Shown here piece by piece: positions 1-57,618 of a stretch of DNA of 57,618 nucleotides. Made by a program: the position numbers and the translations under genes. The notes beneath the pieces were generated by a model. It was given only the letters and a program-made list of their open reading frames with translations. It did no database searches and had not been told where the DNA came from. Source of the stretch: Planctomycetota bacterium (lineage in GTDB: Bacteria; Planctomycetota; Phycisphaerae; WQYP01); contig JAKBMM010000012.1 of NCBI GenBank assembly GCA_021831565.1, positions 1 through 57,618 of the forward strand, in the 5' to 3' direction. The stretch's first letter is position 1. The number at the start of each line of letters is the position of its first letter.

Positions 1-67
1 GCGTGCGTTCGTTCAGGGCGGCTTGCAAGACTTCATACTTGCCATCAAGCGTCCGTTCTTGTGTCAT
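1..67 (-). CDS. 5' end of a probable transposase, cut by the window edge
   Basis: An ATG at 67-65 on the minus strand opens a frame that stays open to the window edge (22 codons visible, beginning MTQERTLDGKYEVL). The KYE-x6-LNER pattern resembles the N-terminus of ISAzo13-type transposases, where a KYE..L...LNER block precedes the helix-turn-helix; this is recalled similarity over only 22 residues. No strong Shine-Dalgarno is visible, but GATAAT-like and AT-rich sequence lies just upstream. The 60 bases ahead of it share blocks with a second site at 39385-39413, which fits the end of an insertion sequence. It could also be an unrelated hypothetical gene. Confidence 0.4.
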   Translation of the reverse strand, partial: MTQERTLDGKYEVLQAALNERT

Positions 68-123
68 GCTTTTATTATCGGCTATGACATGGCGAAAGAA
101 TCAAGTTATTTTGTTACAGTCCC

Positions 124-150
124 TTAGAGCCCATGCCGGAGAGGCTCTTA
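124..150. repeat. Palindromic element copy 1 (at glyA 3' end)
   Basis: AGAGCC (126-131) and GGCTCT (143-148) form a six-base inverted repeat around an 11-base centre containing CCGG. The TAA stop of glyA (150-148 on the minus strand) is the first part of this element, reading TAAGAGCC. It belongs to a family with copies at 17907, 39361 and 52074 and a half copy at 48185. It may also act as the glyA transcription end, although no T tract follows. Confidence 0.6.
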
Positions 151-1476
151 CGCATCGGACGGAACTTTCGAGAACGACTCCAGATTCCGTTCGCCCGCGA
201 TTGGTTCGCCCGGCAGGGCGACCGCCCGGCATTGCAGATGCGGCAGGGGAAATTGCCGGGCGAATTCGGCGACCTCGCCGCGGATTTTATCCAGCGCCGC
301 GGCCTGGCCGCCGCTGGAAGCGCCGCGATCCAGCCACGCGGCGACTTTTTTCATCTCCGGCTCCCGCAGGCCGCGGGTCGTCAGCGCCGGCGTTCCCAGG
401 CGTATGCCCGAAGTCTCCCGGGGCTGTCGTGTATCAAATGGAATCATATTTTTGTTTACAATAATACCGGCCGTCTGCAGCCACGATTCCACCGCCGCGC
501 CGGTCAGGTTCGGATCCTTGGCCCGCAGGTCGATGAGCATCAGGTGGTTGTCCGTGCCTCCGGAAACCAGCCGGTAACCGCGCCGTTGCAATTCCTCCGC
601 CAGCGCCTGGGCATTGCGGAGAATCTGCCGCGCATAGACTTTGAATTCCGGCTGCAGCGCCTCGCCGAACGCCGCCGCCTTGGCGGCGATGATGTGCATC
701 AGCGGCCCCCCTTGCAGGCCGGGAAACACCGCCGAATCTAGTTTCTTCGCCCACTCGGCCCCGCACATCGCCAAACCCGAACGCGGACCGCGCAGCGTCT
801 TGTGCGTGGTGGTGGTTACAAATTCCGCGTGCGGTATCGGCGAAGGGTGCAGCCCCGTCGCCACCAGGCCCGCAAAATGCGCGATGTCCGCCATCTGCAC
901 CGCGCCGACTTCATGCGCAATCTCGGCGAATGCCCCGAAGTCCCAAATCCGCGGATAGGCACTGGCGCCGGTGATGATAAGTTTGGGCTTGTGCGCACGG
1001 GCCAGGCGGCGCACTTCGGCCATGTCGATGCGTTCCGTTTTCGGATCCACACTGTAATGGAAGGCCTGAAACCACTTGCCCGAGAGATTGACTGATTTGC
1101 CGTGAGTCAAATGACCGCCGTGATCCAGGTGCAACCCCAGGATTGGATCACCCGGTTGCAACAGGGCCAGAAACACCGCCTGGTTGGCCTGCGATCCGGA
1201 GTGCGGCTGCACATTCACATGCGCGCAGCCAAAAAGCTTTTTGGCGCGGTCGCGGGCCAGGTTCTCCACGACGTCCACGAACTGGCACCCACCGTAGTAG
1301 CGTTTGCCCGGATAACCTTCCGCATATTTGTTCGTCAGCGGCGTGGCTGCCGCCGCCAGCACCGCCGGCGAGACGTGATTCTCGCTGGCAATAAGCTCCA
1401 GCGTCGATTCCTGGCGTTCCTGTTCATCACAAAGAGCCTGCCAGAGCGCCGGATCCGTCTGTTGAATCGGGTTCAT
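148..1476 (-). CDS. glyA: Serine hydroxymethyltransferase
   Basis: Cytosolic PLP enzyme that interconverts serine and glycine while loading a one-carbon unit onto tetrahydrofolate. The 442-residue product has family landmarks in order: LIASEN near residue 28, [13 protein letters not shown] at 51-63, the DIAHFAG block at 197-203, and the PLP-binding lysine K226 in TTTTHKT. The start was set at the second of two adjacent ATGs (1476), because a GGCGAGG ribosome site sits 6 bases upstream; an upstream ATG at 1524 would add 16 residues not typical of the family. The C-terminus is slightly long and its stop codon lies inside a palindromic repeat. It is transcribed away from its neighbours and supplies one-carbon units used by purine synthesis. 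Confidence 0.96.
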
Positions 1477-1530
1477 CATTCGCCTCGCCGGTTCGCAACT
1501 TCCGCCGCCGCAGCCGAAGTTCATGCACGG

Positions 1531-1558
1531 ATTATATACTCCGCCTTGCCCGTTTGAA
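1531..1558 (-). promoter_or_regulatory. Candidate sigma70-type promoter for glyA
   Basis: On the minus strand TTCAAA (1558-1553), a 16-base spacer and a perfect TATAAT (1536-1531) precede glyA. The predicted transcript start falls near 1524, giving a leader of about 45 nt before the chosen ATG at 1476. The -35 is only a moderate match. Confidence 0.5.
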
Positions 1559-1647
1559 CACCAGGCGCCTCGTCTGTAATCTGTAAATGGTTGCTGTCGC
1601 TCCTCGCCGGATCGTCATAGAATCTTCTCCAGCAAGGAGAGGTTTTC

Positions 1648-2757
1648 ATGCGAATGTTGCTGACCGGGCAGGTGGGGTTGGACCGCCAGGCGTATCTGGA
1701 TGAAGTGGAGGCGATCGCCCGGGCCGCCGGCGAAAAGCTCAAAGTGTTTCATGTCGGGCAGATGATGTACCGCGAGGCGCGGGACGTGCAGCCCGGCCGG
1801 ATTCTGGATTTACCGCTCTGGCGGCTCAACAGCCTGCGGCGGGCGGTATTCCGGGACATTCTGGCCGAACTGCCCGGGCACCCGAATGTGATTGTCAATT
1901 CGCATGCGACATTTCGCTGGAAGCAGGGTTTATTTGCGGCATTTGACTTCGACCAGTTGGCCCAATTCCGCGCAGATATTTACGTAACTCTTCTGGATAA
2001 CGTACAGACCGTGCACCAACGGCTGATTCGAGACCACAACGTGGAACATTCGCTCAAAGACCTGATGGTGTGGCGCGAAGAGGAAATTCTGGCCACCGAA
2101 ATTCTGGCCAGAGTCGATCCCGTGCATCCGGGCGAGTTTTATGTACTGGCGCGCGGCCGGCATCAAAGCACGGCCATGACGCTATTCCGCCTGCTCTTAC
2201 GGCCCCGGATGCGCAAAGTTTATCCGAGTTTTCCCATGAGCCACGTGCTGGACCTGCCGCAGACGCAGAACGAAATCGACGAATTTCGTCGCCGCATGGC
2301 CGAGAGTTTCATCACTTTCGATCCCGGCGACGTGGATGAAAAGACTCTCCATGTCCGAGCCGTGGTGGCGGCAGCCGAGGGCCGGCAGACGATCTCCATT
2401 TCGCCAGACGATCATCATCCGCCCTTACGCACGGCGGAGATCATTTCCATTGGAGGCGACATCGACGGCCAGATTTGCGCCCGCGATTTCATGATGGTGC
2501 GGCAAAGCGACATGATCATTTCGTACATACCCCAATTACCCGGCGGCCGACCGGGTCTTTCCAGCGGTGTGGAGCGCGAGCTGCAGCACGCACACGACCA
2601 TGCGCGGGAAGTCTACGTGATCTGGCGGTCGAAAGCCGCGCCGAGTCCATTCATCACGCAGGCGGCGAGCAGGCTCTTTGGGAGTGTGGACGAGGCGATG
2701 GAATATTTCGCCGCCCAGGGGTATCTGGTCGCGCCCAATCTGTTTGATCAGGTATGA
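1648..2757 (+). CDS. Two-domain protein: degenerate archaeal-type adenylate kinase fused to a deoxyribosyltransferase-like domain
   Basis: 369 residues, preceded by a strong AAGGAGAGG site. The N-terminal half (about 1-200) follows the layout of archaeal-type adenylate kinases: a loop at residues 6-13 (TGQVGLDR), FHVGQMM at 34-40, VIVNSHATF at 81-89 (archaeal enzymes have VIVDTHAT) and a following DIYV strand. The P-loop lacks the G-K-S/T ending, so classic ATP binding is doubtful. The C-terminal part (about 265-350) has RDFMMVRQSD (279-288) and SSGVEREL (305-312), the pattern of nucleoside 2-deoxyribosyltransferase-like folds with a conserved Glu, then a predicted EVYVIW strand. It sits alone between glyA and eno. 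Function unknown; a role in nucleotide sensing or turnover is an inference from the two folds. Confidence 0.75.
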   Translation: MRMLLTGQVGLDRQAYLDEVEAIARAAGEKLKVFHVGQMMYREARDVQPGRILDLPLWRLNSLRRAVFRDILAELPGHPNVIVNSHATFRWKQGLFAAFDFDQLAQFRADIYVTLLDNVQTVHQRLIRDHNVEHSLKDLMVWREEEILATEILARVDPVHPGEFYVLARGRHQSTAMTLFRLLLRPRMRKVYPSFPMSHVLDLPQTQNEIDEFRRRMAESFITFDPGDVDEKTLHVRAVVAAAEGRQTISISPDDHHPPLRTAEIISIGGDIDGQICARDFMMVRQSDMIISYIPQLPGGRPGLSSGVERELQHAHDHAREVYVIWRSKAAPSPFITQAASRLFGSVDEAMEYFAAQGYLVAPNLFDQV

Positions 2758-2761
2758 CTCC

Positions 2762-2791
2762 TTGCCAGCCGGCGCCATCCCGTGCTACATT
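2762..2791 (+). promoter_or_regulatory. Candidate promoter for eno
   Basis: TTGCCA (2762-2767), an 18-base spacer and TACATT (2786-2791) lie just after the preceding gene and about 75 bases before the eno ATG. Each hexamer matches 5 of 6 (-35) or 4 of 6 (-10) consensus bases. Confidence 0.45.
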
Positions 2792-2845
2792 CACCCGGCC
2801 GGCGACGCGCGCCGCCGCGACCGGCGGCCGGTGTTTTTCGCATAA

Positions 2846-4159
<1,314 letters not shown>

Positions 4160-4228
4160 ACGATACTCGTTTACGTTCCGATGGCCGGCGGGAAAGATTG
4201 GGCGTAAATCTTCGACGAGCTGACAGGC

Positions 4229-7204
4229 ATGGCTGTTTACCGCATAGAGGTCCACCCGCTCCATTCCTCGGACGATCCCACTGGGGCCGCCGTATTGGCG
4301 GAAATCCGTCAGTTGGGGATGGCGGAGGTGCACGCGGTTCGCACCGCCCGCGTTTTTCTCCTCCAGGCGCCACCCGCGGCGCTGGGGGAAGAACAGGTCC
4401 GCCGTATTGCTCATGAATTGCTGTGCGATCCGGTCATCGAACGGCCCGTGCTTGGCCATGAAGCGCCGGGTTCGGGCCGATTGATTGAGGTTCACCTCAA
4501 GCCCGGCGTAATGGATCCGGTGGCCGCCAGCACGGAAATGGCCATCGGCGATCTGCTGGACATGTCCGCGACGAACGGTGAACCGGCCGTGCAGGTGCGC
4601 ACGGGGCGCCGGTACGTTCTTGCCGGCCACCTGACGGCTGACGCCGCCGCATTGATCGCCCGGCGACTGCTCGCCAATGAGAGCATTGAGCAAGTATATT
4701 TTGAACCTTTGGTTCCAAACGAATTTCCACAGGGCCGGTCCCGCGAATTCCGCCGCGTGGAAGTGCCCATTCGCACACTTTCACCGGAAGAACTTCAATC
4801 TCTCTCCCGACGGGGACATTTGTTTCTCGATCTGACGGAAATGCAGACCATCCAGAACTATTTTCGTTCTCTGGATCGCGATCCAACCGATGCGGAACTC
4901 GAAACGCTCGCCCAGAGCTGGAGCGAGCACTGCGTGCATAAAACGCTCAAGGCCCGCATTGAGTTTACGCACCATCCGGCGGCCGATGGCGCCGGCGACC
5001 ACCACGAACATCATGCGCCGGGCGACACGGTGCAAATCATCGACAACCTGGTCCAATCCACTATTTTTCGCGCCACCAGCGAGCTGGCCCGGCCCTGGAC
5101 GCTTAGTGTGTTCCGGGATAATGCCGGAGTCATGGCCTTCGATGACCAATACGCCGTGTGCATGAAGGTGGAAACGCACAACCGTCCCTCCGCCATCGAA
5201 CCTTACGGAGGGGCGGCCACCGGCATCGGCGGCTGCATCCGCGATGTATTGGGAACCGGCGGAGGCGCCCGCCCCATCGCCTGCACCGATATATTCTGTT
5301 TCGCCGATCCGCAAACGCCCGGCGAGCAACTTCCCGCCGGCGTCATCCACCCCCGCCGCATTGCCCAGCGCGTGGTGGCCGGGGTACGGGATTACGGCAA
5401 CCGCATGGGCATTCCCACTGTCAATGGCGCGATCTATTTCGATCAGCGTTATATCGGAAATCCACTGGTATTCTGCGGAACTCTGGGCATTCTCCCGCGC
5501 CACCTGGCCGCCAAGGGGGCGGCCCAGCCGGGTGATCATATTATTCTCATCGGCGGTCGCACGGGGCGCGATGGCATTCACGGCGCGACATTCTCCAGCG
5601 ACGTGGTAACCGATAAGCATGGAGACGAATTCAGCCATGCGGTACAGATAGGCAACGCCATCACGCAGAAGAAAATGCTCGACGTGCTTCTCCAGGCCCG
5701 TGATTGTTCCGGTGGGCCGCTGTACCACGCCATCACCGACTGCGGCGCCGGCGGGCTTTCCAGTGCGGTGGGGGAAATGGGCGAAAAAACCGGTGCCACG
5801 GTGGAACTGGATCGTGTACCACTGAAATACCAGGGGCTTGATTACGCCGAAATCTGGATCAGCGAAGCGCAGGAGCGCATGGTGCTGGCTGTGGCGCCGC
5901 GGAATGTTGCGCCGTTGCTGGAATTGGCCGCGGCCGAAGATGTTGAAGCAACGAACATCGGCGTATTCGACGGTTCGGGTCGGTTGACTTTGCATTACCA
6001 AGGGCACGTGGTGGCCGTTCTGGACATGAATTTCATTCACGGCGGGTTGCCGCGCCCCACGCGTAAAGCCGTGTGGCAGGAGCCGGTCCTAGCCGAAGCG
6101 CGCCGCGCCGAGATTAGTTCGCCGCGCGATTACGCCGCCACCTTGACATCCTTGCTGGCCACGCCCACCATCGCCAGCAAGCATTGGATCATCCGCCAAT
6201 ACGATCATGAAGTACAGGCCGCGACGGTACTTAAGCCCCTGGTGGGACCGGACGGCGATGGTCCCGGCGATGCCGCGGTGCTCTGTCCCGTTCCCGGGAG
6301 CCGGCGCGGGTTGGCGCTGGCCATCGGATGCCAACCTCGCTTCGGCGACATTGACCCCTATCAGATGGCGCTCAACGGCATTGATGAAGCCATTCGCAAC
6401 GTTGTCTGCGTGGGAGGCGACCCGGCCCACACGGCATTGCTGGATAATTTTTGCTGGCCCAAATGCTCGGATCCGATACACCTGGGCGCATTGGTTCTCG
6501 CCTGCCAGGCGTGTTATGACGGCGCCAAAGCCTTTGGTACGCCATTTATTTCCGGAAAAGATTCCCTTTCCAATGAATTCATTGCCGAAAACGGCCGCCG
6601 AATCTGTATTCCCTACACCCTGTTGATCAGCGCACTGAGCGTTGTGCCCGATGTTTCGCGCTGTGTCACCATGGACGCCAAGCAAGCCGGCGATCACCTG
6701 CTGATCGTCGGCAATACCGCCTGGGATATGGGCGGCTCGTATTACTGGGCGTTGGAGGGCCATTTGGGGCGCTGTGTTCCAAAAGTGAATCTCGCGACGG
6801 CTCCGCAGGTACATCGCATAGTCGCCGGGCTTATTCACCAAGGGCTTGTCCGCTGCGCCCATGATCTTTCCGAAGGCGGTCTGGCGGTGGCGTTGGCGGA
6901 AATGCTTTTTGCGGGCCGCTTGGGCGCCCGGGTGGATCTGGCCGCCGTTCCCCGCGCCCAAAACGCCGACGCCGATGATGTGCTGCTGTTTTCGGAATCG
7001 CCCACGCGCTACCTGCTGGAAGTCAGCGCCGAACATTTCGACACCGTGGTCCGTTCACTGCGCGGGCTGTGTTTTGGCGTTCTGGGCCGGATCACCGAGC
7101 AACCCAATCTGGTCATCCGTTCCGCCCATGCCGGTTATTTAATGGATGAACCCGTCGAAAATTTCCGCCGTGCCTGGCGGGGGCCTCTGGATTGGTCCGT
7201 TTGA
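4229..7204 (+). CDS. purL: Phosphoribosylformylglycinamidine synthase, PurS-PurL fusion
   Basis: Fourth step of purine synthesis: ATP-dependent amination of FGAR to FGAM. The 991-residue product begins with about 170 residues that look like PurS-type alpha/beta repeats, followed by the FGAM-synthase linker and the catalytic signature WSEHCVHK at 231-238. Two AIR-synthase-like halves follow ([23 protein letters not shown] in the first, SGKDSLSN in the second). The C-terminal glutaminase domain of the long proteobacterial enzyme is absent, so a separate PurQ should supply ammonia. The ribosome site is weak. The stop codon lies within the -35 box of the candidate ribosomal-protein promoter just downstream. 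Confidence 0.93.
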
Positions 7205-7228
7205 CAGTATCCTGGAAAATGATAAACT
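7201..7228 (+). promoter_or_regulatory. Candidate promoter of the ribosomal-protein cluster
   Basis: A perfect TTGACA (7201-7206) overlaps the purL stop codon. A 16-base spacer and TAAACT (7223-7228, 4 of 6 consensus) follow. This would start transcription near 7236 and leave a leader of about 90 nt before rpsJ, the expected place for promoter and autoregulation of an S10-type operon. Confidence 0.5.
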
Positions 7229-7325
7229 ACTGCGTTCCGCCTTGGGGATGACTCCCGCACCGTCGGTCGGTGGCGCAGTCGTCCCGACGATGAAATGGGC
7301 GGAAGTTACCGGGAAACGGGAAATT

Positions 7326-7655
7326 ATGGCGACAGTTACGCACCCCCATCAGCACGAGCGAATTCGCATCCGAATGGAGGCGTATGACCATCGAGCCTTG
7401 GACGCGTCGGCGAAAGAGATCGTCGATCACGCCAAGCGCACCAGCGCCAAGGTGCTCGGACCTATTCCCATTCCAACCCGCATTGAAAAATTTACTGTTC
7501 TCCGTTCGCCGCACATTGACAAGAAGAGCCGGGAACAGTTTGAAATCCGCACACATAAGCGGATCATCGATATTCTTGAACCTACGTCGCGGACCATTGA
7601 GGCCTTAAACCGCCTGGTGGTTCCCGCGGGTGTGTTCGTGAAAATCAAGGCGTGA
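7326..7655 (+). CDS. rpsJ: 30S ribosomal protein S10
   Basis: Component of the small-subunit head; also the NusE transcription antitermination partner. 109 residues, close to the usual 102-105. Recognised from [15 protein letters not shown] near the start and from [20 protein letters not shown] and [10 protein letters not shown] later. The start at 7326 gives MATVTHPHQ and the right length; the frame is open upstream into purL but that part is unlike S10. It is the first gene of the S10-spc cluster. Here purL, not tuf or fusA, lies upstream. Confidence 0.96.
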
Positions 7656-7926
7656 AGCGGCGTCAGTCCGTCGTTTCACGTGGCATGAAAAGGTTGGTTT
7701 TCCGTCGAAACGGCGCCACCTGCGTGATCTCGGGCGGGTTGCCCGGTTCCGAACCGCATGAGACGTGTTCTGAATCGCCAATCCCGCCTCGGCAAGCCGG
7801 CGTAAGTTGAAGCAACCGGGTGTTGTTTTAACACGGCCGGACGGGATATCCGGGAGAACCTGACACCGCTGACGCTGGCGGACAACGGGTTCCCAAGCGA
7901 GGCCTTATCGACGCCAGAGGAATGCC
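7656..7926. other. 271-base spacer between rpsJ and rplC
   Basis: No convincing gene on either strand. It holds several small inverted repeats, including CGGTTC-C-GAACCG near 7748 and a GTGTT/AACAC pair near 7821. This is long for an S10 operon, where rpsJ and rplC are usually close, and may carry regulatory RNA structure or an internal promoter. Confidence 0.5.
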
Positions 7927-8619
7927 ATGAGCGACAATGGTACGAGTACGCTGTTTGCCGCCATTCTCGGCCGCAAGGTTGGGATGACCCGTGTTTACGA
8001 TCAAGCCGGGACAGTAGTTCCGGTAACCGTCGTACAGGCTGGTCCGTGTGTTGTCACGCAGGTGAAAACCCAGGACGGCAAGGATGGTTACAACGCCGTC
8101 CAACTCGGATTTGAGGACGTTAAGGAACGGCGCAGCACCAAGCCGATCGTCGGTCACTGCCAAAAGACGGGCCATACAGCGCCCAAGCGGTTTTTTCGGG
8201 AGATACGATTACCCGCCAAGCCCGTTCTCACCGCCGGTTCCATGGTTGACGTATCGAATTTTGAGTCCGTCAAGTGGGTGGACGTGATTGGAACCAGCAA
8301 AGGCAAAGGCTTCCAGGGCGTGATGAAACGCTGGAACTTCGGCGGTCAACCCGCCTCGCACGGCACCGAACGCAAGCACCGTTCGCCGGGCAGTATCGGC
8401 GGCGGTCAGGGCACACGCGGCCACGGGCGGGCGATCAAAAAGGGCAAGAAAATGGCCGGCCATCTGGGCATGGAGCGGGTAACCACCCGCAACTTAGCGT
8501 TGGTCGGCGTGGATAAACAAAAGAATCTGCTTTTGATCCGGGGCACGGTGCCCGGCGCCAATGGCGGACTGGTGTTTGTCCGGCGGGCGAAAACGATGGC
8601 CGAGCCGGCGGCCAAGTGA
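7927..8619 (+). CDS. rplC: 50S ribosomal protein L3
   Basis: Primary-binding large-subunit protein near the peptidyl-transferase centre. 230 residues against the usual 205-220. Diagnostic strings are ILGRKVGMTRVYD near residue 15, the loop GTSKGKGFQGVMKRW, and the GQ-rich segment HRSPGSIGGGQGTRGH. The ATG follows a GAGGAA ribosome site at good spacing. It stands 271 bases after rpsJ and 189 before the preferred rplD start. Confidence 0.97.
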   Translation: MSDNGTSTLFAAILGRKVGMTRVYDQAGTVVPVTVVQAGPCVVTQVKTQDGKDGYNAVQLGFEDVKERRSTKPIVGHCQKTGHTAPKRFFREIRLPAKPVLTAGSMVDVSNFESVKWVDVIGTSKGKGFQGVMKRWNFGGQPASHGTERKHRSPGSIGGGQGTRGHGRAIKKGKKMAGHLGMERVTTRNLALVGVDKQKNLLLIRGTVPGANGGLVFVRRAKTMAEPAAK

Positions 8620-8641
8620 CAAGGTGTTGACGCCACGGAAG

Positions 8642-8661
8642 TTACCCGCCGCAGCGGGTAA
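8642..8661 (+). promoter_or_regulatory. Hairpin in the rplC-rplD spacer
   Basis: TTACCCGC (8642-8649), loop CGCA and GCGGGTAA (8654-8661) make a perfect eight-base stem, 22 bases after the rplC stop. No T run follows, so an RNA-processing, stabilising or regulatory structure is likelier than a full terminator. A related ACCCGCC palindrome lies before rplN. Confidence 0.6.
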
Positions 8662-8723
8662 ACCGTGCGCACAAGCAAGCTAGGACTTGGATAAGAATGT
8701 GATAACCAACGATTTCGCCACGA

Positions 8724-8755
8724 CGAAGTGAGCGTTTAACGAAGTGAGCGTTTAA
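8724..8755 (+). repeat. 16-bp tandem direct repeat upstream of rplD
   Basis: The unit CGAAGTGAGCGTTTAA occurs twice head to tail (8724-8739 and 8740-8755) with no mismatch. It lies between the rplC hairpin and rplD and ends just before an ATG at 8761 that is in frame with rplD. Confidence 0.85.
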
Positions 8756-8808
8756 TTAGAATGGCGGCGGGCCGCGAACAAGTGGTTCCGGCCGAGGATG
8801 CTGAAAAC

Positions 8809-9459
8809 ATGATTGAATTACCGGTATACAATCAAGCCGGCCAGGAAGTGGCCAAAATGCCCGTAGACGAAGCGTTGCTCGGTGGCGAAGTGCGCCCCGC
8901 ACTGCTCAAGCAGGCGGTGGTGATGTACCATGCCAATCGGCGGCAGGGAACCGTGGCCACGCGCGGGCGCGGCGAAGTGGAAGGCTCCACCCGCAAGCTT
9001 TACGCCCAGAAGCACACGGGCAACGCGCGACGCGGCAACATCCGCACAAATGTCATGAAGGGCGGCGGCATGGCGTTCGCCAAAAAACCCCGCGATTTTC
9101 GCCAGTTGATGCCGACCCGCCAACGCCGCCTCGCCCGAAATAACGCCATTCTTTCCAAGATCAAGACCGACAGTCTTAAAATTCTCGACCAGCTTTGCGT
9201 GGAAAAACCGAAAACCAGGCAGGTCGCCAGCCTGCTCAAGGCGCTGGGAATCAACCGGTCCGTCCTGATCGCTACGGAATCGCCCGATCGCAATCTGCTG
9301 TTGTCCACGCGAAACATCCCCGCCGCCGCCATCAAACCCGCCCGTGAAATAAATGCCTACGACATTCTGACTTGCCGTACCTTGTTGCTGACCAAGTCCG
9401 CCCTCGAGGGGCTGCTGGCGGCCGCTGGTATGGGATCATCCACCGGCGCGGAGGCTTGA
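8809..9459 (+). CDS. rplD: 50S ribosomal protein L4
   Basis: Large-subunit protein that lines the exit tunnel; in some bacteria it represses its own S10 operon. 216 residues from the ATG at 8809, which starts MIELPVYNQAGQEV as in relatives; an in-frame ATG at 8761 would add 16 unrelated residues and has only a poor ribosome site. Family features are the RQGTVATRGRGEVEGS tunnel loop and a KHTGNARRGNIR segment. The GAGG ahead of 8809 is 11 bases away, so start confidence is moderate. Confidence 0.94.
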   Translation: MIELPVYNQAGQEVAKMPVDEALLGGEVRPALLKQAVVMYHANRRQGTVATRGRGEVEGSTRKLYAQKHTGNARRGNIRTNVMKGGGMAFAKKPRDFRQLMPTRQRRLARNNAILSKIKTDSLKILDQLCVEKPKTRQVASLLKALGINRSVLIATESPDRNLLLSTRNIPAAAIKPAREINAYDILTCRTLLLTKSALEGLLAAAGMGSSTGAEA

Positions 9460-9495
9460 TCGCACACCGTCAAACGACGTTGACAGGATTTGGAT

Positions 9496-9780
9496 ATGGA
9501 ACTGGAAATAACTCAAATCATCAAGCGGCCGTTGATCACCGAAAAGAGCGCGTTTTTGGGCACGCAGCGCAATACGTACAGCTTCGAGGTCGATCGCCGG
9601 GCCGACAAAGCCCAGATACAAAGGGCCATCGAAGAAATTTATCATGTTCGGGTGGATGCGGTTCGCACGATGGTCGTGCCAGGAAAATGCCGCCGCACGC
9701 GCACCGGTTACACGACCACCTCCTCTTGGAAAAAGGCCCTGGTGTGGGTGCATGCCGAGCAAAAGCTCGATATTTATTGA
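9496..9780 (+). CDS. rplW: 50S ribosomal protein L23
   Basis: Sits at the tunnel exit and docks trigger factor and SRP. 94 residues from ATG 9496, preceded by AGGA at 7 bases; a TTG two codons earlier is less likely. Recognised from IIKRPLITEKS near residue 8, the TYSFEVDRRADKAQI core and the basic GKCRRTRTGYTTTSSWKKALV segment. Order rplD-rplW-rplB is canonical, with spacers of 36 and 26 bases. Confidence 0.96.
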   Translation: MELEITQIIKRPLITEKSAFLGTQRNTYSFEVDRRADKAQIQRAIEEIYHVRVDAVRTMVVPGKCRRTRTGYTTTSSWKKALVWVHAEQKLDIY

Positions 9781-9806
9781 TCTGTGCCTGCAAAAGCGAG
9801 TGAATC

Positions 9807-10673
9807 ATGGCGATTAAACAATACCGACCAACCTCCGCCGGACGGCGTTTGAGTTCCGTAAACGCTTTCGAGGAACTGACCCGTTCCGGGCCGGAAAAGT
9901 CGCTCACGGAACCGAAGAAAAAGACCGGCGGGCGCAACCATCGCGGCTGGATCACCTGCCGGCACATCGGCGGCGGCCATAAGCAGCTCTACCGCCGGAT
10001 CGACTTCAAACGCAACAAAGACGCCGTCAAGGCAAGAGTGGAATCCATCGAATACGATCCAAACCGTTCCGCTTTTATCGCTCTGCTGCATTACGAGGAT
10101 GGCGAAAAGCGCTACATTCTGGCGCCGCAGTTGCTGCGCGTGGGTGACACCATCGAAAGCTCAACCCACTCCGATATTGAAAAAACTCCCGGCAACGCCA
10201 TGCCGTTGGAAATCATTCCCGTCGGTCTGGAAATTCATAACATCGAGACCGTCCCGGGCCAGGGCGGCCGCATGGTCCGCGGCGCCGGGGGCGCGGCGCG
10301 TCTGATCGGTAAAGATGCTGGGATGGCCACTATCCAGTTGCCTTCCGGCGAAGTCCGTCAGTTCAACTGGAAGTGTCGGGCCACCATTGGTCAGGTTGGC
10401 AACGTGGATTGGTCGAATATTCGCTGGGGCAAGGCCGGGCGGACCCGTCACCGCGGGATTCGTCCGACAGTACGCGGCGTGGCGCAGAACCCTGTGAGTC
10501 ATCCTTTGGGCGGCGGCGAGGGTCGCTCCGGCGGAGGTCGCCACCCTGTGAGCAAATGGGGAGTACCGGCCAAGGGTGGAAAGACGCGTAATCCAAGGAA
10601 GAATTCCTCCAGCAAGATCATTCGTCGCCGTATGACGGTGCGTTATGGCGAGTCGGTTCTGCGAAGAAGGTAA
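9807..10673 (+). CDS. rplB: 50S ribosomal protein L2
   Basis: Large-subunit protein needed for subunit association and peptidyl transfer. 288 residues against about 275 usually. Landmarks are [23 protein letters not shown] early and [19 protein letters not shown] late, with the conserved histidine of the latter present. The C-terminal tail after KTRNPRK is basic, as expected. Confidence 0.98.
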
Positions 10674-10706
10674 GAGTACTTGTTCCGCGAAGTGTTCCGG
10701 CGGCAG

Positions 10707-10722
10707 ACCCGGCGAACCGGGT
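10707..10722 (+). promoter_or_regulatory. Hairpin in the rplB-rpsS spacer
   Basis: ACCCGG (10707-10712), loop CGAA and CCGGGT (10717-10722) form a perfect six-base stem, followed by TTCTGTGT. It lies 33 bases after rplB in a 126-base spacer. The weak T tract makes a partial terminator or processing site possible. Confidence 0.5.
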
Positions 10723-10799
10723 TTCTGTGTGTTGGAAAGATGCGGATGGGTTGGCAAAGATAGAAAGGAAATGATGGAAACGATTGGAACGAGGCCGGT

Positions 10800-11084
10800 A
10801 TGAGTCGCAGTACAAAAAAAGGTCCGTTCGTGGCCTATCACCTTCTGGAGAAGGTCAACAGGCTCAACGAAAACCATTCTAAGGAGCCGGTCAAAACCTG
10901 GTCGCGCGCCAGCACCATTATTCCCGATTTTGTCGGACATACGTTTATGGTCCACAACGGTCGGTTGCACGTGCGGGTTTTCGTGACCGAGGACATGGTC
11001 GGCCACAAGCTGGGCGAGTTCGCTCCGACGCGTGTTTTCCGGGGCCACACCATGGCCAGAAAGGAAGAGGAACCCAAGACCTGA
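10800..11084 (+). CDS. rpsS: 30S ribosomal protein S19
   Basis: Small-subunit head protein that contacts S13 and the A-site tRNA. 94 residues, the usual size. The signature [11 protein letters not shown] opens the protein, followed by [23 protein letters not shown] and [16 protein letters not shown]. It stands between rplB and rplV as in other S10 operons, with a 126-base spacer before it. Confidence 0.97.
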
Positions 11085-11127
11085 CGATCCCGGCGAGCGG
11101 GACGTTGCTTGTGGAACGAGGTGGACT

Positions 11128-11544
11128 ATGCCTTATATATCAACATGGCGTTATGCAAAGATTACTCCGCGCAAGGCCCGGCTGCTGACCGATCTGATTC
11201 GTGGCAAGCCGGTCAGCGAAGCGCTGGACCTGCTGAAGTTTTCCCGTAAACGCGCCGCAGTGATGGTGGGCAAGGTGCTCCAAAGCGCCATCGCCAACGC
11301 CGATGAGCGCGAAGCCGATGTGGAGGATCTTTACGTGCGGCGCAGTTTCTGCGACGCCGGATCGATCCTCAAGCGGTTTCAACCGAAGGATCGCGGCAAG
11401 AGTTATTCGATATTCAAGCGGACCTGCCATATTACCGTGGAGGTCGACGAAGGCGCCCGGGAAAATAAACGGCGGAAGAAGGCGCCGGCGGCACGAAAGA
11501 CGGATCAAACGGGCGGCGGGGCCGCCGCAGCGGCGCGGGCCTAA
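11128..11544 (+). CDS. rplV: 50S ribosomal protein L22
   Basis: Tunnel-wall protein, extended loop near the macrolide site. 138 residues from ATG 11128; the frame is open further upstream but only this start gives the family N-terminus with KITPRKARLLTDLIRGKPV. Core strings are ALDLLKFSRKRAAVMVGKVLQSAIANA and SYSIFKRTCHITVEV. The C-terminus carries about 25 extra basic and Ala/Gly-rich residues beyond the usual 110-115. Confidence 0.95.
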   Translation: MPYISTWRYAKITPRKARLLTDLIRGKPVSEALDLLKFSRKRAAVMVGKVLQSAIANADEREADVEDLYVRRSFCDAGSILKRFQPKDRGKSYSIFKRTCHITVEVDEGARENKRRKKAPAARKTDQTGGGAAAAARA

Positions 11545-11583
11545 GACCGCGGAATTTCCGGGACTTAGCGTAAGAGGTTCATT

Positions 11584-12285
11584 ATGGGTCAGAAAATAAA
11601 TCCGGTCGGTTTTCGTACCGGCATTACGGAAGGCTGGTCGAGCCGGTGGTTCGCGCCCAAGAAGCTTTTCGGCGAGTTGCTGGTGGAAGACCATAAAATC
11701 CGTAATTTCGTCGACGACAAGCTCAACCGCAAACCGCCGTACGCAGCCGTGGCGCGGGTGGAAATTGAACGCACGCGCGAGGAACTCAAAATTATTCTGC
11801 ACACCGCCCGGCCCGGCGTGGTGATCGGTCCGAAAGGCGCAGAAGTCGATAAACTCCGCGACGAACTGGAAAACCTCACGCAGCGAAAAATAAAAATAGA
11901 AATCGCGGAAATCGCCAACCCGGACCTTGACGCCCGCCTGGTGGCCGAAGGAATCGCCGAACAGCTCAAGAAGCGGGCTTCTTTCCGGCGGGTTCTCAAG
12001 CAGAAAGCGGAAGCCTCCCTGAATGCCGGCGCTCGGGGCATCAAGATACAGATTTCCGGCCGCATCGGCGGGGCGGAAATCGCCCGGGTGGAGAAACAGA
12101 TTAACGGCAGCATTCCGCTGCACACCCTGCAGGCGAATATTTCCTACGGCCTGGTGCATTGCCGAACGCCTTATGGCGTCATCGGCATCAAGGTGTGGAT
12201 ATACCGCGGACTGTACGCCGAGTTGGATGCCGCGGCCGAGGCCGCCGGCACCGGGCGGGCGCCGCGAAGACCGCGGCGGCGGTAG
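11584..12285 (+). CDS. rpsC: 30S ribosomal protein S3
   Basis: Small-subunit protein at the mRNA entry, part of the ribosomal helicase. 233 residues, typical. Begins MGQKINPVGFRTGI, contains the KH-domain GPKGAEVDKLRDEL loop and the C-terminal GRIGGAEIAR plus VWIYRG strings. A clear AAGAGG site precedes the ATG. A 203-base spacer separates it from rplP. Confidence 0.97.
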   Translation: MGQKINPVGFRTGITEGWSSRWFAPKKLFGELLVEDHKIRNFVDDKLNRKPPYAAVARVEIERTREELKIILHTARPGVVIGPKGAEVDKLRDELENLTQRKIKIEIAEIANPDLDARLVAEGIAEQLKKRASFRRVLKQKAEASLNAGARGIKIQISGRIGGAEIARVEKQINGSIPLHTLQANISYGLVHCRTPYGVIGIKVWIYRGLYAELDAAAEAAGTGRAPRRPRRR

Positions 12286-12429
12286 CGGCCCCGGCGATTC
12301 CGCCAGCCCTATGATCGGCTGCGGATGGTCGGAAATCAGGAATACTTCAGTGGTCAGGGATGCCCGCGTCAGATGATCAAAGGCCTCCCCTTACACAGGC
12401 GGAACCAGTTTCGCCCGTACCGGCGGCGA

Positions 12430-12449
12430 GAGTTTGGATGAGTTTGGAT
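12430..12449 (+). repeat. 10-bp tandem direct repeat in the rpsC-rplP spacer
   Basis: GAGTTTGGAT occurs twice without a gap (12430-12439 and 12440-12449). A short GCGGA/TCCGC inverted repeat follows, about 20 bases before rplP. The rest of the 203-base spacer shows no gene. Confidence 0.7.
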
Positions 12450-12488
12450 CGGCGGAGTTAATCCGCGGCGCTCAATGGAGATGGAATC

Positions 12489-12908
12489 ATGGCGATGATG
12501 CCGGCAAGGGTAAAATGGAGAAAGCAACAGCGCGGCACGATGAAGGGCAATGCCACGCGCGGAAACCGCGTGAGCTTCGGAGAATACGCTCTCCAGTCGC
12601 TGGAGGCCGGCCGCGTCAATGGCCGGCAGATAGAGGCCGGCCGCATGGCCTGCACCCATTACCTGGCGCGCGAAGGCCGCGTGTACATCCGCATCTTCCC
12701 GCACAAGAGCTTTTCGAAAAAGCCGCTGGAGACGCGTATGGGGACGGGCAAAGGGGAGCCGGAGTTCTGGGCCGCCGAAGTCAAGCCGGGTACGATTCTT
12801 TTTGAAATTGCCGGCGTGGATGAAGCGGTGGCCAAGCGGGCGTTTTCCCGCGTGGCCTGCAAAATGCCGATTCGCTGCCGGTTCGTTCACCGGCGGCACA
12901 CGATGTGA
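12489..12908 (+). CDS. rplP: 50S ribosomal protein L16
   Basis: Large-subunit protein at the A-site side of the peptidyl-transferase centre. 139 residues, normal length. Starts with MMPARVKWRKQQRG, followed by GNRVSFGEYALQSLEAG and the TRMGTGKGEPEFWAAEVKPG block containing the loop near the tRNA elbow. Two nearby ATGs (12489 and 12495) are possible starts. Confidence 0.97.
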   Translation: MAMMPARVKWRKQQRGTMKGNATRGNRVSFGEYALQSLEAGRVNGRQIEAGRMACTHYLAREGRVYIRIFPHKSFSKKPLETRMGTGKGEPEFWAAEVKPGTILFEIAGVDEAVAKRAFSRVACKMPIRCRFVHRRHTM

Positions 12909-12981
12909 CCATGGATGGACGTAGTTCGCGGCGGCCGGTGAATTCGACCCCGTGCCGCATGAGCTTTACAATGGGTGCGAT

Positions 12982-13203
12982 ATGGCGACCAAACGCAAGC
13001 AGATGATGGCCGAACTCCGGGCTCTCGATGAAACACAATGTCGACAGCGCGAGGCCCAACTCCGCCGGCGGCTCTACGATTTGAGATCCCAGGCCGTGAC
13101 CGACAAAATCGCCGATGTGTCGCAGTTCCGCAAGACCGGCAAGGAAATTGCCCGGATTGAGACTCTGCTTCGCCAGCGCCGGTTGCCGGACGCGAGCCGG
13201 TGA
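12982..13203 (+). CDS. rpmC: 50S ribosomal protein L29
   Basis: Small helical protein at the tunnel exit next to L23. 73 residues from ATG 12982 (MATKRKQMM...), chosen because the upstream ATG 12952 would add ten atypical residues. The helical pair with ELRALDETQ and the FRKTGKEIARIETLLRQR string fits L29. Position between rplP and rpsQ is canonical. Confidence 0.9.
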   Translation: MATKRKQMMAELRALDETQCRQREAQLRRRLYDLRSQAVTDKIADVSQFRKTGKEIARIETLLRQRRLPDASR

Positions 13204-13237
13204 ATAGGACTAGTTATTCGGTTAATCGGAAATTGAT

Positions 13238-13618
13238 ATGACAAATGCTCCCAACCAAAAGCCCGGCGCCAAGCGTCGCCTCCGGCCACGAATTATCGGT
13301 GTGGTGACCAGCGACAAGGTTCACAAGACCCGCAAGGTCGTCTTTGAGTATTTGGCCCGCCACGCCAAGTACAACAAATACGTCAAGCGACGAACCGCCC
13401 TGCACGTACATGATGAGAAAAACGAGAGTCGTCTGGGCGATCACGTGGAAGTGATGCAGTGCCGCCCGTACTCCAAGACCAAGTCCTACCGACTGGTGCG
13501 TATCGTCAGCCGCGGACTGTCGGTCGATCTCTCGGTGATCCAGGGTGAAGCTTCGCGCATGTTTGAGCGACACAAGCCGCCGGCCGAATCGGCCGCGGCC
13601 GAAACTCCCGGGGGCTAG
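13238..13618 (+). CDS. rpsQ: 30S ribosomal protein S17
   Basis: OB-fold primary-binding protein of the small subunit. Family strings are RIIGVVTSDKVHKTRKVVFEY, YNKYVKRRTALHVHDE and GDHVEVMQCRPYSKTKSYRLVRIV. At 126 residues it is about 40 longer than the usual 80-90, mainly from a tail after the core (LSVIQGEASRMFERHKPP...) and a short N-terminal extension. The tail could be a lineage feature; no frameshift is seen. Confidence 0.95.
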   Translation: MTNAPNQKPGAKRRLRPRIIGVVTSDKVHKTRKVVFEYLARHAKYNKYVKRRTALHVHDEKNESRLGDHVEVMQCRPYSKTKSYRLVRIVSRGLSVDLSVIQGEASRMFERHKPPAESAAAETPGG

Positions 13619-13659
13619 AAAAATTCGGCGGGATTCCGGGGCGGAGAATGCCCTGATTT

Positions 13660-13675
13660 ACCCGCCGCGGCGGGT
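13660..13675 (+). promoter_or_regulatory. Palindrome in the rpsQ-rplN spacer
   Basis: ACCCGCCG/CGGCGGGT is a perfect 16-base palindrome, 42 bases after rpsQ, followed by CTGTAGG. It resembles the ACCCGC hairpin after rplC. With no loop it could fold as a short hairpin or serve as a protein site. Confidence 0.5.
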
Positions 13676-13765
13676 CTGTAGGTGTTGGTGAATTTCGCGG
13701 TTTCTGGCGGCCGCGCTCTCTCGAAATGTTGATTGCCAGAGGATAATCCGGATTTCGGTGCAACG

Positions 13766-14152
13766 ATGATTCAGCAGCAAACACGACTTGACGTAGCCGA
13801 CAACACCGGCGCCAAACAGGTGATGTGCATCAAAGTTCTCGGTGGTTCGTCGGCGCGGGGCAAGTTTACCCGCCGTACCGCCGGTATAGGCGATCTGATC
13901 GTGGTCGCCGTGAAAAAGGCCCTGCCCGGCGGCGATGTTAAAAAGGGCGAGGTGGCCAAGGCGGTTATTGTCCGCGCCAAGCAGCCTACGCGGCGTCCGG
14001 ACGGCAGCTACGTTCGTTTCGACCGCAACGCCGCCGTCCTTGTCGATAATGAAGGCGGCCCGCGCGGCACCCGTATTTTCGGAGCCGTGGCCCGTGAACT
14101 TCGTGAGAAAAATTTTATGAAGATTGTCTCCCTGGCCAGCGAAGTGGTATGA
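13766..14152 (+). CDS. rplN: 50S ribosomal protein L14
   Basis: Large-subunit protein at the subunit interface. 128 residues from ATG 13766 ([18 protein letters not shown]), the classic N-terminus; 11 codons of open frame upstream are ignored. Further strings are [15 protein letters not shown] and [26 protein letters not shown] at the end. It is the first gene of the spc half of the cluster. Confidence 0.97.
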
Positions 14153-14165
14153 GAAACTGAGGTTT

Positions 14166-14182
14166 GCGGGGGTATTCCCCGC
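14166..14182 (+). promoter_or_regulatory. Hairpin in the rplN-rplX spacer
   Basis: GCGGGG (14166-14171), loop GTATT and CCCCGC (14177-14182) form a perfect six-base stem starting 13 bases after rplN. In E. coli the S8 repressor site lies in this part of the spc operon (rplX-rplE side), but no S8-site sequence is recognised here. Confidence 0.45.
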
Positions 14183-14207
14183 CCGCATGATAAGAAGGAT
14201 GACGCTT

Positions 14208-14537
14208 ATGGCAGCGCGTATTCGCAAGGACGACATCGTGTACGTCCGCTCGGGCCGTGATCGCGGCCGGACCGGCAAGGTTCTGGCTGTTTATCCCGAG
14301 CGGGAACTCGTGCTCGTGGAAGGCGTCAACCTGGTATGGAAGCACATCCATCGCAGCGAGAAGAACCGCCGCGGCGGCCGCCTTCAAAAGCCGGCTCCTT
14401 TGCACCAGTGCAAGGTGCAGCCGGTTGATCCGAAAACCGGCAAGGGCACGCGGGTCAAATTCGTCATCCAGGACGGCCAGAAGCGCCGGGTGGCGGTAAA
14501 AACCGGCGGCGAACTGGGCATTGTTGGAAAGGCCTGA
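14208..14537 (+). CDS. rplX: 50S ribosomal protein L24
   Basis: Assembly-initiator protein of the large subunit. 110 residues from ATG 14208, which has AAGAAGGA eight bases upstream; earlier ATGs in frame lack such a site. KOW motif DIVYVRSGRDRGRTGKVL near residue 8 and VEGVNLVWKHIH identify it. Length is normal for the family. Confidence 0.95.
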   Translation: MAARIRKDDIVYVRSGRDRGRTGKVLAVYPERELVLVEGVNLVWKHIHRSEKNRRGGRLQKPAPLHQCKVQPVDPKTGKGTRVKFVIQDGQKRRVAVKTGGELGIVGKA

Positions 14538-14572
14538 CGCCTCCTTTGCGTATTCTGTGAAGGTGAATGAAT

Positions 14573-15319
14573 ATGTCAAAAGAAGAAAGTAAAAAGAAAT
14601 CCCCCGCGGCCGGCCCGCGGGAAAAGGCGCCGTCCGCCAAGGCGGATCGGCCCGCGCCCCCCCCCGCATCCCGGCGCCCCGCCGACGCCAAAAAGACCAA
14701 ACCCGCCCGCGAACCGGAAGAGGCGCCGCCCCAGCCGTTTCCGCCGGGTTATGTTCCACGTCTCTACCGGCGTTATCGCGAGGAGATTACTCCCGCGCTG
14801 ATGCGCGATCTGGGAATTAAGAATTGTCTGGCCGTGCCTCGCATCAGCAAGGTTGTCGTGAGCATGGGGCTGGGCAAGGCAATCACGGAAAAACCCCGAC
14901 TCGAAGCGGCGATCAAAGAGCTTACCGCCATTACCGGCCAGAAAGCCGTGCTCTGCCTGGCCCGCAAAAGTGTTTCCAATTTCAAGCTTCGCCAGGGCAT
15001 GGAAATCGGCGCGAAGGTCACTCTCCGCGGTCAACGGATGTGGGAATTCCTCGATCGACTCATCACGCTGGCGATCCCCCGTGTCAAGGATTTCCGCGGG
15101 CTTTCGCCCAAGGCGTTCGACGGGCGCGGCAATTACAATCTGGGCCTGACCGAACAGACCGTATTCCCGGAGGTGCATGCCGACCAGGTGACCTTTCACC
15201 AGGGGCTGGCGATTACCATTGTCACCACCGCCGTCAGGGATGAGATCGGGTTTGCCCTGCTTGGCCGGTTGGGTATGCCCTTCCGACGCGAAGAGGCGGC
15301 GGTTCGCAAGGCCGGGTAA
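14573..15319 (+). CDS. rplE: 50S ribosomal protein L5 with long N-terminal extension
   Basis: Binds 5S rRNA in the central protuberance. 248 residues against about 180. The core starts near residue 62 (RLYRRYREEITPALM) and has VPRISKVVVSMGLG, ARKSVSNFKLRQGMEIGAKVTLRG and the closing LLGRLGMPF. The first 60 residues are a Lys/Pro/Ala-rich, probably disordered tail (KKKSPAAGPREK, PAPPPASRRP). The ATG at 14573 has AAGGTGA seven bases upstream and no ATG or GTG start with a ribosome site is seen nearer the core, so the tail is probably translated. Confidence 0.94.
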   Translation: MSKEESKKKSPAAGPREKAPSAKADRPAPPPASRRPADAKKTKPAREPEEAPPQPFPPGYVPRLYRRYREEITPALMRDLGIKNCLAVPRISKVVVSMGLGKAITEKPRLEAAIKELTAITGQKAVLCLARKSVSNFKLRQGMEIGAKVTLRGQRMWEFLDRLITLAIPRVKDFRGLSPKAFDGRGNYNLGLTEQTVFPEVHADQVTFHQGLAITIVTTAVRDEIGFALLGRLGMPFRREEAAVRKAG

Positions 15320-15332
15320 AATTAATGGAATC

Positions 15333-15341
15333 TGTTATAAT
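15333..15341 (+). promoter_or_regulatory. Extended -10 element before rpsN
   Basis: TG-T-TATAAT (15333-15341) matches the extended -10 consensus perfectly inside an A/T-rich 43-base gap between rplE and rpsN. There is no good -35. It could be an internal promoter or simply an A/T-rich leader; the AAGGTG ribosome site of rpsN follows directly. Confidence 0.3.
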
Positions 15342-15362
15342 AAATAAAAAGGTGTGTGATCT

Positions 15363-15632
15363 ATGGCGACAACAGCGTGGAAAAATCGGTTCAAGCGGCG
15401 CGAGGCGCTCGTGGCCAAATACTTCCAGGAACGTGCCAAGCTCAAAAAGGAAAGAAATTATGTGGCTCTTTCCCGATTGCCGCGCGATTCAAGTCCCACG
15501 CGGCTGGCTCGCCGGTGCGAAATCACGGGACGCCGGCGCGGGTATTATCGTAAATTCCGCATATCGCGTATCGTGCTTCGGCAACTTGCCGCCGACGGCA
15601 TGATACCCGGTCTTAAGAAAAGTTCGTGGTAG
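15363..15632 (+). CDS. rpsN: 30S ribosomal protein S14, zinc-independent type
   Basis: Small-subunit head protein. 89 residues, ending [27 protein letters not shown]. The CxxC pairs of the zinc-binding type are absent; only one Cys remains (RRCEITGR). It is thus of the C-minus class, here sitting in the spc operon. An AAGGTG ribosome site precedes the ATG. Confidence 0.96.
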
Positions 15633-15748
15633 ACGCCGGCCACGCGTGCCGCCGGGTTCGCCCCGGTCCTTATGAATGAACGCGATATCAAGAAAAGATG
15701 CCAGCGACCGGTTCTCTCTGGTAAGAGGCTTATGAAAATGAGGAAACC

Positions 15749-16144
15749 ATGACCGACACAATTGCCGACATGCTCTGCCGGTTGCGCAACGCCGCCCGAT
15801 CGCGGCATAAAACGGTGGATGTGAAGAATTCCAGGATATGCGAGGGCATCGCCCGCGTACTCAAAGAGGAGGGCTACATCACCGACTATTGCATCCTGGA
15901 TGACGCAACGCACCAAGGGCTGATCCGCCTGACGATCAAGTATACGCCGGCGGGCGATTCGATCATTCAGGATATCAAGCGCGCCAGCAGGCCGGGTTGC
16001 CGGATTTATCGGGGCGTGAATGAATTTCCGAAGGTTATCAATGGCATGGGCGTCGCCGTGTTCTCCACGAGCCGCGGCGTGTTGAGCGATCGTCAGGCTC
16101 GCCAGCGGAACATCGGCGGAGAGTTGCTGGCGACGGTGTACTAA
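15749..16144 (+). CDS. rpsH: 30S ribosomal protein S8
   Basis: Primary 16S binder and, in enterobacteria, the translational repressor of the spc operon. 131 residues, typical. N-terminal TDTIADMLCRLRNAARSRHKTVDV and C-terminal GVAVFSTSRGVLSDRQARQRNIGGELLATVY are characteristic. GAGGAAACC provides the ribosome site. Spacer of 116 bases before it. Confidence 0.97.
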   Translation: MTDTIADMLCRLRNAARSRHKTVDVKNSRICEGIARVLKEEGYITDYCILDDATHQGLIRLTIKYTPAGDSIIQDIKRASRPGCRIYRGVNEFPKVINGMGVAVFSTSRGVLSDRQARQRNIGGELLATVY

Positions 16145-16235
16145 ATGAAAGTCTCCCTTGGACATACCGCCTCCGCAGCGTCGGCGGGAATGACCGGGGC
16201 TTAATGTCGCGACCCGTGTCACGACGAGGTTAATC

Positions 16236-16802
16236 ATGAGCCGTATAGGAAAAAAACCTGTTTTCATTCCTTCTAATGTAAAAGTGCACGTGCAGGGGCG
16301 CGACATTCAGGTGGAAGGTCCAAAGGGAAAGCTTTCGCTGGCGCATCATCCCAACGTCCGGGTGATCGCCGCCGTTGCAGGCGGCGTCAACCAGGTGGTG
16401 GTGGAGCGCGTGAACGATGAAAAAATCAGTCGTTCGGTTCATGGTCTTACCCGTGCGCTGATTGCCAATATGATCAAAGGCGTGGCGGAAGGATTTTCCC
16501 GCGACTTGGAAATCCAAGGCGTTGGTTACAAAGCCGAACTGCGGGATCATGCGGTGCTTCTTTCGGTCGGTTTCGCCAACCAGATCAAACTGCCTGTTCC
16601 CGACGGCGTAGCTGTGAAAATCGACGGACAGGGAACCCGCATCAATATCAGCGGGGTGGACAAACAGGCGGTCGGCCAACTGGCGGCGGATATCCGCCGG
16701 ACCCGCAAGCCCGAGCCATACCAGGGCAAAGGTATTCGTTACGCCAATGAAGTGGTTCGTCGCAAGGCCGGCAAACAGTTTGCCGGCGCCGGCGCCAAGT
16801 AG
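16236..16802 (+). CDS. rplF: 50S ribosomal protein L6
   Basis: Two-domain large-subunit protein near the GTPase centre. 188 residues against about 178. MSRIGKKPVFIP start, VEGPKGKLSLAHHP, the repeat-domain LEIQGVGYKAEL and the C-terminal signature RKPEPYQGKGIRYANEVVRRKAGK are all present. An ACGAGG site lies ahead of the ATG. Confidence 0.97.
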   Translation: MSRIGKKPVFIPSNVKVHVQGRDIQVEGPKGKLSLAHHPNVRVIAAVAGGVNQVVVERVNDEKISRSVHGLTRALIANMIKGVAEGFSRDLEIQGVGYKAELRDHAVLLSVGFANQIKLPVPDGVAVKIDGQGTRINISGVDKQAVGQLAADIRRTRKPEPYQGKGIRYANEVVRRKAGKQFAGAGAK

Positions 16803-16925
16803 ACAGGGGCGATTCGTTCCGCACCAGGAGGTTCGATGTAACTTCCCGGTGGAGCACCGCCGCGTAAGCGAGGCGGGAGTTTTGCGGGCGGGGACGATAT
16901 ATTCCCGCGTTGAGAGGAATGTAAC

Positions 16926-17300
16926 ATGAGTTCAACGGCAACCATCAAACTACGCCGCCAGGCGCAACGCCAGGCTCGCGTTCGCGGCGCCATCCGCGGT
17001 ACGACCGATCTTCCCCGTCTTTCGGTGTTTCGCAGTTTGAAAAATATTTACGCCCAGATCATAGACGATGCCAGCGGGCGAACGTTGGTTTCGGCCGGCA
17101 GCATGGACAAGTCCATTCGCGGTTCCATCGGCGGGAGCGGCGGAAACGTCAAGGCCGCCGCACTAATCGGAAAATTCATCGCGGATAAAGCCCGCGAAAA
17201 AAATATTACCCGGGTTGCCTTCGATCGCGGAGCTTACCGCTATCACGGTCGCGTCAAGGCGCTGGCGGACGCGGCCCGCGCCGCCGGTTTGAAATTCTAA
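16926..17300 (+). CDS. rplR: 50S ribosomal protein L18
   Basis: 5S rRNA-binding protein of the central protuberance. 124 residues. RLSVFRSLKNIYAQIIDD, a variable glycine-rich insert (SIGGSGGN), then VAFDRGAYRYHGRVKALADAARAAGLKF at the end identify it. GAGAGGAA is the ribosome site. A 123-base spacer follows rplF. Confidence 0.96.
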   Translation: MSSTATIKLRRQAQRQARVRGAIRGTTDLPRLSVFRSLKNIYAQIIDDASGRTLVSAGSMDKSIRGSIGGSGGNVKAAALIGKFIADKAREKNITRVAFDRGAYRYHGRVKALADAARAAGLKF

Positions 17301-17375
17301 TGTGAATCTGTCCGCGGTCCGTGCGGGACGGATAGTCCGGCGGTTCGCGGTGCTTTCTATGGAGCTTGCGTTTTC

Positions 17376-17879
17376 ATGGCCCAACGACAGTTTGAAGAAG
17401 AACGTGGTTTTGAATCCAGCACGGTTGGCGTATTTCGCAGCGCCAAGGTTGTCAAGGGCGGAAAGAATTTTTCCTTTGAGGCGCTGGTTGTCGCCGGTGA
17501 CCGCGGCGGCGGCATCGGCCTTGGTTATGGCAAGGCCAAGGAAGTACCCGCAGCCGTAGACAAGGCTACCAAGGATGCCCGCCGTCGTATGATTCGCGTG
17601 GCCCTGTCGGGAAACACGATTCCCCATGAAGTTATAGGACGATTCGGCGCCAGCCGCATCAAGCTGCTTCCCGCCCGGCCCGGCACCGGAATCAAGGCCG
17701 GGCGATTCGTTCGCCCTCTGCTGGAACTTGTCGGCATCCGTGACGTGTTGACCAAGGCCTACGGCTCAACCAATAAGAAAAACCTGTGCAAGGCCGCTCT
17801 GACGGCTTTGCAGGCGCTGCGAACCCGTGAACAGATTGAGCAGGGGCGCGGAACCGGTGCGAGTTCACCCGGTTTGTGA
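17376..17879 (+). CDS. rpsE: 30S ribosomal protein S5
   Basis: Small-subunit protein at the mRNA entry, accuracy-related. 167 residues, usual length. Landmarks are VKGGKNFSFEALVVAGDRGGGIGLGYGKAKEVP and LPARPGTGIKAGRFVRPLLELVGIRDVLTKAYGS. In most operons rpmD (L30) would follow; here rplO comes next with only a palindromic repeat between. Confidence 0.97.
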   Translation: MAQRQFEEERGFESSTVGVFRSAKVVKGGKNFSFEALVVAGDRGGGIGLGYGKAKEVPAAVDKATKDARRRMIRVALSGNTIPHEVIGRFGASRIKLLPARPGTGIKAGRFVRPLLELVGIRDVLTKAYGSTNKKNLCKAALTALQALRTREQIEQGRGTGASSPGL

Positions 17880-17906
17880 TGGGAACCCCGGTGACGGCAA
17901 CCATTA

Positions 17907-17928
17907 AGAGCCTACCCGGATAGGCTCT
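17907..17928. repeat. Palindromic element copy 2 (rpsE-rplO spacer)
   Basis: AGAGCCTA (17907-17914), centre CCCGGA and TAGGCTCT (17921-17928): an eight-base perfect stem, with CCGG in the centre and one mismatch to a full 22-base palindrome. It is preceded by TTA, giving TTAAGAGCC as in copy 4. It sits inside the ribosomal-protein operon, 28 bases after rpsE. Confidence 0.75.
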
Positions 17929-17949
17929 ACGTTGACAGGAGATTCGCAG

Positions 17950-18501
17950 ATGATGATCCACGAGATTACCGCCAGAGCCGGCGCCCATAAACGTCGGCGT
18001 CGCGTCGGACGCGGCGAGAGCTCGGGATGTGGCAAGACATCCGGACGCGGTACCAAGGGCAGTGGCGCCCGTGCCGGCGGAGGACCCGCTTTCGGCAGCG
18101 AAGGCGGCAACATGCCGCTGTTCCGTCGACTGCCTAAACGCGGCTTTAATAACAACTATTTCACCGAGCGATTCAGTGTGGTGAACGTGGGTGATCTGGA
18201 TCGGAACTTTCAGGATGGTCAGACCGTCGATGCCGCCGCCCTGGTCGCCCAGCGACTGATTCGCGATGAAAGTCTCCCGGTGAAAGTTCTCGGCGACGGG
18301 GCGCTCACCCGTAAGCTCAACGTTATCGCCGCCCGGTTCAGCAAACAGGCGGCGGCTAAAATTGCCGCCGCCGGCGGCGCCATGCAGACAATCGAACTTG
18401 ATCGCAACAAAGACAAAGTTGACCCGAAAACCGGCCGATTCCGTCCCACCAAGACGCAAAAGACCGTCCCGTCACCGGCGGCCGAAAGCGACTCCGCGTA
18501 A
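17950..18501 (+). CDS. rplO: 50S ribosomal protein L15
   Basis: Late-assembly large-subunit protein. 183 residues against about 145-150. The glycine-rich N-terminal arm (KRRRRVGRGESSGCGKTSGRGTKG and GGGPAFGSEGGNMPLFRRLPKRGF) is diagnostic. About 30 extra C-terminal residues (DRNKDKVDPKTGRF...) exceed the usual end. ATG-ATG start at 17950 with ACAGGA nine bases ahead; a TTG at 17932 is a weaker choice. Confidence 0.95.
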   Translation: MMIHEITARAGAHKRRRRVGRGESSGCGKTSGRGTKGSGARAGGGPAFGSEGGNMPLFRRLPKRGFNNNYFTERFSVVNVGDLDRNFQDGQTVDAAALVAQRLIRDESLPVKVLGDGALTRKLNVIAARFSKQAAAKIAAAGGAMQTIELDRNKDKVDPKTGRFRPTKTQKTVPSPAAESDSA

Positions 18502-18741
18502 AGGTGCGTCCGCCGCGTCGCTGGGCGGGGAAAAGTGCGGGGTTTTTTGTGGTAACGATGTTGGGCGAGTCTCGACGCGACGGGATTTCACCCGAGAGAA
18601 CCTCCGCTTTTCAAGAATATCTATGGCGGCATGGGCGGCGGGTGGTTAAACTAACCGGATCGGTGGTGTGCTCCGAACCGCCGGCCATGATGGTGGATCC
18701 GGGGCATCGCCGCTCCCGTGCGGCAATCCAATGAGGCGCTC

Positions 18742-20196
18742 TTGTTCCGAAATCTGATCAACATTTTCCGCATACCCGAGCTTCGCAATAAGCTCCTGTT
18801 TACCATCGGCATGCTTTGCGTGTACCGCATCGGTTACTTCATTCCACTACCCGGAGTGAATACGCATGCCCTCAGCGCGTTTGTAAAAAACGCCGGATCT
18901 TCCGCGCTCGGCCAGATCAGCAACTACCTGTCGCTGTTTTCCGGCGGCAACCTCGGGTTGAGCACCATCTTCGGACTGGGCATCATGCCCTATATCAGCG
19001 CCGCGATCATCTTCCAGCTTCTGGGCACCGTGATTCCCTCCCTGGAAAAGCTCCAGAAAGAGGGCGAACCAGGTATGCGGAAAATCAACGAATGGACGCG
19101 CTACGCCACAGTCGGTCTGTGCGTAATCCAGGCTGTGGTCTGGCTGCGGTATCTGACCTCGTCTTCGCGCTCTTTTCCCCATGGTTTTCTGTATGCCAAC
19201 ACCTACTACAACCATCTGACGCTTTTCTGGATCACGGGTCTGGCGGCCATGACCGCCGGCAGTATTTTCCTGATGTGGCTGGGTGAACAGATCGATGAGT
19301 ACGGCATCGGCAATGGTGTTTCGCTGATCATCATGGCCAGCATTGTGGCCCAGATGCCCAGCGCGGTATACGGTTTATATAAACATTCGTCCTTCCGCGT
19401 GGCTGGTTCGGAAACCCATCGCTACGGCGTCGGAACGATTTTATTTCTGGCCGCCGCCTTCGTGTGCGTTTCCGCCGGCGCGATCATCCTGGAGCAGGCG
19501 CAGCGCCGCATCGGCATTCAACAGGCCAAGCACATCCGCGGCAATCGCGTCTATGGGGGACAGACCCAGTACCTGCCTCTGCGCGTGAATCACGGCGGCG
19601 TGATGCCGATCATCTTCGCCAGCTCGCTGATGTTGATCCCCAATGTGATTCTCCAGTGGCTTACGCCGGGCCTGGCGCGGTTCGGCCTGTTTTTCACGTT
19701 GCGCGACGCCCTGGAACCGGGGCACTATATATATGTTATTTTATATATTATATTGATCTTCTTCTTTTCCTACTTCTGGAACACGGTTCAGTTTCGCCCC
19801 AAGGAAATGGCTGATCAGTTGCGTGATTACGGCAGTTTCATCAAGGGTTTGCGGCCCGGCAAACGCACCGCCGAGTATCTCGAAAACGTCATGACCCGCA
19901 TCACCTACTGCGGCGCCGCCTTCCTGGCTGTTATCGCCCTGGTGCCCACCGTGGTCTCGCGCTATATGAACGTCAACTTCATGATTACCCAGTTTCTCGG
20001 CGGCACCGGTTTGCTGATCGTCGTGAGCGTCCTTCTTGACTTCATCAATCGCGTGGAGGCAAATCTCATCATGCGGAACTACGGCGGCTTGCTGGAGCCG
20101 GAATCCTCCCAGGCCGCGCGCCGCAGGCCGGCGACCCGGCCGGACGTACCCTCCTCCCGCCTGGGTTCCGACCAGGTTAAAGGATCCGCGGCATGA
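18742..20196 (+). CDS. secY: Protein translocase subunit SecY
   Basis: Inner-membrane channel of the Sec system. 484 residues if started at the TTG 18742, which gives MFRNLINIFRIPELRNK, the usual N-terminus, and has TGAGG five bases upstream; a GTG at 18718 would add eight residues but has no ribosome site. Ten hydrophobic segments and motifs RIGYFIPLPGV, LGIMPYISAAIIFQLL and GNRVYGGQTQYLPLRVNHGGVMPIIFASS are visible. The segment at 19726-19765 is unusually A/T-rich. The stop overlaps the adk ATG by 4 bases. Confidence 0.96.
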   Translation: MFRNLINIFRIPELRNKLLFTIGMLCVYRIGYFIPLPGVNTHALSAFVKNAGSSALGQISNYLSLFSGGNLGLSTIFGLGIMPYISAAIIFQLLGTVIPSLEKLQKEGEPGMRKINEWTRYATVGLCVIQAVVWLRYLTSSSRSFPHGFLYANTYYNHLTLFWITGLAAMTAGSIFLMWLGEQIDEYGIGNGVSLIIMASIVAQMPSAVYGLYKHSSFRVAGSETHRYGVGTILFLAAAFVCVSAGAIILEQAQRRIGIQQAKHIRGNRVYGGQTQYLPLRVNHGGVMPIIFASSLMLIPNVILQWLTPGLARFGLFFTLRDALEPGHYIYVILYIILIFFFSYFWNTVQFRPKEMADQLRDYGSFIKGLRPGKRTAEYLENVMTRITYCGAAFLAVIALVPTVVSRYMNVNFMITQFLGGTGLLIVVSVLLDFINRVEANLIMRNYGGLLEPESSQAARRRPATRPDVPSSRLGSDQVKGSAA

Positions 20197-20855
20197 GAAT
20201 CGCCCTGCTGGGTCCGCCGGGCGCGGGCAAGGGCACGCAGGCCGCGCGCATCTGCCAGACGTTTCATCTGATTCATTTTTCCAGCGGCGACATTCTGCGA
20301 GCGGAGAAGATGTTTGGCACTTCGCTCGGCCGCCGCATCCGCGATTTCATCGACAATGGTCTGCTTGTCCCCGACGATCTGATGATCCAGATTATGGAGC
20401 AACGCGTATTGGCCGCGCGGGATGGATTTGTTCTGGATGGCTATCCCAGGACATTGCCGCAATCCCAGGCGCTCAAGCGCATTCTCCAGGCGGCGGACAT
20501 GCCGCTCGACTTGGTGCTCAATTTTGTCGTGGATCCAAAAGTACTGGCCCGGCGCTTCGAGGGCCGCAGAATCTGCCCGGTATGTCTGGCGGTGTATCAC
20601 GTGGATACCATGCCGTCAAAAATTCCCGGCGTCTGCGATCACGACTCTCACGAATTGATTATCCGGCAGGATGACATGCCCGACGTGGTCCGCAAGCGGA
20701 TCGAAACGTACCAAGAGAGTATGGCGCCGTTATTCGCCTATTACGCCCAACAGGGAGATTTCAAAACCATCGACGCCTCCGGTTCCGTCGACGATGTCAC
20801 GCGGGTTGTCTTAGATAAAATACGCCGCCATTTTGAGGCGGCGACGGCGTCCTGA
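20193..20855 (+). CDS. adk: Adenylate kinase, zinc-lid type
   Basis: Cytosolic enzyme balancing ATP, ADP and AMP. 220 residues; P-loop GPPGAGKGT at 7-15, SSGDILR at 30-36, LDGYPRT at 81-87. The LID carries C128, C131, C148 and D151, the three-Cys-one-Asp zinc set known from Bacillus subtilis, in place of four cysteines. Translation is probably coupled to secY through an ATGA overlap, as in many spc operons. No map, infA or rpsM follows; the next gene is on the other strand. Confidence 0.97.
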   Translation: MRIALLGPPGAGKGTQAARICQTFHLIHFSSGDILRAEKMFGTSLGRRIRDFIDNGLLVPDDLMIQIMEQRVLAARDGFVLDGYPRTLPQSQALKRILQAADMPLDLVLNFVVDPKVLARRFEGRRICPVCLAVYHVDTMPSKIPGVCDHDSHELIIRQDDMPDVVRKRIETYQESMAPLFAYYAQQGDFKTIDASGSVDDVTRVVLDKIRRHFEAATAS

Positions 20856-20926
20856 TCGCCGGCGCTCGGTAGCATCCAGTTTCCGCTTGGCGTGCAGGCC
20901 CTTGCACCCTGTAAAATCCACGGCGA

Positions 20927-21565
20927 CTATTCTTGGGCATCTTGGGCATCTTCCAGTAGAGCCATCGGCTGATTGAGATTTCGCGACTGGATCGCCCGCG
21001 CGGGGTTGCCCGCGACCACCGTCCAGGCGGGCACATCGCGCGTCGCCACCGCGCAGGCCGCCACGACCGCTCCTTCGCCAATGGTCACGCCGGGATACAC
21101 AAACGCGCGGGCACAAATCCACGTGTCGGCGCCAATGCTTATAGGCGCGATCTTCAGCGGCATGGAAAGTTGGGTATAATCGTGTGTTCCGGCGCAAAGA
21201 TAGGCTTCCTGGCTGATGGTGCAGCGCTCGCCGATAACAATCCGCCCGATGTTGTAAACCGTCACATCATCGCCGATGCCGGACAAATCACCCATTTCCA
21301 AAAGCCAGGGATAATACACACGACTGGTGCGGCGGATCGTACAGCGTGTTCCGATCTTGGCACCGAAGCACCGCAGGAGAAACGCCCGCCAGCCGGACCA
21401 AGTGTGGAAAGAATAACGATAGAGGGTATTTTCAAGAATGCTCCAGAGCAGGCGTCTAACTCTCCACGAAAGGGGCGCCCCGGAAACCAGGCGCTGTGCC
21501 GCATCCTGGGACGGAGGGTTCGCCACGGTCGATGAAGTGGGGACATTCTCCACGTTTGGCATCAT
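20927..21565 (-). CDS. Hexapeptide-repeat acetyltransferase, WcaF-like
   Basis: 212 residues from the tandem ATG at 21565, with GGGAACAACGAC upstream. After a variable N-terminus comes ENTLYRYSFHTWSGWRAFLLRCFGAKIG, the entry of putative colanic-acid type acetyltransferases, then left-handed beta-helix repeats (IGRIVIGERCTISQEAYLC, ISIGADTWICARAFVYPGVTIGEGAVVAACAV) and the end VVAGNPARAI. The conserved THDY and the hexapeptides suggest acetyl-CoA-dependent O-acetylation of a polysaccharide sugar. No other polysaccharide genes are adjacent, so the substrate is unknown. Confidence 0.85.
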   Translation of the reverse strand: MMPNVENVPTSSTVANPPSQDAAQRLVSGAPLSWRVRRLLWSILENTLYRYSFHTWSGWRAFLLRCFGAKIGTRCTIRRTSRVYYPWLLEMGDLSGIGDDVTVYNIGRIVIGERCTISQEAYLCAGTHDYTQLSMPLKIAPISIGADTWICARAFVYPGVTIGEGAVVAACAVATRDVPAWTVVAGNPARAIQSRNLNQPMALLEDAQDAQE

Positions 21566-21635
21566 GTCGTTGTTCCCGCCATGCGTCAAGGATTTTCGGG
21601 CGGCGGACCGGTGCAAGGTCTCGGCGACGGTGCGG

Positions 21636-22637
21636 TTACGCCGGTTTGCCAGCCTCCACGGGATCCACTGTCGCCACGGTAAACCAGGCCGATACGGGCG
21701 CCGTGGTTGAGCAATCCAAGCATTGTATCGGCACGCTCATGTAATTGGCTGAACATTGCGGGCAATGGCCATGGCCGGCAAACATGTCAAAATGAACGCC
21801 GCAGGCGCCGCACTGCCAGAAGTTGCCGCGGCGCGGCGCCAGGCCGCAGGCTGGACAAGCCAGACCGGCCGTGCGTGGTATTTGCTGGACTTTTTGCCTG
21901 ATCCCCGCCTGGCGAAACGCCGAAACCGCGTTGATCATCATGAAAACAGCTATGGCTATAAGCAGAAAATCTCCCGCGTAGAACGCCAGGATCAGAAATC
22001 CGGCCGCGCCAATCATGCCGATGACCGACGCCACCCGCAGAGCGCGGGCTTCCCCGATGAAAAACCACAGGACCGACCAGAGAATTTTTCCGCCGTCGAG
22101 CGGATACACCGGCAGCATATTGAATATCAGCAGAACCAGATTGATTTCGAAAAGCGAATAGACAAAGTGTCCGACGTTGCCCACCCGCGCCAAGAGAGAA
22201 GGCTCAAACAATTGCGCCATGGGATGAGCCGTCAACAGGCCGTGCTGGCGCAGCACCAGCAGCCACAAACCGGCGGTAATGGGAATCAGAATCATATTTA
22301 CCAGGGGACCGGCCAGAATGCTCCAGAGCATAGCGCCGGGCCGCCATGGCGGCGACACAAATGCCACCCCTCCCAACGGCCAAAGGACAATCGTGTCCGC
22401 CTTTCCGCCCACCGACCGGCACGCCAGCGCGTGGCCGAACTCGTGCATCAACACAATGGCGAACAGAGCGATCACCGAGGCGACATTCCATAATTCAAAC
22501 TGAAGTTTACCATGTTTGGGACCGGGACCGGCCAGGAAGACAAAATAAACGACGGCGAATATCCACATCCAGTTCAAGTAGACGTCAATACCAAACAGAC
22601 GGAAAAGGTGGATCGACCTGTTTTGAAGCGAATTCAT
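21636..22637 (-). CDS. Site-2 protease (M50 family) with C-terminal zinc ribbon
   Basis: Intramembrane metalloprotease, 333 residues. Zinc motif HEFGH at 65-69 in the second hydrophobic segment and the third ligand in [11 protein letters not shown] (D181). About six membrane segments lie in residues 10-240. The last 75 residues hold four CxxC pairs (C261/C264, C276/C279, C292/C295, C306/C309), a double zinc ribbon facing the cytoplasm by simple topology. AGGAG ribosome site. The family cleaves anti-sigma factors or signal-peptide remnants; no anti-sigma gene is next to it. The ribbon may recognise substrate, which is inference. Confidence 0.88.
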
Positions 22638-22904
22638 AGGCGATGCTCCTGGGCTCGCCGGATTGTTTCCTATGCGAGCTTCCGCATCGGCCAGCCAATT
22701 ATATTGTAGAACCTATCGCCAAAGAGAGCGAGCGGTCATCTTTTTAGAAAATAGCCACGGAGCGGCAATTTTTAGGGAAGGAATCGGAAAAGCGGCAAGG
22801 CGTCCGGTGCGCCGTCCCGGCGGAAATATTTATTTTTACGGTTCCATGCCACGGCCGAAGCAGCATTGGCCCCACCTACGGCAAATCGGGCGGCCGCGCG
22901 GTGG

Positions 22905-24110
22905 TTATTGCGCCGGCGTGAGTGCCGCGGCGGATGGCGATTTCCCCGCCGCCGCGACGATTTTCCGCGCCGCATCGTTCAGATCGTCCGCGATTTGCAG
23001 CGTGGGAAGTTCATGGCGCGCCGCAGAGAGCATCTCCCGCGCTTTCTCCACGTTCGTGCCTTCCAACCGCACCACCACCGGAGTTGCAAAGCCAACTTCC
23101 CGGCCGGCCTGAATCAGCGCCGCGGCGATCCGATCGCAACGGGCAATGCCGCCGAAAATATTCACCAGAACGCCCCGGACATTCTCATCCGAAAGAATGA
23201 TGCGAAAGGCTTCAATCGCCCCTTCATCCGTTACGCCGCCGCCGACGTCCAGAAAATTCGCCGGCCGGCCGCCATGCAGTTGAATCACATCCATGGTGGC
23301 CATGGCCAGACCGGCACCGTTGACCAGACAGGCGATTTCGCCGTCCAGTTTGATGTAGTTGAGATTGGCCGCCGCAGCGCGAATTTCCAGCGGATCGGTT
23401 TGCGAGTCGTCTTTCAGAGCGGCAAGGTGGGGATGGCGGAAGAGGGCGTTGTCATCGAAATTCACTTTGGCGTCAATGGCCAGAATCCGTCCCTCTTTGG
23501 TGCACACCAGCGGGTTGATCTCCACAAGACTGCAGTCATGCTGCAAAAAGAACCGCGCCAGGTTGAGGAGAATATCGGCAAATACATTGACGTGTTTGCC
23601 TGAGAAGCCCAGTTCAATCGCCACTTTACGCGCCTGGAACCCCTGCAGACCCAGCAGGGGATGCAGCGGCTCCCGGATGATAGCGGCCGGACGCTCGCGC
23701 GCAACGGTTTCAATTTCCACACCGCCCTGGCCGCATGCGATCACGCTGGCGGTGGCTTTGGCCCGGTCCAGCGCCAAGCCAACGTAATATTCGTGGGCGA
23801 TGTCCACCGCGGCGGCGATCAGCAGTTTTTTCACCGCGATTCCTTCCGGACCGGTTTGCGGCGAAACCATACGATGGCTGAGCATGAATTCCGCCGCCGC
23901 CTGCGCCTCCGGCGCCGATTGGACCAGCTTGACGAAACCGGCCTTGCCCCGCCCTCCGGCAAACACCTGGGCCTTGACCACCTGGACCGGAAAGCCGTTG
24001 GCTGCAAACGCCTGTCCGGCCGCAACGGCTGATTCAACGATCTGTGCGGGCGGAACGGGAATACCAATTTTCGCCAGCAGCTCGCGTGCCTGATATTCGT
24101 GTATTTTCAT
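22905..24110 (-). CDS. sucC: Succinyl-CoA synthetase beta subunit
   Basis: TCA-cycle enzyme making ATP or GTP from succinyl-CoA, ATP-grasp fold. 401 residues from ATG 24110 (MKIHEYQARELLAKIGIPVP), preceded by AAAAGGAG; an open frame further upstream lacks the family sequence. KAQVFAGGRGKAGFV, LVEINPLV, NGAGLAMATMD and VNIFGGIARCD are family signatures. The partner sucD, usually directly downstream, is absent from this window; the next gene is an M50 protease. Divergent from mutS across about 160 bases. Confidence 0.95.
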   Translation of the reverse strand: MKIHEYQARELLAKIGIPVPPAQIVESAVAAGQAFAANGFPVQVVKAQVFAGGRGKAGFVKLVQSAPEAQAAAEFMLSHRMVSPQTGPEGIAVKKLLIAAAVDIAHEYYVGLALDRAKATASVIACGQGGVEIETVARERPAAIIREPLHPLLGLQGFQARKVAIELGFSGKHVNVFADILLNLARFFLQHDCSLVEINPLVCTKEGRILAIDAKVNFDDNALFRHPHLAALKDDSQTDPLEIRAAAANLNYIKLDGEIACLVNGAGLAMATMDVIQLHGGRPANFLDVGGGVTDEGAIEAFRIILSDENVRGVLVNIFGGIARCDRIAAALIQAGREVGFATPVVVRLEGTNVEKAREMLSAARHELPTLQIADDLNDAARKIVAAAGKSPSAAALTPAQ

Positions 24111-24256
24111 TCCCGGCGGCTCCTTTTCGGAAACTTTAAAGAATACGCGAACCGGCGTGAAAGATAAATGGAGACGCTCGCCATCTTGCCAACGGTGTGA
24201 CAACTGATATCCACCGGACATCCGGATACCACGGGGGCTATTTCCCCAAGGCGCTG

Positions 24257-24262
24257 TATAAT
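24257..24262 (+). promoter_or_regulatory. -10 box close to the mutS start
   Basis: A perfect TATAAT ends eight bases before the mutS ATG (24271). Transcription would start at or within a few bases of the ATG, and no Shine-Dalgarno is visible there, so the mRNA may be leaderless. No good -35 is seen 16-18 bases upstream. Confidence 0.4.
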
Positions 24263-24270
24263 CTTTCACC

Positions 24271-27030
24271 ATGGCCAAATCCATGAGCGAGCAAAATATT
24301 TCCGCAATCGACGCCGCCGCGTTGACTCCCGCGATGCGTCAATACCAGACCTATAAGGCCCAGTATCCGGATTCCATCCTTTTTTTCCGCATCGGCGACT
24401 TTTACGAAACATTTTATGAAGACGCCCGCACCATTTCCCGCGTGTTGGGCGTTGCGCTGACCAGCCGCAGCAAAGGTGAAAACGCCGTGCCTATGGCCGG
24501 TGTGCCCCACCACGCCGTGGAAACCTATCTGCACCGCATGATCGCCGCCGGCTACCGCGTGGCCATCTGCGAACAGATGGAGGACCCGCGGCAGGCCAAA
24601 GGTCTTATCGACCGCCAGGTTACTCGTTTGCTTACTCCCGGTACGCTCACCGAAGACGCCATGCTCGACGGTCGCGAGGAGAATTTTCTGGCGGCCCTGG
24701 TTCCCTTGTCCACCGGTGGGACCAACCCCGGCAAGTCTGATCCGAGCGGCGCCTTGTCCGACGACGCCCCCGGTCCGTCCGATCCCGCCGCCGCAGATTC
24801 CCCCCCCACCGACTCTTCGGGCCTGGCCGCCCTGGCCTGGTGTGAGCTTTCCACCGGCAAATTCATGACGATGCTCGATACTTTTTCCGCCTGCCGCGAG
24901 GAACTCGCCCGCATCCGTCCGCGGGAAATGCTTTGCGACGAATTGCCCGATCACCGCGCGCCGGACTGGGCCGCGAATCTCCAGGACATGCTCAAACTCA
25001 CGCTTACCGCCCGACCCGCCTGGCAGTTTCAGCAGCATCACGCCGGCGAAGCCCTGCGCGGGCATTACGGCGTGCGACATTTCGCCGCCTTCGGCTACGA
25101 GAACCCTTGCGATCCCGCGTTATGGGCCGCCGGGGCGCTGGTGAGTTATCTGCATGAAACCCAGAAGGCCGCCCTGGAACATCTTCAGCCGCCACGGCCG
25201 TTTGAGCGCGGCCGACACCTGGTGATCGATCCCACGTCGCTGCGTTCGCTGGAAGTGCTGCGATCTCTGCGAAACAACACGCTGGAAGGCTCGCTGATCT
25301 GGGCCTTGGATCGCACCCGCACTCCCATGGGTTCGCGCCTGCTGCGCAACTGGCTTTTGTTCCCCCTGCGTGATCGCAAGGCCATTGAAGAGCGATTGTC
25401 CATCGTGACCGAATTGCTTTCCGCAGAAGCGGCGCTGGACCAGGTCCGTCTGATCGCCTCCGACTGCGGCGACATGGAACGCATCGCCGCCCGTCTATGC
25501 TGCCGCCGGGCCACCCCGCGCGATTTGATTGCCCTGGCTCGTTCCCTCGATACGCTGCCGGCGATTTTACGGATTCTCGCGGCGGCGCCTGCCCGCCCGG
25601 CGCTGTTCGACAAGCTCGCGGAGTCGGCGCCCCCCGCCGGAGAAATCGCGGGCCATATCCGCGCCGCCATCGCCGAGGATCCACCCGCCCATCTGCGCGA
25701 CGGAGGCGTTATTCGCAGCGGCTACCATGCCGAACTCGACCGCCTGCGCTCCTTGGCGCACAACAGCCGCTCCTGGCTGGCCGATTATCAGGCGTCGCTG
25801 GTTCAATCCACGGGGATACACTCGCTGAAGGTCGGTTATAACAAAATCTTCGGCTACTATATTGAAGTCACCCATGCGCACGCGGAAAAAATTCCCCCCG
25901 AGTTTATCCGCCGGCAAACCGTCAAAAACGCCGAGCGCTACGTCACCGACCGACTCAAGCAATTTGAATCGGAAATGCTTACCGCCCAGGAACGTTCCCG
26001 CGCTCTGGAACAGGATCTTTACGAACAACTGCGGCAGGACCTGGCGGGGCGGGTTCGCACGCTCCAGCAAATCGCCCGACGGATGGCCGCTCTGGATGTT
26101 TACTGTTCCATCGCCCACCTGGCCCGCACCCGCCGCTGTTGCCGGCCTGAGATCACCACCGCCCGCGAACTGAAAATTCTTGACGCCCGCCATCCGGTTG
26201 TCGAACAGGTATTGGAGGATAAATTTGTTCCCAATGACATCGTCTTCGAAGCCGGCGGACCGACGCTGGAGCTGATCACCGGTCCGAACATGGCCGGCAA
26301 ATCCACCTATATCCGCCAGGCGGCCCTTCTGGTACTGATGGCGCAGGCCGGTTTTTATCTGCCGGCGCGCCAGGCCGCCGTCGGCCTGGTTGACCGCATC
26401 TTTACGCGCGTGGGCGCTTCCGACGACCTGGCCGCCGGCCAGTCCACGTTCATGGTCGAAATGACCGAGACCGCCAACATTCTTCTGCACGCCTCGGCCG
26501 ATTCGCTGGTGATTCTTGATGAAGTCGGCCGCGGCACCAGCACGCTGGACGGTCTGGCGCTGGCCTGGGCCATCGCCGAATATCTCGCCGACACCTCTCG
26601 CTGCCGGGCACTTTTCGCCACGCACTATCACGAATTGACCGAGTTGGCCGAAACCACATCCGCCGTGGTCAATTGCAATGTGTTGGTGCGCGAATGGGAG
26701 GACCAGATTCTTTTCATGCACCGCATCGTGCCCGGCCGGGCGGATCGTTCCTACGGCGTGCAAGTGGCGCGCCTCGCCGGCGTGCCGCGCAGCGTGATTC
26801 AACGCGCCCGCCGGCTCATGGAGCAGCTTAGCGTGCACGTGGGCAAAATCCGCCCCCGCGCCGCCGCCACCGCCGCCGCGGCTCAGAGCAATCTTTTCGA
26901 TCCGGTCCAGTCCCAGGTGCTGGCCCAACTACAATCTTTCGATCCGGACCGCATGTCGCCCATGCAGGCGTGGGAAGCCCTTAAAATGCTCCAGGGGATG
27001 CTGACGGAAAATCCCTCGGAGCGCGTGTGA
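24271..27030 (+). CDS. mutS: DNA mismatch repair protein MutS
   Basis: Mismatch-recognition ATPase, 919 residues against about 850-870. The mismatch-binding F-x-E is F44-Y45-E46 in IGDFYETF. The ABC-ATPase has Walker A TGPNMAGKSTYIRQ, Walker B/LVILDEVGRGTSTLDG and ATHYHEL. An insert of about 40 residues rich in Pro, Ser, Asp and Gly (24710-24815) lies between domains I and II and explains part of the extra length. It is followed by a convergent gene. An alternative ATG lies at 24283. Confidence 0.97.
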   Translation: MAKSMSEQNISAIDAAALTPAMRQYQTYKAQYPDSILFFRIGDFYETFYEDARTISRVLGVALTSRSKGENAVPMAGVPHHAVETYLHRMIAAGYRVAICEQMEDPRQAKGLIDRQVTRLLTPGTLTEDAMLDGREENFLAALVPLSTGGTNPGKSDPSGALSDDAPGPSDPAAADSPPTDSSGLAALAWCELSTGKFMTMLDTFSACREELARIRPREMLCDELPDHRAPDWAANLQDMLKLTLTARPAWQFQQHHAGEALRGHYGVRHFAAFGYENPCDPALWAAGALVSYLHETQKAALEHLQPPRPFERGRHLVIDPTSLRSLEVLRSLRNNTLEGSLIWALDRTRTPMGSRLLRNWLLFPLRDRKAIEERLSIVTELLSAEAALDQVRLIASDCGDMERIAARLCCRRATPRDLIALARSLDTLPAILRILAAAPARPALFDKLAESAPPAGEIAGHIRAAIAEDPPAHLRDGGVIRSGYHAELDRLRSLAHNSRSWLADYQASLVQSTGIHSLKVGYNKIFGYYIEVTHAHAEKIPPEFIRRQTVKNAERYVTDRLKQFESEMLTAQERSRALEQDLYEQLRQDLAGRVRTLQQIARRMAALDVYCSIAHLARTRRCCRPEITTARELKILDARHPVVEQVLEDKFVPNDIVFEAGGPTLELITGPNMAGKSTYIRQAALLVLMAQAGFYLPARQAAVGLVDRIFTRVGASDDLAAGQSTFMVEMTETANILLHASADSLVILDEVGRGTSTLDGLALAWAIAEYLADTSRCRALFATHYHELTELAETTSAVVNCNVLVREWEDQILFMHRIVPGRADRSYGVQVARLAGVPRSVIQRARRLMEQLSVHVGKIRPRAAATAAAAQSNLFDPVQSQVLAQLQSFDPDRMSPMQAWEALKMLQGMLTENPSERV

Positions 27031-27142
27031 GAGGCTGATTTTCGCATTGCGGCGCGCCAGCAGCGGCAGGCGCCACCCAAGAATATTCTCTTATGTATTT
27101 TATAAAATAATCACAAGTCGTTTGATCGCAGGCACAACCTCC

Positions 27143-27206
27143 GGGGGGACTCGGCCCCGCATTCTTCCTGGTGGGGACCCGCACTTTTATGCGGATTTGA
27201 ACCAGG
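27143..27206. other. Structured spacer between convergent mutS and cyclo-ligase genes
   Basis: CCTGGT (27167-27172) pairs with ACCAGG (27201-27206) and encloses CCGCA/TGCGG (27079+100 to 27094+100, i.e. 27179-27183 and 27190-27194). A GGGG/CCCC pair (27145-27148, 27155-27158) lies to the left. The fold is possible on both strands. Probably a two-way transcription end, although T tracts are poor; a small RNA is the alternative. A/T-rich sequence with TTTTATAAAATAA lies at about 27097. Confidence 0.4.
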
Positions 27207-27217
27207 TTGCCGCGCCG

Positions 27218-27790
27218 TCAACGACCGCAGCGCACGATTTGCCGATCCGTAACGATCATGTGCATCGGGATATCGTGCGTCTCGAACGGTATCGCCTCAT
27301 CGATCAATTGCTCGTGAAAACACAAGGCGATCCGTAAACCCTGGAAATCGCCCTGCGAAAGAAACCGATCGTAAAAGCCTTTTCCCCGTCCCACCCGATA
27401 GCCGCTCCGGTCGAAAGCCATTCCCGGCACGGCTACCAGGTCGATAAGTCCCAGCGACACCACCGTTCCCTGCACGGGTTCACGAAGACCGGCGCTTCCC
27501 TGGCGGGAGGTGGTGTCCAAGCTTTTGATCTCAACCGGCTCGATCTGCCGCTCCCGCCAGTGTATGCGGGGAACGGCGATGGATTTTCCATCTTTCCAAG
27601 CTTGCAGGGCCAGCGCGGAAGTTTCAACTTCGTTTTCCATGGAAAGGAAAAGCATGATCAACTGGGCGTTGCGGAACTCCCGGGTTTCAGCGAGCTTCCG
27701 GCAGACGGCCAGGGATCGCATATGCCGCTCGTCAGGAGAAATTTCCGTGAGCAGCGAACGCATCCGGGCACGAATTTGCGCCTTGTCCAT
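27218..27790 (-). CDS. 5-formyltetrahydrofolate cyclo-ligase
   Basis: Converts 5-formyl-THF to 5,10-methenyl-THF using ATP, returning a storage folate to the one-carbon pool. 190 residues. The C-terminal signature PGMAFDRSGYRVGRGKGFYDRFL and the IMLFLSMENEVET strand identify the family (called YgfA, Fau or MTHFS). A GAGGA site precedes the ATG. It follows rarA by 67 bases on the same strand and may be in its transcript. It cooperates with glyA and purL in folate and purine metabolism. Confidence 0.92.
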   Translation of the reverse strand: MDKAQIRARMRSLLTEISPDERHMRSLAVCRKLAETREFRNAQLIMLFLSMENEVETSALALQAWKDGKSIAVPRIHWRERQIEPVEIKSLDTTSRQGSAGLREPVQGTVVSLGLIDLVAVPGMAFDRSGYRVGRGKGFYDRFLSQGDFQGLRIALCFHEQLIDEAIPFETHDIPMHMIVTDRQIVRCGR

Positions 27791-27857
27791 AAACCATCCT
27801 CTATGAACCGAACCGGGTTAATCATCCCGAAGCCCGGCCCGGCGTCAAGGCAAAATT

Positions 27858-29246
27858 TCATGAAGGGTCACCACCACCGGCTTTCTTCGCGGAATCCGGC
27901 GGCACAGCGGCGGCGGCCGCCGCGGAACGAATAGCCGCCAGTTTCTCCAGATAGGCGCGAAAAACCGCCTCATGTCCCCGATCGGTCGGTTGATAATACC
28001 GTTTGTCCACGCCCAGGTATTCCTGGGGAACATACCCTTGTGGAAAATCATGGGCGTATTGGTAGCCGGTATGGCCGAGTTCGGTCGCGCCGCGATAGTT
28101 TGAATCACGCAAATGGCGCGGTACGGGTTGGGTTCTTTGTTCGCGCACATCCCGCGCGGCCTGGTCGATGGCCACGGTGGCGGCGTTGCTTTTCGCAGAG
28201 CAGGCCAGGTAGGTGACCGCTTGCGCCAACGTCAGCCGGCATTCCGGCAGGCCGACGAATTCGGAGATCTGCACGGCGGCGGCGGCGAGCACGATGGCCA
28301 TCGGATCGGCGTTACCGATGTCCTCGGAAGCACAGATGGCGATCCGCCGGGCGATGAACCGCGGATCTTCACCGGAGGCGAGCATGCGCGCCAGCCAGTA
28401 CACGGCGGCGTCGGGATCGCTTCCCCTGATGCTTTTGATCAGGGCACTGGCGGTATCGAAGTGTTCATCCCCGGTGGGATCGTAAGCCAGAGCCTTGGTC
28501 TGTATCGATTCGCGCGCCGCGTCCAGAGAGATGATGATCGGCTGACCGGCGGCGGAATCCGGCGCGGACTGGGAAAGCACGGCGATTTCCAGGGCCAGCA
28601 AAGCGCCGCGGGCGTCGCCATCGCAGATTCGCGCCAGATACTCCATTGCCGCCGGTTCCATCCGCACGCACAAGCCCGGGAACCCGCGCTGCGGGTCGTG
28701 AATGGCCCGTTCGAGAATTTGCCCGATGTCCTGGGGCGACAACGGTTCAAATTGAAAAATCCGGCTGCGCGAAACCAGGGGAGCATTGACCGCAAAAAAT
28801 GGATTCAGGGTGGTCGCGCCAATGAGCACCACGATTCCCTGTTCCACATCGGAAAGAAGTATATCCTGCTGGCCGCGGTTGAAACGATGAATTTCATCAA
28901 TAAACAGCACGGTTTGCTGGCCGGTGTTCTCAAGCAGCGCCCGGGCGTCGGCCAGCAGGTCGCGCACCTCTTTAACGCCGGCTGCGGCCGCGTGGATCTC
29001 AACAAAGCGCCGCCGGGTGGACTGTGCGATGAGCTGGGCGAGAGTTGTTTTACCTGTTCCGGCCGGACCGTAAAAAATAGCGCTCAAGAGCCGGTCCGTC
29101 TCAATCATTCGCCGCAGCAGTTTTCCCGACCCCAAGATGTGCTGCTGACCGACAAATTCTTCCAAAGAGCGGGGGCGCATGCGCACCGCCAGAGGCTGTG
29201 CGGATTCGAGGCGTTTGAGCCGGCTGGAGGCAAAAAGGTCCGGCAC
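27858..29246 (-). CDS. rarA: Replication-associated recombination ATPase RarA (MgsA)
   Basis: AAA+ ATPase acting at stalled replication forks, relative of clamp loaders. 462 residues. RMRPRSLEEFVGQQHILG at 22-39, Walker A GPAGTGKT at 60-67, Walker B IDEIHRFN near 116-123, sensor LIGATTLNPFF, then the tetramerisation region with PDAAVYWLARML and the end YQYAHDFPQGYVPQEYLG. The start is GTG 29246 with GGGAGG ahead. The last 30 residues are Ala-rich and variable. Confidence 0.94.
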   Translation of the reverse strand: MPDLFASSRLKRLESAQPLAVRMRPRSLEEFVGQQHILGSGKLLRRMIETDRLLSAIFYGPAGTGKTTLAQLIAQSTRRRFVEIHAAAAGVKEVRDLLADARALLENTGQQTVLFIDEIHRFNRGQQDILLSDVEQGIVVLIGATTLNPFFAVNAPLVSRSRIFQFEPLSPQDIGQILERAIHDPQRGFPGLCVRMEPAAMEYLARICDGDARGALLALEIAVLSQSAPDSAAGQPIIISLDAARESIQTKALAYDPTGDEHFDTASALIKSIRGSDPDAAVYWLARMLASGEDPRFIARRIAICASEDIGNADPMAIVLAAAAVQISEFVGLPECRLTLAQAVTYLACSAKSNAATVAIDQAARDVREQRTQPVPRHLRDSNYRGATELGHTGYQYAHDFPQGYVPQEYLGVDKRYYQPTDRGHEAVFRAYLEKLAAIRSAAAAAAVPPDSAKKAGGGDPS

Positions 29247-29477
29247 TCTACCTCCCGGTTACGTCAACACGCCTGTTGGAGCGGTGCGCCCCTTTGCATA
29301 CGGGCACGCACCTTCCAGGGCGGAGCAAGTCCGGCCTGCGATACGTCTATCTTCCGCACCCCTCGTTGGATACATTTCCGGATGCCACACACATGGGACC
29401 CGGCACACGCGGATTTTTTCGCAAGCGACGCGACGCCAAATATCCCGAATCCGCCCGCCAGCGGGGCGATGTCGATA

Positions 29478-29822
29478 TCAAGCTACCGGCTTGGCGACCA
29501 CGGAATCGAGGGCCGCCTTGAACTCTTTTTTCGACGTAAGTCCGACAAATCTTCGAGCGATCTGCCCCTTGTTGAAGAGGATAATCGTGGGAATGGCGCT
29601 GATGTTGAATTTCATGGCCGTGTCATGATTGGAGTCCGTGTCCACCTTAGCGACTTTCACACGGTCTTTGTATTCATCAGCCAGTTCATCGATCGTCGGG
29701 GCCAACATGCGGCAGGGACCGCACCATTGGGCCCAGAAATCCACGAGAACAGGCTGTGAACTGTTGAGAACCTCCTGCTGAAAGTTGGCATCTGTAATCT
29801 GCACGACATTGTTTCCAGCCAT
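29478..29822 (-). CDS. trxA: Thioredoxin
   Basis: Cytosolic disulfide reductant. 114 residues; active site WCGPC with C34 and C37, preceded by VLVDFWA and followed by the cis-proline strand AIPTIILFNKGQ. An AGGAGA ribosome site precedes the ATG. It has its own promoter between it and the upstream sdhB. Its usual reductase is not obvious here; the flavoprotein at 38252-39298 lacks the CxxC needed. Confidence 0.96.
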   Translation of the reverse strand: MAGNNVVQITDANFQQEVLNSSQPVLVDFWAQWCGPCRMLAPTIDELADEYKDRVKVAKVDTDSNHDTAMKFNISAIPTIILFNKGQIARRFVGLTSKKEFKAALDSVVAKPVA

Positions 29823-29870
29823 TATTTTCTCCTGTAGGCGACTCGCGGGGGCTTACCCGGCATTCATGGA

Positions 29871-29899
29871 ATGGTAGAAGGCGATTTCGGGAGTGTCAA
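29871..29899 (-). promoter_or_regulatory. Promoter for trxA
   Basis: On the minus strand a perfect TTGACA (29899-29894), a 17-base spacer and TACCAT (29876-29871, 4 of 6). It lies between the sdhB stop and the trxA ATG, so trxA can be expressed apart from the sdh genes. Predicted start near 29864, leader about 40 nt. Confidence 0.6.
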
Positions 29900-29941
29900 A
29901 TGGTACTCCTGGATGGCTTGCGACGGGAAGCGGATCGCCGG

Positions 29942-30697
29942 TTATTTCCCGCCCGCATGGCTGGCTTTTTCGCCCTTGATTTTACGCAGGAGTATTTGGA
30001 TTGGGTCATAATAGCGGTCCACCACCCGTTCCTTGAGCGGGATGATGGCGTTGTCGGTGATGTGGATGTCTTCGGGGCACACTTCCGTACAGCATTTCGT
30101 GATGTTGCACAAACCGAGTCCCGCCTCGTTTTTGAGCAATGGAAGGCGGTCCAGTGAGTCCATCGGATGCATCTGGAGGCTGGCGATACGCACGAAAAAC
30201 CGCGGCCCAAAAAATTCCGACTTGCGTTCGTGCTCGCGCAAAACGTGGCATACATTCTGGCAGAGGAAACACTCAATGCACTTGCGGAACTCCTGCGCCC
30301 GATTCACGTCCTGCTGGAGCATGACCCAGGAGGCGTCCGGGCGGGGCGCAAACGGCGGGATTTTTTTATTGACCTGATAATTCCAGGAGACATCCGTAAC
30401 CAGATCGCGAATGATTGGAAACGTTTGAAGAGGCTGGATGCGGACCATTTCACCGACGGGTAAAGCATCCAGGCGGGTCTTGCACATGAGGCGGGGCCGG
30501 CCGTTCACTTCGGCGCTGCACGAGCCGCATTTGGCGGCTTTGCAGTTCCAGCGGCAGGCCAGATCATGCGCCTGGGTACGTTGAATCTGGTGGATCGCGT
30601 CGAGCACCACCATACCTTCTTCGACCTCGACCTGGTACTCCACAAATCGGCCGCCGTTTTTGTCGCCGCGCCAAACACTGAAAGTTCGGATGCTCAT
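29942..30697 (-). CDS. sdhB: Succinate dehydrogenase / fumarate reductase iron-sulfur subunit
   Basis: Electron-transfer subunit linking SdhA to the membrane quinone site. 251 residues. The [2Fe-2S] ligands are C52, C57, C60 and C72 (NCKAAKCGSC ... MC); the C-terminal domain has CIECFLCQNVC and CNITKCCTEVCPEDI for the 4Fe and 3Fe clusters. The ATG overlaps the sdhA stop (ATGA), so translation is probably coupled. The order C-A-B is that of the class with a single large membrane anchor. Confidence 0.95.
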   Translation of the reverse strand: MSIRTFSVWRGDKNGGRFVEYQVEVEEGMVVLDAIHQIQRTQAHDLACRWNCKAAKCGSCSAEVNGRPRLMCKTRLDALPVGEMVRIQPLQTFPIIRDLVTDVSWNYQVNKKIPPFAPRPDASWVMLQQDVNRAQEFRKCIECFLCQNVCHVLREHERKSEFFGPRFFVRIASLQMHPMDSLDRLPLLKNEAGLGLCNITKCCTEVCPEDIHITDNAIIPLKERVVDRYYDPIQILLRKIKGEKASHAGGK

Positions 30698-32427
30698 TTG
30701 GTTTCCTTGGCTTTTTTTTCGTCTACCAGGGGGATCAACTCCGCGACTTTGACCACGGGGCGGGCCTGGACTTTCATACCGTCGGGTTCCTTTTTTATCA
30801 CGATGTTATGTTCACCCCAGTATTCGTCGTACTTCGGGAAATCCAATCGGCTGTGCGCCCCGCGGCTCTCTTTGCGCAAGAGAGCGGCGCGGACGATCGC
30901 CTGGGAGCAGATCAGCATGTTGTGCAGGTCCCGGCACAGATGCCAGCCCGGATTGTACATACGCTGGCCTTCGACGACGCCGACGTGGGCGGCGCGCCGC
31001 TGGAGGTCCTCCAGCCTGGCCACGGCCATGGTCAAGTCTTTTTCTTCGCGGAAAATGCCAGCGAGGTTTTGCATCGTATTTTGCAGATCGACATGGAGCT
31101 TATAGGGATCCGCAGCGCCGGGTCGATCGAAAAAGCCGATCATTTCACCCGCCGCGTTTTCCACCTGCGTCTGATCGATCCGGGGCGGCGCGGCCCGGTT
31201 GGCGTATTCCGCGGCGCCGGCGCCGGCGCGCCGGCCAAACACCAGCAAGTCCGAGAGGGAATTGCCGCCGAGACGGTTGGCGCCGTTCACTCCGCCAGTA
31301 CATTCGCCCGCGGCGTAAAGACCGGGAACGGTGCTGGCGCCGGTGTCGGCATCCACCTTGATCCCCCCCATGGTGTAATGGCTGGTGGGACCGACTTCCA
31401 TCGGCTCTTTTGTGATGTCCACGTCGGCGAGTTCCTTGAACTGGTGATACATGCTCGGGAGCTTTTGCCGGATGTAGGGGGCTTTTCGATGAGAGATATC
31501 AAGGAAACAGCCGCCATGCGGTGAGCCGCGGCCCTCTTTCACCTCGGTGTAGATCGCCCGCGCCACCACATCGCGCGTAGATAAATCCATTCGTTTGGGA
31601 TCATATTTTTCCATGAAACGTTCGCCCTGGTTGTTGCGAAGGATGCCGCCTTCACCGCGAACCGCTTCCGTCACCAAAAGACCCATCACCCCCGGCGGCC
31701 AGACCATGCCCGTGGGATGAAATTGAACGAACTCCATGTCCACCAACTCCGCGCCGGCTTCGTATCCGAGCGCGTGGCCATCGCCGGTGGATTCCCAGGA
31801 GTTGGAGGTAATCTTATAACACTTGCCAATGCCGCCCGTGGCCAGCACCACGGCCTTGGCCTTGTACACCACGAAGCGGCCCGTCTCGCGCCAATAGCCG
31901 AATGCCCCGCAGACGCGCTCGCCGTCCTTGAGCAGCTTCGTGATCGTGCATTCCATAAAGACGTCGATGCCCTGGTGCACACCCTTGTCCTGCAAAGTGC
32001 GAATCAGTTCCAGTCCTGTGCGGTCGCCGACGTGCGCCAGCCGCCGGTAGGTATGTCCACCGAAGGCGCGCTGCAAAATTTTTCCATCGGGCGTGCGGTC
32101 GAACACCGCGCCCCATCGCTCCAATTCGCGCACGCGCTCGGGCGCTTCCCGGGCGTGCAACTCGGCCATGCGCCAGTTGTTGAGGTACTTGCCGCCGAAA
32201 AGAGTATCCTGGAAATGGGTCCGCCAACTGTCCTGAGCATCCACATGGGCCAGCGCCGCGGCTACGCCGCCTTCCGCCATGACCGTGTGCGCTTTACCCA
32301 GGAGCGATTTGCATATCAGCGCCGTTTTGGCGCCCAGTGCGGAGCACTCAATCGCGGCCCGCAACCCCGCGCCGCCCGCGCCGATGACTATGACGTCGTG
32401 TTCGTGTGTTTCGTATTTTTCGTTCAT
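30694..32427 (-). CDS. sdhA: Succinate dehydrogenase / fumarate reductase flavoprotein subunit
   Basis: Catalytic subunit with covalent FAD, 577 residues. FAD-binding VIGAGGAGLRAA near 15-26, the flavinylation histidine region KAHTVMAEGGVAAAL, MEFVQFHPTG and the capping-domain TMGGIKVDADTGAS with PGLYAAGECTGG and GANRLGGNSLSDLLVFGRRAG are present. It starts six bases after sdhC and overlaps sdhB by four. It feeds electrons from succinate to the quinone pool. Confidence 0.96.
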   Translation of the reverse strand: MNEKYETHEHDVIVIGAGGAGLRAAIECSALGAKTALICKSLLGKAHTVMAEGGVAAALAHVDAQDSWRTHFQDTLFGGKYLNNWRMAELHAREAPERVRELERWGAVFDRTPDGKILQRAFGGHTYRRLAHVGDRTGLELIRTLQDKGVHQGIDVFMECTITKLLKDGERVCGAFGYWRETGRFVVYKAKAVVLATGGIGKCYKITSNSWESTGDGHALGYEAGAELVDMEFVQFHPTGMVWPPGVMGLLVTEAVRGEGGILRNNQGERFMEKYDPKRMDLSTRDVVARAIYTEVKEGRGSPHGGCFLDISHRKAPYIRQKLPSMYHQFKELADVDITKEPMEVGPTSHYTMGGIKVDADTGASTVPGLYAAGECTGGVNGANRLGGNSLSDLLVFGRRAGAGAAEYANRAAPPRIDQTQVENAAGEMIGFFDRPGAADPYKLHVDLQNTMQNLAGIFREEKDLTMAVARLEDLQRRAAHVGVVEGQRMYNPGWHLCRDLHNMLICSQAIVRAALLRKESRGAHSRLDFPKYDEYWGEHNIVIKKEPDGMKVQARPVVKVAELIPLVDEKKAKETK

Positions 32428-32433
32428 TTCGAT

Positions 32434-33222
32434 TTAGAAAATCCTCACATCATGCCAAACGCCCATCGCGCATAGTCGCACGTAAAGATCGGCGAATCCG
32501 ACCGCAAATAAGCTGATCCACGCCCATGGCGCATGCTTAAGATTCAACAACGAGACGCCACTCCAGAGCTTGTGCCGAGTCCGCGCCGCCGCCGAGCAGG
32601 AGAAACAATCGAGCCGACCTCCGACAAGATGCCGCAGCGAATTGCAGCCGAGGGTAAATGCCGACAACGTAAGCACGTTAAACAACAGGACCAGCGACCC
32701 TACGCCCACCCCAAAGTGAAGTTGCCCCGCCGGATCCCGGAAGAAAAACGATCGCACCGCGTCGTACCACAGGGACAAAAGAAGGAGCGTCGCGAGGTAA
32801 AAGAAGTACCGGTGGAAGTTCTGGAGGATAAAAGGAAAGGCTCTCTCCCCACGGTAACATCGGCCTTTCGGCTCGCCCACCGCGCACGCGGGCGGATCCA
32901 GGAAGTATGAACGGTAGTAGGCTTTGCGGTAATAGTAACACGTGGCGCGAAAACCAAGGGGAATCCACAAAATCAAAAAGGCGAAGGAGAACGGCAACTG
33001 TATCCCGAAGAGAACATGAAGATCGGGTGAGTAGAAAGGCGAAAGATAATACGCGCCATGGGCTTGGTACAGGTAATTATTCCCCTGCCATGCCGCCCAC
33101 ATTGCATACACGCCGAATGCCGTGAGCCCCAAAAAAACGAGCAGGGGCTGGAGCCACCAGGCGTCCCGTCGCGCCGTGACGCCCAGCCCGTTGCGTTCAA
33201 GAACGGAACCTGTTTGAGCCAT
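32434..33222 (-). CDS. sdhC: Succinate dehydrogenase membrane anchor (large cytochrome b-like)
   Basis: 262 residues with about five to six hydrophobic segments. It lacks close similarity to the two-subunit SdhC/SdhD pair. It carries the strings GFRATCYYYRKAYYRS, DPPACAVGEP and FILQNFHRYFFYLA, which I recall from the anchor protein next to sdhA in actinobacteria and related phyla. Conserved His residues (HRYFFYLA, LRHLVGG, HKLWSG) are candidate haem ligands. Position directly before sdhA supports the role. No separate sdhD is seen. Confidence 0.82.
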   Translation of the reverse strand: MAQTGSVLERNGLGVTARRDAWWLQPLLVFLGLTAFGVYAMWAAWQGNNYLYQAHGAYYLSPFYSPDLHVLFGIQLPFSFAFLILWIPLGFRATCYYYRKAYYRSYFLDPPACAVGEPKGRCYRGERAFPFILQNFHRYFFYLATLLLLSLWYDAVRSFFFRDPAGQLHFGVGVGSLVLLFNVLTLSAFTLGCNSLRHLVGGRLDCFSCSAAARTRHKLWSGVSLLNLKHAPWAWISLFAVGFADLYVRLCAMGVWHDVRIF

Positions 33223-33326
33223 ATACTTTCAATCCCGATTTTCGTCGCGCGCTTTCCGTGGGCCATCGAAGTTCAAGAGGGCGAAACCCCCCGGCGCGTC
33301 TCGCTCTTTTCAAACACAGATATCGG

Positions 33327-33355
33327 ATTCTACGGACACATCCGGAATGTGTCAA
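33327..33355 (-). promoter_or_regulatory. Strong sigma70-type promoter for sdhCAB
   Basis: On the minus strand a perfect TTGACA (33355-33350), an exact 17-base spacer and TAGAAT (33332-33327, 5 of 6). The predicted start is near 33320, about 98 bases before sdhC. It is among the clearest promoters in the window. No gene lies in 33223-33472. Confidence 0.75.
33335..33353. promoter_or_regulatory. Dyad operator candidate in the sdh promoter
   Basis: GACACAT (33335-33341), centre CCGGA and ATGTGTC (33347-33353) form a seven-base perfect inverted repeat that covers most of the spacer and part of the -35 box. A protein bound here would block RNA polymerase. The arms match no regulator site I can name with confidence. 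Confidence 0.55.
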
Positions 33356-33472
33356 AAAACTATCCATGAAATGTTGCAAACATGGCGGCGTGCGGTATAT
33401 CGGGATGGAATCCCGCGGCCGTTTGGCAGGCGTGCGGGCTGGAAAACACCGAAGTGAAGGGTGCACAAGCCC

Positions 33473-33934
33473 TCAGATACCCGTGCTGCCGAAGCCGCCG
33501 GCGCCGCGAACTGTGGCGGAAAGCTCTTCGCTGGCCGGTAGCACCCGCCAGCTCACTCGCGTGACGGGGCCGATCACCATCTGGGCGATTCGCATGCCAC
33601 GGGTAATGATAAACGGCTCGTCCCCCAGATTGATCAGAATGACCTGCACTTCCCCGCGGTAATCGGCGTCAATTGTGCCCGGCGCGTTGGCCATGCTGAT
33701 CCCGTGCCGGAGGGCCAGGCCGGAGCGGGGACGAATCTGCGCTTCATACCCCGGCGGCAGAGCCACCGCCAGGCCGCAGGGAATGACCCGGCGTTCATAC
33801 GGTAAAAGCGTGACCGGTTCCCGGACCGCAGCGGGAAGGTCCATACCCGCCGACAAAGCCGTCTGATAGGCCGGCGGTTCCAGCCCGCGGCCGTGTTCGA
33901 GCCAGGCCAATTCCACCTTGATTGGTTCAGGCAT
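33473..33934 (-). CDS. dut: dUTP diphosphatase
   Basis: Hydrolyses dUTP to dUMP, keeping uracil out of DNA. 153 residues. All five family motifs are visible: [30 protein letters not shown] and the C-terminal [11 protein letters not shown] strong AAGGAGA site precedes the ATG. It lies 13 bases downstream of the glutamine amidotransferase on the same strand and probably shares its transcript. Confidence 0.96.
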
Positions 33935-33947
33935 GATGGCATCTCCT

Positions 33948-34697
33948 TCAGAGCACGTGTGCCGTTCCGGGGCGATCCCGCCGGCTACCGGGATTGGTCA
34001 CCAGACCGGCCCAGCGGGCGAATACCTGCCCGCCGTATTTTTCCAGGTCAACCATGTATCGGGCCGTCTGGTTAAGAATTTCATCGCCCGACAGGTTCGC
34101 CTGCGCCAGTTCGTCCGGGAAAGCCTGGACCATGCGAAGAATCTGCTGCCAGGTGACTTCCAGGTGGCAAAGCAGGCCGTAGGCGTTCGGGCCGTGGCGA
34201 AACGCCTGGCAAGCGGTTCCCTCGGAAGCCAGCAACGGTGTGCTTCCGCGGGGCAGGTCGAAAACATCGCCGTGCCAATGGAATGCCGCAAACTCATCCG
34301 GCAGGCCCGCCAGCAGCGGATCATCCCTGGCGCCAGCCAGCTTTTTCACAGTATGCCAGCCAATTTCCTTTTTTCCGGCCGCAAATACCCTGGCGCCCAG
34401 CGCCGCCGCCAGAAGCTGGCTGCCCAAGCAAATACCCAGGATTGGTTTATGATCGTACAGGGCGGATTCGATCAACCGCAGCTCGTCGCCAAGGAAGGGA
34501 TATTGATCCCGCTCGTAGACGCTCATGGGACCACCCATCACGATCAGACCGGCGTAACCGTCGAGTGTTTCCGGATAAGACGCGCCGGAAAATACTTCCA
34601 GCGTCTGCGGGGCAAGATCGGCCGCGGCCAGAGCGGTGGAGATATCGCCCAGGGTTTCACATTCCACATGCTGAATCGCAAGAATCTTTTGCATCAT
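33948..34697 (-). CDS. Class I glutamine amidotransferase (GMP-synthase-like)
   Basis: 249-residue stand-alone GATase1 protein. Catalytic Cys C90 in [11 protein letters not shown] and the His-Glu pair H178/E180 in LLCHLEV are present. [16 protein letters not shown] and [14 protein letters not shown] are typical of the GMP-synthase-like family that often serves unknown amide transfers or gamma-glutamyl hydrolysis. No synthase domain is fused or adjacent; the neighbour is dut. Substrate unknown. Confidence 0.88.
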
Positions 34698-34834
34698 ACA
34701 TTTCCGCGTGGCGCCGTCCGATTTCCGGTTCGGCTATTTTTTGAAGAGCCGGTCGCCCCGGCGGGCCGGTGCGAGCCTCCCCGGCCATCACCCGAACCAC
34801 CGCTTTTTTAGATTTCACTCCAAAAACAGTCCGC

Positions 34835-34864
34835 TTGCAACGCGGTTTTCCGTTCGGCTATAAT
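34835..34864 (+). promoter_or_regulatory. Promoter for fusA
   Basis: TTGCAA (34835-34840, 5 of 6), an 18-base spacer and perfect TATAAT (34859-34864). Transcription would start near 34871 and yield a leader of about 270 nt before fusA. The rest of 34698-35139 holds no convincing gene; an eight-codon GTG frame at 34937-34963 is the only small open frame with a plausible ribosome site. Confidence 0.6.
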
Positions 34865-35056
34865 CATGCATTCGAGTGTTTGCTCCTTGAGCCGCCTGTG
34901 GGCCGGCCCATCGCCCCCGGGAAAGGATATGCAAAGGTGAAACTACTCATTGATATTTTCTAAGCCCATGCCCAGGCCGATGGTCGACCCAGGCAGGGGT
35001 TGAAACATCGGCGCGGTATGGCGATGTGTGTGCCAACTCCCGTGCCCGCCGGAAAC

Positions 35057-35077
35057 GCCCGCCAAGCGGGTCTTTTT
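35057..35077 (+). terminator. Terminator-like hairpin in the fusA leader
   Basis: CCCGC (35058-35062), loop CAA and GCGGG (35066-35070), plus a G-T pair outside, are followed directly by TCTTTTT. This has the form of an intrinsic terminator and lies 190 bases after the promoter and 62 bases before fusA, so it could attenuate fusA. The stem is short. Confidence 0.5.
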
Positions 35078-35139
35078 GAATAACAGAACGAAAGAACTGC
35101 TGATCCATAGATATCACGGGTGATGGATAAAGGTGAATT

Positions 35140-37251
35140 ATGCCACGCGATCTGACGAAATTACGCAACATTGGTATCGCCGCCCATATCGACGCCGGCA
35201 AGACGACCGTCTCCGAACGCATTTTATACTACACCGGCAAGACCCATAAGATCGGCGAAGTGCACGAAGGCACCGCCGTCATGGATCATTTGCAGGAAGA
35301 GCAGGAACGGGGTATCACCATCACCGCCGCCGCCACCACCTGTCCCTGGCGCATCGACGGCAAAGAGGACGGCGAAGAATTCATCATCAACCTGATTGAC
35401 ACCCCGGGCCACGTGGACTTCACCGTGGAGGTGGAGAGGTCGCTGCGGGTGCTCGACGGCGCCGTGGCCGTGTTCGATGGTCGTGAAGGGGTGGAAGCCC
35501 AATCGGAAACGGTGTGGCGCCAGGCGGCCAAGTACAAGGTGCCGCGCCTCTGTTTTATTAACAAAATGGACAAAGTCGGCGCCGACTTTGAATTTTGTGT
35601 GCGGACCATTCACGAGAGGCTGGGGGCCAATCCCGTTCCGATCCAGATTCCCATTGGGGCGGCGGAAATGTTCGCCGGCGTCATTGATCTGGTGGAAATG
35701 AAGGCCTACCAGTGGGACGAAACGAGTAAGGGCCGCGTCTGGGGTGAAATTCCAATTCCCCCCGAATGCCTGGCCAAGGCGGACCAGGCCCGGGCGTACA
35801 TGATTGAGAAGGCCGCCGAGTGCGACGACCATCTCATGGAGCACTACCTTCATGATAAACCGATCGACCGGGACCAGATTAAAGCCGCTCTGCGCAAAGG
35901 AACCATTGCCGGCCACATCAACCCCGTGCTCTGCGGCTCGGCCCTGAAATACAAGGGCGTGCAACTTCTGCTCAACGCGGTGGTGTACTACCTGCCCAAT
36001 CCGCTGGACAAGCCACCGGTGGTCGGCCACGATCCGCGCGACAAAAGCAAGCAGATCATCCGCTCCGCCGAAGGAAGCGAGCCGTTCTGCGGCATCGTGT
36101 TCAAGATTGTCAGCGATCAGCACGGCGATTTAAGCTACCTGCGGATATATTCGGGTAAACTCCAGTCCGGCGCCCGTATCCTCAACACCACGCGCGACCG
36201 TAAGGAAATCGCCTCGCGCATCTGGGAAATGCACGCCGCCGACCGCATCCAGCGCGACGACGCCGAGGCCGGCGACATCGTGGGCATTGTCGGCTTCAAA
36301 TACAGCCTCACCGGCGACACCGTGTGCGACGCCGATCATCCGATTTTGCTTGAAAAGATGGAATTTCCCGAGCCGGTCATCAGCATGTCCATTGAACCCA
36401 GGAACGCCAACGACAAGAACAAGCTCGGCGAGGCGCTGACCACCCTGCGCCGCGAGGACCCCACTTTCCGAAGCAATTTCGATTCTGAAACCGGCCAGAC
36501 GATTATTCACGGTATGGGCGAACTGCACCTGGAAATCATCGCCAACAAGCTCCGGCGGGACATGAAAGTCGACGTGCTGGTGGGCAAGCCGAAGGTGGCG
36601 TATAAGGAAACCATCACCCGGTCCGCCGAGGCGCAGGGCAAACACATCAAGCAGACCGGCGGTCGCGGCCAGTACGGCGACTGCTGGATAAGGATTGAAC
36701 CGTACCAGCCGGTGGAAGGCGACGATTCGGAGGACACACTGCTGTTCGTCAATGAGATCAAGGGCGGTGCGATTCCGAGGGAATACATTCCGTCGGTGGA
36801 GTACGGCGTGCGCCAGGCGTTCAAATCGGGTATCCTCGGCGGATTTCCGGCGCTGAACATGAAGGTCGCGCTCTTTGACGGCAGCTACCACGACGTGGAC
36901 TCCTCGCAGATCGCCTTTGAGCAGGCGGGCATTTTGGCCATGCAGGCGGCGATGAAGAAAGCCGGTCCGGTTCTGCTCGAACCAATCATGAAACTCCAGG
37001 TGACCACACCGATTGAGTTCGCCGGTCCCGTGCAGGGCGATATCAGCAGCCGGCGGGCGATGATCGAAAACACCGAAAATCGCGGCCATATCCAGGTGAT
37101 CGACGCCCGGGTTCCCCTGGCGAGCATGTTTGGTTATGCGACCATTTTGCGTTCGCTCACCCAGGGCCGCGCCAATTACACCATGGAGCCGCACAGCTAC
37201 GCCCAGACACCCAACCACGTGAAGGATGAAGTGCTCGCGGCGCTCAAATAG
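35140..37251 (+). CDS. fusA: Elongation factor G
   Basis: GTPase that drives ribosomal translocation and, with RRF, recycling. 703 residues, the full five domains. G1 AHIDAGKT at 15-22, switch [12 protein letters not shown]3 DTPGHVDF near 87-94, G4 NKMDK near 141-145, and the domain [17 protein letters not shown] segment. It stands alone: no rpsL, rpsG or tuf flank it, unlike the usual str operon. It converges on the next gene with only nine bases between. Confidence 0.97.
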
Positions 37252-37260
37252 GCCGATGGG

Positions 37261-38139
37261 TTAGTTGGCCGGCGGCTTGGCCAGCGCGAGATTGCCGGTG
37301 GAAGAGCCGGCCAGAACCAGACGGCCCATGCGGTAGGGCGCAAAGGCCTGCGCCTCCGGAGGAACGGAGAAAAGACTATACTGCACCAGGCGGCGGGGGC
37401 CATGACGGCGCGGTTGCCATTGATAGCGGATCAGGTTCAGGCGGAGCTTGCGGCCGGCCCGGGGCGAAAGCCGCAATGGCCGGGGCAGGCGGGTCAACGG
37501 TACGCGGACGACCAGCGCCCACGCCGGCTGCCTGCGCCAAATCCCATGATAAGTTTTGACCTTCAGCGTGCGCTCCCGCCAGGGAATGAGGCTGAACGGC
37601 TGGGCTAAATTAATTCCGCCGGCGCGCATGGGCTTCGGCGGCACAGCGGCGCGATGCCATACCTCGTTTACCCGTCCGTCGGGGGCGATGGCAATCTCAT
37701 AAAAGTTCGTGCCGTTCTGGAGGCGGGAGCTGTCCAGCCATATTTCAGCACAATCATATTTCCATATATCTGACTTAGCAGCCGCAGGATTGAACCAGGC
37801 CGCCGGACCGGTACAGACAAAGGCGACGTAAAGACTGGTGCGCGAGTACACGACGGCCACCCGTGTTGCGGTGGAGGAAGGCGCATAAGGACTGGAACTG
37901 GCGAGCGTATACCAAGTTGTGTCCCGCCAGAATGAATTGATAATGGGGTTATGCATGGCGGCGGAAAACCCGCCAACGCGCGCGGCTTCCACCGCCACGG
38001 GTACGGCGTGGGAAGCGGACGCGGCCGAACCGGCGCCACTGGTCGAACTGCCTTTGCAGCCAGGCCATACCGATACCAGCGAGACGGCCAAGACCACCAC
38101 ACCGAGCATTTTTAAAGTTGTCACGCCGGTCCATTTCAT
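37261..38139 (-). CDS. Secreted CBM9-like protein
   Basis: 292 residues. A hydrophobic N-terminus (LKMLGVVVLAVSLVSVWPGC) acts as signal peptide; the Cys at 28 is a poor lipobox, so lipid attachment is uncertain. Residues about 65-220 resemble the carbohydrate-binding family 9-like fold seen in many periplasmic proteins: FWRDTTWYTL, TSLYVAFVC, and the DCAEIWLDS...NFYEIAIAPDGRVNEVW stretch. A basic Arg/Pro-rich C-terminal part follows. A sugar-binding role is suggested by the fold only. Confidence 0.7.
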   Translation of the reverse strand: MKWTGVTTLKMLGVVVLAVSLVSVWPGCKGSSTSGAGSAASASHAVPVAVEAARVGGFSAAMHNPIINSFWRDTTWYTLASSSPYAPSSTATRVAVVYSRTSLYVAFVCTGPAAWFNPAAAKSDIWKYDCAEIWLDSSRLQNGTNFYEIAIAPDGRVNEVWHRAAVPPKPMRAGGINLAQPFSLIPWRERTLKVKTYHGIWRRQPAWALVVRVPLTRLPRPLRLSPRAGRKLRLNLIRYQWQPRRHGPRRLVQYSLFSVPPEAQAFAPYRMGRLVLAGSSTGNLALAKPPAN

Positions 38140-38251
38140 GATTCACCAGCCGACTCTCGTTGCCGGGTCAGACGTTCCGCAGCAACCGGCGATTTCCCAA
38201 ACAGGCTCTGAACAAAACCATTTCCTTTCCTAGTACACGTTCAAACAAGAA

Positions 38252-39298
38252 CTACGATACCATAGTTGCGGGATTTTCGGATGCCAGTGTGGTCATGGCT
38301 TGCGGCCCCATTTCACTGCTGTGACCCGGAAAAGCCTTGGCTTTCGGATCAATATACGTCTTTGCGAAGTTAACGGCAATCGCCGCCTCGCCAAATCCGG
38401 TTGCAATCAGTTTAAGTTTTCCGTCGAATCCCGCAACATCTCCCGCGGCAAATATTCCTTTCATGTTCGTCTGCATGTGATGATCCACCAGAATCGACTG
38501 GCCTTGAAGATTCAGGGGCCAGTTCTTAATGGCTCCCAGGGAACTGATAAACCCAAGCTGCGGCAAGATCGCGTCCACCGGCAACGTTCGCTCCTGGTGG
38601 GTCTGATTATTAAAAATGACAACACCGCTGATCTTATTATCGGTCACCACCAGGTCTTTTAATTCGTAAAAAACCAAAATCGGTGTCCCCAATTTCAGCA
38701 CGCGGGTCACGCTATCCTCATGCGCCCGGAACTGGTTCCGGCGGTGGATGATGGTGATTTGGGAGGCGATTCCATGGAGATTCATGGCCCAATCCAGCGC
38801 CGAATCGCCTCCACCAATGATCAGCAGCCGTTTATCTTGGAATGCGGCCATGTTGGACACAAAGTAGTAGACGCCGCGCCCCTCCCAGGCGCCGGCGGCG
38901 GCAAGCGGCAATTTTCGCGGCTGGAACGCGCCGGCGCCGGCGCATATAAGAAGCGTCTTGCTGTAATGTTCGCCCTGCTCGGACCCAACCGCAAAACAGT
39001 TATGACTTTCATCGCACCGCAGAGTTTGCACCGTTTCCGAGAGACATACGCGGGCTCCGTACTGCAACCCCTGCTCGCTGAGATGTTTGACCAGATCACG
39101 CGCAATTATACGGGGAAATCCCGCCACATCATAGATATATTTTTCAGGGTAAAGGGTGGCCAGCTGTCCCCCCAACTGATCAAGCGAATCAATGATTTTG
39201 GTCTTCATTTGCCGCAGGCCGGCGTAGTAGGCGGCGAACAGGCCCACCGGTCCACCACCAATAATGGTTATGTCAAACAAATCAATTTCGCTGACCAT
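38252..39298 (-). CDS. Ferredoxin-NADP reductase, thioredoxin-reductase-like
   Basis: 348 residues from ATG 39298 with AAGGAAG upstream; a TTG two codons earlier is possible. FAD site IIGGGPVGLFAAYYAG near 12-27, IDSLDQLGGQLATLYPEK, NADPH site IIGGGDSALDWA and the C-terminal AAGDVAGFDGKLKLIATGFGEAA. The redox CxxC of thioredoxin reductase is absent (NMAAFQDKRL in that place), which fits the TrxR-type FNR family such as YumC. It uses more A/T-rich codons than its neighbours. A palindromic repeat and an IS-end-like sequence lie just upstream. Confidence 0.88.
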   Translation of the reverse strand: MVSEIDLFDITIIGGGPVGLFAAYYAGLRQMKTKIIDSLDQLGGQLATLYPEKYIYDVAGFPRIIARDLVKHLSEQGLQYGARVCLSETVQTLRCDESHNCFAVGSEQGEHYSKTLLICAGAGAFQPRKLPLAAAGAWEGRGVYYFVSNMAAFQDKRLLIIGGGDSALDWAMNLHGIASQITIIHRRNQFRAHEDSVTRVLKLGTPILVFYELKDLVVTDNKISGVVIFNNQTHQERTLPVDAILPQLGFISSLGAIKNWPLNLQGQSILVDHHMQTNMKGIFAAGDVAGFDGKLKLIATGFGEAAIAVNFAKTYIDPKAKAFPGHSSEMGPQAMTTLASENPATMVS

Positions 39299-39360
39299 CT
39301 CCAAGACTTCCTTTAGTTCTATTTCCAGACACCGGGTCCAACCGCGCCAAGAATAACTAT

Positions 39361-39413
39361 ATTAGGAACCTATCTCAAAAGATAGGCTCTAAGGGACATG
39401 GGGGCTTGATTCT
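39361..39413. repeat. Palindromic element copy 3 with insertion-sequence-end-like flank
   Basis: CCTATCT (39369-39375), loop CAAA and AGATAGG (39380-39386) form a perfect seven-base stem, with GGCTCT finishing the right arm and a degenerate left arm. It continues into GGCTCTAAGGGAC (39385-39397) and CTTGATTCT (39405-39413). Both blocks recur in the same order next to the transposase-like fragment (complement of 131-119 and 105-97). The remaining bases of 39305-39613 hold a hairpin and no gene. Confidence 0.6.
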
Positions 39414-39510
39414 ACATGCGATTGCCCTGATCTTCCGGGTGTTTACCAACGCACGGCTATTCACAACGACTCCTTCCGGGTCGCAGCGGGCCGGTTAACC
39501 AATGACGAAG

Positions 39511-39535
39511 GGAGCGGTTGGAGGCCAACCGCTCC
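39511..39535. promoter_or_regulatory. Strong 11-bp hairpin upstream of hflX
   Basis: GGAGCGGTTGG (39511-39521), loop AGG and CCAACCGCTCC (39525-39535) are perfectly complementary. CGCTTACGTTTT follows. It lies about 75 bases before hflX. It may end rightward transcription or be the leftover of a mobile element. Confidence 0.6.
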
Positions 39536-39613
39536 GCTTACGTTTTCACCAAAACCACAAAAACGGCCACATAAACCGTCACCAGCCCATGGCCGGGTGG
39601 ATCGTGTATAATC

Positions 39614-41047
39614 ATGCGGTATACGCAGGCTGGGAGTGTTGCGGATTTGACACAAGACCGCCGGGTAAATCTTTCCGTTCGCAGCGAAAAAGCTATTCTC
39701 GTGGGAGTGCTCGGACCGGATTCCGACGCTGCCGTGCGCGATCCGCTGGGGGAACTGGCCAGCCTGGCTCATACCGCCGGCGCAACTGTAGTGGAGCGGG
39801 TGATCCAGCGCCGTGCGACAATCGAACCAGGCACATATATCGGCCGGGGCAAGGCTGAGGAAATAGCCCTTCTGGTCCAGGCGCACGACGCCGACGTGGT
39901 TATTTTTGACAATGACATGTCGCCCCATCAACTTCGCGACCTGGAAAAAGTTATTCAGTGCAAAATCCTTGATCGCAGCGAATTAATTCTCGACATTTTT
40001 GCCACGCGGGCGCGCACGCGCGAAGCCCAGCTTCAGGTGGCTCTGGCGCAACTGGAATACACCTATCCGCGCTTGCGACACATGTGGAGCCACCTGGAAC
40101 GCATCGGAGCCGGCGCCGGTGCGGGTGTGGGGGCGCGCGGGCCGGGTGAAATGCAATTGGAAATCGACCGCCGCCTGGTCCGCCGGCGCATCGCCGATAT
40201 CAAAGAACAACTTCGCCAGGTGCAACAACGCAAAACGTGCGAAGTCAGCGTGCGCAAGCAGCAGCATTTCACGGTCAGTCTGGTCGGCTACACCAACGCC
40301 GGCAAAAGCACCATGTTCAACACCCTTACCGGCGCCGGCGCCTTTGTGCAAGATAAGCTCTTTGCCACGCTGGACACGAAAACACGCGCCTGGCGGCTGG
40401 GCGCGGCCCATGGCGCCCTGCTTTCCGATACGGTCGGTTTCGTCCGCGACCTGCCGCACCATCTTGTGGCCTCATTCAAGGCCACGCTGGAGGAAGCCAC
40501 CCGTGCCGATCTGTTGCTGCTGGTGCTGGACGTGGCGCATCCGCACGCGCTGCGGCAATTGCAAAGTGTACGGCGGGTTCTACTGGACATCGGCTGCGGC
40601 GGCCAGCCGGCCTTACTGTTATTGAATAAGATCGACGCGGTGGAATCACCGGATGAATTGGCGTTCTGGCGGCTGAAATTTCCCGCTGCCCTGCCGGTGA
40701 GTGCACGCCGGGGCGCGGGGCTGGGCCGCCTGGCCGAGACGGTGCTCGAGCACATGCTCGGGCGCACCTTGCAGGCGACCATCAGCGTGCCGCTGAGCGA
40801 CGCCCGGGGCATCACCTTTCTTGAAAAATTTGCCGGCGTGCAGGCGCGTGATTACGACTCGCATCCGGGGCGGGCGGCTTTGCGCGTGCGCATCAGCACG
40901 CGCATTCTCGATCAACTCTACAACCACGTCCGCGATCCGGTGATTCTTGAAAAAAGTCCCGTTGTAGACCGGGAATATTCATCTCTGCCGGCGCCCGCTC
41001 CCGTCGGCGACCTGTTGCCGGACGAAGCGCGGCAATCAATAAAATAA
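39614..41047 (+). CDS. hflX: Ribosome-associated GTPase HflX
   Basis: GTPase that rescues or splits stressed ribosomes. 477 residues from ATG 39614. N-terminal domain with YIGRGKAEEIALLV, coiled linker with QLQVALAQLEYTYPRLRHMW and RGPGEMQLEIDRR, then G1 GYTNAGKST near 225-233, G3 DTVGFVRDLPHHLV and G4 NKID. A TATAAT ends one base before this ATG, so if that is the promoter the true start is probably the TTG at 39647 (GGGAG 11 bases ahead). Confidence 0.94.
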   Translation: MRYTQAGSVADLTQDRRVNLSVRSEKAILVGVLGPDSDAAVRDPLGELASLAHTAGATVVERVIQRRATIEPGTYIGRGKAEEIALLVQAHDADVVIFDNDMSPHQLRDLEKVIQCKILDRSELILDIFATRARTREAQLQVALAQLEYTYPRLRHMWSHLERIGAGAGAGVGARGPGEMQLEIDRRLVRRRIADIKEQLRQVQQRKTCEVSVRKQQHFTVSLVGYTNAGKSTMFNTLTGAGAFVQDKLFATLDTKTRAWRLGAAHGALLSDTVGFVRDLPHHLVASFKATLEEATRADLLLLVLDVAHPHALRQLQSVRRVLLDIGCGGQPALLLLNKIDAVESPDELAFWRLKFPAALPVSARRGAGLGRLAETVLEHMLGRTLQATISVPLSDARGITFLEKFAGVQARDYDSHPGRAALRVRISTRILDQLYNHVRDPVILEKSPVVDREYSSLPAPAPVGDLLPDEARQSIK

Positions 41048-41118
41048 TAATGCATTTCGATTACGATATATATCGGCGCCGCCAGTCCGGCGAATCGAAA
41101 AACCCGCGTCGGCCGTTT

Positions 41119-42312
41119 TTATCGGCGGGATCTTGCCGGCGCGCCCGCGGGGGGGGAGGCCTTGCGCCCCCATGCGGGGTCGACCGGCACGGCCGGCGGA
41201 ATCGCGCCGCGAACAAACATCCCGGAAAGGTCATGGACGCCGGGGGCGCCGGCTCCGTTCAAAAGAGGCAACCCGAAAAGCTCTTCCCACGTCTTCAAAT
41301 CCGAGGAATGCGTGTAATACACCTTGCTGTCATACGCGTTGCCCTTGGCCAGCGGCGATATGACGATCTCCGGCAGCGTGTGACTTGCAGTGTCCGGATG
41401 ATGTCCCGCCGTTTCATCCGTCCAAATCACGATCACTCCGTTGTGCCGATAGGCCTGCGACGCCATGATTTCCGGAACGATGATCGAGAGAAAGTTATCC
41501 CCCTCCGCCACCGCCGCCTGATCCCCCGTGTAACGAACCCCATGGTAGGTAAAGCTCGCCAACGCGGAATGCATATCGTTGTATAGATCCGGCGTGATCC
41601 AGTTGTAGCGCCCTACTGTATGGTGCGCCAGATCCCTCGCCAGTTGCTGCAGCGGCGCATAGTGGGAAATTTCCGGGTTCGACGTGCTGGTATTATCACC
41701 GCCGTTGGTGTCCGTGAAATACAATTGCCCATCATGTTTCGGTTTGAAAAAGTACTGGTGGCTGCCGTTGTAGGCGTTGACGCCGTGGATAAACGCCCCG
41801 CTTTGCGCGTTCAATGGAACCGTCCACAGGTTCCGCGGCAGCACGGTGTTGTTGCTGGTGTTAATGTCGATATCTTCCTGGAAGGACATCCACAATATGC
41901 CCGCGTTCTGCAACTGCCCGCACAGATTCAGTGTCCCCTGGTTGCTGCCCCCCTTGCCGAACGGCGGATGGTCGTTCTTCACTCCAAAATTGTCGCCCGC
42001 TTCCGCCCAGATGTAATTGGGCGCCGACGGATGAAGTCCCGGAATGTTGTGATAATTGCTCGCGTACGATGTCTGCCTTGCGTTGGCGTTCCCCGGTGTC
42101 ACCAGGCTGTTGAGATAAGGCGCCGCTGGATTCCCCAGCAACTGCTCCGGCGACGCGGTATAGGGCCGTGGCTGTGTAAAGTTGTGATTCTCCAAAGGAA
42201 TCACAAACACGTCCCCCAGTTTCGCGGCGCCGGCCGCCGGCGCTGCCGCCACGACCAGCGAAATCCATACCAATTGCAAACATACCGATGTGAATATTCG
42301 AGAACAATTCAT
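41119..42312 (-). CDS. Secreted phosphoesterase (acid-phosphatase-like)
   Basis: 397 residues with a signal peptide (about 1-29, ending PAAGAA). The start of the mature protein, DVFVIPLENHNFTQ with E41-N42, and the later VIVIWTDETAGHHPD match the phosphoesterase family that includes acid phosphatases and phospholipase-C-like enzymes. QTSYASNYHNIPGLHPSAPNYIW is the conserved 'Y.N..HPS.PNY' segment. Probably releases phosphate in the periplasm or outside. The last 30 residues are Pro/Ala/Arg-rich. A tRNA fragment lies ahead of it. Confidence 0.85.
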   Translation of the reverse strand: MNCSRIFTSVCLQLVWISLVVAAAPAAGAAKLGDVFVIPLENHNFTQPRPYTASPEQLLGNPAAPYLNSLVTPGNANARQTSYASNYHNIPGLHPSAPNYIWAEAGDNFGVKNDHPPFGKGGSNQGTLNLCGQLQNAGILWMSFQEDIDINTSNNTVLPRNLWTVPLNAQSGAFIHGVNAYNGSHQYFFKPKHDGQLYFTDTNGGDNTSTSNPEISHYAPLQQLARDLAHHTVGRYNWITPDLYNDMHSALASFTYHGVRYTGDQAAVAEGDNFLSIIVPEIMASQAYRHNGVIVIWTDETAGHHPDTASHTLPEIVISPLAKGNAYDSKVYYTHSSDLKTWEELFGLPLLNGAGAPGVHDLSGMFVRGAIPPAVPVDPAWGRKASPPAGAPARSRR

Positions 42313-42381
42313 TTAAGGAGGCCTCCTTGAGTTTGTCCCGTATCCGTCCTTTACGTTCCGCGGCCTTTGACCGGTGTTATG

Positions 42382-42426
42382 CGAGGGCGACGGGGATCGA
42401 ACCCGCAACCTTCGGATCGACAATCG
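42382..42426 (-). pseudogene. 3' half of a tRNA gene (anticodon loop onward), possible attachment-site remnant
   Basis: On the minus strand TTGTCGA fits an anticodon loop with U33 and anticodon GUC, then TCCGA, AGGTT, T stem GCGGG, loop TTCGATC, T stem CCCGT, acceptor half CGCCCTC and G73. The T stem pairs fully. The bases before the loop (GACGA) do not pair with TCCGA and no D arm or 5' acceptor half is present. It looks like an Asp-type tRNA 3' fragment. Such fragments mark integration sites; no integrase is visible here. Confidence 0.6.
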
Positions 42427-42528
42427 TCATAATACACGGCGTCCAAAAGTCACAAAACCCTTATAAACGTTGGTATCTTACGCTTTGCGGTGCGACTTGC
42501 AAGTGGTTTAAGAACTACGGTCTATCAG

Positions 42529-42557
42529 TTGAAACCGATTCTCAACACACATAATAT
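42529..42557 (+). promoter_or_regulatory. Candidate promoter for the FTR1-porin pair
   Basis: TTGAAA (42529-42534), a 17-base spacer and TAATAT (42552-42557). A GTTGA/TCAAC inverted repeat (42528-42532, 42542-42546) overlaps it and might be an operator. No Fur box of the classical GATAAT type is seen. The rest of 42313-42640 holds the tRNA fragment and no gene. Confidence 0.4.
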
Positions 42558-42640
42558 GTCATCAATCTGACCATGCGGTTCGGGAATATTGCGAGGCGCA
42601 TCGGAAATTGTTCCGCGGCGGCTACCTGGAGACACCTTAC

Positions 42641-43711
42641 GTGCCCACAAATAACGATTTGTCTTCTGAAAAAAGTGTTCAACCCAAAGCAGAAAAGAAG
42701 AGAGATTTTCGTCCCTTGGGCTACCATGGTTCCCACCAAATTAAAGCCGCCTTTTATGCCACAGTTATCGCGGCGGCGCTCATTGTGGCCGGCGTTCTGG
42801 TCTGGCAAGGTGTTACGGAAGGTGGAAATCCAGCGGTTCCCACCGGGATGGCTTCGGAAAACATCAGCCCCATCGCTGGAATAGTCAACGCCGGCATCCT
42901 GGTATTCCGAGAGGGACTCGAAGCAATTCTGGTACTCGCGGCGCTCACGGCAAGTCTGGCTCGCATCGAACGCGACTACTGGAAGCCAGTGGCGATAGGT
43001 TCGGGCTTTGCATTTCTTGCGAGCGTAATAACGTATTTTGTGGTTGTGGCGATTCTGACGGCCATTGACGCGAACAATAGCCGCCAGGCGCTGAACGTTC
43101 AGGCGGCTAGCGGCCTCTTGGCGATCATCGTGCTGATGGTAATCATGAACTGGTTTTTCCACAAAATATATTGGACCGGCTGGATTACCCACCACAACCG
43201 CCGCTGGCGCAATCTGATGAACACGCCCGACCGCAACAAGGCGGCGATTTATTGGGGCCTGGTGACCATAGGATTCACATCCGTATATCGCGAAGGGGTT
43301 GAAGTGGTGATCATGCTGCAGTCCTGGCGACTTCGGACCGGCGGGAGAGTGGTTCTGGCGGGGTTTCTGATCGGACTGATCCTGACCGTGTTGGTCGCAT
43401 TTCTAACATTTTCCGCCCATTACCGGCTCCCCTACAGGAAAATGCTCATTCTTACCGGCGTGATGATCGGCGGCGTACTGCTGGTAATGGTCGGTGAAAG
43501 CGTGCAGGAAATGCAGCAGGCCAACTGGATTCCCACGCACACGATTGGCGTTCCCATGCCGGACTGGCTGGGAACATGGTTCGCGGTATTTCCAAACATC
43601 GAAGGTTTGACATCCCAGGCGGCAGCCGGGATATTTGTGGCCGGCACGTATTTTATAGCCCAGTATTTCCGCGTATGGCGGCCGGCGCGGCTGGCGGTGC
43701 AGGAAGCATGA
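42641..43711 (+). CDS. FTR1-family iron permease
   Basis: Inner-membrane high-affinity iron transporter, 356 residues from GTG 42641 (GGAG nine bases ahead). Two REXXE iron motifs: REGLE at 90-94 and REGVE at 217-221, each in a hydrophobic helix; about seven to eight membrane segments. The first 80 residues hold a charged cytoplasmic tail and an extra hydrophobic helix before the first REXXE. No oxidase or EfeO partner is adjacent. Its stop overlaps the start of the porin gene, suggesting joint translation. Confidence 0.88.
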   Translation: MPTNNDLSSEKSVQPKAEKKRDFRPLGYHGSHQIKAAFYATVIAAALIVAGVLVWQGVTEGGNPAVPTGMASENISPIAGIVNAGILVFREGLEAILVLAALTASLARIERDYWKPVAIGSGFAFLASVITYFVVVAILTAIDANNSRQALNVQAASGLLAIIVLMVIMNWFFHKIYWTGWITHHNRRWRNLMNTPDRNKAAIYWGLVTIGFTSVYREGVEVVIMLQSWRLRTGGRVVLAGFLIGLILTVLVAFLTFSAHYRLPYRKMLILTGVMIGGVLLVMVGESVQEMQQANWIPTHTIGVPMPDWLGTWFAVFPNIEGLTSQAAAGIFVAGTYFIAQYFRVWRPARLAVQEA

Positions 43712-45201
43712 GCCACGTGCTTTGCACGGTATTTTTATGTCTCCAAAATGTAAGCAAGATGCGCCCCTATAAACAATGTCCGCTTTCCCACAATGTAAAT
43801 ACCCGCGGACAAATGGCTTGTGCGTCCGGAACCGGGCCGTCGGCCAAGCTGGTCGGCGGCATCATGGTCACATCCGCCTTTTTAGTTGGAATACTCCACG
43901 CATCGGCGCCTTGCCGAGCCGGCGCCATGCCCGCCACGATGCCCGGCGATATTTTCGCGCATGCCGGTTCACCGGGTTCCAGTTCCCCCGCCCCCTTATC
44001 TTCCGAACCTCCAGGGGCTTCTCCGAAAATATTCCTGGCGTGGCGGCGCCTGGGACTTCCTTTCAATGACCTGCGCAATACACTCACCGACAACTGGTGG
44101 GGGGTTCGCACCGCACTGGAGAATCATGGCCTCACGCCGGAAGTATCGTTGCTCCAGGCCGCAAGCGAGAATTTCTCAGGTGGAATCCGCACCAACCGCA
44201 TAGACTGGCGCTACCGGTTTGATGCGGGCCTGGAGTTGAACACCGACAAACTCTTCGGCTGGAAAGGTGGTACGGCGTTTGTCGATTTCATGGCGCACGG
44301 CGGTCAGAATCCTCAAAATGATCTGGTCGGGGCGCTGCAAGCCATCAGCGCCATTGATCAGAATCCGGCGACGCGGCTGGACCAAATCTGGTATAAGCAG
44401 GAACTCCTGGACCATCGGTTCTGGTTTAAACTTGGGCGAATCGACACCACGTATGATTTTGACAACATCCGCGATGCCGAGCCTTTTCTCAACGGTTCAT
44501 TTGGCTTTACGCCGGTGATTTTTGTTTTTCCGAGCTACCCTTTTTCCGCCTGGGGCGGAGATTTTTCCTGGCGGCCGATCCGGGACGTTACGCTCCGGGG
44601 CGGCCTTTTTGACGGCAACACCGAAAACACCGTGCCGGCCATCCCCAGCACCAACCCCTATGCAATCGAGAATCCTTATGGAATGCTGGCGCAGGCTGAA
44701 GAAAGCCTGGATTGGCGGGTGGGGACGCGCCGCCTTGGCGGAACGCTGACTCTGGGCGAATGGTATCACACCGGTAAATTCGATACTTATCAGGGAACCC
44801 ATGTGCAAGGCGCGCATGGTTTTTATGGTTATCTGGATCAAACACTGTGGAAATCCTCCCCAGCCAAAGCCCGGAGCGACTCGCGGATCGGAGCGTTTAT
44901 TCAATATGCGTGGGCGAACGACCGGCTCACGGAGATCGATCAGAACCTGCTCGGCGGCCTGCGCTGGCGCGGTCTGATTCCCGGCCGCCCGGACGACAAT
45001 ACCGGCATCGGTTTCACCTGGGCGCACCTGAGTCGCTATGCGCAAAGCCCGAAAAATTATGAATTATCCATCGAAAGTTTTTACTCCGCGCAGGTCACCC
45101 CGTGGCTGAACGTTCAACCGGACTTGCAGTACATCATCAATCCCGGCGGAATATATCCAAATGCCCTGGTGGCCACGATACAAGTTGCGATCAGCTTTTA
45201 A
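43708..45201 (+). CDS. OprB-type porin
   Basis: 497 residues from ATG 43708, which overlaps the FTR1 stop as ATGA and has AGGA ahead; ATGs at 43759 and 43813 would place the signal peptide (VTSAFLVGILHASAPCRAGA) nearer the start. After a Pro/Ser-rich linker comes a beta-barrel pattern like carbohydrate-selective porins: RRLGLPFNDLRNTLTDNWWGVR, FWFKLGRIDTTYDFDN, WGGDFSWRPIRDVTLRGGLFDGN and the terminal aromatic F. It would sit in the outer membrane. Pairing with FTR1 suggests passage of iron or iron chelates rather than sugar, an inference. Confidence 0.85.
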   Translation: MSHVLCTVFLCLQNVSKMRPYKQCPLSHNVNTRGQMACASGTGPSAKLVGGIMVTSAFLVGILHASAPCRAGAMPATMPGDIFAHAGSPGSSSPAPLSSEPPGASPKIFLAWRRLGLPFNDLRNTLTDNWWGVRTALENHGLTPEVSLLQAASENFSGGIRTNRIDWRYRFDAGLELNTDKLFGWKGGTAFVDFMAHGGQNPQNDLVGALQAISAIDQNPATRLDQIWYKQELLDHRFWFKLGRIDTTYDFDNIRDAEPFLNGSFGFTPVIFVFPSYPFSAWGGDFSWRPIRDVTLRGGLFDGNTENTVPAIPSTNPYAIENPYGMLAQAEESLDWRVGTRRLGGTLTLGEWYHTGKFDTYQGTHVQGAHGFYGYLDQTLWKSSPAKARSDSRIGAFIQYAWANDRLTEIDQNLLGGLRWRGLIPGRPDDNTGIGFTWAHLSRYAQSPKNYELSIESFYSAQVTPWLNVQPDLQYIINPGGIYPNALVATIQVAISF

Positions 45202-45243
45202 TCGTCGTGGTCAAAAGGCGCCGGTGTCCGTTACAATACCGTC

Positions 45244-45933
45244 ATGAAACATGCGTGTCCGCGTCTTGTCGCCATGCTCGCCGCGCTCGGCCTGATGCTG
45301 GGCGTAAGTGGGTGCCATACCATTATCGCACCGCTTCAACCGGCCGCGATCGGAGCGCCCTGGGCTCTGCCGCCGGTGCGTCCCGCGCCCGTCCGCCCAG
45401 CGGCGGCGCGGCGCGTGGCCGTATCGCCGCACTGGTTTGCCAATACCCGCAATGCCTCCATGCGCCTTGTCCGCATCGCCAATTACGGCCATATCTGGCG
45501 GCAAAGCATCGCGCTTCTGCGGCGAATGGGCTATCGCATCAATTGGAGCAACTACCGGCTGGGCGTCATCACCACCTATCCGCGCATGGGGCCGGAACTG
45601 CTTCAATGGTGGCGGCCGGACGCCACCACCGGCGCGTCGCTTCTGGAAAGCACGCTCAATACTTATCGCCGCACGGTGCGACTGGTTATCACGCACGCGG
45701 CGCATTCGGATACCTTCATGATCACGGTGGAAGTGCTGGTGGAGCAAAGAGAAAATCCCACCGGCGAAGTCGGCAATATGGCTTTTTACGGGCCGTCCGC
45801 TTTCGGCGGCAACGCCCTTACCCTCCAGTCCAGCCACGCCCCTTTGAACGCGGGGAAACAGTATTGGATGACCATCGGTCGTGATCCGCTGCTGGAGAAG
45901 AAAATACTCGCGGCGCTGGGCAAGCGTATTTAA
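45244..45933 (+). CDS. Hypothetical lipoprotein
   Basis: 229 residues. The signal peptide ends in lipobox V21-S22-G23-C24. The mature part begins with a Pro/Ala/Arg-rich stretch and continues with a compact domain (SIALLRRMGYRINWSNYRLGVITTYP, VRLVITHAAHSDTFMITVEVLVEQRENP) that I do not recognise. TACAAT at 45232-45237 ends six bases before the ATG and no ribosome site is visible, so the message may be leaderless. It precedes moxR by 45 bases and may be part of that operon. Confidence 0.75.
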   Translation: MKHACPRLVAMLAALGLMLGVSGCHTIIAPLQPAAIGAPWALPPVRPAPVRPAAARRVAVSPHWFANTRNASMRLVRIANYGHIWRQSIALLRRMGYRINWSNYRLGVITTYPRMGPELLQWWRPDATTGASLLESTLNTYRRTVRLVITHAAHSDTFMITVEVLVEQRENPTGEVGNMAFYGPSAFGGNALTLQSSHAPLNAGKQYWMTIGRDPLLEKKILAALGKRI

Positions 45934-45978
45934 CCACCGGAAGGTTTCTTCTCCAAGGCATTTTGCAGGAGACTTGTT

Positions 45979-47076
<1,098 letters not shown>

Positions 47077-47260
47077 TCAAGTTGCGCGGGCGGAAAAAAC
47101 AGGGCTGGGGCGGTGGGCACCCGCGCGAAATGTGGATTCTCCCCGCGGCGAAGGCCCACGTCGGGAATCCCGATGGCTCCCGCGGCCGCCAGGAACCGGG
47201 ATGAGAATTCGCCGGATGGTCCCGAGAGCCATGGATGGTTTTTCCCCGGCAGGAGCCGTG

Positions 47261-48187
47261 ATGGGTAAATCGGATCAACCAAACATCGACTATCGCCGGT
47301 ATCTGGACCCGCGCACTCTGGCCAAGATCGCCGCGCTGGACATCCGCGCCCGCCTGATTGTGGAAGGATTTGTCACCGGCATGCACCGTTCGCCTTACCG
47401 GGGCTTCTCCGTCGAATTCGCCCAACACCGGCCTTATGCCAGCGGCGACGACATCAAGTACATCGATTGGAAAGTGTTCGGGCGCACCGATCGACACTAC
47501 ATCAAACAATACGAGGAGGAAACCAATCTCCAGGTGTTGCTGGTGGTGGACGCGTCTTCGTCGATGAATTACGCCGGCCAGGTCAACACCGATTGGCGCA
47601 AGTTCGATCACGCCACCAGCATCGCCGCGAGCATGGCCTACGTGGCCCTGCGCCAGCAGGACGGCGCCGGACTGGCAATTTTTGATTCGCGTCTGCGCCA
47701 TCTGATTCGCCCCTCCAACAATCCGCGCCAGTGGCGCATCATCATCGAGGAGCTTTCGACCACTCCGGGCGAGCCGAAAACCGACACCGGCCACGTGCTG
47801 GAGGAAATCGCCGGAGAAATCCGCCACCGCAGTCTGGTTGTGCTCATCAGCGATTTATTTGACGATCCCGAACGCATCATCAAAGGCATTCGCCGCCTGC
47901 GCCATCGCCGGCATGATTTGATTGTCCTCCAGACGCTCGATCACGACGAAATCGAATTTCCATTTCGCGCCACCACCATGTTCCGGGGCATGGAGGAAGC
48001 GAACGACGTCCTCGTTGAGCCGCAGGCGCTGCGCGACGCTTACCTCAATGAGTTGCACCGGCATACCGCGCAAATTCGCACCGCGTGCCACCAACTGCAT
48101 GTTGATTATGCCCAGGTGGACACCAGCGTACCGCTGGATATATCGCTGCCGGGATTCCTGGCCACCCGCGCGGCCCGCATGGCGTAA
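47261..48187 (+). CDS. DUF58 protein with VWA-like domain
   Basis: 308 residues from ATG 47261 with AGGAG five bases upstream; open frame before that is noise. DUF58 signature SVEFAQHRPYASGDDIKYIDWKVFGRTD at 50-77 and a MIDAS-type D97-x-S99-x-S101 in VVDASSSM. It lies between moxR and the BatA-like gene, the usual partner set. The TAA stop is the first part of a half copy of the palindromic element. Confidence 0.92.
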   Translation: MGKSDQPNIDYRRYLDPRTLAKIAALDIRARLIVEGFVTGMHRSPYRGFSVEFAQHRPYASGDDIKYIDWKVFGRTDRHYIKQYEEETNLQVLLVVDASSSMNYAGQVNTDWRKFDHATSIAASMAYVALRQQDGAGLAIFDSRLRHLIRPSNNPRQWRIIIEELSTTPGEPKTDTGHVLEEIAGEIRHRSLVVLISDLFDDPERIIKGIRRLRHRRHDLIVLQTLDHDEIEFPFRATTMFRGMEEANDVLVEPQALRDAYLNELHRHTAQIRTACHQLHVDYAQVDTSVPLDISLPGFLATRAARMA

Positions 48188-48216
48188 GAGCCTGTGGATG
48201 CCGTAGAGGAGGCGGC
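48185..48216. repeat. Half copy of the palindromic element
   Basis: TAAGAGCCTGT (48185-48195) matches the left arm of the intact copies; the right side is degraded (GGATGCCGTAGAGGAGGCGG). As at glyA, it supplies the stop codon of the preceding gene. Confidence 0.4.
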
Positions 48217-48321
48217 CTTCCAAGCCGCCATGGTCTAAGCCGCAAGTCGGGCGGGATGCCCGCACCCCGTGCAGGATGTCGTTGCGGGACGGAAAGCACC
48301 CCGCCGGCAAGAAAATCGGAT

Positions 48322-50610
48322 ATGAATGGAATTGCTTTGTTATCACCGCCGTATTTGATCGCCGTGTTCCCGTTTGTCACGCCGTGGCTTTTCGGCGCCG
48401 GCGCCGCGGCCGCGGCCATTCCCATTGTGATTCACCTGTTCAACCGGCGCCGTTTTCGCATGGTGCCCTGGGCGGCCATGGAGTTTCTGCGGGTGGCCCA
48501 TCGGCGCAACTTTCGCCGACTCCAGTTGGAACGCTGGCTGCTGTTGCTGCTGCGCTGCCTGGCCATTCTGCTGCTGGCCGCCGCCATCGCCCAGTTCACA
48601 CCCGCCGGCACGGCCCTGGCGCCGCTGCTGGGATCCAGCAACCGCTTGACGGTTGTGGTCTGGAATGACGCTTATCCCATGGCTTACCGCCCGCCGAGAT
48701 CACCCTCGGTTTTCATCCGATCCCGCCGATTACTTACGAACTGGCTTGGCTCCGCTCCCGGCGGACGCGTCGCCATCGTCCGCGGCTCGATCTATGACCA
48801 GCCGATGCTGGATCGGCCCACCCGTGACTTGTCGCTGGCGGAAAAGATCGTTCATCGCCGTCACGTTACGCAGGCGGCGGTGGACTTGCGATCCGGTTTG
48901 CAGCGGGCACTGAAAATTCTCCGCGGCGCCCGCGCGCGAACCGCTAATCGACGAATATGGGTGATTACCGATTCCGCCGCGGCTGATTTTGGCGAGAGCA
49001 ACGGTCGCGGAACAGGTTCGTCCGTCGCCGCCGCACTGCGCCGGACCATCCGCGCTATCCGGGCCACGGGAGCCAAACTGCGATGGGTCGATGTCGGCGA
49101 CCCCCATGCGGCCAATATGGCTCTGACCTCCCTGCAAGTCACCCACCCCGTCGTTCTTGTCGATAAACCTCTGCGGCTTCGCTACGGAGTGTTCAACGGT
49201 ACAACCTCCATGCAAGCCGACGTACGGGTGCGATTTTTCCTGGACCATACGCCCGCCGGAGAACAGACCATTCGCCGCATCAAACCGGGGCAAACCCGGA
49301 CGATGGAATTTTTACTCCCGCGGCAGATACGTTCACCGGGCGATCATGCCCTGGAGGCCCGCGTCGGCGCAGATTCTCTGCCCATCGACAATGTCCGCCG
49401 GCTGGTGGTCCAGGCCGTGCGGCACGTCAAGCTTTTGCTCGTCGACGGCGAACCGGGCGATCCGCTCCCGCATACGCTCGCGAGCACCGCCTGGCTGCGG
49501 GCGGCCCTGGCGCCGCACCGCCGCCATAACACCTTCCAGCCCACATCCATCGATAATTTACAACTTGTCGATGAAGTGCTACGTCCATACAACGGCATTA
49601 TCCTGAGCGATCCGGCCGCGCCCGGCGGGCGTCTGGCCGCAAGGCTGCGCCGTTACGTCAGAGCCGGCGGACTGCTGATGATCTTTCCCGGCCCTGGTTG
49701 GCAAGCCACGCGCTGGAACCAGGCCCTGGGCATCGGCCGCAAAGGAATCCTTCCCGCCAGCATGGGCGCCCTCATCCACCTGTCCGGTCAGGGACAAACG
49801 GGCGGAGCCACCATCGGCTTCGATCCGCACCGGTCCGTCAATCCCGTCACTGCGCCTTTTCTGGCCGCAGAACAAAGCGGCATCCACACCGGTCTGGCCG
49901 GCGTGGCTACCCGTCAATATCTCGCCCTGCGTGTTCCGGCCAATGTCGGCGCGCGCGTGATCCTGCGGTTTTCCAACGGTGCGCCGGCGGTGGTCCAGCG
50001 GTCGGTGGGACGGGGTACCGTGATACTCTGGGCCACCACTTGCGATATCCGCTGGACCGATTTTCCGGCCGAGCCGTCCTGGCTGCCATTCCTGTACGAG
50101 TTGCTGTACCACTCGGCGCCCAACCGCGATGCCGGGCGGAACCTTCTGGTCGCAGATGCGCTAAATATCTCCCGGCCCGGCGCGCCGGGATCCCTGGCGA
50201 CGAGACCTGCCGAAGAATGGCGCGGACCGGATGGGATGATGATACATGTTTCGAGTACGCAGGATTCGAGAGCGGGCGGCGGCGTTCGGCTGGTGAGTCC
50301 GCCGCTATGGCGGGCGGGATTCTATGGTCCCGTCCATGGAGCGCCGATGATCGCCGTGAACGTCGATCCGCGCGACGCCGACATTCGCCATGTGCCGCCG
50401 GCGCGCGTGGCGGCTCTGCTGGGTCTTCCAGTCCGCGACATTCGGGAACAGCCGGAATCGTTGGCCGGTATGATGCCGCATCGGGCCTCCAGCGGCGCCG
50501 CCGGCGAACATTTGTTATGGCTGGCCCTGTTGATTCTAGCGGCGGAAGCCCTGCTGGCGCGGGCGTTTTCCCGTTATCGGCCGGCATCCAACGGGGTATC
50601 GAGGGGATAG
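48322..50610 (+). CDS. BatA-like membrane protein with degenerate VWA region
   Basis: 762 residues from ATG 48322. The N-terminal BatA membrane signature is clear: FGAGAAAAAIPIVIHLFNRRRFRMVPWAAMEFLRVAHRRNFRR at about 25-67, with helices near 22-40 and 72-92, then a third near 731-752. The VWA region that follows has VVVWNDAYPM where a DxSxS MIDAS is expected, so metal binding is unlikely. A large periplasmic or cytoplasmic middle with a GATase-like LLVDGEP strand follows. With MoxR and DUF58 it forms a cluster common in planctomycetes; role unknown, perhaps envelope stress. Confidence 0.85.
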   Translation: MNGIALLSPPYLIAVFPFVTPWLFGAGAAAAAIPIVIHLFNRRRFRMVPWAAMEFLRVAHRRNFRRLQLERWLLLLLRCLAILLLAAAIAQFTPAGTALAPLLGSSNRLTVVVWNDAYPMAYRPPRSPSVFIRSRRLLTNWLGSAPGGRVAIVRGSIYDQPMLDRPTRDLSLAEKIVHRRHVTQAAVDLRSGLQRALKILRGARARTANRRIWVITDSAAADFGESNGRGTGSSVAAALRRTIRAIRATGAKLRWVDVGDPHAANMALTSLQVTHPVVLVDKPLRLRYGVFNGTTSMQADVRVRFFLDHTPAGEQTIRRIKPGQTRTMEFLLPRQIRSPGDHALEARVGADSLPIDNVRRLVVQAVRHVKLLLVDGEPGDPLPHTLASTAWLRAALAPHRRHNTFQPTSIDNLQLVDEVLRPYNGIILSDPAAPGGRLAARLRRYVRAGGLLMIFPGPGWQATRWNQALGIGRKGILPASMGALIHLSGQGQTGGATIGFDPHRSVNPVTAPFLAAEQSGIHTGLAGVATRQYLALRVPANVGARVILRFSNGAPAVVQRSVGRGTVILWATTCDIRWTDFPAEPSWLPFLYELLYHSAPNRDAGRNLLVADALNISRPGAPGSLATRPAEEWRGPDGMMIHVSSTQDSRAGGGVRLVSPPLWRAGFYGPVHGAPMIAVNVDPRDADIRHVPPARVAALLGLPVRDIREQPESLAGMMPHRASSGAAGEHLLWLALLILAAEALLARAFSRYRPASNGVSRG

Positions 50611-50631
50611 ATCGGCAAACGGCACGTCCCC

Positions 50632-52053
50632 TCACGCATTGATTGTCCGTCCCTCCACCGCCAGCGCTGCTTCACGCAACGCCTCGGGCAGACTCGGATG
50701 GGCATGGCAGGTGCGGGCAATGTCTTCGCTGCTGGCGCCCAGCTCCATCGCCATGACGGCCTGGGCGATCAGGCTCGACGCCTGCGGCCCGAGAATATGA
50801 ACGCCCAGAATCCGGTCGCTGTGCTTGTCGGCGAGAATTTTCACCATCCCCTGGGTCTCATCCATACACAACGCCCGCGCGTTGGCCGCGAAGCGGAATT
50901 TCCCCACGTTGTATTGTACTCCGGCGGCCTGGAGCTGTTCTTGCGTTTTACCCACCCACGCCAGTTCCGGCGACGTATAGACCACCAGCGGAATCGTATC
51001 ATAATTCACATGGCCGGCTTTGCCCGCCATCAGTTCCGCCACCGCGATTCCCTCTTCCTGGGCTTTATGCGCCAACATCGGACCGGCAATCACGTCGCCG
51101 ATGGCATAGATATTGGATACGGACGTCTGCCACGCACGGTTCACGACGATTCTTCCCCGCTGATCCGTTGCCACGCCGGCCTTGTCCAGATCCAGCCCCT
51201 GCGTATAAGCCCGCCGCCCCACCGCCACCAGCACCACGTCGGCCGGCAAGGCTGATTCATTCTCCGCAAGTCCAGCCTGGGACGGAGCAAAACGCACGCT
51301 CAGGCGGCCTTTCTCTTCCCGCAAACCCGTAGCCTGCACGCCGAAGTGAAATTTCAGCCCCTGCCCCTTGAGCGTGCGTTCCATCAGCCGCCCCATTTCC
51401 TCATCCGCGCCCGGAAGAGTGCTGTGATATATCTCCAACACCGTTACATCGGCCCCCAGCCGCTTCCATACCGACGATAGCTCCAGGCCGATGGCCCCGG
51501 CGCCAATGACCACCATTCGCTTCGGAACCGCGCCGAGCGCGATAGCCTGATCCGAACTGATCACCCGCCTGGCGTCGAACGGCATATTGGGCAATTCAAT
51601 CGGCGCGCTACCCGTGGCGATCAGCACGCGTGCGGCTTGGATTAACCGCCGGCCTCCGGCCGCCGCTATTTGCAGCTCATTGGCGCTAACGAACGACGCC
51701 GTTGCGTTGATTCGTTCAATCCTGTTCTTTCGGAAAAGTCCCGCCACTCCATGGCTCAGCGTGGCGACAATATGGTCTTTACGAGCCAGCAACGCCGCCA
51801 GATCCATTTGCACCTTGTCGCATGTGATTCCGCTGGGAGCCAATCGCTCGCGCACCAGGGCGAATTGCGCGGTGGCCTCCAGCAGGGTTTTGCTGGGAAT
51901 ACACCCCACACGCAAGCACGTGCCGCCCAGTTGGCCCTCCTTTTCAATACACGCCACCTTCATTCCCAGTTGCGCGGCGCGGATCGCGGCGGTGTAGCCG
52001 CCCGGGCCGGCGCCAATGATCGCCAGGTCAAATTCCGTTTCTGTCGCCGCCAT
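50632..52053 (-). CDS. lpd: Dihydrolipoyl dehydrogenase
   Basis: E3 flavoprotein of pyruvate, 2-oxoglutarate and glycine-cleavage complexes. 473 residues from ATG 52053 (AGGAG ten bases ahead). FAD site GAGPGG at 14-19, redox pair C46 and C51 in GGTCLRVGCIPSK, NAD site IGAGAIGLELSSVW, and the C-terminal base HAHPSLPE. No E1 or E2 gene is in the window, so this is a stand-alone lpd. A 22-base perfect palindrome lies just upstream. Confidence 0.95.
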   Translation of the reverse strand: MAATETEFDLAIIGAGPGGYTAAIRAAQLGMKVACIEKEGQLGGTCLRVGCIPSKTLLEATAQFALVRERLAPSGITCDKVQMDLAALLARKDHIVATLSHGVAGLFRKNRIERINATASFVSANELQIAAAGGRRLIQAARVLIATGSAPIELPNMPFDARRVISSDQAIALGAVPKRMVVIGAGAIGLELSSVWKRLGADVTVLEIYHSTLPGADEEMGRLMERTLKGQGLKFHFGVQATGLREEKGRLSVRFAPSQAGLAENESALPADVVLVAVGRRAYTQGLDLDKAGVATDQRGRIVVNRAWQTSVSNIYAIGDVIAGPMLAHKAQEEGIAVAELMAGKAGHVNYDTIPLVVYTSPELAWVGKTQEQLQAAGVQYNVGKFRFAANARALCMDETQGMVKILADKHSDRILGVHILGPQASSLIAQAVMAMELGASSEDIARTCHAHPSLPEALREAALAVEGRTINA

Positions 52054-52072
52054 CGGCTCAAATCTCCTAATT

Positions 52073-52096
52073 AAGAGCCTGTCCGGACAGGCTCTA
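52073..52096. repeat. Palindromic element copy 4 (perfect)
   Basis: AGAGCCTGTCC (52074-52084) and GGACAGGCTCT (52085-52095) form a perfect 22-base palindrome, preceded by TTA as in copy 2. It lies in the gap between scpB and lpd, both on the minus strand. Confidence 0.85.
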
Positions 52097-52177
52097 AACA
52101 AATTCACAAGGTCAAAAAAAATTCATCCCGTGGCGCGCCTTTCGCCATCTTTTTTCTTTTGAAAACGGGTTTTTATG

Positions 52178-52855
52178 TCAGTGAGGCTCCCTGAGTTGTT
52201 CGGCTTTGGGCAAATCCTTGAGACTCGCCAAACCAAACACCTCCAGAAAATGGCGGGAGGTGCCATAAAGCATCGGCCGGCCGATTTCTTCCGCCCGGCC
52301 GACAATCTTCACCAGGTTGTATTCCATCAGCGTGCGGATTACTTCGCCGCAGGTCACGCCGCGTATCGCTTCCACGTCGACCCGTAAAATCGGCTGCTTG
52401 TAGGCGATGATCGCGAGTGTTTCCAGCGCCGCCGGCGTAAGCCGGCCCTCGTCGCGCTTGCGCAGGAGCCGCTGAACATACTGGGCATACTGCGGCAAAG
52501 TAAGAAGCTGGTAGCCGCCCGCCCGTTCTTCGATCCGATACGCCGCCTGCCGCCGGGTATAGATTTCATTGAGCGCTTCAATTGCCTGACGAATGGGACG
52601 GGTAGTCTCCAGGCCGAGTGTCTGGCCGAGTTTGCCGAGGGAAAGCGGCATGTCACTGGCGAACAGAATCGCTTCGAGCACCTGCGGCAAAGGCATAGGC
52701 TCCGCCGTATCGCTGGCGGAAGACAACTCGGCGGATCCAGCGTCGGGCGCAGAGGCAAGGGGTGGCACCGGTTCCGATGTCCGCGGTTGCGATTCATCCG
52801 GCGGATCGGATGACGCTTCCGGTACGGAAGAGTAATTTTCCGGGATTTCGTTCAT
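52178..52855 (-). CDS. scpB: Segregation and condensation protein B
   Basis: Kleisin-partner of the SMC-ScpA condensin complex. 225 residues: a 50-residue Pro/Ser-rich tail, then winged-helix domains with LPQVLEAILFASDMPLSLGKLGQTL, RLTPAALETLAIIAYKQPILRVDVEAIRGV and GRPMLYGTSRHFLEVFGL. The ScpA gene would usually precede it but is not here; a tRNA-Val gene is upstream. Confidence 0.93.
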   Translation of the reverse strand: MNEIPENYSSVPEASSDPPDESQPRTSEPVPPLASAPDAGSAELSSASDTAEPMPLPQVLEAILFASDMPLSLGKLGQTLGLETTRPIRQAIEALNEIYTRRQAAYRIEERAGGYQLLTLPQYAQYVQRLLRKRDEGRLTPAALETLAIIAYKQPILRVDVEAIRGVTCGEVIRTLMEYNLVKIVGRAEEIGRPMLYGTSRHFLEVFGLASLKDLPKAEQLREPH

Positions 52856-52926
52856 TCCGTGAATCTATCTCGGTGAGCCGTGCGCGTCCAGTTTCACCGG
52901 AGTCATCGCAGTCTATAAACAGTTAT

Positions 52927-53000
52927 TGGGCGTTGAGGGACTCGAACCCCCGACCTTACGGGTGTGATCCGTACGCTCTAACCAACTGAGCTAAACGCCC
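52927..53000 (-). tRNA. tRNA-Val (anticodon CAC)
   Basis: A 74-base cloverleaf: acceptor GGGCGTT pairs with AACGCCC, D arm with TAGCTCAGTTGGTTAGAGC, anticodon stem TACGG/CCGTA with loop ATCACAC (anticodon CAC), T arm with GGTTCGAGTC and discriminator A. CCA is not encoded (AATAACT follows). The remaining sequence of 52856-53198 shows nothing further. Confidence 0.95.
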
Positions 53001-53198
53001 GCCTATAGACCGGAATATACCGCCGGCTAACGGGAAGGCCAAGGGGGCAATTCCTGGGCGACATGGCAATTTATCGCAAGACGCCGGCAAGGACCGGCGG
53101 CGACGCATTTGGCCGTTTGGCAGGCGGCTTGAGAAAAATCGGCTAGCGCTCAGTCACACCTACAGAGAGTTCCGACAACCCCACAAGCCATTGGGAAG

Positions 53199-53432
53199 TC
53201 AGTTCATACCGCCACATGCGCCTTTTACTTTTCCGCAGGCGCACATACCCGGCTCGGCATCGCCGGCCAATGGCGATTGCGCCGCGCCCACCGCAAACAC
53301 GGAAACCTTTCGGATGGTCCGGCACGATCGGCACTTCGGACACGCCACGGCATCATCGCGCGTGGCCATGGCCGGAGAAAGATGCTCGAAGCTTGATCCG
53401 CAATCCCGGCACTGGAATTCATAAATGGGCAT
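53199..53432 (-). CDS. FmdB-family zinc ribbon protein
   Basis: 77 residues from ATG 53432 with GGAGG about eight bases upstream. MPIYEFQCRDCGSSFEHL is the family N-terminus (CxDC), paired with CPKC near residue 31. The C-terminal part carries CACGKVKGACGG, perhaps a second metal site. The family is thought to regulate or bind nucleic acid; its function is not established. Confidence 0.85.
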   Translation of the reverse strand: MPIYEFQCRDCGSSFEHLSPAMATRDDAVACPKCRSCRTIRKVSVFAVGAAQSPLAGDAEPGMCACGKVKGACGGMN

Positions 53433-53595
53433 TGGTACGGCCTCCAAAAATTTATATTCAATTATAGCATGGCCCGTAGTCAAACGTTGCGGCATTTTTC
53501 ATGAGACTTTTCGGAAGGTCCTACCGAAAAGGCGGAGATTCCACCCCGACTGAGGATCAGGAGAATGGCGGCCTGGAAGACCGCTCCCCGGCCCC

Positions 53596-54345
53596 TTACT
53601 CCGGCATACGGTAGCGACTGACTTGGGAAGATCCGGAACGCGCCGGAGAGCGGTACTTAAGCAGCGAAGCAGGTTGTCGTCCACGACGACCAAACCGCCG
53701 GCCGGCGAACCCGGCAGCCGACAGGCGCGGCCTGCGTGTGAAACGGTTGATTACTTCATCCACGGTAAGCCACTCGATGTTTTTACTGGCAAGCTGCCGC
53801 CACGTCATATCGCCTTCATAAGGATCGCGCAGTCCAAAGCCATCTTTGACGATGGCCACTTTCTGCCGCCGCTGGATCAGCCCCAGGACGGCCATGCGCA
53901 CCGACGACTCCAACGGACCGCCGGCGGTGATCCAGAGGCCGGCATCCGTTTCCGAGAGCAGGCGGTCGAGGCGGGGAGAATCGAAGGGGTTGGGGGTCGG
54001 GAGATCAAAAATATACTGGCGGTATTCCGTGAACATGCCTACGGGTAAATCAGTTCCGCAATCGATGGGCAATTCCAGATGAGCGGGAAGCATGGTAAAG
54101 GAGAGCTTGGCGTAACCGCGCGTGCCCGCCAAGCATATCGGCGCATGATGTTTCGGATCCGGCATCACCACGCCGTGCAGCCGGGTACTCACGACGGGAA
54201 TCCGGGCAGTATCCAGCCAAGCAAAGAGTTTTCGCAGCGCCGGGAGCGTTTGCGCCGCTTGCTGGAGCGGATACCCCCCATGGGGATTAAACAAATCATA
54301 CTGAGTGTTGATGTCAAGAACCGCCGGACCGTTGATAGTCGTCAT
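53596..54345 (-). CDS. Isochorismatase-fold protein lacking the catalytic Cys and Lys
   Basis: 249 residues with a strong AGGAGG site. D11 in VLDINTQYD, a strand IPVVSTRLHG and TAGGPLESSVRMAVLGLIQRRQKVAIVKDGF mark the cysteine-hydrolase fold. At the place of the nucleophile Cys (usual EYCV) it has ESSV, so Ser148 stands in, and the usual Lys in the 'vxKxxxSaF' stretch is not seen (YIFDLPTPNPF). The fold is clear; catalysis as a Cys hydrolase is not. The last 40 residues are Arg/Ser-rich. Confidence 0.72.
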   Translation of the reverse strand: MTTINGPAVLDINTQYDLFNPHGGYPLQQAAQTLPALRKLFAWLDTARIPVVSTRLHGVVMPDPKHHAPICLAGTRGYAKLSFTMLPAHLELPIDCGTDLPVGMFTEYRQYIFDLPTPNPFDSPRLDRLLSETDAGLWITAGGPLESSVRMAVLGLIQRRQKVAIVKDGFGLRDPYEGDMTWRQLASKNIEWLTVDEVINRFTRRPRLSAAGFAGRRFGRRGRQPASLLKYRSPARSGSSQVSRYRMPE

Positions 54346-54517
54346 ACCCCGCCTCCTTTCGGATCAGTCCGCGAGCATCGCCATGGCGGTGTATTCACGG
54401 ACATGTCGCCGCATGCCCGGCACCCCCGGGCTCTATGCGGCTTATTTATGCTCATCGGCACGTCCGCCTATTTGACTATACGCGGATAAATAGCCTTTGG
54501 TAAAAAAAAAGAGCCTG

Positions 54518-54541
54518 GGTGGAACTGGCGGTGGAACTGGC
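54518..54541 (+). repeat. 12-bp tandem direct repeat
   Basis: GGTGGAACTGGC occurs twice head to tail (54518-54529, 54530-54541), with GGT beginning a third unit. It lies in the spacer upstream of topA. Confidence 0.85.
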
Positions 54542-54717
54542 GGTTGCCCAATTGGAGTCAAGGATGTTATCCTCAGCGCGTTTTGTGAGACGAATTATTT
54601 CGCGTTTATAAAATTCGGTTCATAACACCTCATTTTTCTTCTGGTTGAAAAAGCGGGGTGGAAGTAGTGGCGGCGGGGTGGCAATCAACCTTTTTTCACA
54701 TTTGCGTTAATAAAGGA

Positions 54718-54746
54718 TTGCAATCATACAGGATTCGGATGATAAA
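54718..54746 (+). promoter_or_regulatory. Candidate promoter for topA
   Basis: TTGCAA (54718-54723), a 17-base spacer and GATAAA (54741-54746, 4 of 6). It lies 107 bases before the topA start, in A/T-rich sequence. Confidence 0.35.
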
Positions 54747-54853
54747 TATTTTTCTTTTCGACCCCGCATCGCCGAATTTTCATCTGCCGGACCGATAAGA
54801 TAACTGCATGGCAGGCAGCGCGTGGCCGGATATTTTACTAACAGGACTCTACT

Positions 54854-57493
54854 GTGGCTATAAAAACATCGGAAAAAAATGGGATGGCGCTGGTGATCGT
54901 GGAATCGCCCGCCAAGGCCAAAACCATCAATAAGTATCTCGGGCCGAGTTTCATTGTCAAAGCCTCGCTGGGACACGTTCGCGATTTGCCGGAACGCGAC
55001 ATCGGCGTGGACGTGGAAAAAGATTTTGAGCCTACCTACGAGATTCTTTCTTCCCGTAAACGGGTGATCACAGAACTCAAGGCGATCGCAAAAAAAACGC
55101 GGGAAGTGTATCTCGCCACCGACTTGGACCGCGAGGGCGAGGCGATCGCCTGGCATCTGACCCAGGCGCTGGCGTTGGATAAGACGATAGTCAAGCGCGT
55201 AGTCTTCAACGAAATAACCAGGGGCGCCATTCTTAGAGCCTTCCAGAATCCGCAGAATATTAACATCGATAAAGTCAACGCGCAGCAGGCGCGGCGCATT
55301 CTGGACCGCCTGGTCGGCTATAAAATTTCCCCCTTGCTCTGGAAAAAAGTCGCCCGCGGTCTTTCCGCCGGCCGCGTCCAGAGCGTCGCGGTGAAATTGA
55401 TCGTGGACCGCGAGCGCGAGATCAGCGCCTTTATTCCCGAGGAATACTGGAAGCTTCAGGCGGTTTTCACGACCGACGTTAATCACGCCAATGAACTGGG
55501 CCGCCAGTGGCAGGCGCTTCTGCGGGGTGACGAGGGCGAACCGGCCGTCGACGAAAGTGATTCTCCACCCGCCGCGGCGCCATCCGGCGCGCTCAAACGC
55601 CAGTGGCTGGATCAGAACCAGGCGTTTCGCGCTGATCTGGTGGAATTTGAGGGCCGCAAATTTGAACCACGCAACAGCGAAGAATCCCGCCGCGCCGCCC
55701 TGGCTGTCGGCCTGGAGAATGTCGAAATCCAGACGGTCGATAACGACGGAACCAATGGGCCGCGGGGAATTCCGCCGCGGGGACCGGCGGCCAGGCTTAC
55801 GCGGATTTCCGGAACCGTACCGACCCGCGGCGATCGCCGACCGGAATTTCGTATTCGCTCGCTAAACACCCGGTCGTCCACCGCGCGGCCGCCGGGACCG
55901 TTTACCACGAGCACGCTTCAGCAGGCGGCGAGCAACCAGCTCGGTTACGGCGCCCGGCGGACCATGCGTGTCGCCCAGCAGCTTTACGAGGGCGTAGATC
56001 TCCCCGGGCAGGGCGCCGTGGGATTGATCACCTACATGCGAACCGATTCGCTCAACATCAGCGGCGACGCGTTGACCGCTGTCCGCCAATACATTCATAA
56101 AAATTTCGGCGAAGCCTACCGGCCGGAAACACCCAACGTCTACGCCTCCCGGCAGGGTGCGCAGGAAGCTCACGAATCCATCCGCCCCACCGAGGTGTCG
56201 CTCACACCGACACAAATCCGCACGGCTCTAACCGATGAGCAATATCGACTTTATGAACTGATCTGGAAACGCTTTGTTGCCTGCCAGATGACGCCGGCCC
56301 AGTGGCAGATAACCGAGGCTCTCATCGAAACGAAACCGATGAGCGGCCCCGGCGCTGCGGGAGGCGATCCGGCGCTTTGGCCGGTATTTAAGGCCGTGGG
56401 CCGAGCGCTGAAATTCGACGGCTATACCCGCGTGGCCGGCGTATGGTCGCGTTTCGACGAGCAACTGCTGCCGCCGCTGCGGGAGGGCATACGGGTAGCG
56501 CCGCTGGATTTAACACCCACGCAACACTTTACCAGTCCACCACCGCGCTACACCGAGGCCAGTCTGGTGAAGGTTCTGGAAATGGAGGGCATTGGGCGCC
56601 CGAGCACGTATGCCTCCATCATCGCCACGATTCAGGATCGGCGTTACGTGGAACTGCGCGATCGGCGTTTTTCCGCCACGGACCTGGGTATCAAAGTGAC
56701 GGAAAAACTCATGGAAGGATTTCCGGACCTAATGGAATTGGGTTTCACGCGGAGAATTGAAAGCGAACTCGACCATATCGAAGAATCGCACCGCGACTGG
56801 GTGCAAGTGGTCCGTGCTTTTTATGATCCGCTGGCCCGCGACTTGGCGACCGCGGAAGACCGCATGACCCACGCCCGGGCCGAGGCTACGCCTTCATCCC
56901 ACAAGTGTCCCAAATGCGGGGCGATGATGGCGTACCGGCTTTCCAAGCGCGGCAAGACGTTCCTTTCCTGTTCACGCTACCCCGACTGCACCGCCGCCCT
57001 GAGCATCGACCGCGAAGGAAACCCTGTGGAACCGGAAATCACCGACTACAAGTGCCCCACCTGCGGCAAACCCATGATCAAACGGATCGGACGGTTTGGT
57101 CCGTTCTACGGCTGCTCCGGCTACCCGCAATGCCGAACCCTTCAGCCGGCGGACCGGAAAACCGGCCTGCCGCTGCCGCCTAAACCACCGCCCAAACCCA
57201 CCGGTTTGACGTGCCCCAAATGCGGTAAGAAGGAATTGGTTGTTCGCACGGGCAAACGTGGCGATTTCCTCAGTTGCACCGGCTACCCGCGTTGCCGCTT
57301 GACTCTGCCCGCCGAGCGTTTGGATGAGTTCCTTCAGCTCAAGGCAAACAACAAATGGCCCCCGGCGGATATCGTGGCTAAACTGGAAGGGAAATCCTCT
57401 TCCCCGGCGGCTGGGGCCAAACCGCCGGAGAAACTCGCCCGTGCAGGTTCGAAAAAGTCCAAGGCAAAATCCACAACCGCCGCACATCCTTAG
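54854..57493 (+). CDS. topA: DNA topoisomerase I
   Basis: Type IA topoisomerase relaxing negative supercoils. 879 residues from GTG 54854 with AGGA eight bases ahead. TOPRIM begins LVIVESPAKAKTINKYLG (E17) and continues LATDLDREGEAIAWHL; the active tyrosine is Y394 in LITYMRTDSLNIS. Between TOPRIM and the catalytic domain is an expanded variable stretch (about residues 230-355). Three Cys4 zinc fingers follow near 685-712, 732-759 and 789-816, then a Lys-rich tail. The last 125 bases of the window, downstream, show no further gene. Confidence 0.96.
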   Translation: MAIKTSEKNGMALVIVESPAKAKTINKYLGPSFIVKASLGHVRDLPERDIGVDVEKDFEPTYEILSSRKRVITELKAIAKKTREVYLATDLDREGEAIAWHLTQALALDKTIVKRVVFNEITRGAILRAFQNPQNINIDKVNAQQARRILDRLVGYKISPLLWKKVARGLSAGRVQSVAVKLIVDREREISAFIPEEYWKLQAVFTTDVNHANELGRQWQALLRGDEGEPAVDESDSPPAAAPSGALKRQWLDQNQAFRADLVEFEGRKFEPRNSEESRRAALAVGLENVEIQTVDNDGTNGPRGIPPRGPAARLTRISGTVPTRGDRRPEFRIRSLNTRSSTARPPGPFTTSTLQQAASNQLGYGARRTMRVAQQLYEGVDLPGQGAVGLITYMRTDSLNISGDALTAVRQYIHKNFGEAYRPETPNVYASRQGAQEAHESIRPTEVSLTPTQIRTALTDEQYRLYELIWKRFVACQMTPAQWQITEALIETKPMSGPGAAGGDPALWPVFKAVGRALKFDGYTRVAGVWSRFDEQLLPPLREGIRVAPLDLTPTQHFTSPPPRYTEASLVKVLEMEGIGRPSTYASIIATIQDRRYVELRDRRFSATDLGIKVTEKLMEGFPDLMELGFTRRIESELDHIEESHRDWVQVVRAFYDPLARDLATAEDRMTHARAEATPSSHKCPKCGAMMAYRLSKRGKTFLSCSRYPDCTAALSIDREGNPVEPEITDYKCPTCGKPMIKRIGRFGPFYGCSGYPQCRTLQPADRKTGLPLPPKPPPKPTGLTCPKCGKKELVVRTGKRGDFLSCTGYPRCRLTLPAERLDEFLQLKANNKWPPADIVAKLEGKSSSPAAGAKPPEKLARAGSKKSKAKSTTAAHP

Positions 57494-57618
57494 GCCCCGT
57501 GACAAAATAAACTGACTCACTTTCTGTGGTCAGCGGGCAGGATAGCGTAATTCCATTCTCCGTGGAACGATGCAGGGTGAAGGTTTACGGTAGCGAGTAG
57601 CCGATTACTGACCTTCAA

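Follow-up and report, generated by a model that had tools for sequence, protein, structure and literature searches.

The window analysed here, a stretch of 57,618 nucleotides from a Phycisphaerae contig, carries a gene for a two-domain protein located between glyA, which lies upstream on the opposite strand, and eno and purL, which follow on the same strand (Table 1). The sequence-only reading of this DNA had placed the gene and its neighbours correctly and had noted a strong ribosome site, seen here as AAGGAG. The motifs that it quoted are all present in the protein, namely FHVGQMM (residues 34-40), VIVNSHATF (81-89), RDFMMVRQSD (279-288) and GVEREL (307-312). GGAG-type sites also precede the start of the gene in several relatives, and the comparison of one close pair (dN 0.016, dS 0.18) indicates purifying selection. 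The two-domain arrangement is real and goes beyond chance, as set out below for each half of the protein.

Table 1 Features of the fusion gene, its surroundings and related loci. Positions are those of the window unless a locus is named.
Feature	Position	Strand	Basis or remark
glyA	148-1524	-	Upstream neighbour
Shine-Dalgarno-like AAGGAG	1634-1639	+	8 nt 5' of the ATG
Two-domain protein gene, 369 aa	1648-2757	+	ORF; ATG at 1648, stop ending 2757
N-domain, aa 1-185, archaeal adenylate kinase (AdkA) fold	1648-2202	+	AlphaFold2 model, Foldseek, profile search
Altered P-loop TGQVGLDR, aa 6-13	1663-1686	+	Alignments; consensus TGQ[VI]Gx[DE][KR], no Ser/Thr after Lys/Arg
N[ST]HATFRW, aa 84-91	1897-1920	+	Counterpart of AdkA D-T-H-A segment, Asp to Asn
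C-domain, aa 186-369, DNPH1/NDT-type N-glycosidase fold	2203-2754	+	Model, Foldseek, sub-cut-off PF05014
Y192	2221-2223	+	Position of DNPH1 Y24 / MilB F17 (sugar specificity); invariant 121/121
D280 (RDF)	2485-2487	+	Position of DNPH1 general acid D80 by motif alignment; invariant 121/121
S305	2560-2562	+	Position of phosphate-binding S98 (DNPH1) / S97 (MilB); Asp in NDTs; invariant 121/121
E311	2578-2580	+	Position of nucleophile Glu (DNPH1 E104); aligned to NDT nucleophile Glu; invariant 121/121
eno	2867-4159	+	Downstream neighbour
purL	4229-7204	+	Downstream of eno
secY	18718-20196		Directly 5' of adk
Canonical adk	20193-20855	+	Separate from the fusion gene
Fusion copy outside the class (L031)	G275:C466:5320-6417		56% identity
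RpiB-DeoC fusion	L283:4935-6509	-	Pfam LacAB_rpiB + DeoC
RpiB-DeoC fusion	L284:4950-6443	-	Pfam LacAB_rpiB + DeoC
RpiB-DeoC fusion	L291:4173-5705	+	Pfam LacAB_rpiB + DeoC

In the predicted model, the N-terminal domain adopts the fold of the archaeal adenylate kinases. The full-length AlphaFold2 model, built from an alignment of 30 members, reached a pLDDT of 87.5 and a pTM of 0.87, and in a Foldseek search against the PDB the top-ranking matches were archaeal adenylate kinases throughout (6ln3 with E 6e-8 and a TM of 0.77 on the target). Profile searches gave the same assignment: the N-domain profile matches Aeropyrum AdkA 6ln3 at 4e-10, Pfam AAA_17 matches 30 of 30 family members (best 1.4e-14), and the NCBIfam archaeal adk model is also matched by all 30, with a best value of 1.8e-9 that stays under its curated cut-off. 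These matches bear out the AdkA plan that had been read from the letters of this half, and many core positions are shared with the AdkA structures 6ln3, 1nks and 7owe.

Several motifs of AdkA, in contrast, are altered. Instead of the P-loop GxPGxGK[ST]T (or GxPGxGGTT), nearly all of the 121 homologues carry TGQ[VI]Gx[DE][KR], and the acidic position varies in a few of them. The loss of GK[ST], first noticed in the single protein of the window, is uniform across the family: the motif occurs in none of the 121 aligned homologues, so that no sampled relative has it restored, and Thr occupies the Ser/Thr position in one member only, where the Gly is missing. Lys or Arg is retained at position 13. 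The Asp of the DTHA segment, which belongs to the NMP site, has become Asn, and RDHxxDHTLKD stands where AdkA has the LID arginine pattern RDxTRxRD. Residues N84, H86, R90, K137, D138 and W142-E146 (WREEE) are invariant. Taken together, the invariant residues and the altered P-loop, DTHA and LID segments argue that strong selection acts on the domain, though in some capacity other than that of an ordinary adenylate kinase. Judged from its residues, the P-loop looks unfit for ordinary ATP-dependent phosphoryl transfer; however, methanococcal AdkAs align with GVPGVGGTT, which has no lysine, and a non-standard P-loop is therefore by itself no proof of inactivity.

A canonical adk (20205-20756, inside the interval given in Table 1) and a tmk are both present in the source genome; hence the cell does not depend on the N-domain alone for NMP kinase activity. 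A role as the housekeeping adenylate or thymidylate kinase was ruled out, with separate adk and tmk genes in 23 of the 23 genomes tested. The canonical adk of the window lies directly 3' of secY, apparently within a ribosomal-protein gene region. In some members of the class (G030, G039, G410, G424, G440 and G350) the PF00406 match to adk is shorter than in other members (about 480 bp instead of about 550 bp) and scores more weakly, as if these enzymes were LID-less, short-type adenylate kinases.

The C-terminal domain, which had been placed from residue 240 onwards, starts at about residue 186 instead. Modelled alone (pLDDT 87.7), it shows the fold of DNPH1 (RCL), a 2'-deoxynucleoside 5'-phosphate N-hydrolase, and of the nucleoside 2-deoxyribosyltransferases (NDTs). 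Human DNPH1 occupies ranks 1, 2, 4, 5 and 8 of the Foldseek search (E 1e-4 to 6e-4, TM 0.61-0.70 on the target), with 8rpt and 8rqd as the best PDB matches (E 1e-4), followed by NDTs (E below 0.001), YtoQ and the CMP N-glycosidase BcmB. Neither Pfam nor NCBIfam has a model that the C-domain matches above cut-off, and the whole protein matches only a generic AAA domain. Matches under the cut-off to the NDT family PF05014 were obtained for 7 of the 10 C-domains tested and for further members (best 16.4 bits against a cut-off of 28.8), and this was the top family for every C-domain that gave any match. A profile comparison with 12 planctomycete NDTs scored 19.3 and beat all 100 column-shuffled controls (at most 16.9), pairing SSGVEREL with DSGTxxEx. 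Because the similarity stays under the Pfam cut-off and the hhalign probability in this comparison is only about 1.5%, the DNPH1/NDT assignment leans on the predicted structure. Fold prediction and search support the deoxyribosyltransferase-like partner that the sequence-only reading had suggested, and they recover two folds rather than a single known enzyme; within the nucleotide-cleaving superfamily, however, the domain lies nearer to the DNPH1 hydrolase than to the classical NDTs.

This closer relationship is reflected in the residues expected at the active site. The Tyr, Asp, Ser and Glu positions of DNPH1 are occupied by Y192, D280, S305 and E311, matched by motif alignment rather than by structural superposition, with D280 placed at D80 by the DNPH1 motif. 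Besides being fixed across the whole set of homologues (Table 1), all four are invariant in the 52 homologues that share less than 80% identity, and the spacing from S305 to E311 is six residues, as from S98 to E104 in DNPH1. DNPH1 itself is a homodimer whose active site is completed by the partner chain. Its important active-site positions are Y24, D80, S98 and E104, the last being the nucleophile (PMC10603095), and those reported for the rat enzyme include Ser87 and Glu93 (PMC3834327). Tyr as opposed to Phe at the position of DNPH1 Y24 and MilB F17 has been tied to deoxyribose preference (PMC10603095). NDTs share the fold superfamily, and their nucleophile Glu and Y-x-x-x-P motif align with the Phycisphaerae protein; in contrast, the position of S305, close to that Glu, is occupied by the Asp of their DxG motif, which is invariant in the 12 NDTs compared. 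Ser at 305 is the state of DNPH1 and MilB, in which this residue binds a 5'-phosphate, and Asp is the NDT state. The agreement with DNPH1 in fold and in the four positions, together with the departures from AdkA and from NDTs, suggests that the protein works like DNPH1 fused to a pseudo-kinase-like domain. Unlike the stand-alone human and rat enzymes, it has a loop about seven residues longer before the Ser and another base-recognition segment.

The fusion gene is nearly universal in the class. A class-wide profile search detected it in 271 of 296 Phycisphaerae genomes (253 of the 277 good ones), mostly as a single copy, and homologues are present in 50 of 61 relatives from the class. The second copies found in a few genomes keep the same key residues except for one Asp-to-Asn change at position 225. 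An apparent split of the two domains in one genome (G530) is not a natural one, since a scaffold gap of 100 N interrupts the gene there. Among the best 80 of 423 relatives from a separate collection, the named records mostly carry the label Phycisphaerae, Phycisphaerales or Planctomycetota. Among Planctomycetota outside the class only one match was obtained, in a genome (G275) that SecY places outside Phycisphaerae; the copy lies on a 6.6-kb contig of an assembly of 1,020 contigs, which makes mis-binning or transfer the likely explanation and a genuine carrier outside the class doubtful. The scan of genome contigs used two exact motifs and an upper limit on the matches, so that distant relatives in other phyla could escape it. 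Plasmids, phages and viral contigs yielded no relatives, and the viral structure library no credible two-domain match; a viral, plasmid or phage origin was ruled out on these grounds. In the SecY tree, families f2 and f11 are basal in the class. The gene looks to have been gained after they split off and lost in f9, f13 and f107, a history of few changes in which some branches are weak.

Genes flanking the fusion gene are mostly scrambled, with no neighbour cluster exceeding 19 of 80 loci. This excludes a conserved glyA/eno/purL operon, and since other members of the class have different neighbours here, the context seen in the window is uninformative. An unbiased survey of 60 loci from many families returned a single neighbour shared by at least three families: deoC, which encodes deoxyribose-5-phosphate aldolase (TIGR00126, 197-230 bits against a cut-off of 117). 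The linkage occurs in families f8, f12, f16 and f106, where deoC is always downstream on the same strand. In 10 genomes drawn from these four families (including L037, L038 and G530) it follows directly, at a distance of up to about 225 bp, and it lies 2-2.6 kb from the fusion gene in two others (G477 and G395). In most families, that of the source genome included, deoC is far from the fusion gene. In family f15 (G048:C4, L290), deoC lies about 3.4 kb away on the opposite strand, possibly as a relic of the linkage.

The two genes also co-occur across genomes. Of the 31 genomes that carry the fusion gene, 30 have a deoC above the cut-off, versus 3 of the 12 that lack it (Fisher p 3.6e-6, phylogeny ignored). 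The three deoC-positive genomes that lack the fusion gene belong to the basal families f2 and f11, which apparently never possessed it, and in the lineages of apparent loss (f9, f13 and f107) none of the 8 genomes tested has a deoC above the cut-off either. In f13 and f107 this co-loss could be one block deletion of two adjacent genes. COX1 correlates with the fusion gene as well (11 of 12 versus 2 of 11). A link to aerobic respiration was nevertheless ruled out: an f16 genome (G058) has no COX1 yet keeps the fusion gene and deoC, and an f9 genome (G035) has COX1 and lacks both, so that the gene tracks deoC in these families.

We consider it probable that the protein is a 2'-deoxynucleoside 5'-monophosphate N-hydrolase that feeds DeoC and carries a non-canonical, AdkA-derived nucleotide-binding module. 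Under this prediction, the C-domain would bind a (deoxy)nucleoside 5'-monophosphate, with S305 and the backbone near G307 holding the phosphate. D280 would protonate the base while E311 attacks C1' to form a glycosyl-enzyme, which water would then hydrolyse, releasing the free base and 2-deoxyribose 5-phosphate. The latter would be cleaved by DeoC into glyceraldehyde 3-phosphate and acetaldehyde, which would enter central metabolism. The N-domain would most likely select or deliver the nucleotide, or gate the hydrolase. The predicted role of the fused enzyme is deoxynucleotide breakdown or pool cleaning. A bolder version is put forward tentatively, and we find it rather doubtful: deoxynucleotide catabolism by a single protein specific to Phycisphaerae, in which the AdkA-derived domain, its P-loop rewired, would capture or activate the nucleotide while the DNPH1-like domain would supply deoxyribose 5-phosphate directly to DeoC, bypassing deoD, deoA and deoB (phosphorylase/phosphopentomutase).

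A true bifunctional enzyme, whose N-domain phosphorylates, for example, a (deoxy)nucleoside or nucleotide through the variant P-loop and whose C-domain cleaves the product, would fit the retained Lys/Arg at position 13, the tolerance of archaeal adenylate kinases for P-loop variation seen in the methanococcal proteins, and the invariant N-domain residues, which suggest an active site still under selection. We regard it as unlikely, given that an acidic residue replaces the P-loop Gly, that the Mg-binding Ser/Thr is missing and that the LID arginines are replaced. Another substrate for the C-domain also has to be weighed. MilB, BcmB and BlsM are CMP N-glycosidases that share the Ser and the nucleophile Glu with the Phycisphaerae protein, and BcmB is among its fold matches; the acidic segment FDPGDVDEK, which is conserved, might serve to recognise an amino base in the manner of MilB E62 (PMC10603095). 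A ribonucleotide hydrolase of this kind, acting for example on CMP, or a base-exchanging transferase, is nonetheless quite improbable: residue 192 is Tyr throughout, matching the deoxy-specific DNPH1, and MilB, which acts on ribonucleotides, has Phe there (PMC10603095, PMC4081090); the linkage to deoC implies a deoxyribose product; and the Ser found at the position of the NDT Asp argues against nucleoside base exchange.

A nucleotide sensor or regulator, in which both domains bind ligand without catalysis and signal nucleotide status, would account for the altered P-loop. The NDT-like fold has relatives among signalling folds, TIR for instance, and a TIR-annotated viral protein is among the matches in the viral structure library. 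Such a role appears very unlikely, however, since the residues at the hydrolase positions are all invariant and the protein contains no DNA-binding or effector domain. The sequence-only reading had left open whether the protein senses, binds or degrades a nucleotide; the deoC linkage suggests metabolism and favours deoxynucleotide degradation over sensing.

No precedent for an AdkA-hydrolase fusion was found in the literature searched. The Zobellia galactanivorans HGPRT/adenylate kinase also joins an adenylate kinase-type domain to an enzyme that works on the bond between base and sugar, but its partner is a phosphoribosyltransferase and the protein is reported to be a bifunctional catalyst (PMC7326950). 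If the proposed hydrolase activity is correct, a gene present in nearly all members of a bacterial class, hitherto without specific annotation, would encode a bacterial equivalent of DNPH1, which in humans sanitises the nucleotide pool, offer an example of a kinase fold repurposed beside a glycosidase, and provide a direct link from nucleotides to DeoC.

A different arrangement of deoC is observed in families f3 and f14, where it is fused behind an RpiB-type isomerase domain through a cysteine-rich linker (Table 1). At one of these loci (L283) the fused gene adjoins a transporter-like gene, and its surroundings show no obvious gene for a microcompartment shell. A similar aldolase-isomerase fusion is on record for a type of microcompartment to which the degradation of deoxyribose 5-phosphate has been ascribed (PMC4207490). 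The RpiB-fused deoC of f3 and f14 may serve a separate role or another pathway.

Follow-up and report, generated by a model that had tools for sequence, protein, structure and literature searches.

EF-G is an abundant and essential factor, and in the uncultured planctomycete family studied here its gene, fusA, sits outside the str cluster with a leader of its own. We analysed one such locus in contig 53 of a Phycisphaerae-like planctomycete MAG (assembly of 2.8 Mb in 86 contigs); this whole stretch of 57,618 nt is referred to below as the window. A first-pass annotation, made from the letters of the window, had pointed to a promoter, an eight-codon GTG frame and a GC hairpin with a T-run before a stand-alone fusA, and had proposed attenuation. 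All three elements are found in the window, the frame consisting of eight codons plus TAA, and the features of the locus are as follows.

34835-34864, + strand: promoter TTGCAA-N18-TATAAT, read from the sequence
34923-34927, + strand: AAGGA, by its spacing (9 nt 5′ of the GTG) the likely ribosome-binding site of the micro-ORF
34937-34963, + strand: micro-ORF with GTG start, VKLLIDIF-stop (initiator presumably Met), present in 24 of 24 matches to the family model and carrying a coding signature
34964-35000, + strand: hairpin P1 (34964-34972 with 34992-35000), starting right after the stop codon, with weak covariation
34976-35012, + strand: alternative hairpin P2 (34976-34982 with 35006-35012; 34984-34990 with 34997-35003), whose inner helix P2b covaries
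35010-35046, + strand: P4 (35010-35016 with 35040-35046) around P3 (35019-35022 with 35032-35035), candidate antiterminator, with covariation
35057-35078, + strand: P5, a terminator-like hairpin plus CTTTTTG, from its fold, covariation and T-rich stretch
35140-37251, + strand: fusA, elongation factor G, 703 aa, matching TIGR00484 with 949.7 bits (cut-off 659.4) and the Pfam EF-G domains

The fusA gene begins with the ATG at 35140, and the EF-G proteins of related planctomycete MAGs are 78-98% identical to that of the window. The window genome encodes one full EF-G of the fusA type and a second full-length EF-G-like protein with 34% identity, which is above the PRK13351.1-1 cut-off. Consistent with the first-pass annotation, fusA stands alone, because both flanking genes sit on the opposite strand: the 5′ neighbour encodes a class-I glutamine amidotransferase, and the 3′ ORF has no family match in domain searches. 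Furthermore, contig 29, and not the fusA contig, carries rpsL and rpsG side by side (rpsL named by eye), and fusA is absent from the approximately 500 nt between rpsG and the end of that contig. Elsewhere in the class, four of eight fusA loci from other families are preceded by sequence that resembles the end of rpsG (by eye), and fusA therefore seems, from this sequence comparison, to have moved out of the str cluster in the window's family.

Taken by itself, the window sequence contains leader features that barely exceed chance: two promoter-like sites are present against 1.7 in shuffles, ten terminator-like sites against 4.6 (sd 2.1), and the leader fold has z = -1.58, with 14 of 200 shuffles folding equally well. 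The leader is accepted as real because comparison across the family settles the question. Leaders were extracted from 25 loci, 21 of which were aligned as A1 after a duplicate and the three diverged g5 leaders had been set aside, and A1 was used to build the covariance model R1, whose leader core corresponds to 34923-35060. Of the 28 family genomes, 23 contain a match to R1; G041 contains two, on separate contigs, which brings the number of loci to 24, and fusA lies 203-305 nt downstream of the leader core at every one of the 24. The scores of R1 are high by construction, because many of the matched loci were model input; the count, the position and the absence elsewhere are what is informative. 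The five family genomes without a match comprise two that are 53% and 76% complete and gave no fusA match, together with three from g5 whose leaders have diverged.

A draw of 397 genomes from the class yielded 23 R1 matches, all within the family and none among the 369 others, and a draw from the phylum yielded one match in 392, in the window's own genome, both under stricter filters with which weak matches are lost. With filters off and E up to 10, a search of eight class loci and three g5 loci gave weak matches to the diverged g5 leader L020 (E = 0.084 and 8.4) and to L038 (E = 3.1 and 6.5), and the other nine of the eleven loci, including two of the three diverged g5 leaders, gave no R1 match. 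Rfam at gathering scores left the leader unmatched and matched one tRNA elsewhere in the window; for seven loci at E up to 5, Rfam gave one tRNA and three snoRNA-model matches under their gathering scores. The promoter pattern TTGCNN-N18-TANNNT, composed post hoc once the leaders had been inspected, is present in 22 of the 24 family leaders, three diverged g5 ones among them, compared with 0.2 expected in shuffles.

Three of the four g5 genomes (L049, L051 and L078) keep a promoter of this type, TTGCCA-18-TATACT, within the 330 nt upstream of fusA, with a diverged leader. Two of them have a similar GTG micro-ORF start, reading MRMLVTLS-stop in L051 and GTGAAAATGCTCGTAGAT in L078, where no early stop follows; the leader element in g5 may be decaying or changing. 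One MAG, as judged by record number, has two differing fusA leaders on two contigs (L044 and L063, at the same places as L142 and L121), reflecting either two strains binned together or a fusA duplication. At L031, in another family, a short GTGAAG frame lies approximately 200 nt before fusA and is followed by hairpins (by eye), an arrangement that is possibly parallel to the family leader; we do not claim it as a homologue, because short frames are frequent by chance.

The micro-ORF is carried by all 24 model matches in 14 distinct versions, starting with GTG in 23 and TTG in 1 and ending with TAA in 22 and TGA in 2. The eight-residue consensus is (M)KLL(I/V)(D)Ix-stop, in which codons 2-4 (K-L-L) and codon 7 (I) are invariant, codon 5 is I or V, codon 6 is D in 23 and T in 1, and codon 8 is variable (F, P, H, V, Q, S). 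Synonymous changes make up 191 of 334 codon differences between versions in frame (share 0.57), compared with 82 of 369 (0.22) and 74 of 351 (0.21) in the other two frames, all being pairwise counts of non-independent events. Because of this coding signature, the micro-ORF appears to be translated, and its peptide is apparently kept for its sequence. The locus thus has the first part of a ribosome-mediated attenuator, a promoter and a short, putatively translated ORF 5′ of the regulated gene, and the stop codon adjoins P1 at 24 of 24 loci. Apart from Leu-Leu, the micro-ORF has no stretch of a single regulatory amino acid, and classic amino-acid control is therefore unlikely. A longer overlapping frame from ATGAAAGGTGAAAC in L041-type leaders was rejected as unconserved; in L002, L040 and L052 the corresponding ATG opens a frame that ends after three codons (by eye).

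Downstream of the stop codon, P2 is built from bases of the P1 loop and of the 3′ strand of P1, which makes P1 and P2 mutually exclusive. Their energies over 19 leaders are close (-16.8 to -23.7 kcal/mol for P1 and -13.8 to -24.4 kcal/mol for P2), and in eleven leaders of ten genera only 0 to 21 of 1000 dinucleotide shuffles are as stable in both the free and the masked states. The 3′ end of P2 and P4 have GGC in common, and the 3′ strand of P4 and the long form of P5 have GCC in common in eight of ten genera (the exceptions being g1 and g10). The leader thus has mutually exclusive structures placed where the occupancy by a ribosome could decide between them, namely P1 versus P2 and, in eight of ten genera, P4 versus P5.

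Covariation was assessed with one leader per genus by comparing native strands with strands swapped between genera in 5000 permutations, a test that ignores relatedness. Permutations as stable as the native pairing number 0 for P3, 11 for P2b, 12 for P4, 104 for the lower stem of P5 (nine genera) and 476 for P1, whose covariation is weak and which shows an A-U to G-C change in L050. The outer helix P2a shows no covariation in this test, its variation being too little to judge with one leader per genus. In the 19 distinct rows of A1, two-sided changes occur at 8 of the 22 pairs that make up P1, P3 and P4, compared with 3.2 in shuffles (none of 500 reaching this count, relatedness ignored) and 1 to 6 pairs in slid structures; further pair types in these three helices are not above shuffles (244 of 500). 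In the window's species, a G at 34996 (T in the sister species L039) makes an A.G mismatch with 34968 and weakens P1 from -21.2 to -16.8 kcal/mol. An H-type pseudoknot combining P1 with pairing of its loop GCCGATG to CATCGGC was considered first and then set aside as the leading model, because adjacent bases lengthen this helix into a long hairpin, whose inner helix P2b covaries and which excludes P1.

At the 3′ end of the leader, P5 of the window consists of GCCCGC-CAA-GCGGGT (35057-35071) followed by CTTTTTG (35072-35078). In most other genera P5 is longer, with a 5′ arm that begins at the base corresponding to 35044, and in g1 the short hairpin and CTTTTTG take the place of the long P5 at the same position, with the usual shape of an intrinsic terminator. 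A hairpin with a U-rich stretch is present in nine of ten genera, and T accounts for 53 of 81 positions in the first nine bases after P5 (nine genera), compared with 26% further downstream; the U-tracts are interrupted in several genera, e.g. ATCGTGTTT. The usual P5 is lost in L055 (g10), where a long inverted repeat built from TTCTGGCTTC-like units and lacking a clear U-tract takes its place, approximately 100 nt before the fusA gene at 5001. The spacing from P5 to the fusA ATG varies from 29 to 139 nt, and P5 is therefore unlikely to mask the fusA ribosome-binding site or start. A promoter downstream of the hairpin had been named as evidence against attenuation, and a shuffle-scored site scan lists no promoter-like site between P5 and fusA. 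A second inverted repeat, ATCCAT/ATGGAT at 35103-35128, lies directly 5′ of the likely fusA ribosome-binding site and is also present in L039; it could affect translation.

The most likely reading of the leader, which on sequence evidence we hold to be moderately probable, is that of a ribosome-mediated transcription attenuator of fusA. The leader is attenuator-like across the family, and it is probably a new cis-regulatory RNA, a variant of a known attenuator type. This reading builds on what sequence comparison establishes, namely conservation, a coding signature, covarying helices, their overlaps and a position before fusA. The attenuation proposed at first pass thereby gains a conserved promoter type, a coding micro-ORF, exclusive hairpins and a U-rich terminal hairpin before a stand-alone EF-G gene in most of the family's genomes.

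In this attenuator, RNA polymerase would initiate at the conserved promoter, and a ribosome would translate the eight-codon micro-ORF, whose stop codon adjoins P1. With a ribosome still short of the end of the frame, as expected when translation is slow or scarce, P1 would fold and block P2, leaving the 5′ strand of P4 free; P4 would then form and hold the foot of P5 until the polymerase has passed, and fusA would be made. A ribosome arriving at or lingering on the stop codon would instead cover the 5′ strand of P1, so that P2 would fold, P4 would lose its foot, P5 would close and transcription would stop. Termination at P5, the delay by P4, the direction of the response and a signal of translation capacity (possibly EF-G itself) are the steps that we infer. 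EF-G synthesis would thus fall when translation is brisk and rise when it is poor: since a ribosome on the stop codon would favour P2 and P5, and slow translation P1 and P4, the putative feedback on EF-G would have negative polarity, linking translation to EF-G supply. A conserved leader that begins with an eight-residue gene therefore suggests that the cells of this family tune EF-G supply to ribosome performance. Tentatively, the peptide and the P1/P2 switch may gauge the speed of EF-G-driven translocation, or EF-G-dependent recycling at the stop codon, with EF-G controlling itself through its own reaction; we regard this version as possible at best, and if true it would be a leader-peptide attenuator that senses the activity of a translation factor rather than an amino acid or a drug.

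Sequence conserved beyond pairing needs (ATCGGC, the GTGT loop and GCCCGCGAGAAACGCCC in most rows) would also suit an RNA that recognises a ligand through its P2-P3-P4-P5 region, be it a small molecule, EF-G or a ribosomal protein, with binding setting termination and the micro-ORF being accessory. Control of the E. coli str operon, including the EF-G gene, by S7 (PMC10931766) and the attenuator-like leaders described before rpsL or fusA elsewhere (PMC2965389) lend this idea precedent. We consider it unlikely: the micro-ORF is conserved as amino acids with its stop next to P1 at every one of the 24 loci, and three leaders are no more like their own 23S rRNA, or the 5′ part of their own 16S rRNA, than shuffles are. 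Specifically, rRNA mimicry found no support, with 23, 28 and 4 of 60 shuffles as good for 23S (L056 being borderline) and 56, 57 and 37 of 60 as good for the 5′ part of 16S; the S7 site presumably lies in the 3′ half of 16S.

For the ribosome-mediated attenuator, switching was explored by folding leaders of eight non-g1 genera (g10 being excluded for lack of P5). When P1 is forced and the 3′ arm of P5 is not yet made, the P4 foot forms in seven of the eight. Masking the ORF plus 12 nt, which mimics a ribosome at the stop codon, removes the P4 foot in five of those seven; the foot persists under P1 masking in g8 and g11, and in g9 it never forms. Once P5 and 8 nt beyond it are included, P5 forms fully in all eight genera regardless of P1 in equilibrium folding, and antitermination would therefore have to be kinetic, the one role left to P4 being to slow the closing of P5. 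The g1 terminator is local, its hairpin lying next to P4; in the two leaders of this genus its core forms in six of six foldings that contain it, and an antiterminator competing with the terminator was therefore not found in the window's species. The antiterminator that the first-pass annotation suggested looking for in related leaders is thus supported in part: P4 shares three bases with the terminator foot in eight of ten genera, whereas in g1, the window's own genus, P4 misses the terminator. Because of the six foldings, the window's species is modelled as having a terminator-like hairpin but no switch by itself, with weak predicted coupling.

The independence of the g1 hairpin from P4 and the success of completed P5 at equilibrium in the eight other genera would equally fit a stability or processing element, or a small RNA derived from the 5′ UTR, in which P5 would serve to protect or end a short transcript, with constitutive read-through. 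Such an element would leave both the P1/P2 exclusivity over ten genera and the conserved micro-ORF unexplained, and we judge it quite improbable. A short peptide that ends at a stop codon and is conserved in its amino acids could also belong to a drug-responsive attenuator, in which an antibiotic slowing elongation or release would halt a ribosome on the leader peptide and alter fusA read-through, a very doubtful prospect given that fusA is a housekeeping gene. Here, moreover, a ribosome at the stop codon should favour the terminator, whereas in the analogous published system, MsrDL for msrD, the stalled ribosome prevents it (PMC10314930).

If the ribosome-mediated attenuator works as proposed, it would show how EF-G can be matched to ribosomes without an operon, it would place a translation factor under the control of translation itself, and it would add a compact RNA family with two-hairpin logic. 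In attenuators of the trp and his type, the position of a ribosome selects among alternative hairpins, and the family leader resembles them in this respect. It differs in having no regulatory codon run, a peptide conserved as sequence and a translation-factor gene as its target, and in the extra hairpin pair, P1 versus P2, that would set the choice.

Our literature search found no description of the family fusA leader, which is weak evidence of absence because most subscription papers lie outside the search. Naville and Gautheret (2010, PMC2965389) describe predicted attenuators, termed rpsL-leaders, upstream of rpsL in several groups and upstream of streptococcal fusA; like the family leader, these combine a predicted premature terminator with an alternative antiterminator before EF-G or str-operon genes. 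In the accessible text of that paper, these leaders share no globally conserved sequence or structure, and the streptococcal variant lies between rpsG and fusA with no leader peptide named, whereas here fusA is alone; from these descriptions and Rfam, the family leader appears distinct from the published rpsL-leader forms. The rpsL motif of 'Candidatus Pelagibacter ubique' is likewise a structured RNA that occasionally precedes fusA, but it has a bulged P1 and a three-stem junction and is described only from Pelagibacter and marine metagenomes (PMC2704228), and it fails the terminator criteria of PMC2965389.

The nearest known mechanism, by analogy and as far as the accessible text describes it, is that of MsrDL, a six-residue leader at whose UAA the ribosome stalls, preventing termination before the translation factor msrD (PMC10314930). 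MsrDL is drug-induced, the stalled ribosome itself obstructs the terminator, and the accessible text names no hairpin pair like P1 and P2. The features of MsrDL with a counterpart, in part predicted, in the family leader are a very short peptide (MYLIFM in MsrDL), action at the stop codon, an intrinsic terminator and the control of a translation factor, which in MsrDL also reduces its own expression (PMC10314930).
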